Below, piece by piece: positions 1-29,961 of a DNA stretch of 29,961 nucleotides. The notes beneath the pieces are model-generated. The model saw only the letters and a program-made list of their open reading frames with translations. It was not told the origin of the DNA and did no database searches. The DNA lies in the IMG/VR virus record IMGVR_UViG_3300010157_000183, positions 1-29,961 of that record; one strand, 5' to 3'. The position numbers and the translations under genes are program-made. The stretch comes from a virus. Position 1 is the stretch's first letter, and the number at the start of each line of letters is the position of its first letter.

Positions 1-36
1 AAAGAATCCAAGGCTAAGAAAACTGTTGCGGCTTAA
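1..36 (+). CDS. C-terminal end of an upstream gene (partial)
   Basis: The first frame reads KESKAKKTVAA and then a TAA stop at 34-36. The last A of that stop is the first base of the thyA start codon (TAATG), the usual arrangement for translational coupling of adjacent phage genes. Only eleven residues are visible. They are lysine- and alanine-rich, like the basic tails of many nucleic-acid-binding proteins, but that is too little to assign a product. The call as coding rests on the open frame and the stop/start overlap. Confidence 0.5.
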   Translation, partial: KESKAKKTVAA

Positions 37-923
37 TGAGCAAACTTATTGGGTCTGAATGGACGTATCTTAATGCTCTTTCAGATATTTTAGAAACTGG
101 AGAGCATCGGCCTGATAGAACTGGTGTTGGTACTATTAGTAAATTTGGACTACAGTTAAAGTTTGATCTACAACAAGGGTTTCCGGCTATTACTACAAAA
201 CGGTTAGCTTGGAAATCTGTTGTTAGCGAACTACTTTGGTTTATAGAAGGTAGTGGTGATGATAATCGTCTAAAAGAAATTCTACACGGCAGTCGCACTA
301 GCACAGAAAATACTATTTGGTCCAGTAACGCTAACGCAGACTATTGGAAACCAAAGGCACGATTTAAAGGTGATCTAGGCAGAGTCTACGGAGTACAATG
401 GCGTGCATGGCGTGCTCCGGTATTTGGATCCAATAGGATGGCTGTTAAACATGTTGATCAATTGCAAGTATTGATTAATGGCATTAAAAAAGATCCATAT
501 GGGCGTAGACATATCATTAGTGCATGGAATCCCGGTGAACTCGATTTAATGGCATTGCCTCCATGCCACATGATGGCACAGTTCTATGTTAGTAGTAATG
601 GAAAGTTAAGTTGCCATATGTATCAGCGTAGTGCAGATATGTTTCTTGGAGTGCCATTTAATATTGCAAGTTATGCATTATTCACACATATGATTGCACA
701 AGTGTGTAATTTGTCAGTTGGTGAATTAATTATCTCGTTTGGTGATGCTCACATATATGATAATCACTTAGAGCAAGTTAGAGAACAACTAAGCAGAAAG
801 CCTTTAAATCTTCCAACACTTGAATTAAATCCGGTTGAAGGAATAACTATGTTTAAAATGGACGACATTAAATTAGTTGACTACAATTGTTATACAACTA
901 TTAAAGCGCCAATGGCAGTTTAA
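36..923 (+). CDS. thyA: Thymidylate synthase (ThyA family)
   Basis: This enzyme methylates dUMP to dTMP using methylene-tetrahydrofolate, supplying thymidine nucleotides for phage DNA replication. The 295-residue protein carries the whole ThyA signature. The dUMP phosphate-binding arginine is in DRTGVGT (R28) and the paired arginines from the partner subunit are in PYGRRHIISAWNP (R157, R158). The catalytic cysteine is in LPPCHMMAQFYV (C177), followed by QRSADMFLGVPFNIASY (R198, D201, N209) and FGDAHIYDNH (H239, Y241). It is slightly longer than E. coli ThyA (264 residues) and close to T4 Td (286). Unlike T4 td there is no intron; the frame is continuous. The ATG overlaps the stop of the preceding gene, and the stop shares bases with the stop of the convergent fibre gene. 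ThyA makes dihydrofolate, so a reductase from phage or host would be needed. The identification is secure. Confidence 0.97.
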   Translation: MSKLIGSEWTYLNALSDILETGEHRPDRTGVGTISKFGLQLKFDLQQGFPAITTKRLAWKSVVSELLWFIEGSGDDNRLKEILHGSRTSTENTIWSSNANADYWKPKARFKGDLGRVYGVQWRAWRAPVFGSNRMAVKHVDQLQVLINGIKKDPYGRRHIISAWNPGELDLMALPPCHMMAQFYVSSNGKLSCHMYQRSADMFLGVPFNIASYALFTHMIAQVCNLSVGELIISFGDAHIYDNHLEQVREQLSRKPLNLPTLELNPVEGITMFKMDDIKLVDYNCYTTIKAPMAV

Positions 924-2206
924 ACTACCATTACCTCAATAACTCCAAAGCCCCCGATTTGATTTTCGAGGGCTTTGCCTATTATGGCATGTGGAGAATC
1001 ATCTGATGTTATTGACACACATGCATAGCCTGGATAATCACTAGTCATTAAAAGTTCACCTTTGCTAACGGGACCGTAAACTTTGCAAGGAACACGGCCT
1101 TTTAAGGCAATATAGGGGTGAGTTTTATCGTTTCCAGCCTCAGAATTCATCATTAATGCTGGGTTTGTAGACACTATACCTGCTACAGCAGTATCACCTG
1201 CAAATGTAGAAATTGTAACTTCTTTTTCTCCACCAATTACTACAACTGTTCCAGGTTCATACTCGGCATCTGATTCATACCGTTCTGCCAAATCGGCATA
1301 TAACGCACTAGTAGCGAGTCCTTCAAATCGTGTTGCTCTAACATAATTGGTAGAAGGATTATACATAAATCCATAGTCTATATTAATTGTCCCTTTTCCA
1401 TTTGTTGATGTTGTTGAAAACAATACTGGTTTATATGAATTAGTACCATCTACTACAAAGGTTATTCCACTTGTATATGTGGATGAATTTGCATTAATAG
1501 CGTGGGCTGCTGTTCCCCATAATACAGTACCACTTGAATATACACCAGTAGTTGGATTAATACTAGCAGACACGCCAGTAGTTGGATGGGCTCCGATTAA
1601 ATTAATACCTTTGTACAATTTTAAGGGAGGAGTTGCTGCAACATATATAGGATATGAACTAGTTGCATCTGCATATACTTCATATTCTTGATTTGAAACT
1701 ACAGAAACAACATCTGTTCCAATAACTGCCTTAATGTTATATATAGCAGTACCGGGTTGTAATCTATCTTGTTCATATGAACCTCTCCAACCTGCTTGAG
1801 TATCTGCACCAATTGGCGGACCAATTAAAACATATGAAGTTCCGTTGGAAGCAAACAGTTGATCTTCTAAGGAGTTATACCAAAGATTGCCCGTGGGTGG
1901 TGGATTGTTTTCATTAAAAGGATTCTTATCACTAACTATTAGATTAGAAATACTTTTCCACTCTTTTGAATCATAAACATTTATTCTTTTTTTAGAACTA
2001 TCATACCAAATTTCGCCTTCAATTGGTTTAGATGGCGGAGTTGTATTTGAGAAATTTTCTAATAGTTTAATAAAATTTTCATTTTGAGGTTCTCCATATC
2101 CTGCATAGTTTCTTCCTAGAAATAATAAATCAGTACTTTGATCTAATGTAGCATCTTGTACAGTAGCAATTATTGAACCATTAGTTTTATTTAAAATATA
2201 CGCCAT
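920..2206 (-). CDS. Tail-fibre-like virion protein with 'ADLAERY' C-terminal domain
   Basis: This 428-residue protein is the last gene of the structural block and probably a peripheral host-contact fibre. Residues about 27-132 form the double module shared with the next two genes: a 'LGRNYAGYGEP..NFIKLLENF' stretch, then two copies of a G-x-[LI]-W-[YF]-[DN] motif (GEIWYDS, GNLWYNS) ending in LIGPPIG. The middle is threonine-, serine- and glycine-rich with no predicted helices by eye, as in fibre shafts. The C-terminal part (about 300-428) contains ATSALYADLAERYESD, YEPGTVVVIGG, VAGIVSTNPA and GRVPCKVYGPVSKGELL. I recognise this compact beta-rich domain from the ends of other marine T4-like structural proteins. 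It loosely recalls phage self-cleaving or chaperone C-terminal domains of the peptidase G2 type, but no catalytic residues can be assigned. Its stop overlaps the thyA stop tail to tail. Fibre class is likely; exact role is unknown. Confidence 0.75.
   Translation of the reverse strand: MAYILNKTNGSIIATVQDATLDQSTDLLFLGRNYAGYGEPQNENFIKLLENFSNTTPPSKPIEGEIWYDSSKKRINVYDSKEWKSISNLIVSDKNPFNENNPPPTGNLWYNSLEDQLFASNGTSYVLIGPPIGADTQAGWRGSYEQDRLQPGTAIYNIKAVIGTDVVSVVSNQEYEVYADATSSYPIYVAATPPLKLYKGINLIGAHPTTGVSASINPTTGVYSSGTVLWGTAAHAINANSSTYTSGITFVVDGTNSYKPVLFSTTSTNGKGTINIDYGFMYNPSTNYVRATRFEGLATSALYADLAERYESDAEYEPGTVVVIGGEKEVTISTFAGDTAVAGIVSTNPALMMNSEAGNDKTHPYIALKGRVPCKVYGPVSKGELLMTSDYPGYACVSITSDDSPHAIIGKALENQIGGFGVIEVMVV
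947..976. terminator. Possible hairpin terminator between convergent genes
   Basis: AAAGCCC at 947-953 is perfectly complementary to GGGCTTT at 970-976, with an extra CGA/TCG pairing possible inside the 16-base loop. It begins 23 bases past the thyA stop, on the right side to end thyA transcription. It also lies inside the coding end of the convergent fibre gene (codons for KALENQIGGFG), and the T-run after the stem is only three bases. It could equally be coding sequence that happens to pair, so confidence is low. Confidence 0.25.
1811..2128 (-). repeat. Shared fibre module, copy C (two G-x-LWYD motifs)
   Basis: This stretch encodes residues about 27-132 of the 428-residue fibre. It matches the modules at 2837-3148 and 4526-4870 in layout: an [LV]G..Y.NYG-like opening, NF.KLLE.F, GEIWYDS with a following VYD, then GNLWYNS and a closing LIGP. 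The two LWYD motifs within the module also resemble each other, so an internal duplication preceded the duplication of the genes. The match is clear in protein and weak in DNA. Confidence 0.75.
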
Positions 2207-2212
2207 TTTTAA

Positions 2213-2217
2213 TCCTT
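2213..2217 (-). promoter_or_regulatory. Shine-Dalgarno site of the 428-residue fibre gene
   Basis: On the minus strand AAGGA precedes the ATG at 2206 by six bases and overlaps the stop codon of the preceding gene. It is the clearest ribosome-binding site in the window and supports the chosen start. Most other starts here lack a good SD and sit 1-5 bases after a stop codon or next to an AT-rich box. Confidence 0.6.
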
Positions 2218-3229
2218 AAAGTACTACAATATTAGTTAGGGTATTCAGCGCCGTATTAAAATATATATCATAATATTTCCATATTTTTATACCCGGATGT
2301 ATTGGGTCATCTATTAAATGAAAGCGACGAACAGACGGTACAAACACTGTACTAACAGAATAATAAGCGCACATTACCTTAGCATCAGATCCAATTGCAT
2401 ATCCTGTTTCATTAAGTTGCGTATTGGTTGCAGTTGAATAAAGAAGTCGCAAGTATTGGCTAATAGCCGCATTGCCTGCCGCTATATTTGCGATTGCTGT
2501 AGAAGTAGTTGCATGGGCAGGATTTCCATATTCGGTAATATCATAATATGTTGTCAATGTTTTAATTGGCGGCATCTGTTGAACACCGTTAATATATAAA
2601 CTGTTTTTAATATCTAAATTATCGGATACAGTAATACCTTTTACAATTGTTGAAGTAGTTGCATTACCAAGATATGTGGCGCTATCAGTAGCCTTCATAG
2701 TAAATGAAGAAGTAGTTATTACTCCCATTGAAGATCCATATGTATATATCACTCCTACTTTTTGCGGATACTGTGTATCATTTTCTCTAATAGTTGCAGA
2801 AGGAAGATCAATACCAAACTTTCCTAACAATCCAGAAACTGACGGTCCGATTAATTTATAGATAGAACCATTCCATATACGTAGTTGACTATTAATAGTA
2901 TCATACCAAAGGTCACCTGTACTTGTTGTAACTGCTGCTGTTCCGCTTACAGTAGCACCATATGTTGGTTTAAATGAATTACCATCATATACTGTTAATC
3001 GTTTAGAAGTTGTATTAAACCAAAGTTGTCCAATTTGCGGACTTCTTGGTTCGCTATCTATCGGTGCAGCAAAACTTGTTAATAGTTTTACTAGATTATT
3101 ATTAAAATATTGTCCGTAATTATCAACATTTTTTCCAATTAAATCTAAACTGGTAGTACTACTATCAACCTGACCACTGGCTATGTTTAGTAAAACTGAC
3201 CCGTCGTTATTATATATGATGTATGCCAT
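2216..3229 (-). CDS. Tail-fibre-like virion protein, short paralogue
   Basis: At 337 residues this is the shortest of three neighbouring fibre-like proteins. Residues about 28-131 carry the shared module: LDLIGKNVDNYG, NNLVKLLTSF, GQLWFNT, then GDLWYDT with LRIWNG and KLIGPSVSG. Beyond it lies a region unlike the other two, with short beta-strand-like stretches (TYGSSMGVITTSSF, LYINGVQQMPP) and an aromatic end around IKIWKYYDIYFN. I see no collar, chaperone or known receptor-binding domain, so the tip may be a specific adhesin or part of a hetero-fibre. It starts three bases after the preceding stop, and its own stop overlaps the next gene's SD, pointing to coupled translation. Structural role is inferred from the shared module and position. 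Confidence 0.7.
   Translation of the reverse strand: MAYIIYNNDGSVLLNIASGQVDSSTTSLDLIGKNVDNYGQYFNNNLVKLLTSFAAPIDSEPRSPQIGQLWFNTTSKRLTVYDGNSFKPTYGATVSGTAAVTTSTGDLWYDTINSQLRIWNGSIYKLIGPSVSGLLGKFGIDLPSATIRENDTQYPQKVGVIYTYGSSMGVITTSSFTMKATDSATYLGNATTSTIVKGITVSDNLDIKNSLYINGVQQMPPIKTLTTYYDITEYGNPAHATTSTAIANIAAGNAAISQYLRLLYSTATNTQLNETGYAIGSDAKVMCAYYSVSTVFVPSVRRFHLIDDPIHPGIKIWKYYDIYFNTALNTLTNIVVL
2837..3148 (-). repeat. Shared fibre module, copy B (two G-x-LWYD motifs)
   Basis: Residues about 28-131 of the 337-residue fibre. The first motif is GQLWFNTTSKRLTVYDG and the second GDLWYDTINSQLRIWNG, so within this copy the internal duplication is very clear. It ends in LIGPSV like its paralogues. Confidence 0.75.
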
Positions 3230-3232
3230 ATG

Positions 3233-4972
3233 TTATGTCTTTATTATATATGTTAAATATCCACCAGTAGGAATTGAAGTTGCTGTTGACAAATTAGGAG
3301 TCCTAAAATATCCCGGACTTGCAGTTCCATAAGTACCACCTATTACACTATAAAGATTGGTATAATTTGTTATCTGATAAGAGTTTCCTAAACATGGTAA
3401 GAATCCCGACGGAAGATTAGTTGAAGTTCCAAATGCAGTTATCATTCCAGTTGTAAACAAACTAGAATATATGTCAGACAAGAAATCTAATTTAGAGATT
3501 TTTTGTAAACTAGAAACTGCTGTACTAGTATCTAACACCAATAATGTTTGTGTCGGAGTTGTACTAGAAACAGGAGATTGAGCATTAATTGCATCTCGTG
3601 TTAATGTAGTTGCAAATACGGCGGTGCCGGTTCCTTTGAATAACACCGAAGTAGCAGTAACTTGCCCTTGTATGTTAAATTCTCTAGCAGTTGCTAATGA
3701 TGTTGCAGATCCTGTTACACTTCCATTAAACGTTGTTGCATATATATCGGTAGCATAAATTTCTCTAAATTTACGTGTAGTTGATCCAATGTCATATACT
3801 CCGTTAATACTAGGAAGTAATATTGCTCCGGATCCTGTGCTAGTTCCCAAAGTCATTACATCGGTACTAGTTGTTCTTCCATTTATTTTTAAATTACCTG
3901 CATTTAAATTTCCAATGATCGATGCACCATTACTAACTGATAATGATGCCACTATACTCACATTATCTAAAAATCTTCCGCCACCATTAACATCTAAAGT
4001 AGGAGAACTAACAGTAGTTGCTGTATTAATACCAACATTATTATATCCAGAATTGAATCTTAAATAAGCATTAGAATTAATTCCAATTTTTAGCGTACCC
4101 GATGTGGTGCTATTTTCAAAATTAATAAATGAATCATTTGCTGAATTATATATCTTAAGAGGATTGTTAGTAGAATTAGATCTAACAGTTAATCCGTTTG
4201 TTGATTGTATATTAAGAGAACCTGCAAGTGTTTGCGCGGTAGCATTATTTGTTAGTACTTCTGTAGACTTAACTAATACACCTGTAGAAATTTCTAATGT
4301 TGATGCTCGTTCTGCAATTCCGTTATATTTTGCAGGCACCTTACTTGTTAAATTTGTTCCAATTTTAATTGTTGCAAATCCATCTATTACAGTTCTAGGA
4401 GTGAATGAATTGTAAGAAATAATTTCTACTACATTTCCATTTGCCCAATTTTTAATAATAGGATATCTGTCTCCTGTGGTACTTTCTACAGATACTGCTT
4501 CTGATCCCGATTTAGTATTTCCAGATTGAACAGAAGGTCCCACCACAGTCCAATTATTACTAAATCTAATTTTTAATTGATTATTTGAAGTATCAACCCA
4601 AATATCTCCCTCATTAAGATTGTTAGAGTATCGTATAATAGGATCAGTAGATTGTTGATATATACCATTGGCACTCGGCCATCTTCCCCCGTCTACACCA
4701 CCATTGTTAATTCTTAAAACTGGTTTGTTAACATCAGTAGTATCATACCAAAGTTGACCTTTAATAGCATTTGACGGTTTATTAGGGCCTGCAAAATTTT
4801 CTAATAATTTTAAAAAATTCTGAGCAACTGGAAGACCGTAGTTTGAGTAACCAGGACCAACCAATGACAAACTTGTATCATTGTTAACTCCGGGTCCCTG
4901 CGGTACCGGTAATATAGTAACGGTGTTAACGTTATTTGGATCTGAGAATTTTAATACGTACGGTGATGTCAT
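3233..4972 (-). CDS. Tail fibre protein with C-terminal tail-collar domain
   Basis: This 579-residue protein is probably a short or peripheral tail fibre attached to the baseplate edge. Residues about 35-149 hold the shared module (LSLVGPGYSNYG, GQLWYDTT, GDIWVDTS, VVGPSVQSG). The shaft, about 150-500, has typical fibre sequence: many T, S, N and G residues, LDVNGGGRFLDNVSIVASL, and YDIGSTTRKFREIYATDIYA followed by FNGSVTGSATSLATA, a pattern common in long-fibre shafts. Residues about 508-579 match the phage tail-collar family found in T4 gp12 and many bacterial adhesins: GMITAFG, LPSGFLPCLG, YTNLYSVIGGTYG and YFRTPNLS. The start codon lies two bases after the stop of the 221-residue gene. 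Position at the distal side of the wedge genes corresponds to T4 genes 10-12. The fibre call is strong; gp12 equivalence is inference. Confidence 0.85.
   Translation of the reverse strand: MTSPYVLKFSDPNNVNTVTILPVPQGPGVNNDTSLSLVGPGYSNYGLPVAQNFLKLLENFAGPNKPSNAIKGQLWYDTTDVNKPVLRINNGGVDGGRWPSANGIYQQSTDPIIRYSNNLNEGDIWVDTSNNQLKIRFSNNWTVVGPSVQSGNTKSGSEAVSVESTTGDRYPIIKNWANGNVVEIISYNSFTPRTVIDGFATIKIGTNLTSKVPAKYNGIAERASTLEISTGVLVKSTEVLTNNATAQTLAGSLNIQSTNGLTVRSNSTNNPLKIYNSANDSFINFENSTTSGTLKIGINSNAYLRFNSGYNNVGINTATTVSSPTLDVNGGGRFLDNVSIVASLSVSNGASIIGNLNAGNLKINGRTTSTDVMTLGTSTGSGAILLPSINGVYDIGSTTRKFREIYATDIYATTFNGSVTGSATSLATAREFNIQGQVTATSVLFKGTGTAVFATTLTRDAINAQSPVSSTTPTQTLLVLDTSTAVSSLQKISKLDFLSDIYSSLFTTGMITAFGTSTNLPSGFLPCLGNSYQITNYTNLYSVIGGTYGTASPGYFRTPNLSTATSIPTGGYLTYIIKT
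4526..4870 (-). repeat. Shared fibre module, copy A (two G-x-LWYD motifs)
   Basis: Residues about 35-149 of the collar-domain fibre. This copy has a longer spacer between GQLWYDTT and GDIWVDTS (about 50 residues, against about 40 in the others), with a glycine-rich insert. The module's position just after a short N-terminal strand suggests a baseplate-attachment function shared by all three fibres. Confidence 0.7.
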
Positions 4973-4974
4973 GA

Positions 4975-5640
4975 TTAAATTCCAGTACTAATACTTTGGA
5001 TTCTTATTGTATAATCAATTTGAATCATTCTGTTTAAAGATTTCTGTACAGGATGAAAAATAACATGAGTTAGCAATGATCCCAAATTTGGTCCATCTTC
5101 GCTATACCCTTTTAGTCCTAGTTCATCAAATACATATGCGCCATCTTGGTTAGTACTATTATCAAATGCAGATTGATTGTAAGGTTCTCCAAAGTCTAAT
5201 AAACAACTAACTAACACATCGGTGTAGGCAACACCCGATATATGCCTAGTTTCCATAAAATTTCTTGCTGGATCTATTGTATGAGAACGTTTTGAATCAA
5301 CTGTTTTTACATAAGTTTGATTATATAATGCCGCAGCACTACCTATAGTATTTGGTGTTAGATACGTAATAATACCAGTTGGATCAACACGACTTCCCCC
5401 GTTGCCAAATACCATTTCTGCTATAGGACCGTTTGATTGATTTGATATACTGCTTGCTAATGCTATAGAAAAGTTTTCGTAATGAATGGCATTTCTCTTA
5501 TCAACAAACACTTCTTTAGTACTAGGATCAAAAATCTTAATATGACCTTGAACGCTTACTGAACCGGTTTCGTTAGGTTTTGAAGCCTGCATTGGCTTAC
5601 TATCGTTGGGTAAATTATTCATTTGTTTATTATCATCCAT
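4975..5640 (-). CDS. Conserved virion structural protein (function unassigned)
   Basis: The 221-residue protein opens with a polar tail of about 25 residues (rich in N, K, S, P), followed by a conserved-looking core: VSVQGHIKIFDPSTKEVF, DKRNAIHYENFS, EMVFGNGGSRVDPTG and IITYLTPN. It ends with VIFHPVQKSLNRMIQIDYTI. I recognise this type from T4-like phages of marine bacteria, where it sits beside baseplate and fibre genes. I do not know a tested function and no enzyme motif is visible. It lies between the giant protein and the first fibre, suggesting an adaptor joining fibres to the baseplate, which is inference. Start choice is not certain: methionines at positions 7 and 17 are alternatives, and a GATAAATA box sits only five bases before the chosen ATG. 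Confidence 0.7.
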   Translation of the reverse strand: MDDNKQMNNLPNDSKPMQASKPNETGSVSVQGHIKIFDPSTKEVFVDKRNAIHYENFSIALASSISNQSNGPIAEMVFGNGGSRVDPTGIITYLTPNTIGSAAALYNQTYVKTVDSKRSHTIDPARNFMETRHISGVAYTDVLVSCLLDFGEPYNQSAFDNSTNQDGAYVFDELGLKGYSEDGPNLGSLLTHVIFHPVQKSLNRMIQIDYTIRIQSISTGI

Positions 5641-5645
5641 AATGG

Positions 5646-5653
5646 TATTTATC
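5646..5653 (-). promoter_or_regulatory. Late-promoter-like box GATAAATA
   Basis: In the 32-base gap after the giant gene the minus strand reads GATAAATACC. The T4 late promoter is TATAAATA, and related marine phages use NATAAATA-like boxes. The box ends five bases before the 221-residue gene's ATG, so transcription from it would give an almost leaderless message or start translation at an internal methionine. In such AT-rich DNA a chance match is possible. Confidence 0.35.
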
Positions 5654-5672
5654 TTTGTAAATTATCAGCGTA

Positions 5673-8600
5673 CTATCCACCATAATAATACTGATTGGGC
5701 AGTGATGCTTCTTTTTCACGTAAGAAATGCGCTTGGATAGCATTGCTAGTTAATAAAGATTCAGTTCCTGTCCAAACATATCCTTTTCTTTGTACAATAG
5801 TAATATTGGTATTGTTACTTGTAACATCTAAAATATTTAATACTAATTCATTGGTTGCTGTAGTTATTGTAAATTCAGGAGGTAATATTACTTCACTTGT
5901 TGCAGACGGGTCATATGATATAGCACTATCATGTATAATTAATGGAGTTTTACGAAGTTGGCGGCCACCATAATATACTGTAACTTGATCAACTGCATTT
6001 ACGCCCGGAGTTAATTTAATACCATCTCCAGTTGTTGTATTGGTTATTGTGCTTATTGTATAAGTTAAAGATGTTGTAGAAGTGGTCTGTACTAGTACCG
6101 ATTCAGTGTACGGAACATCTTGTTGAGGACTTTGATCAATAACACTAGTTCCTGCATAAGAAATTGCAGCAGGTGCAGTACCTAATGTTCCTCTTCTTAA
6201 TTGTCTTAATACATTTCCATCTTTTATAAAAAATTCAATACGTTCGCCATCAATTATTACTACTCCCGGTTTGTTAGTTAAAGGATTAGGTGGTACTAAT
6301 TTGCTAGCATCAGTTACATATATTGCAGTATCATTATAATGTAATGGTTGTTCTAAAGTTGTACTATAGAAAGAAGAAATGCGGCCATAATGATGTCTAT
6401 CAAACATATCATTAAACACTCTATATCCTAATACATTAGTACCATACGATGGGGGATTAATAGTAGTTACTATTAAACTATTACCAGGACTTAGATAAAG
6501 AGAGTTACTTAATACAATGGTTCTCCTATCATCTAATATTTTAAAATCCCTTCTTGGAATTAATGGAGTTTGATTGTAATATACCCAAACATAATTTTCA
6601 TTTAAAACAGGGAATGATAGTTTATTTGTATTGTAAACATTTGTAGTTAATTTTTCTGTTCTAATCATCATGTTATCATGATCAGCAAACGAAACAACAC
6701 GGGCATGATAATTGTTTTCTGATAGACCAACATCAAAATGTATCATGTTATCAGAGATTGAATACTCTGGCATTGGATTTCTATATCTTTCAATCGCAAT
6801 TACATCATCGTTATTTAATAAGTTGTTTACAATTGTTATTGTACTATATACTTGATCAAGTGTGTAATCAAATCCTGGTCTAAGTTCTATGCCATTAGCA
6901 TAAACTTTTACATTATCTGCATTGAATGTATATTGAGGGAACACTAAGACGCTATCTATATTATATGTAAGTTGTCCATGTGTTACTTTATAATAAGTTG
7001 TTGTTGGAGGTGTTAAACGTCCATAATACGGAGGATTACCTCGATACATATCAACAATAGCCTGTCCGCTTACTGGTTTAGAAGATCCAGGAAAATACGG
7101 TAAGGTATAACTAGCTACTCCTTCAAATGGTATTAAAAATATATCTTCATGAAATCTATTAAATTTAGTATACTCTGATTCAAAAAACCAAGATTGTATT
7201 GTAAACGGATTTAAGTTAGTATTGTCAAGTCCGTATACTCTTACACATGCCCTATTGTTTTGATCACTCACATATGTTAGCATATATCCATAATCAGTTG
7301 AGGTAGTGACTTTATTGATCTCGGATCCATTAACAGTAACATATACTTTTCTAACATCATCGATACTGGCTAAACTTGTAAGTACAGCCGTTGTGGTATT
7401 ATCAACTACAACCATCTTACTATCAATAACTGAATTATCTCCTCCAACATCTACTACTGTATATTTTCCCACACCCTGGTACGGTATTGGAGGAATATGA
7501 ATTTCATTTCCTATCATAAAGTATTGCGTAGGAGAAGTAAATCCATAAAAAGAAGTTCTGTAACTTGTATTAACTTTACCTTTTCCTAAATATACAAATT
7601 GTCCCCCATTACTTACTTTACTATAAAATACATGACTGCTAAAGTCTTCAATTTCAGTATAAGGTACTTGAGCAAATGTGCCGCGACCGTTTGTAATTCC
7701 TGCAACAAATCCAGGTTGTCCGTTAGTGTTTGAGCCTTTATATGTATTTTCATAATACATTTCAACAAATTGATCTTCACCATTTGAGTATAGTGTAACT
7801 TCATATGCAATAGCAGGAACAGTCGGTACTTGATTTTTATTTGAAGCATGTGTTCCATCAAATCTTATTCTAATATAATCAAAAGCATCTGATACTCCAG
7901 TGCTTAGGAAAATTCCCGGTGTGTTTCCGGATGATAGCGGAATTAGACCTCCGTCACCTATTCCATAATTTTGCCATAAGTCAGTAAACTCAACCATTAT
8001 TGCTGGATTCTGAAGATTGTATATGCCTTGATCCCATCGAGAAGCATTTTTTAAAATTAGGTCGATATAGATGTCAGCAGTGTAAGGATATGCTGATTCT
8101 ATAAAAACTAGAGATCCATTTGAAGCAATAGTAAAATTAGGTACAGACTTTCCATACATCTTAAATGTAAATGGCATTTCAACAAATTGTGAAAAACCAG
8201 CATTAGTAGTGGCTGCTAATGGATGCGCCGGGTCACCGTAAGTAGCGTCGATACCTGAAGGCCACCACCAATTTTGATTTGTATCTAGAATGGCATAAGG
8301 TATACCTCTGGATTCATAATAGGAATATATTATCTCACCGAAAGTATTCTGATTTGGGTTCATAAATATCCAAAGATATCCGGTACTTGTTTCTAGGATG
8401 GCATCCTGATAACTAGGGTTTGATTTAAAAGCACCTAATGTATCCGGAGTAGCAACATCAACTGTACCAATTAGATATGGTGAAAGAATTGCTGTGCCCA
8501 CTTGGCCCGCCGATGTGGCTGTCATTCCTTCGAGAAAATGTATACCATACGTCATTTCGTCAGCAGTCAACGGATTTAATCCAACACTGTTGCCTAAACT

Positions 8601-11600
8601 TACAATCATACTATCATAGTTATTAGGTCTCATAAGCAATGTTGCGGTTGTAGCAACTCCTGCTGTTATTGGAAACGTTCCTGTCATAACCATTGCATGG
8701 GAATCATTATCTTTTGTATATACATTAATACCTAAACTATCTATAATATGTCCATTTACTAGTTCTTCAGGAGCATAACTAGAATCTAAATTTAAAAATT
8801 TATTTCCATCTACTATCATATCTTCAGGTGCAACACCTAATGCTCCGACAAAATTTCCTAATTCCCATGAACCTCCGGCAATGGCGGTATCTAATCCAGA
8901 CATCATTGTTTCGGGTTTCCAAAATTCTATAGCAGGATAACCATATATGAAAAATTCAAAATAGTAACTACTATTAACTAGTTGATAGAACGATACTAAT
9001 GCCATTCCATTACTATCTTTTGTTATTTGATAATATTCTGCGCCAGGATGGGGCCCAGTTACTGGAATACCCGTAAGCATAGGGCTAGTTAATCCATCAT
9101 TGAATATTTTAATATTAGAAATATCGTTATATTGAATATGAAGATTTATTACTAGTGAAGTAGCAGTGGTTTTGTCATATGCTTGTACAAAATGATCTAA
9201 CAGTAATATACTAGGATCAATTGTAGATAATAAAGTAACTATTGTTGCAGAAGATATTGTTGTAGCAACTGCTGTAGTAGTTGATAGAGATGATATTGCT
9301 TTTATAGCAAATTGGTCTGCGTCTAAAACACTATCAACAGTATATGTTCCATTATATCCGCTAGATGTGATCCCCGATATTACAATCTTATCACCCGCAA
9401 CTATACCTCCTACATTAAATGGGGTCATAGTTTTAACAACTATTTGAGAGCCAACTGTTGTTGCGGTTGATTTTGCAGATTTAATTTTAAAAATTGGTTT
9501 ACTAATTGTTATAGATCGTGATCCTGTATCAACAGATGTTACTACAGTATCTGGTCTAATTCGAATAGTTGAAGAATTTAAAATGTTAATTAATTGCCCA
9601 GTAACAATACCTGTAGTTGTACTAATATATAAAGTAGATGTACCGATTGTAGCAGTGCTTATTATTTTTGCAGAAGCATAATAAGTTACAAGTTCACTCC
9701 AGGTTGATCCACCAACATCAAATTTTCCTGCGCCATTAACGGTATCCCATGGAACAGAATATTCAAACGGTAGACCTTGTATAACTGATCCTGGGAAGGT
9801 AATACCTGTCATTAATGATGATAAAGAATCAGTAGACGTATGTAGTTTTTCAATCCTATCTAATGCAGTATATAATTCTATACTCTTGTTATAAGATATT
9901 TTAAATATTTGTCCTTCTATTGGAATATAATTTAAAAATTTAAATCTAGAATATTTTTTATTATACCCATTATATTCTTCTGTATAGTACTCTAACGTAT
10001 AATCTGTACCTAATATCAATTTACTATCTAACGTTGGTACAACTGTTAATTTATCTGCATCGGCTAACCATGTAAGAACAAACTTATCGTCTTTTCCTGA
10101 GCATATAAATGTATCAAATACACGAGTTTCTCCAATTTCTGAATTATAATTTACTCTATCAAATTTAATACCAATTTTATTTTTTCTTGTTTTTAAATTT
10201 AATAATGTTGCAACGGCGGTTGCTGTAGAAGTGACAGATGGGCCACCGCCGGTGATTGTTACCGTTGGTGCCTGTGTATATCCATTTCCTGAACTAGTTA
10301 TTAATATTTGATATACCGTACCATTTCTAATGTAGGCACTAGCAGTTGCATCAGAAATAACAGAACCTCCGCCACCGGTGATTGTTACAGTCGGCGTTTG
10401 AGTATACCCTGCCCCACCATTAGAAACTACTATAGATCCGATTTCTGAAGTATAATTATCAACCCATGCCTTCCACGGTTGTTGATCAATTAGCGGATTC
10501 TGCAATCCTACTGTACTAAATGTATCGGTAGTGGTGTTGTAATAAGAAGGCAAATCAAAATCAGTTGCACTTAACGATAATCTTTCGTCTGTACTTTCTA
10601 AATATGAATACTTAGAAGTATAGGATCTTAATTGGCTATGATACGGTTTAACTTCTTTGATATATTCTTCAAAATTTTGTTCATCTTCTAATTTATAAAC
10701 TGGTCGTTGATCGAGTGATCCCACAACATTTGTCACATTGATAAATGAAGTTTTAAATGCCCAGTCTAATAATTTTTGTTCAGTTAATGCATACTTAACA
10801 GCGGTAAAGAAAAGTAAATTCCAATTTACTTTTAAATTATTAATAAAGATATCATCCTTTAATGCTAATAAAATATAATACAATTCTAAGTCAGGAATTT
10901 GATCGTATAATGTTTCTTCCAATGTTGCTTCATCATATGAATAATTTAATTTTCCATAATTCCATATAGAATCTAATATTTGGAAAGTACCGTTCTCACT
11001 AAAAACTATATTATAATTTTTAGAAAAATTGCCAGCATTTTCTGTTCGCTCAAGTATAACATATCTACCATCTCCAACATTTAATACCTTTACATAGTCA
11101 CCGGGTACTATGCTATCTAATGTAGATAATTCATAGATATGAGAAACCACATAATTATATTCTTTAAACAATTTATAATCGTCACTTACCCAATTAACAT
11201 AATTCCAATATAATGGTGTGTTGTATGTTTGATTTTTAATCATTACCCACAAGGATGAAGTATAATCAAATTGATATTTTGTCCATATAAATTTATAATT
11301 TTCATCTGCCTTAACTATAGCAGTATGGGGGCGAACTGTTAATATTGGAGCAGTTACGAATTCAGATCCCGGATCTGATATTATTACATTGATAACTTTA
11401 CCTTCACTATTAATTTCTGTTAGTAGTTCAGCCGTAGAAGTTTCAGTTAATCCAACAGTAACTTTAGGTGGTGAAGTATATCCGTATCCTGCAGATACTA
11501 TATCTACGGTGGTTATTTTACCATTGGTTACATAGCATTCTAATTTTGCTTGTGCATACTTAATAGTGATATCGTTAGATACAGATAATAAATTTGAATA

Positions 11601-14600
11601 ATGATCAACTGAAAAATCGTATTCTCTTAAGAAGGTATTAGGAACTGTATCTAATTTGTTTAAATTATCAAAATTATAATTACCTGTTATTCTATTTTTA
11701 ATTAAAACAGAATTAGCAAATTCAACGATATTACGTAATGCTTCTTTTCTATTTTTAAATAAAGTTTGTTGAGGACGAATTCCTATACCATATCTATTTC
11801 TATAGGTTGAATTAATTGCAGGAACAGCATTACCTAATTGATCATGCCCTAACAAACTGTCAATTAATTTTTTCTCAAGTAACGTAGTAGGCATGCTATT
11901 AGCATCACCTTCTGATAATAATACCCATTCAGTATGTTTTGGAATTGTATTGCTAATAGTATCAATGGTAATGTTTGCATTGATCCTATTACCAACTAAC
12001 ATTGGTTGAACATTCGCAAATGCTACACTACTCGGTGATAAAATTTCAGCAAATTTCAATCCATTAGCAGTAGGGTCAGAAATTATTCTAGATACTTGAT
12101 AACTGCTTATTCTTCTATTCGATGTGGCTGGTACTGTAACTTTATTTTTAACCCAGAAAAAGTATACATTCTCAAATGAGTTAGTTACATTATTAAATAA
12201 TTGTTTAATAGACACTACACTGTTATCAGGATATTTTGGTTGTCCACTTATTCCTTTTGTTAAACCTTCATTTGTATCTGCTTGAGCGGCCCATTCACTA
12301 GGTAATAAATCAGACCTAACCCATTCATAAACGTCAATACTTGAACCAGGAAATAATTTACCCCAATTATTTTTTCTAAAAATATCGTCGCCTTGTTCAT
12401 ACCACATATATTTTGTAGTACTTAAATCCCACCATAGTTCTCCTACATGATCATCTATCCAACTTGTACTACTATCAACAATAGTGTAAGCGAGACCGAC
12501 AGTATAAGTAGCAGGGTCAAACGCAGATTTATATCTTAATTCTTGCTCTGCAATGCCTGCAATTTTTCCTTTTACTGGATCAATAACATCTAAATATTCT
12601 ACAATTTCTTCTTTAAAAGAATCTATCAACGCTATGCGATCAACAGTAGAGATATCTACAAGGTCATCTTGTTGGCGTAATAGTTTTAAACTGCCTATTG
12701 TTGAATCAATTTTACTAAATTGATAGAATGACGATGTGTCGTTATTTGCTGAAACATTATATGTAGGCGCTCCTACATATATATTATTATTTGTAGCAAT
12801 AACTGATGATCCATACTTACTACCTTCTGCTATAGAAGAATCAACTAATTCTTCAGACAATACAAAATGACCATCTAAATTACTATAAACATATACAGTT
12901 CCTGCATCTGATAAAGACTCTGTAAACTGTGTAGTACCTTCATCAAATGTAGTAGTACCTTGTTTAGAAGTTATATCAAATTCAGTAATAATTGAATTAT
13001 TAGTACCCAATGCACTTATAGATAAAGTATTATTATCTTGGCTAATAGATATAGAATGTCCAAATTTTAAATCATTAGTGTATGAAGGATTTTTTATAAT
13101 TTGAGTAAGTTCATACGAATAACCAGTCGGGTGTGGACTTAGTGCTAAACTACGTTCAGCAAGATTTGCAGCATATTGAGCAGGATTTAATAAATTATTA
13201 TCAATCACAGACTGAGCAAATCCGGCAAGCCCATTTAACATCCAATATCTAATGCTGGCTTCATCTGGATATAGTTGTGCATCAGGATTTTGAAAATATG
13301 CAGCAAGTACGGCTGCTCTTGTTGCTACTGTATTAAACGCATCTGCTGCTCTTTCTGCATCATATATTGCTGCATCTGCCGGATTGGCTGCTCTATAGTC
13401 AACCCAGAATTGATGAAAAACTCCAGTCTCGCCCAAACCTACCTTCATCCAATTTAAAATAGTTTCTTCACCATAGTATACAGGTGCTAACTCTTCAGCA
13501 GCAAGTGAAAATATTACTTCTGGGCGGGTTGAGTTATAGTAAGGAGTTAGCGTTTTTTTATAAACAGCAACCTTGCCGTAAGGTTCTCCTATTGATTTTG
13601 ATTCTGTTGAAGATACAAATAGATGCGAGCCATCGGGTGATGCTATTACATCACTACCAAATTCAGAAGATGTTCCAAATGGTGATTTTAATGTTTGTCT
13701 CCAAGAAAAATCTTTATCATATAATTGTACAATACCTACATTTGTTCCTGTGGTAACAATGTGTTTAGGAGCACTTATAGCGATAACTGTTCCTGTGGTG
13801 TCTCCTGCAATTTTATGTCCAAATTGACTTCCTGGAGATAATGTTACATGAGAAGATAACTCAATTCCCACAACTGGATGTACTGAAATTACTGTACTAG
13901 GTTTAATTAACGATGCTGCTGCTCGTTCAGCAATATTTGCAGCATATTGGTCAGGATATAATGTATTACGAAGATTTACCACATAATTAAACACATAATA
14001 GGGATCATTACCATATGGTATTAAACCGTTTAACATCCAATATCTAATATCTTCTTCAGAAGGATACAATTGTGCATTAGGATTTATTTGATATGCACGT
14101 ATTACAGTTGCTCTAGTTTCTACCGCACCTATAGCATCGTTAATTCGCCAAATATCCCAGATTGCTGCTTCATTGGGATTTGCTAATCTATAGTCATGTA
14201 TTAATTTATTAAAACCGGGTGCTGTATCAAGACCAAAAGTCATCCAATTTAAAATAGTTTCTTCACCGTAATATAACGGTGCTTCTAAATTAGCGGCCAA
14301 TGCATATATTACTTCTGCACGGGTAGATTTATAATATCCTGTTCTTGTTACACCATAGGCATATACATGCCCTGTGTTGGTTGGATTTTCAGGACCGCTT
14401 GGCGCACCAACTAACAATGTTGTACTTGCTGTAGAAACCGTTTCATTTATATAAATTGAATGACCGAATCTAGAATAATTAGCAGTTTGAGCAGTAGTAG
14501 CATAAGGATTTACTAAAATTGTTGAGTCTGTTTCTTTAGTAAATGTATTATTAATACTACTAATTTTTACTAAGCCTTCTGAAGAGAAATTCTTTGTATA

Positions 14601-17600
14601 ACCGGTACCTGTACTGAGTATTACTACGCCACTAGTTAAAGTATTTGCACTATTAATAACAACATTTGTTGCGTTAGGTGCACCTGCAAAATATAAATTT
14701 TTTCCAGTATCATACTGCAAAGAATAACCAAATTGTGCTTTTATGTTAGGATAGCAATATGTTGCTAAGTCTGTGTTTAAACTATATTCAAATTTCTTTT
14801 CTAAAACACTTGTAGTTTTATGTTTAGTGTATACCCAAACGCTTCCTATTCCTGGAGTATTTTTAACAGTCCAACCTGGTGCAGATACCATTAATATATT
14901 TGTATTATCTGATGTGTAAATAGATTTTCCTAACTCCGAATGTAGACTTAACGAAGTTATTGTAGCAGTAAAATGACCATTAACCCCCACCGAGTAATTT
15001 TTTATTTTTTCATAAACTTGCCACTTGTCGTTAATGCCTTCATCTATCCAAATTTTTTCATTGTTCTTTAAATTTAAAATATCTGTTGAATTAGCAACTT
15101 CTTTAATATTTTTATATCGTGCATTTTCAAATTTAAACAATGCTCCATAACTTAATAATTCTGCATCAACTATAGAGGTTAAACTTGATGCTACCGTAAA
15201 TTGATCTAATTTAGCGATATCAATTATAATGTGTATACCATTAACTTGCTCATTAAATCTAACTACAGAAACAATGTCACCTATTGATAATCCATGCGGT
15301 TGGTCAGTTACAAATGTTATGCTGGACCCGGGGGCACTTACATATACTCCTGCAATCTTAGAAGATTGTTTAGAGTATCTACTAACGCCCCAGCCGCCGT
15401 TTTCTAAAAATCCCATCCATATAGTATTGCCATCTTGTAATACAGAATTATTAGCAATATCTAATAAACTATTTTTATTATATGCTGTAGCGGTAACATC
15501 ATCTGCTCTAATATATCCAGCAGTAGTCAATACTAAATTATTATCAAAGAATGTGCTAGAAGACATTATTGGAAACGTATTTGCCGATGAGTAACTATCC
15601 GGAGTTAATAATAAGTCCGACTGAGACACATATGTCACCAGCGGATTTGCATCAGCAGGAGTTTCAGAAAATTTAACAAGATATGGATTTTCTAAAGATG
15701 TACTTTCATTTAAATTAAATTCTATTTCATTGTATGTTGAAAAACTTCCGTAATTACCTGATCTGAATGCCCAATCTTCAGTTAATAAAATGTCCCCTTG
15801 ACGTGTAAACTTACCAACTTTGGATAATTTATCAATAGAATTTTTAGTTCCTTTTTCCTTAATGTATCCTTGATAAAATTTATATTGGCTAATTGAATTT
15901 GTAAAAATATTATTAAGGTATGTTCTTGGAGTATAACCAATTAAATGTTGTGCTAGTTTTTGTTGGGTAGAATCAAAATTATCAATATCTAAACTATAAA
16001 AGTCTTCGAATTGATTAATTTTATAATCAAAATTAGGTAATAAATTTGATACCGGCTTACTATCTAGTTTGATCCATTTTTCAAAATCAAAAGTAGCATC
16101 TCCGATAATTTTAACAGTTGATTCATAATACGAACCGTTATATCTTACCACTTTTCCCGGTAAGTATGTTCCATATGCTGTCCAATCTATAATAGTAACA
16201 TTGTCGTAAACAAAACCGGGACTAGATAAATCACCATTCCAATTGGCAGTTCTAAATCCTGATAGTTTAATTCTTCGTTGCTTGTATCCTGTTTCAATAT
16301 CGTATATAGTATCATTAAAAATTGTTTTATTGTTAAAAACCATTCCGTGTTCTTTTTGTACAGAATTTAATGTAGCAAAAAACATACCTTCAAGAGTGTC
16401 AATAGTATTAATTACACAAACACCGTCTTCTCTTGATAAACGAAATTTATCTAATGGAAATGATTTTCCATCGGCTTTTAATATACTAAAATCATAATCT
16501 CCGGTAGTAATATCATCAACCACCGAATCAATAAATGAATATTTTAGATAATCCGCAAATGGACTTAATGTAATTAAATTTCCGTCTGCCCAATTTTGCG
16601 TAGTCCAATATAAGAATTCTTTAGCAGTAAATTTCCAATTTACTATATCATTAAGATCAGTATTATATTCATCAAATATAAATCCTTGACTTTCAAGATA
16701 GGCACCGTACCCAATTAATAAATCGTATACTTCTTGTATTGTTGAATAACTTGTACCATATGGAACTACTGTTACTGTGTTTTCAAATCTTGAAGATAAT
16801 TGTGCGGTGGCGCCGCCTACCATAGGCAATGATGGTAAGGCTTGAAATAATGTTATATCAAATGTAGATTGTGTATTATGACCAACTTTAACTATATAAA
16901 ATGTTCCATTATATCTTACAATCTGACCTTGTTTATAATAATGTGTTGTGTTTGCTGTAGTAGATGTAATATCAATTGCACTAAGACCACTGTTGCCACT
17001 GTTGCCGGCGCCTGTCCATTCTGTAAATGACTCAGATTTTCCTCCAACAGTAATTGCACCGGATGCTAAACTTTTAGTAGGTTTAAGTATTTCAAAATAT
17101 GGATTTGTAGTGTCATATCCCTTAATAATGAAATTACCATTAGACCGTTGTACTATAACTCCGGATATTCTAGCAGACTTAATAGGATTACTTACATTTA
17201 AAATTAATGAATAGTCTTCAGGCGGTAAGATTGCTCCTTGTGCTTGTGACACAGGATCAATAGAGTCAATAACAATTTGCAATTTATCTTTGCTTGCAAA
17301 TCCTCCTAATTTATGGAATAGATTAAAATTAATATAAGTTAAGTCTTGTGTTAATAATTCAAGATAGTTTAAATCTTTCTGTTTTCCCCGTTCAATAACA
17401 TAAACGCCAAATCCGGCTGATTGTACATCTTCTCCATCTAATATAAGTTTAGAAGGATTTAAATAAAGATCATTTGCCTTATATGTTAACTGATTTTTAA
17501 TATTTAGATAACTTCTACTTGTATCAAACATAGAAGAAGTATATGAGCAAGGATCAAGTAAGGCGGATAACGCATTTACAGCAAATGGCCAATAACTGCT

Positions 17601-20600
17601 GTTTCTCCATGCTGTTTCTGCAGGAGAGTGATCTCCAAATTTCCAATTTGCAGATTTATCGTCAATTGTTAAATTACCTGCATTTAGTAAAAATGAACCA
17701 GGTGGTTTTAAGTTTCCTGCAACATCAACAGGAACAATTGATGAAAAATTAATACGAGCATACTGAGAATTAATAGTTCCTAAGTTATCAACTATTCCAT
17801 TAGTTACAGCATCAATCAATGCTGTTCGTTTTTCACTATTAACCCAATCGTATTGGATGTCCCACCATAACGGTTTAATTGAATGCCCTAACATTTCCCA
17901 AGGATGAGAATGCGGACGATCAGTATCGTAAAAATATTTGTAAACACCTCTCCAATATCCCGGATAAGAATTTCCTATAGGAAAACTACCATTGGTATAA
18001 TTCCATGTAAAAAAGTTATATTCATCATAAACATTATTAGTAGTTGTATCAATACTATATTGACCGGTCCATTTAATAAAGTCTTTTACTAAAATATCAT
18101 TAATTTCAGATGAAGAATATTTACTTTCTCTAAATGCACTTGGCAAATATCCGTTAACATCAAATATTTTAGGATTATAATTTATTTTAATATTATTAAA
18201 AACACGTTTTTCGTATTCAAGAATAATAGCATCCCTATAATCGTCAAAGGCTTTAATTATACTGCCGTCGTGGCCTCGTATAACATTTGTAGAATTTAAA
18301 TAGGTGTCATCTAAAAAATACTCAGGTTTATATTTTGGATATAAACCTAATTTAGATGGCGTTGGAGGAATATATGCACCGCCGGTATCTAAATAATAAT
18401 GGATAGATATTTTATCACCTGCTACAAGATTTAAAATATCTGTATTAACTATTATTGTGTTATCAATACTATCAAAATAATATTCAGAATTTGCAATTAA
18501 TTGATAATCATTATAGTATACAATTACTGATTTAAAACTTAATGCTGTTAAATCAAATTTAACCCCTATTGGAAATATATTGTTTGCGCCTGTAACTGTA
18601 TAGTCTCTTACAATTTTGTTAGGTCCATAACCTAACATATCAGATCTATAATATAAAGATCTAGAATCTTTACTAGAATTAAGTTGTGTTAAAACTAGGT
18701 CTAATGCATCACGTGGTGTTAGTTGACTATCAACTTTACTTAAAGCATTTAAGAAATTTATTTTAAATTGATCGTACTGTTCTGCAGAGTATCTAATAGA
18801 ATCAACTACATTGTGTTCTTTTTTTCCAAGAAATATTTGAGGGAACGCAATAGGATTAGCATTTATAATTAAACGAGAACCATATTTGGCATAATCATTT
18901 AAATCTCTAAGATTACTTATTCCCGGAAACTCGCCAATAAATCCAGTAATACCATTAACCATTGTTGAAAGATGATCACTTAGTTCACTTAATGTTAATT
19001 CTGTTATAGGTCCGTTTAACGGATTGTTAGTTAATCCTAACGGAGTTTTATAATATCCATTTTCATTAGGTGTATCTTTAGAAATTATTTCTAAAGATAC
19101 TATATCATTTTTAGCAATATTAACAGACGACGTACTAACATGAATAGTAATACCATCTGTATCTAAAGTTGAATTAACTAAATTTCCATTCACATAAGAA
19201 ATTACAGAAGTGGCAGATGTTACAATTGATTTAAGTTTTAATACATTTGTTGAAGTCAACATTGTTTGAATTTCAACAATAGGAATTTGATAATTTACTG
19301 ATGGTTCCCATACATTTTTAAATTCGTTTCCTATTTTAAGATATGTAACACCGGTAGTAATTGTAGAACTTATATTATTAACATCAGTTATACTGACAAT
19401 GTCAGACATAAAGTAGTTCTTAAAAACATAACTACCAACTCCGATACTGTTTTTATACTTTAATGGGAATCCTAAAACTTTATCGTATATTGTTCCTACT
19501 TCATAACCAAATATTTTACTGCCGGCAAAATTAGAATTTTTATCAGAATAACTTAATTGAGTCGGTTGAGAATTATCAAATAAATCAAATAATGGTGCTT
19601 GATTTATAGTTGTATGTTGCTGTGATTTTTTCCATTGAATAACATCGATGCCATTAATATTCTGTGTTGTATAATGCCAACTTGTTCCTTGATTTAATAT
19701 ACCATAGTTTATGGAAACTGAACTAGCAGACAGCGGAGTAGATGGTTCTATTAATCTAAGAGTAGGTGGGTTGGTAGAAGTATCATAGTTTACCTTATAA
19801 ATTTTTCCATTGAGAGATGTATCTGCATTAAAAATTATTCGAAAACCATGCTCTAATAAAACTTCGTCACTGTAATAACCAATAGTACCGTCTACTTGAC
19901 TAAATGCATCAGTAGTAGTTGTATCAATTATATCTACATTTTGAATTCCAACTGACCCAAAATTATAAAGTTTTATATCTGGATTAAATTCAATAATAGG
20001 TCTATTGGCTCTTCTATCTAACGGATAGACAGCCTGTTGATTGTTTATTTCAGCAGTAATACGAATAATGTCTCCGTGAAACCATCTGTTATATCGTGTC
20101 CATGGATTTAAATCACCACTAGCCTTATTAATTGTAATATATTCGGGTATTACTGGTAGTGTTTTATTTGAATCAAATGGATAACTATCGAATAAATCGC
20201 TATCAAATGTTTCATTATAAATCTGTGCAACACTTTCATGTACTTCTAATAATTTAATATCAATTAATTTTATACTTTTGCCAACACCTTCAACATAATA
20301 TTCTTTATTATTAGATGAAAGTTTTAATTTCATTCCGTTACTTAATGAATAATTATTTAGAATTATATATGTAGGTGTACCTTCTATATCTTCCTTAAGA
20401 TCATCTACTAATATTGCATCAGGTCCATTAGGTAGCCAGTAATATTGATTATAATTTATCAACTTATCCCAATCTATATGAGGATTGTATGAATAAAACT
20501 TTGATCTAAAAAGTCTATCAAGGTTATCAGTTTTTCCACCTTGCAAATTAATTTCATTAATTATATCATCAAATCCAATTACATCGGTTATGTTAGATGA

Positions 20601-20843
20601 TGCATCTTTAAAAACTAAAGCAGGTTCTAATGGATATTCTTTTCTAAGAGGTAAATTTTCTTTAAGATAAAAGTCAGTTGCAGGATTATAATTAGGAGTA
20701 ATTATAGATCCAACAAATCCATCAATACGTTCAAGTTGTGGTGTTTGTATTAAAGGGTCAAGTGTGCCGGATAAAAATTTTGAATTTTTATCAGTTTTTA
20801 AATATTCAGGAAGTAGATTAACTGACTTTTTGTTATCTATCAT
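5673..20843 (-). CDS. Giant 5056-residue baseplate/tail structural protein
   Basis: A single uninterrupted frame encodes 5056 residues directly after gp6; the gp6 stop and this ATG are separated by one base (TAAaATG). The N-terminus (NLLPEYLKTDKN, SGTLDPLIQTPQLERIDG, then FRSKFYSYNPHIDWDKL and YYWLPNGPDA) resembles large virion proteins I know from marine T4-like phages. So do RGHDGSIIKAFDDYRDA near 865, DTDRPHSHPWEMLG near 970, RYGIGIRPQQTLFKNR near 3010, and the C-terminal FLREKEASLP..YYYGG. Recognisable parts in order are: 'VVRYNG.YY' modules (about 1300-1335 and 1553-1595), an FG-GAP-like propeller region (about 1965-2705) broken by two helical inserts, 'GYGYT..P' repeats (about 3100-3175 and 3468-3547), a nidogen-like stretch (about 4219-4410), and several V-x-VY-x-NG-x-x-L beta units towards the end. 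No signal peptide or membrane segment is evident. It occupies the T4 gene 7/8 position, so it may include wedge function, with outward adhesion modules. It ends with TAG, whereas the other genes here use TAA. Structural role is confident; details are inferred. Confidence 0.88.
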   Translation of the reverse strand: MIDNKKSVNLLPEYLKTDKNSKFLSGTLDPLIQTPQLERIDGFVGSIITPNYNPATDFYLKENLPLRKEYPLEPALVFKDASSNITDVIGFDDIINEINLQGGKTDNLDRLFRSKFYSYNPHIDWDKLINYNQYYWLPNGPDAILVDDLKEDIEGTPTYIILNNYSLSNGMKLKLSSNNKEYYVEGVGKSIKLIDIKLLEVHESVAQIYNETFDSDLFDSYPFDSNKTLPVIPEYITINKASGDLNPWTRYNRWFHGDIIRITAEINNQQAVYPLDRRANRPIIEFNPDIKLYNFGSVGIQNVDIIDTTTTDAFSQVDGTIGYYSDEVLLEHGFRIIFNADTSLNGKIYKVNYDTSTNPPTLRLIEPSTPLSASSVSINYGILNQGTSWHYTTQNINGIDVIQWKKSQQHTTINQAPLFDLFDNSQPTQLSYSDKNSNFAGSKIFGYEVGTIYDKVLGFPLKYKNSIGVGSYVFKNYFMSDIVSITDVNNISSTITTGVTYLKIGNEFKNVWEPSVNYQIPIVEIQTMLTSTNVLKLKSIVTSATSVISYVNGNLVNSTLDTDGITIHVSTSSVNIAKNDIVSLEIISKDTPNENGYYKTPLGLTNNPLNGPITELTLSELSDHLSTMVNGITGFIGEFPGISNLRDLNDYAKYGSRLIINANPIAFPQIFLGKKEHNVVDSIRYSAEQYDQFKINFLNALSKVDSQLTPRDALDLVLTQLNSSKDSRSLYYRSDMLGYGPNKIVRDYTVTGANNIFPIGVKFDLTALSFKSVIVYYNDYQLIANSEYYFDSIDNTIIVNTDILNLVAGDKISIHYYLDTGGAYIPPTPSKLGLYPKYKPEYFLDDTYLNSTNVIRGHDGSIIKAFDDYRDAIILEYEKRVFNNIKINYNPKIFDVNGYLPSAFRESKYSSSEINDILVKDFIKWTGQYSIDTTTNNVYDEYNFFTWNYTNGSFPIGNSYPGYWRGVYKYFYDTDRPHSHPWEMLGHSIKPLWWDIQYDWVNSEKRTALIDAVTNGIVDNLGTINSQYARINFSSIVPVDVAGNLKPPGSFLLNAGNLTIDDKSANWKFGDHSPAETAWRNSSYWPFAVNALSALLDPCSYTSSMFDTSRSYLNIKNQLTYKANDLYLNPSKLILDGEDVQSAGFGVYVIERGKQKDLNYLELLTQDLTYINFNLFHKLGGFASKDKLQIVIDSIDPVSQAQGAILPPEDYSLILNVSNPIKSARISGVIVQRSNGNFIIKGYDTTNPYFEILKPTKSLASGAITVGGKSESFTEWTGAGNSGNSGLSAIDITSTTANTTHYYKQGQIVRYNGTFYIVKVGHNTQSTFDITLFQALPSLPMVGGATAQLSSRFENTVTVVPYGTSYSTIQEVYDLLIGYGAYLESQGFIFDEYNTDLNDIVNWKFTAKEFLYWTTQNWADGNLITLSPFADYLKYSFIDSVVDDITTGDYDFSILKADGKSFPLDKFRLSREDGVCVINTIDTLEGMFFATLNSVQKEHGMVFNNKTIFNDTIYDIETGYKQRRIKLSGFRTANWNGDLSSPGFVYDNVTIIDWTAYGTYLPGKVVRYNGSYYESTVKIIGDATFDFEKWIKLDSKPVSNLLPNFDYKINQFEDFYSLDIDNFDSTQQKLAQHLIGYTPRTYLNNIFTNSISQYKFYQGYIKEKGTKNSIDKLSKVGKFTRQGDILLTEDWAFRSGNYGSFSTYNEIEFNLNESTSLENPYLVKFSETPADANPLVTYVSQSDLLLTPDSYSSANTFPIMSSSTFFDNNLVLTTAGYIRADDVTATAYNKNSLLDIANNSVLQDGNTIWMGFLENGGWGVSRYSKQSSKIAGVYVSAPGSSITFVTDQPHGLSIGDIVSVVRFNEQVNGIHIIIDIAKLDQFTVASSLTSIVDAELLSYGALFKFENARYKNIKEVANSTDILNLKNNEKIWIDEGINDKWQVYEKIKNYSVGVNGHFTATITSLSLHSELGKSIYTSDNTNILMVSAPGWTVKNTPGIGSVWVYTKHKTTSVLEKKFEYSLNTDLATYCYPNIKAQFGYSLQYDTGKNLYFAGAPNATNVVINSANTLTSGVVILSTGTGYTKNFSSEGLVKISSINNTFTKETDSTILVNPYATTAQTANYSRFGHSIYINETVSTASTTLLVGAPSGPENPTNTGHVYAYGVTRTGYYKSTRAEVIYALAANLEAPLYYGEETILNWMTFGLDTAPGFNKLIHDYRLANPNEAAIWDIWRINDAIGAVETRATVIRAYQINPNAQLYPSEEDIRYWMLNGLIPYGNDPYYVFNYVVNLRNTLYPDQYAANIAERAAASLIKPSTVISVHPVVGIELSSHVTLSPGSQFGHKIAGDTTGTVIAISAPKHIVTTGTNVGIVQLYDKDFSWRQTLKSPFGTSSEFGSDVIASPDGSHLFVSSTESKSIGEPYGKVAVYKKTLTPYYNSTRPEVIFSLAAEELAPVYYGEETILNWMKVGLGETGVFHQFWVDYRAANPADAAIYDAERAADAFNTVATRAAVLAAYFQNPDAQLYPDEASIRYWMLNGLAGFAQSVIDNNLLNPAQYAANLAERSLALSPHPTGYSYELTQIIKNPSYTNDLKFGHSISISQDNNTLSISALGTNNSIITEFDITSKQGTTTFDEGTTQFTESLSDAGTVYVYSNLDGHFVLSEELVDSSIAEGSKYGSSVIATNNNIYVGAPTYNVSANNDTSSFYQFSKIDSTIGSLKLLRQQDDLVDISTVDRIALIDSFKEEIVEYLDVIDPVKGKIAGIAEQELRYKSAFDPATYTVGLAYTIVDSSTSWIDDHVGELWWDLSTTKYMWYEQGDDIFRKNNWGKLFPGSSIDVYEWVRSDLLPSEWAAQADTNEGLTKGISGQPKYPDNSVVSIKQLFNNVTNSFENVYFFWVKNKVTVPATSNRRISSYQVSRIISDPTANGLKFAEILSPSSVAFANVQPMLVGNRINANITIDTISNTIPKHTEWVLLSEGDANSMPTTLLEKKLIDSLLGHDQLGNAVPAINSTYRNRYGIGIRPQQTLFKNRKEALRNIVEFANSVLIKNRITGNYNFDNLNKLDTVPNTFLREYDFSVDHYSNLLSVSNDITIKYAQAKLECYVTNGKITTVDIVSAGYGYTSPPKVTVGLTETSTAELLTEINSEGKVINVIISDPGSEFVTAPILTVRPHTAIVKADENYKFIWTKYQFDYTSSLWVMIKNQTYNTPLYWNYVNWVSDDYKLFKEYNYVVSHIYELSTLDSIVPGDYVKVLNVGDGRYVILERTENAGNFSKNYNIVFSENGTFQILDSIWNYGKLNYSYDEATLEETLYDQIPDLELYYILLALKDDIFINNLKVNWNLLFFTAVKYALTEQKLLDWAFKTSFINVTNVVGSLDQRPVYKLEDEQNFEEYIKEVKPYHSQLRSYTSKYSYLESTDERLSLSATDFDLPSYYNTTTDTFSTVGLQNPLIDQQPWKAWVDNYTSEIGSIVVSNGGAGYTQTPTVTITGGGGSVISDATASAYIRNGTVYQILITSSGNGYTQAPTVTITGGGPSVTSTATAVATLLNLKTRKNKIGIKFDRVNYNSEIGETRVFDTFICSGKDDKFVLTWLADADKLTVVPTLDSKLILGTDYTLEYYTEEYNGYNKKYSRFKFLNYIPIEGQIFKISYNKSIELYTALDRIEKLHTSTDSLSSLMTGITFPGSVIQGLPFEYSVPWDTVNGAGKFDVGGSTWSELVTYYASAKIISTATIGTSTLYISTTTGIVTGQLINILNSSTIRIRPDTVVTSVDTGSRSITISKPIFKIKSAKSTATTVGSQIVVKTMTPFNVGGIVAGDKIVISGITSSGYNGTYTVDSVLDADQFAIKAISSLSTTTAVATTISSATIVTLLSTIDPSILLLDHFVQAYDKTTATSLVINLHIQYNDISNIKIFNDGLTSPMLTGIPVTGPHPGAEYYQITKDSNGMALVSFYQLVNSSYYFEFFIYGYPAIEFWKPETMMSGLDTAIAGGSWELGNFVGALGVAPEDMIVDGNKFLNLDSSYAPEELVNGHIIDSLGINVYTKDNDSHAMVMTGTFPITAGVATTATLLMRPNNYDSMIVSLGNSVGLNPLTADEMTYGIHFLEGMTATSAGQVGTAILSPYLIGTVDVATPDTLGAFKSNPSYQDAILETSTGYLWIFMNPNQNTFGEIIYSYYESRGIPYAILDTNQNWWWPSGIDATYGDPAHPLAATTNAGFSQFVEMPFTFKMYGKSVPNFTIASNGSLVFIESAYPYTADIYIDLILKNASRWDQGIYNLQNPAIMVEFTDLWQNYGIGDGGLIPLSSGNTPGIFLSTGVSDAFDYIRIRFDGTHASNKNQVPTVPAIAYEVTLYSNGEDQFVEMYYENTYKGSNTNGQPGFVAGITNGRGTFAQVPYTEIEDFSSHVFYSKVSNGGQFVYLGKGKVNTSYRTSFYGFTSPTQYFMIGNEIHIPPIPYQGVGKYTVVDVGGDNSVIDSKMVVVDNTTTAVLTSLASIDDVRKVYVTVNGSEINKVTTSTDYGYMLTYVSDQNNRACVRVYGLDNTNLNPFTIQSWFFESEYTKFNRFHEDIFLIPFEGVASYTLPYFPGSSKPVSGQAIVDMYRGNPPYYGRLTPPTTTYYKVTHGQLTYNIDSVLVFPQYTFNADNVKVYANGIELRPGFDYTLDQVYSTITIVNNLLNNDDVIAIERYRNPMPEYSISDNMIHFDVGLSENNYHARVVSFADHDNMMIRTEKLTTNVYNTNKLSFPVLNENYVWVYYNQTPLIPRRDFKILDDRRTIVLSNSLYLSPGNSLIVTTINPPSYGTNVLGYRVFNDMFDRHHYGRISSFYSTTLEQPLHYNDTAIYVTDASKLVPPNPLTNKPGVVIIDGERIEFFIKDGNVLRQLRRGTLGTAPAAISYAGTSVIDQSPQQDVPYTESVLVQTTSTTSLTYTISTITNTTTGDGIKLTPGVNAVDQVTVYYGGRQLRKTPLIIHDSAISYDPSATSEVILPPEFTITTATNELVLNILDVTSNNTNITIVQRKGYVWTGTESLLTSNAIQAHFLREKEASLPNQYYYGG
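5950..7140 (-). other. C-terminal beta units 'V-x-VY-x-NG-x-x-L' of the giant protein
   Basis: Three related beta units lie near the end of the giant protein: VKVYANGIELRPGFDYTL (about residue 4643), VWVYYNQTPLIPRRDFKI (about 4752) and VTVYYGGRQLRKTPLIIHD (about 4952). Each is followed by a TI.. strand and the first two by a turn such as NNDDVIAI or SPGNSLIV. A fourth copy, VIVYYNDYQLIANSEYYF with VAGDKISIHYY, lies near residue 771. Such units are common in phage fibres and probably form repeated sandwich domains. Boundaries are approximate. Confidence 0.45.
7613..8190 (-). other. Nidogen-like beta-sandwich stretch in the giant protein
   Basis: Residues about 4219-4410 read PFTFKMYGKSVPNFTIASNG followed by a strand, a NPAIMVEFTDLW segment, YIRIRFDGTH, YEVTLYSNGEDQFVEMYYE and FVAGITNGRGTF. 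The order of 'F.F.MYG', 'SNG.L.F', 'P.I...DLW', 'Y.V.LY.NG...F.Y' and 'AGI.NG.GT' follows the pattern of extracellular nidogen-type adhesive sandwiches. This is by-eye similarity only; the usual first phenylalanines are kept but overall identity is likely low. An adhesive role outside the virion is inference. Confidence 0.35.
10205..10440 (-). repeat. 'GYTQ.PTVTITGGG' tandem repeat in the giant protein
   Basis: Two consecutive copies, about 40 residues each, occupy residues about 3468-3547: GGAGYTQTPTVTITGGGGSV and GNGYTQAPTVTITGGGPSV, each followed by an alanine-rich strand. The DNA copies also keep a common CCGGTGATTGTTAC core, so duplication or gene conversion was fairly recent or still continues. 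This motif family occurs widely in phage and bacterial surface proteins and probably forms stacked beta turns. Confidence 0.7.
11320..11540 (-). repeat. Diverged 'GYGYTSPPKVTV' repeat in the giant protein
   Basis: Residues about 3101-3174 contain VSAGYGYTSPPKVTVG and, after a short TAELLTEINSEG linker, SDPGSEFVTAPILTV. Layout is the same as at 10205-10440 but the second unit has lost the GYT core. This looks like an older copy of the same repeat family, 290-450 residues away. Confidence 0.6.
13137..13529 (-). repeat. Helical repeat pair 2 (a2-b2) inserted in the propeller
   Basis: Two related units of 60-70 residues start at T2439 and T2508. Unit a2 contains STRPEVIFSLAAEELAPVYY, then GEETILNWMKVGL and VDYRAANPADAAIYDAER. 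Unit b2 contains TRAAVLAAYFQNPDAQLYPD, then IRYWMLNGL and NPAQYAANLAERS. The a2 unit is much closer to a1 than to b2, so an a-b pair was duplicated as a block. The segment is alanine-rich and reads as amphipathic helix, unlike the surrounding beta sequence. Confidence 0.8.
13908..14324 (-). repeat. Helical repeat pair 1 (a1-b1) inserted in the propeller
   Basis: Unit a1 starts at T2174 (TRAEVIYALAANLEAPLYYG, then EETILNWMTFGL and HDYRLANPNEAA) and unit b1 at T2243 (TRATVIRAYQINPNAQLYPS, then EDIRYWMLNGL and DQYAANIAERAAA). Aligned from TR, all four units keep [AP] at 15-16, Y at 18, E at 21, I at 24, W27, M28, G31 and L32. The unit length is 69 residues from a1 to b1 and from a2 to b2, which fixes the register. 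No function is known to me; the YW core faintly recalls DUF4214-type repeats. Confidence 0.8.
16060..16186 (-). other. 'GKVVRYNGSYYES' module of the giant protein, copy 2
   Basis: Residues about 1553-1595 read W-T-A-YGTYLPGKVVRYNGSYYES and end with FDFEKWIKL. The spacing W..YxxGxxVxYNGxxY ... W is that of small carbohydrate-binding modules (CBM5/12-like) seen in chitinases and phage fibres. A sugar-binding role is inference from this short motif. Confidence 0.4.
16838..16948 (-). other. 'GQIVRYNGTFYIV' module of the giant protein, copy 1
   Basis: Residues about 1300-1336 read HYYKQGQIVRYNGTFYIVKV and end with STFDITLFQAL. It matches the second copy about 250 residues later in Y..G.(V/I)VRYNG.(Y/F)Y and in the closing TFD. 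Here the final tryptophan of the carbohydrate-module pattern is replaced by F or L, so binding may be lost. Confidence 0.35.
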
Positions 20844-20844
20844 T

Positions 20845-23800
20845 TTAAGATCCGCTAGTTGTTACAATCGATGAAGATTTTAATTGTGATGCAGTAATCG
20901 CATCAATAATTTCTATATCAGAAATTTTTGCACCACTTATGAATATCTCATTTGATAAACATGTTAGTTCATATAAACTTCCAAAACTATTATTATCAGT
21001 AACTGGTACAATAACAAAATTGGTAATATCAGGTGTAAGTAAATTCATAATATAAGTTGATAGTTCGCCAAAGTGAAAACTTTGTCCAAAGTCCCAATTT
21101 TCTAAAGCAAAAAAATCATTTATACCCAACAATATTCTTGTTTTTAAATCATTGTCATTAGTTATTCTATCAGGATTTTTAACCGCTTTAAATTTTGCCT
21201 GAAGATTTATATTAGCATTTGCACCAAATAATATTTTATAACGTACTGGGTGAAATACTATTTCATCACTTATTGATTTAATAGGAGAAAGAGATGGAAG
21301 ATAATTTTGTTCTAAATTTTGACTAGTTGGAGGTAGCGGTTCACTTGATACATTACCTAACAACCAACTTCTTACATCATTATCGTATGAGGTTGTCAAC
21401 ATATAGATATCTATAATATTTGATTTACTAGGATCAATTCGTCTTTCTTCACCACTATTATGCTCATAATGAAATTTAATATTAGAACATCCAGACCTAC
21501 CGATATATTGATCAGTATATATAAACTTCTGATATGCTTTTGACCAATACTTAACAACATTTAAAGAAGGACTATAAAAATAGAACAATTGCCCATCAAT
21601 TTTATACTCAGATGTTACGCTATTTTCATTTAAAAATGGAAGTATATCATCTGAAGTTAATGCAAATCTTGCAGTAGACCCTACTCTTTTAAAATAAACA
21701 AATTGTGATCCTACAATATTAGTAAATGAATCTGGATCTAAAATTTGCCCTGTGCCGGTATAATCATAAAAACTAATTTTTACTCGTTGAGGATCAACAT
21801 AACCATCAACTTCAACAATAGAATCATCTATTTGCCATATATAGTCGTGATCCAATGGGGTAGATGCATTTGATAAATTAATAGAAAGAACTGTAATTTT
21901 ATCTTTAATTACAGAATTATTTGTGTAATCAAAATTTACAGAAGATTTATCATTTAAAAATGAAGTTTCTTTATCACTTTCAAATATATAATCTAATGTT
22001 CTATATCGCACCTTATAACTTTTTCCAGTCCAAATAAATGCAATCAACCAACTTGAATCTAGTCCCAAGTCTTCCATATTATTTTGATTTGATAAACTAA
22101 AAGGATTCATTATATCTAAATTAGAATTAACAATTATACTCCATTCCCTAGTTAACGTATCAATTGTTAATCCAAAATTACGTTGTGTCATGCATATATT
22201 TGCAATTTCACTTTCTATAGAATAGCCTAATAGGCTATTAAATTTGTATATTACTTCTTGTGGAACGGCTCCGTGCGGAACAATGGTAGAAAAAATTATA
22301 GGACCGGTTCCGTCACTTAACTTTCCCTGACCGTAGTTAGAACCATCACCTATAACTTGTTTAACTGTAGACCAAATATAAGACTTCCCACTTGCTGGAA
22401 TTCCAGTTGTAGGAATTGTTTTTAATAAATTATTTTTATCAAAATATTTTCCAGATGGCGGCAAAAATTTGATTATCGATCCCGGAAATACGTATTGAAG
22501 ATTCGATCCTGATGTAGTTCCTACTGCTACAGGAAGTTCCGAAATAGTAAAATATCCACGACTTTCACCGGGTGTAGTATTAGCATTATACCATTTTAAG
22601 GATAGATATGTTAAATTAAAACTGCTGTACTTGTTAAGATAAAAAGATCGTAACTCAGGTAATGCAACAATAGGATTTAATCTATTTTTAATAACCGACA
22701 GTACTTGATTTTTACTAATAAATTCAAATTCAAATATATGTTCTTGTTCTTCTTTGTATAGAATACCGTCAGTTGCAAATATATTAGTCTTACTATATTT
22801 TCCACTAACATCTGATATGTCAAAATATTTACTAAGTCCACTAGATATTCTATTAATACTTTTAACTTTAAGAATGTTCGAACCAGCAGTTAACGGAGCA
22901 ATATTATAATCCTCTCCTGTAATCATTCTATTTTGAGTATAGTATGACTGCGGTGCTTTGGACCTAATACTTGAATTAGATTCTGGACCTGCACTATTAG
23001 TGACTGTATACTGCAAACTTAATGTTAATTGTAAATTATGATTTTGTCCTAAAGAATTTGTGTAAGGAACTGTAATGATAACCCCTGTCATTTGTTCAGG
23101 TTTTATAATATATGACAACCCATTACTTTGTCTATAAAATAATCTAAAATCTCCTTTTGGAAGATCGCCAAATATTCCATCAGTAAAATTTAGATCAATT
23201 TGATCTTGGTCACGTGTTGATATAGCATATATTGCTCTTAAACTTTTATTAAGGCTATTATATATTACATTATTTCCCACTAATGAAGGAACAGGTGTCC
23301 ACAATGTATAAAAATTTCCATTTTTATCTAATTGCCATAACCAGGCATCAGTATTATTAATATTAGGTGTGTTTATTCCTATAATCTCATTAGGTACTGG
23401 ATTATCAATATTAAATCTAGAAACACTTAAACTGCCCTGTTTAAATTGTGTAAAGAATCCAGTATTAGCACTACCACTTCCTTGATTATCATTTTTATAA
23501 ATTAAACTAAATGCATTTTTAGGAGCAGGGGCTTCTTCGTAAATATAATCCTTACCGCTAAATGTAGACGGAACAATTTCAAAATTCATCGAGGTTCCAT
23601 TGATGCTTTTAGAAAAATTAAAAATTGGAACATCATCATTTGAACTATTAATTCTATATTGGTCAGTTTCTACCGCGTTAATAGTTCCACGACTTGCAGG
23701 ATTTCCAAAATTGCTAGACATTGCTGAATTCATTATATTAATGAATTGTTGATACCAACTAGAATTAGTAGGATCGTTCCATCCTACGGTAACATTTGCT

Positions 23801-24207
23801 AAATTTAAACCAGTTGCATCATATACACTATCTGTTGTAGATACAGCAGTAACTTTTAATAAACCGCTAGCAGGGATATTTCTTGCAGGATTATAACTAA
23901 TTAATTGTGCAAGACGTAATACACTATCTCGACGTTGGGCAGTTTCTAAAAAGTTTTCACGAGCATTTAGATCGATACGAAAACTTAAATTTTGTCCTAG
24001 ATATGCAATAACATCAATAAGAGCAATATACTCGCTACTATCAACATAGTCATTGAATTCTTCAGGATATTTTTCCTGAAGATATGAAATCATTGTACGA
24101 CGAAGAGTTTCAAAGTCGTAACTTTTAAAATCAGCATTACGGAAAGATTGGTATACTTTTTTCCAATCTTCTGCTACTAATAGTTTTGTGTTAGTTGAGG
24201 GTATCAT
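20845..24207 (-). CDS. 6: Baseplate wedge subunit gp6, enlarged
   Basis: gp6 is the wedge protein that forms the ring around the hub and triggers the baseplate change that lets the sheath contract. The N-terminal 110 residues contain DWKKVYQSFRNADFKSYDF, YPEEFNDYVDSSEYIALID, LGQNLSFRIDLNARENFLE and RLAQLISYNPARN, the conserved gp6 start. The last 110 (from about 1011) contain INDFFALENWDFGQSF, ELSTYIMNLLTPDI, FGSLYELT and NEIFISGA, matching the T4 gp6 end. The protein has 1120 residues against 660 in T4, so several hundred extra residues lie between two well-kept ends. The middle is beta-rich with no domain I recognise. The gene starts 42 bases after gp25 and its stop is one base before the giant gene's ATG. 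No good SD is visible; the gene symbol follows T4. Confidence 0.95.
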   Translation of the reverse strand: MIPSTNTKLLVAEDWKKVYQSFRNADFKSYDFETLRRTMISYLQEKYPEEFNDYVDSSEYIALIDVIAYLGQNLSFRIDLNARENFLETAQRRDSVLRLAQLISYNPARNIPASGLLKVTAVSTTDSVYDATGLNLANVTVGWNDPTNSSWYQQFINIMNSAMSSNFGNPASRGTINAVETDQYRINSSNDDVPIFNFSKSINGTSMNFEIVPSTFSGKDYIYEEAPAPKNAFSLIYKNDNQGSGSANTGFFTQFKQGSLSVSRFNIDNPVPNEIIGINTPNINNTDAWLWQLDKNGNFYTLWTPVPSLVGNNVIYNSLNKSLRAIYAISTRDQDQIDLNFTDGIFGDLPKGDFRLFYRQSNGLSYIIKPEQMTGVIITVPYTNSLGQNHNLQLTLSLQYTVTNSAGPESNSSIRSKAPQSYYTQNRMITGEDYNIAPLTAGSNILKVKSINRISSGLSKYFDISDVSGKYSKTNIFATDGILYKEEQEHIFEFEFISKNQVLSVIKNRLNPIVALPELRSFYLNKYSSFNLTYLSLKWYNANTTPGESRGYFTISELPVAVGTTSGSNLQYVFPGSIIKFLPPSGKYFDKNNLLKTIPTTGIPASGKSYIWSTVKQVIGDGSNYGQGKLSDGTGPIIFSTIVPHGAVPQEVIYKFNSLLGYSIESEIANICMTQRNFGLTIDTLTREWSIIVNSNLDIMNPFSLSNQNNMEDLGLDSSWLIAFIWTGKSYKVRYRTLDYIFESDKETSFLNDKSSVNFDYTNNSVIKDKITVLSINLSNASTPLDHDYIWQIDDSIVEVDGYVDPQRVKISFYDYTGTGQILDPDSFTNIVGSQFVYFKRVGSTARFALTSDDILPFLNENSVTSEYKIDGQLFYFYSPSLNVVKYWSKAYQKFIYTDQYIGRSGCSNIKFHYEHNSGEERRIDPSKSNIIDIYMLTTSYDNDVRSWLLGNVSSEPLPPTSQNLEQNYLPSLSPIKSISDEIVFHPVRYKILFGANANINLQAKFKAVKNPDRITNDNDLKTRILLGINDFFALENWDFGQSFHFGELSTYIMNLLTPDITNFVIVPVTDNNSFGSLYELTCLSNEIFISGAKISDIEIIDAITASQLKSSSIVTTSGS

Positions 24208-24221
24208 AATGTTCTATACCG

Positions 24222-24229
24222 TATTTATT
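24222..24229 (-). promoter_or_regulatory. Late-promoter-like box AATAAATA upstream of gp6
   Basis: The 42-base gap between gp25 and gp6 holds CAATAAATACGG on the minus strand, one base off the T4 late box TATAAATA. It ends 14 bases before the gp6 ATG, so a start site 6-7 bases downstream would leave a leader of about 8 bases. Together with the boxes at 5646 and 24695 it suggests internal late promoters, but AT-rich chance matches cannot be excluded. Confidence 0.4.
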
Positions 24230-24249
24230 GTAATAATTAAGTGGGTATA

Positions 24250-24690
24250 TTATTGTTGTACCCGTAATCCAATCTTTTGATCAAACGCAAGTTTTAATAC
24301 ACTAGATTGATTTGTGTTTTTCATTGCCAATATAATTTCAATCAAATACCCTTGCGGATATTCAGTAATTGCAATCCGTAAAGGAGAAACTCTAGGATCA
24401 GAATTGCATATATCAGTAATATCTTTTGTAAGGAGATCTTTAATTTGAGGAGTTATTGGCTCCATTAATATATCCCAAACAATGGTTCCAAACTTAGGAT
24501 TCATTACCCGTTGTCCCTTACGAGTATTAAACTGATTAAGAATATTTTGTTTGATTAAATCAAAATCATAAAGTTTAGATCCTCTGTTAGTAGGATTAAC
24601 TGTGCTAAACCCTTTATAATATTGGCTTAGTTTATCAGTATGTTGATCACTATAACCGGCAGGAGTAATTTCAAGATTTTTGTAAGGCAT
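24250..24690 (-). CDS. 25: Baseplate wedge subunit gp25
   Basis: gp25 is a small wedge component at the inner baseplate; in T4 it bridges gp6, gp53 and the first sheath ring. The 146-residue protein matches the gp25/W-like family (T4 gp25 has 132 residues). It has the family core FNTRKGQRVMNPKFGTIVWD followed by LMEPITPQIKDLLTKDI, then DPRVSPLRIAITEYPQGYLIE and a closing beta strand. The family resembles lysozyme only by old annotation; no catalytic pair is present. It sits between the spike gene and gp6, whereas in T4 gene 25 lies in a different cluster. The start is preceded by an AATAAATA box, not by a ribosome-binding site. Confidence 0.95.
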   Translation of the reverse strand: MPYKNLEITPAGYSDQHTDKLSQYYKGFSTVNPTNRGSKLYDFDLIKQNILNQFNTRKGQRVMNPKFGTIVWDILMEPITPQIKDLLTKDITDICNSDPRVSPLRIAITEYPQGYLIEIILAMKNTNQSSVLKLAFDQKIGLRVQQ

Positions 24691-24694
24691 ATTA

Positions 24695-24702
24695 TATTTA
24701 TT
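24695..24702 (-). promoter_or_regulatory. AATAAATA box immediately upstream of gp25
   Basis: The minus strand reads TTAATAAATATAATATG, with the box ending four bases before the gp25 ATG inside a 27-base gap. If it is a late promoter, the message would begin at or inside the start codon, which makes it less convincing than the gp6 box. It may instead be an AT-rich translation-initiation region replacing an SD. Confidence 0.25.
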
Positions 24703-24717
24703 AACTACTAAATCTGG

Positions 24718-27018
24718 TTATCTGTGCGGTGCTGGAGAGCCGCTACCAGATTGTACTGGACGTCCGCTACTATCAACTAATATACCTCCTGAGCCTGTAC
24801 CAACAACATTTCCTTGTAATTGACCTAAGAAACATTCATAATATCCCTTTTTACGGGTATGAATATCGGGTGTATTAAATCCAATTGCCTTACATGCTGC
24901 TTCAAAATAACCGGGATCTGTTTGAGCAACTTTACATCTATCCAACATATACTTAACTGCAACTTCAGCAGCGATAGCCGGCGTATTTAATAGTTGAGGA
25001 TTTCCAATTAAATCTTGCCCAATCATTGTTCCGTACCTAGCATAGTTACTTCTACCAGTTAGTTGAATGTATCCTCTACCTATATACTTGCCGCCGTCGC
25101 CGGATTGAGTATTACCTAGACCTTTACCTTTAGAAGTAGTACTACCATATAAAAATTCAGGTAACGTATTATTAGGATTGCCTGCATATTGTTGAGCAAG
25201 TGCTGTATCGCCTTTGAACACGCTAGGAAATACTTGTAACAATCTATCAGCAGAATACTTAAATCCTTCTTCAACCAACTTCCAACGACATTCGCCACCT
25301 GCTATACCCAATAGCGATGCAATAGCAATAGGAGTAGTAAGCCCAAATTTTGCACAAGCCGCTTTGATAGCACTAATACCTTCCTGTGATGAACTAGCAT
25401 TAATATCCTTAGAATATTCAGGCGTACAAGTTCCAGGAGTTACATCTGGTAGGTTAGCAGGTTCTTGTTTTCCAGCAGCAGGATTAGGAGGAATCCCCGA
25501 AGCACTTCTGTCTGCTAATGTTACATCCGTAGCCTCTGGACTAAATTGTGCAGGATTAATTGATTCATGTTGTGGCCAAGGTTCGTGCGTTGGCACACGT
25601 TGCATGATAGTTTTAATTGTACCTGTATTATAAAACTTTCCATCACTCCATCCCCAACTTACTAATCGTTGTGGCAAACTAAACAATGGTAAATCTGGAG
25701 GAACTTCAGCAGCATCGGCGGCGGCAGGAGATCCTGCGGTTGGACCATTCCAATGTATATTTGCTCCTGTTCCAATGATGTTGCCAGTAGCACCTAAGTT
25801 TAATTGTGCTGATGTACCTAAATTAATATTGCCATTTGATTTAAGATTAATAGTTCCAACAGCGGCTTGTTTAATATCCTGTGCAGAACTTAAACTATAA
25901 CTATTACCTACTGTAATTTTAACAGCATCACCTATAGTTTCATCATGTGTTCCCCTGATAGCAATCTTTTGATCTTGATCTACAGTAAGATAATTATAAC
26001 CAGTTATATTGGTCTCCATATTTTTACCGGCTTTAACATGAATATTGCGGCCTGCTTCAAAATTAATATCTCTATCAGCACGGAAGTTAAAATCATGCTC
26101 TGTATGTATGCTTATACTATCATGTGCATATATATCAATCTTTCCATTAGATGTTAATTCAATCCATGCAGTACCTTGACTATTGGCTATATAAATTAAA
26201 TCGTTAGTATTATGTAATAGAATTTGATGACCTGTTCTTGTACGCAATCTAACTAACTCATTTTGTCCGTTAACATCGCCGTCATCCATCACAAATGTTG
26301 TTCCACCTAATCTACTCACAGGTGCTTGTGAATTCCCCGTATAACCTATCTTGCCTCGTTTAGCACCCGAACTAGAATCTAATGGGCCAGGGGTTGAAAT
26401 ACCAAAAACTCCACTAGGAACTTCTCGTCTAGCACTGCTAGAAGTAACTCCCCTAATGGTATCTAAAAGCAACCCCTGTTGTACCAATCTATCAGCAAAT
26501 GGATGAATTGGTTTTTTAAATTTTTCAGGATTAGGATTTGATAAATCTTTTGATTTTTTGTGAAACTCTGCAACGGGCAAATAATCTGTTCCGTATTTTC
26601 TGCGTTGCTCATCTGTCATCTCTACTTGACGACTTGCAGCAATACCAGGAATCATATGATTTTGAAACACATCATTAACACAGCCTATCCAATATCCTTG
26701 ATTAGGGTCGCCGTCAATGAATATAATCATAACCGTCGCTCCTATATCCGGCGGGATCATCCACATACCATAAGATTTTTGTACATCGTTGAAGTCACTA
26801 CTGTTGGTTCCTTCATATCGAGAAGAAGTATTGCCACCAAATGGTGTCAACTGCCTAACTACATATGTTTCACCTTGTTCTCCAGTTACACTTGGGATAC
26901 TTTTAATTAATGCAACTTCCAACCCTCCCATATACGTAGGATCAAGATGATTTGTTACCTCGGCCAAATACGGACCAGGTGTTGGTAATTTAGATCGCGC
27001 TCTTTTTTCAGTAGCCAT
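24718..27018 (-). CDS. 5: Baseplate spike gp5 with C-terminal GH19-type lytic domain
   Basis: This 766-residue protein is the trimeric cell-puncturing spike. Residues about 12-125 form an OB-fold-like entry domain (GPYLAEVTNHLDPTYMGGLEV, MIPPDIGATVMIIFIDGDP, GYWIGCV). About 237-425 is the beta-helical needle, with repeated short strands such as GKIDIYAHDSISIHTEHDF, RDINFEAGRNIHVKAGKNM and GNINLGTSAQLNLGATGNI. After a proline-rich linker, residues about 545-740 are a GH19 chitinase/endolysin-like domain: GGECRWKLVEEGFKYSADRL holds the likely catalytic glutamates E576 and E584, and YIGRGYIQLTGRSNYARYG is the family signature. T4 gp5 instead has a GH24 lysozyme between OB fold and needle. The substrate is probably peptidoglycan, since GH19-type domains in phages act as muramidases. 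It starts five bases after the hub gene's stop, behind a GGATAA element. Spike and lytic calls are firm; substrate is inferred. Confidence 0.93.
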   Translation of the reverse strand: MATEKRARSKLPTPGPYLAEVTNHLDPTYMGGLEVALIKSIPSVTGEQGETYVVRQLTPFGGNTSSRYEGTNSSDFNDVQKSYGMWMIPPDIGATVMIIFIDGDPNQGYWIGCVNDVFQNHMIPGIAASRQVEMTDEQRRKYGTDYLPVAEFHKKSKDLSNPNPEKFKKPIHPFADRLVQQGLLLDTIRGVTSSSARREVPSGVFGISTPGPLDSSSGAKRGKIGYTGNSQAPVSRLGGTTFVMDDGDVNGQNELVRLRTRTGHQILLHNTNDLIYIANSQGTAWIELTSNGKIDIYAHDSISIHTEHDFNFRADRDINFEAGRNIHVKAGKNMETNITGYNYLTVDQDQKIAIRGTHDETIGDAVKITVGNSYSLSSAQDIKQAAVGTINLKSNGNINLGTSAQLNLGATGNIIGTGANIHWNGPTAGSPAAADAAEVPPDLPLFSLPQRLVSWGWSDGKFYNTGTIKTIMQRVPTHEPWPQHESINPAQFSPEATDVTLADRSASGIPPNPAAGKQEPANLPDVTPGTCTPEYSKDINASSSQEGISAIKAACAKFGLTTPIAIASLLGIAGGECRWKLVEEGFKYSADRLLQVFPSVFKGDTALAQQYAGNPNNTLPEFLYGSTTSKGKGLGNTQSGDGGKYIGRGYIQLTGRSNYARYGTMIGQDLIGNPQLLNTPAIAAEVAVKYMLDRCKVAQTDPGYFEAACKAIGFNTPDIHTRKKGYYECFLGQLQGNVVGTGSGGILVDSSGRPVQSGSGSPAPHR
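24799..25398 (-). other. GH19-type lytic domain of the spike protein
   Basis: Residues about 541-740 of the spike. The first catalytic glutamate lies in AGGECRW, where the usual HES has become GEC; histidine before the glutamate is replaced by glycine. The second is E584 in VEEGFKYS, eight residues on. The Y-x-GRG-x-IQLTGR-x-NY signature is complete, so the fold and probably activity are kept. Placement after the needle is unlike T4. Confidence 0.85.
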
Positions 27019-27023
27019 AATTA

Positions 27024-29961
27024 TTATCCGTTATTGATTCTGTTAACTAGTTTATCTAAAGGACTTTGTCCTGAATATCCGGACAACATGGATTTTGCCG
27101 AATTTAATTTATCTTTTATTGAATTTATATCAACCGAGTTTACTGACCCAGTTAAATTTGAATAAGGATTTGAACTTGCTCCACTAGGTGATGCTTGAGC
27201 AGCAGAAATTAATTCTTGCGGAACTAAATTGCTAGATAATTTACTAGGACTGTTAACTCCGTATAAATTCTCAAGGGCAGTCATTCCGCCTTTTTTAACA
27301 ACTGACGACGCATATCCTACATCGGCCTGCGGTATTGGTGCGGTAGCAAATTCTGGAGTAGCAGGAATATTTTTCATCTTACTTGCAGGAAGATAATCAA
27401 GTACTAATCCTGCAGATGCTGCTTGATTTAAATTTACATTACTAGGTGTGTTTTTAACTATATCAGTGACTTGATTTTGTAATTTACTTTGTAGGCCGGC
27501 ACCAGTTAATCCAGACAATCTACTAGGATCTAATCCTACTTTGGCGGCAATACCTTGAGGGTCCATAGGAGATGCAGTTAGTTGAGTAATCTTATTACCT
27601 ATTCCACCTACAAGACCTGACAAATTATTTCCTATACCCTGAACTGCGGCAAGTGCGTTTGTTCCCAAATCTTTAGCAACTCCGGATATATTACTAAGAC
27701 TACCAGTTGGTAATGAGGTAGGATTTATATTTGCACCTTGTTTAATATCAAGTGATGTTAAGCCGCCTGGAAATGTAGATATAGGTGTTATACTAAGTGA
27801 TGCTCCTTTTCCTATACCAGATCCTTGATTAGATATATTAAGTGCAGATTTGATAGCAGATCCTACAACTGTTCCTCCTAACGATCCTATAAGACGTTCT
27901 GCTGACATATTGCCTGTTAATATATTAGCAGCAGATCCTAATGTTGCAGCGGGGGCTAACGATTCCTGACTTAGCCCAATTAATCCCGATGACTGTAATC
28001 GTATATTAGATGAAACATCATTCGGAGACGACGGCAATGCTTGTCCTATTATAGAAGTTTCCGGCATTATATTGCCAGATCTAGAAATTAATCCATATGT
28101 TTGATTCAATAAACTAGGAGTTGAACCACCCAGGCCACCTTCCGCATTTGTAAAATTACTAAGTTCTCCAGGTAATCCCTGACTAGGTAGTCCTCTATTC
28201 AATTGATCCATTACTGTTTCAGAATCCATTCGTTCTTCTGGACTTTGTGCTCTAGACTCATCTGGTATTACCTGTGAACTAGGATTAGGTGAGGTAGCAA
28301 AATTATCGGCAGGATCCGTAGCACGTAGATTAGAATCTATTACCTGTCCAGGTAACCTTAAAATATCTAATTTTTGTTTAAATACACCATCTCTAAAATT
28401 ACTATTAACTTTTAGTACTCTATAAACTCCACTAAAAGGCACACGGTTAGCATCAAATTGCATCATGCCGCCGTTTTCAAAACTATTAATATCAATAGGA
28501 TTTCTAAAATTTATAGTTATTAAAACTTCTCCGTAATTGTGATCTGCTTCACCTTTGTTTGTTTTTCCTCTCTTTGAAGTATCCGGTTTAGATTTATAGT
28601 TTCCTATTCCGCCTGTTACAAGATAAAAGGGATCTCCTAATATTTCCATTTCTCCTGTTAACATACTGGCTTTAGAATTAATCACAGCATCATGCATACC
28701 CCTTGCTAGTGTGCTGTAAGGATCGCTTAACGGTTGACTAGCATTACCGCCATACGATTGCAATGGTGTTACTGTTGGCTTTACGGGAGTTGTAGGAACT
28801 TGTTGTCTTTTTAATCTTGCATTTGACCTAGCGTTAATTTGATCAGCAGTTTTTAAACTATCATCAGATTTAATTTTAACTTCTGAACTATTATCGGGTG
28901 CGGCAGCATTTTTTGGTTGAGGTTGATCTTTATTACCCATTGCTGCCGGAACTGCTTCAAAGAACAATGTATTAAAATTAAGTTTAAAATTTAAAACATC
29001 AACATTTTGTCCTGTATAGATGTAGTTGTATTCTCTTAAACTTATCTTTTTTAAATCTTCTTCTTTAATAATATTCTGACCGTAACTTGGTATTCGACTT
29101 ATATGTATCTTATAAGGAGTTACAACATATGTATATTTTTGAAATGGTTTTTGTGACACTTCATCTATAATATCTAAATTTTCAACTTCCATTTTAATAA
29201 GAAAATAATCTAACATACCATATTGATCAGGATTATTTGGACGTTTTCCTATATTTTTTAATATATCTCTTACATATTCACTATCTCTAATAACTGAAGT
29301 TATAGCATCATTAATATTCATACCTTCTGCAAATTGAATGGTACTTTCTTTAGGATTGTATTTTACACTTTCAGGTTGTCGTGCCTGTTGCTCAGGAGTA
29401 GGCTGTGCTGCTCCATTAACTTTATATGCATTAGGTGAGCCGGGTGCCGCAGGGTCAATCATTGCATATAGTTTGTTGTCTTTTAATACTTCAGTAAATT
29501 TTGCATCAGCAATCTTAGATGCCGGACCATTTATAAATCCTTGCTTTTCATCCCATACTGGAAAACTAATGTCGTAAATATTGTGCTTGAGTTTAGTGCT
29601 CCCTTCTTTACCCGCTTCATCAGATGTAGCAACCTGAGCATTAATATTAGTAATAAAATTATTCAATATTGTTCTAACAGTATCACCTACCATTTTGATA
29701 GGTTTCTTAACCACGTTAGGTTCGCCGAATGCTCTTTCATTATAGGGAACTGCGGTACACTTATACCTAGTACCCTTTTCAGTTATATCAACATCGATAC
29801 CTGTTAGCCCAAATACATAATAACGTTCAGTATTGTTAATTAATTCTGGTTCTGGAAAATCTTCTACATCTGGATAACCCCAAAATTCCATTTTAAGTAA
29901 AAAACTAGCCTGTAGATAACTCGGATAACCCGCAGCAACTGCCGAAATATGCAATGCTTCT
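27024..29961 (-). CDS. Baseplate hub-like protein (5' end outside window)
   Basis: The frame is open through the right edge; the first complete codons read EALHISAVAAGYPSYLQ. The visible part has about 978 residues. It begins mid-domain with LQASFLLKMEFWGYP, then beta-rich hub-like sequence to about residue 340 (TGIDVDITEKGTRYKCTAVP, IREYNYIYTG-like strands and LNFNTLFFEAVPA). After a charged linker, residues about 430-545 (TGEMEILGDPFYLVTGG, VPFSGVYRVLKVNS, GVFKQKLDILRLPGQV) resemble the ends of phage hub proteins of the gp27/gpD kind. The last 430 residues are rich in S, G, N, L and A with little charge (for example SAANILTGNMSAERLIGSLGG), a low-complexity tail unlike the rest. It directly precedes the spike gene, as hub genes often do. 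The hub call is moderate; gp27 equivalence is not proven. Confidence 0.7.
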   Translation of the reverse strand, partial: EALHISAVAAGYPSYLQASFLLKMEFWGYPDVEDFPEPELINNTERYYVFGLTGIDVDITEKGTRYKCTAVPYNERAFGEPNVVKKPIKMVGDTVRTILNNFITNINAQVATSDEAGKEGSTKLKHNIYDISFPVWDEKQGFINGPASKIADAKFTEVLKDNKLYAMIDPAAPGSPNAYKVNGAAQPTPEQQARQPESVKYNPKESTIQFAEGMNINDAITSVIRDSEYVRDILKNIGKRPNNPDQYGMLDYFLIKMEVENLDIIDEVSQKPFQKYTYVVTPYKIHISRIPSYGQNIIKEEDLKKISLREYNYIYTGQNVDVLNFKLNFNTLFFEAVPAAMGNKDQPQPKNAAAPDNSSEVKIKSDDSLKTADQINARSNARLKRQQVPTTPVKPTVTPLQSYGGNASQPLSDPYSTLARGMHDAVINSKASMLTGEMEILGDPFYLVTGGIGNYKSKPDTSKRGKTNKGEADHNYGEVLITINFRNPIDINSFENGGMMQFDANRVPFSGVYRVLKVNSNFRDGVFKQKLDILRLPGQVIDSNLRATDPADNFATSPNPSSQVIPDESRAQSPEERMDSETVMDQLNRGLPSQGLPGELSNFTNAEGGLGGSTPSLLNQTYGLISRSGNIMPETSIIGQALPSSPNDVSSNIRLQSSGLIGLSQESLAPAATLGSAANILTGNMSAERLIGSLGGTVVGSAIKSALNISNQGSGIGKGASLSITPISTFPGGLTSLDIKQGANINPTSLPTGSLSNISGVAKDLGTNALAAVQGIGNNLSGLVGGIGNKITQLTASPMDPQGIAAKVGLDPSRLSGLTGAGLQSKLQNQVTDIVKNTPSNVNLNQAASAGLVLDYLPASKMKNIPATPEFATAPIPQADVGYASSVVKKGGMTALENLYGVNSPSKLSSNLVPQELISAAQASPSGASSNPYSNLTGSVNSVDINSIKDKLNSAKSMLSGYSGQSPLDKLVNRINNG

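Follow-up and report, generated by a model that had tools for sequence, protein, structure and literature searches.

The closest described counterpart of the domain analysed here is the FG-GAP propeller of integrin alpha chains, which a predicted model of the domain resembles in its seven four-stranded blades and which supplied its best solved matches in Foldseek and VIA searches. Some integrins carry an alpha-I domain between blades 2 and 3, and the capacity to bear a whole domain in a propeller loop is common to integrin alpha and the phage protein; the inserts lie in different places, however, those of the phage protein being helical pairs predicted to lie between strands 3 and 4 in blades 3 and 5. 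Modular insertion is itself a known kind of event in phage tail proteins. Beta-propellers have been described in the nozzles of T7 and SU10, in the K1F endosialidase and in a phAss-1 structural protein (PMC10607447); in the part of that article consulted they are described neither as inserts in a wedge protein nor as bearing helical inserts.

Further points of comparison come from sequence families. DUF4214 (PF13946) is made up of helical modules in large surface-type proteins and shares one similar tryptophan-bearing stretch with the helical units. The giant protein of the phages RaK2 and PA5oct (phrog_10938) has a conserved flank, found downstream of the propeller in our protein, and a baseplate wedge gene as its neighbour. 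Among phage proteins of the He_PIG/Ig-like and Calx-beta-like kind, one in related phages carries four units of the type described below. A description of this repeat, or of a propeller in this baseplate protein, was not found in the open-access literature searched, mostly as titles and the starts of abstracts and including PMC10253068, PMC3622015 and PMC10607447.

The window, as we call the whole stretch of DNA analysed, comprises 29,961 nucleotides of an uncultured phage (IMG/VR record IMGVR_UViG_3300010157_000183, positions 1-29,961). What appears to be new in it, judged from sequence and predicted models and against the literature searched, is the combination of an integrin-like propeller, set in a baseplate-wedge-region protein, and a paired helical plug-in that belongs to no recognised family. 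The architecture resembles a Russian doll, in which a wedge-region protein holds an optional propeller, the propeller an optional helical pair and the pair, in two relatives, a nested domain, each level being present in some relatives and absent in others.

The giant protein and its propeller

The giant open reading frame matches phrog_10938, 'virion structural protein', with an E-value of 4.8e-223, and is flanked in the window by genes of the baseplate wedge and hub (Table 1). Its PA5oct homologue, EST35_0128, adjoins an annotated baseplate wedge gene in a record marked ESI-MS/MS; since the units are unmatched in the phage-isolate collection (see below), this mass-spectrometric support applies to a homologue without them. 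The RaK2 homologue, gp465/ORF070w, also lies beside a gene annotated as baseplate wedge, and in the related contig L108 the homologue additionally matches 'baseplate wedge subunit' PHROGs and is followed, as in the window, by a relative of phrog_11259. Taken together, the wedge neighbours, the phrog_10938 match and the homologues in PA5oct, RaK2 and L108 give the gene the homology and synteny of wedge-region virion proteins of jumbo myophages, and mark its product as a giant protein of the baseplate wedge region in a relative of the jumbo phages RaK2 and PA5oct.

Table 1. Positions of the features discussed, in the window unless another locus is named.
Feature	Position	Strand	Basis
Giant protein of the baseplate wedge region, probable virion protein and host of the propeller, 5056 aa	5673..20843	-	phrog_10938; homologues by wedge genes
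Predicted seven-bladed integrin-type beta-propeller, residues 1948-2724, both helical blocks included	12672..15002	-	AlphaFold2
Unit 1a, first half of block 1, blade 3 strand 3-4 hairpin (predicted), residues 2174-2242	14118..14324	-	
Unit 1b, second half of block 1, residues 2243-2311	13911..14117	-	
Unit 2a, first half of block 2, blade 5 strand 3-4 hairpin (predicted), residues 2439-2507	13323..13529	-	
Unit 2b, second half of block 2, residues 2508-2568	13140..13322	-	
Nested domain inside b unit	L017:5152-5709; L035:5176-5718		beta-rich by eye
gp6-like baseplate wedge protein (context)	20845..24207	-	phrog_10646 baseplate wedge subunit, E 3.6e-281
gp25-like baseplate wedge protein (context)	24250..24690	-	PF04965, E 7.8e-08; phrog_43
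gp5-like baseplate hub with lysozyme/GH19-type domain (context)	24718..27018	-	Pfam and PHROG matches
Conserved small protein phrog_11259, next gene downstream of the giant gene (context)	4975..5640	-	

An AlphaFold2 model of residues 1885-2760, computed from 30 aligned rows, reached a pLDDT of 80.2 and a pTM of 0.69, and the mean pLDDT over ten residues ranges from 59 to 82 across block 1 and from 60 to 92 across block 2. Its DSSP strands, grouped by eye, fall into seven sets (model residues 91-137, 158-227, 245-438, 461-502, 515-700, 709-782 and 796-840) and form seven blades of four antiparallel strands each, with one extra three-residue strand in the set at 158-227. In Foldseek against the PDB the top matches of this model were integrin alpha heads (9b9k_A, E 3.5e-9); in VIA all 50 matches listed were integrin chains, among them the integrin alphaM head 9t3y_A (Z 34.5, 373 aligned residues, rmsd 3.2 Å). 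A Pfam search of the giant protein brought up FG-GAP_2 (PF14312) under its cut-off (E 2.6e-4, 21.5 bits against 23). Identity with integrin alpha is about 15% and, in contrast to integrin alpha, residues 1948-2724 of the window's giant protein contain no DxDxDG-type metal-binding loop (D.[DNS].[DNS]G); among 34 orthologue regions, counted with redundant rows and flanks, 4 contain the pattern D.[DN].[DN]G, by eye always in the flanks.

In the model, block 1 forms eight helices (291-426) between strands 275-284 and 432-438 of blade 3, and block 2 another eight (556-683) between strands 540-548 and 691-700 of blade 5. The strand preceding each block is the third of its blade and carries the motif 'GxVxxY', and it is the strand 3-4 hairpin that is filled. 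As modelled, an integrin-like seven-bladed propeller with both blocks as separate helical inserts is well supported. A preliminary description, made from the sequence alone, had envisaged helical arms projecting from matching edges of a propeller and proposed structure prediction as a check; the blocks do come out as separate all-helical inserts, with the arms predicted in equivalent hairpins of blades 3 and 5, and a fold contradicting this did not appear. It had also set both blocks after the closing strand of one propeller unit and before the 'FG' of the next. Here the equivalence of the two places, each following strand 3, is borne out, but the model has a fourth strand between the block and the next 'FG', which puts the block within a blade and not between blades.

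The propeller itself is, by comparison of homologues, an optional insert in a conserved giant protein. PA5oct lacks it: there the downstream flank (i-E 8e-16) begins eight residues past a stretch that weakly resembles the upstream flank (i-E 0.29), with no propeller between. RaK2 has an unmatched stretch at this place, and phages of the G025 type have a YHYH domain (PF14240), found at residues 260-462 of the giant protein in L062 (E 5.8e-28), at residues 254-467 in L064 (E 6.5e-30) and in L108 too.

The paired helical units

The four units open with TRAEV (residue 2174), TRATV (2243), TRPEV (2439) and TRAAV (2508), and all six of their pairwise local alignments exceed 500 of 500 shuffles. Comparisons of the same type score highest (1a with 2a, 178, 38/68 identical; 1b with 2b, 159, 36/68 identical), against scores of 47-76 for the four a-b comparisons (17/32, 22/54, 22/67 and 21/61 identical), and over their full length the two blocks align with two gaps, of 7 residues and 1 residue. 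With an HMM of the four units, 44 stretches were detected in the 25 non-redundant orthologues (the window among them); they represent 42 units, since an inserted domain divides two of these, and the reversed sequences gave no hit. The four units, and the closer likeness of the a units to each other than to their b partners, had been read from the sequence in the preliminary description, and both readings hold. The copying of a two-unit block, which it had also proposed, is supported by the a-a and b-b likeness, by the even number of units in every array found and by a recombination tract between the blocks (see below). Its unit length of about 69 residues agrees with the a-to-b spacing of 69 in both blocks, but unit 2b is shorter, at about 60-63 residues. 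A further likeness, of unit 2a to residues 840-885, scored 50, BLAST of the neighbouring stretch gave E 0.52, and we treated it as chance.

Because the VIA list for the whole propeller model was full of integrins and uninformative on the blocks, a separate model of the pair was searched. Folded alone from a 24-row pair alignment, the pair gave a pLDDT of 93.8 and a pTM of 0.86, with four helices predicted in each unit. Foldseek with this model returned nothing significant from the PDB (best E 2.6, probability 0.04) or from BFVD (best E 1.8), and VIA gave a best Z of 2.7 among 95 chains, with no known family prominent. For the predicted fold, then, no structural match was found, an absence that does not amount to proof of a new fold; since the pair is confidently modelled and nothing in these searches resembled it significantly, it would be a good new-fold target.

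Searches by sequence agree with this picture. When 36 units were searched singly, the best E-values were 0.018 in Pfam and 0.0088 in PHROGs, with each family matched by at most two units; scans of the block against Pfam and PHROGs, and a PDB sequence search with the units (best E 0.087), stayed at chance level. Neither the blocks and arrays nor a second, DUF4214-like module described below found a match by tblastn at E up to 1 in 50,697 phage-isolate records. DUF4214 is absent from the nine Pfam families matched by any of the 36 units at E up to 1, and the window searched with this family gave 0 matches at E 0.001. Profile-profile comparison with 24 DUF4214 domains gave probabilities of 9.4% for the unit and 11.8% for the pair, over 24 columns, against 99.7% for a versus b units and 0.07-0.2% for three column-shuffled controls. 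We accordingly rejected confident membership of the units in DUF4214, and a match to a characterised domain, which the preliminary description had named as a refutation, did not appear in Pfam, PHROGs or PDB sequences.

Distribution, recombination and exchange

Viral contigs were scanned with the block, the conserved flank, b units, a units and Calx-type arrays; loci are given L numbers. Before counting, L006, L007, L008 and L012 were dropped as contigs of L001, L003, L002 and L004, as were loci with identical propeller regions (L019, identical to L017; L022 and L023 to L021; L028 to L027; L033 to L032) and L034 (95.4% identical to L031). The window and L001 (96.9%) were both retained, and L091, L043 and L046 duplicate L090, L042 and L045 in the unit-bearing protein. 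The sole locus from the genome-contig scan, L036, was also dropped, its 17-residue match (HMM i-E 0.012 over 19 positions) not being a unit.

Units were found in 14 of the 29 records behind the loci and in 11 of 25 non-redundant orthologues, the window included (12 of 26 when L090 is added), whose propeller region, with flanks, runs from 602 to 1186 residues. At site 1 a pair is present in the window, L001, L009, L010, L014, L015, L032 and L090; site 2 holds a pair in the window, L001, L002, L017 and L035, and six units in L009, L011 and L032, L011 being cut at its 5' end such that its site 1 lies outside the covered sequence. The arrangements at sites 1 and 2 are thus 2+2, 2+0, 0+2 and 2+6, and in each array found the units are even in number, with the split b unit of L017 and L035 counted as one. 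No insert of at least 18 residues occurs in L004, L013, L018, L020, L021, L030 or L031, L025 has one of 23, and other inserts are found in L003, L016 (unrelated ones at site 2), L024, L026, L027 and L029. On a flank tree of 25 rows, site 1 requires at least two changes (24 rows) and site 2, with its states distinguished, at least six.

Block sequence has recombined between blades. When both blocks of the window and L001 were aligned and the informative columns compared, block 1 of L001 was the same as that of the window in each of the first 338 columns, 118 of them informative, which end halfway through unit 1b. Columns 339-433 include 52 informative positions that agree with block 2, one that agrees with neither block and none that agrees with block 1; beyond them, up to column 500, all 36 informative columns are again of the block 1 type. 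The switch points lie within stretches common to both blocks. In L001, part of unit 1b is replaced by 2b sequence, although either state may be ancestral. On a tree of blocks, the site-2 blocks of the window and L002 group with site-1 blocks (90/97), apart from the site-2 arrays of L009, L011 and L032, which suggests two routes into site 2; this claim is weakened because a single origin is not significantly worse (AU test, p 0.22). Of 12 orthologue pairs, 9 show a block whose similarity is some 4-14 points below that of the propeller core, one of them due to the recombination tract, and the block is as similar as the core in the other three (L009/L032, 53-58 against 56%; window/L002, 56 against 57%; window/L009, 57 against 54%). 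Since these three disagree and the 12 pairs are not independent, faster evolution of the block would be a tendency only.

The sites and the units can each occur with other partners. In L003, site 2 (L003:8376-8702) holds a different, helical-looking module, which an HMM built only from copies in L042 and L044 finds at an i-E of 2.9e-17. This second module is DUF4214-like, with a profile-profile probability of 91% and a Pfam DUF4214 match of 2e-4 in L044, under the cut-off; with its motif YGLxRxPDxxGLxYW it recurs in large phage proteins (L042-L046, L003, L100, L101, L103, L104, L105 and L107). L042-L046, three distinct sequences, encode a He_PIG/Calx-beta-type protein of 1783-2307 aa that holds four units of the window type together with copies of the second module. 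Its units lie, by eye, in an apparent Calx-beta-like domain and not in a propeller; the Pfam Calx-beta match (2e-4, below the cut-off) is elsewhere in the protein. Three of the four searched records with this protein also contain a distant homologue of the giant protein (E 2e-71 to 6e-74). In G025, the open reading frames of at least 150 aa run on one strand from the giant gene, here without propeller, through phrog_11259, a tail-fibre-like gene and a 1227-aa frame to the unit-bearing gene, the fourth such frame downstream, and the window's phrog_11259 gene beside the giant gene matches its G025 counterpart at 113 of 201 residues.

The b unit of L017 and L035 is interrupted between helix 2 and helix 3 by a different domain of about 125 residues (Table 1). 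The nested domain of L017 has no match in Pfam (E up to 0.5) and no PDB sequence match (E up to 10), and it counts as one event, because the two loci are sister sequences.

Possible roles of the module

We lean, somewhat beyond an even chance, towards an exchangeable paired four-helix module in propeller hairpins, spreading by pair duplication and recombination and serving most likely for host contact. The module would be a tandem pair of four-helix units, with eight helices and about 136 residues, seated in the hairpin between strands 3 and 4 in both blade 3 and blade 5 of an optional integrin-like propeller. Whole-pair duplication and recombination between blocks would have spread and diversified it, and related phages also have it in a second protein of surface type encoded among their tail genes. 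Its role would most likely be display at the baseplate rim, where it would bind a ligand or lengthen the protein's reach as an arm in contact with the host surface. The repeat, its pairing, its optional distribution, its sites, the sequence exchange between blocks and the occurrence in a second tail-cluster protein are observed, the folds are predicted, and exposure on the virion, host contact and any ligand are proposals. We infer an exposed part under changing selection because the module is optional, repeatedly gained or lost, recombining and found in the loops of tail-cluster proteins of two kinds; on phage tails such pressure usually comes from contact with the host.

The blocks could instead be structural arms, linking adjacent subunits so as to stabilise the rim of the baseplate and taking no part in contact with the host. 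That their host protein is encoded in the baseplate wedge gene cluster and that the two blocks are predicted in equivalent hairpins would suit such arms, and helical repeats frequently act as spacers. However, the blocks are absent from 14 of 25 orthologues, including L003 and L004, which keep the propeller between flanks 80% and 74% identical to those of the window; the number of units per site varies (0, 2 or 6), and the same kind of unit sits in the Calx-beta-type protein as well. Weakened by the orthologues without the module, this explanation seems to us rather unlikely.

It is improbable, in our estimation, that the blocks are near-neutral expansions, duplicates tolerated in permissive propeller hairpins and spread by recombination with no selected function. 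Propeller loops do take unrelated inserts (L003, L016, L024, L026 and L029), recombination between blocks is directly observed and the blocks tend towards lower similarity than the core, but the reading frame has stayed open, all 36 units compared, at 27-61% identity to the first, keep V9 and W31, and three phages keep the pairs p1, p2 and p3 in the same order. More improbable still is that the units are diverged DUF4214 domains and hence a known surface-protein family, for which a 24-column profile match around the tryptophan-bearing helix (P 0.0025-0.0034) and the DUF4214-like second module in the same protein contexts speak, but against which stand the low profile probabilities and the missing Pfam matches given above.

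Returning to the exchangeable module proposed to serve host contact, a bolder form of this reading, which we hold a little short of evenly balanced, would have the pair as an undescribed helical family with a fold absent from the PDB: a plug-in of jumbo-type phages that moves pairwise between propeller and tail-adhesin loops, may enclose a further domain and adjusts host attachment through its copy number and recombination, much as integrins use alpha-I. Since its levels are variably present, the architecture supplies a natural series (insert-free, single and multiple) for testing the module's effect on host attachment.

Some minor observations concern other parts of the window. A repeat of the type 'GxGYxxxPTVTI', seen by eye in the giant protein near residues 3110 and 3520-3600, also forms the blade 7 insert in the propellers of L024, L026 and L029. 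The C-terminal domain of the gp5-like hub is of GH19/endolysin type (PF00182, E 8.5e-8). Three adjacent genes on the minus strand at 920-4972 have a similar N-terminal region, as if one gene had been tripled, and phrog_14394 matches their residues 2-71, 3-76 and 10-86. On the plus strand, opposing the structural genes, positions 36-923 hold a 295-aa open reading frame that by eye is thymidylate synthase-like.
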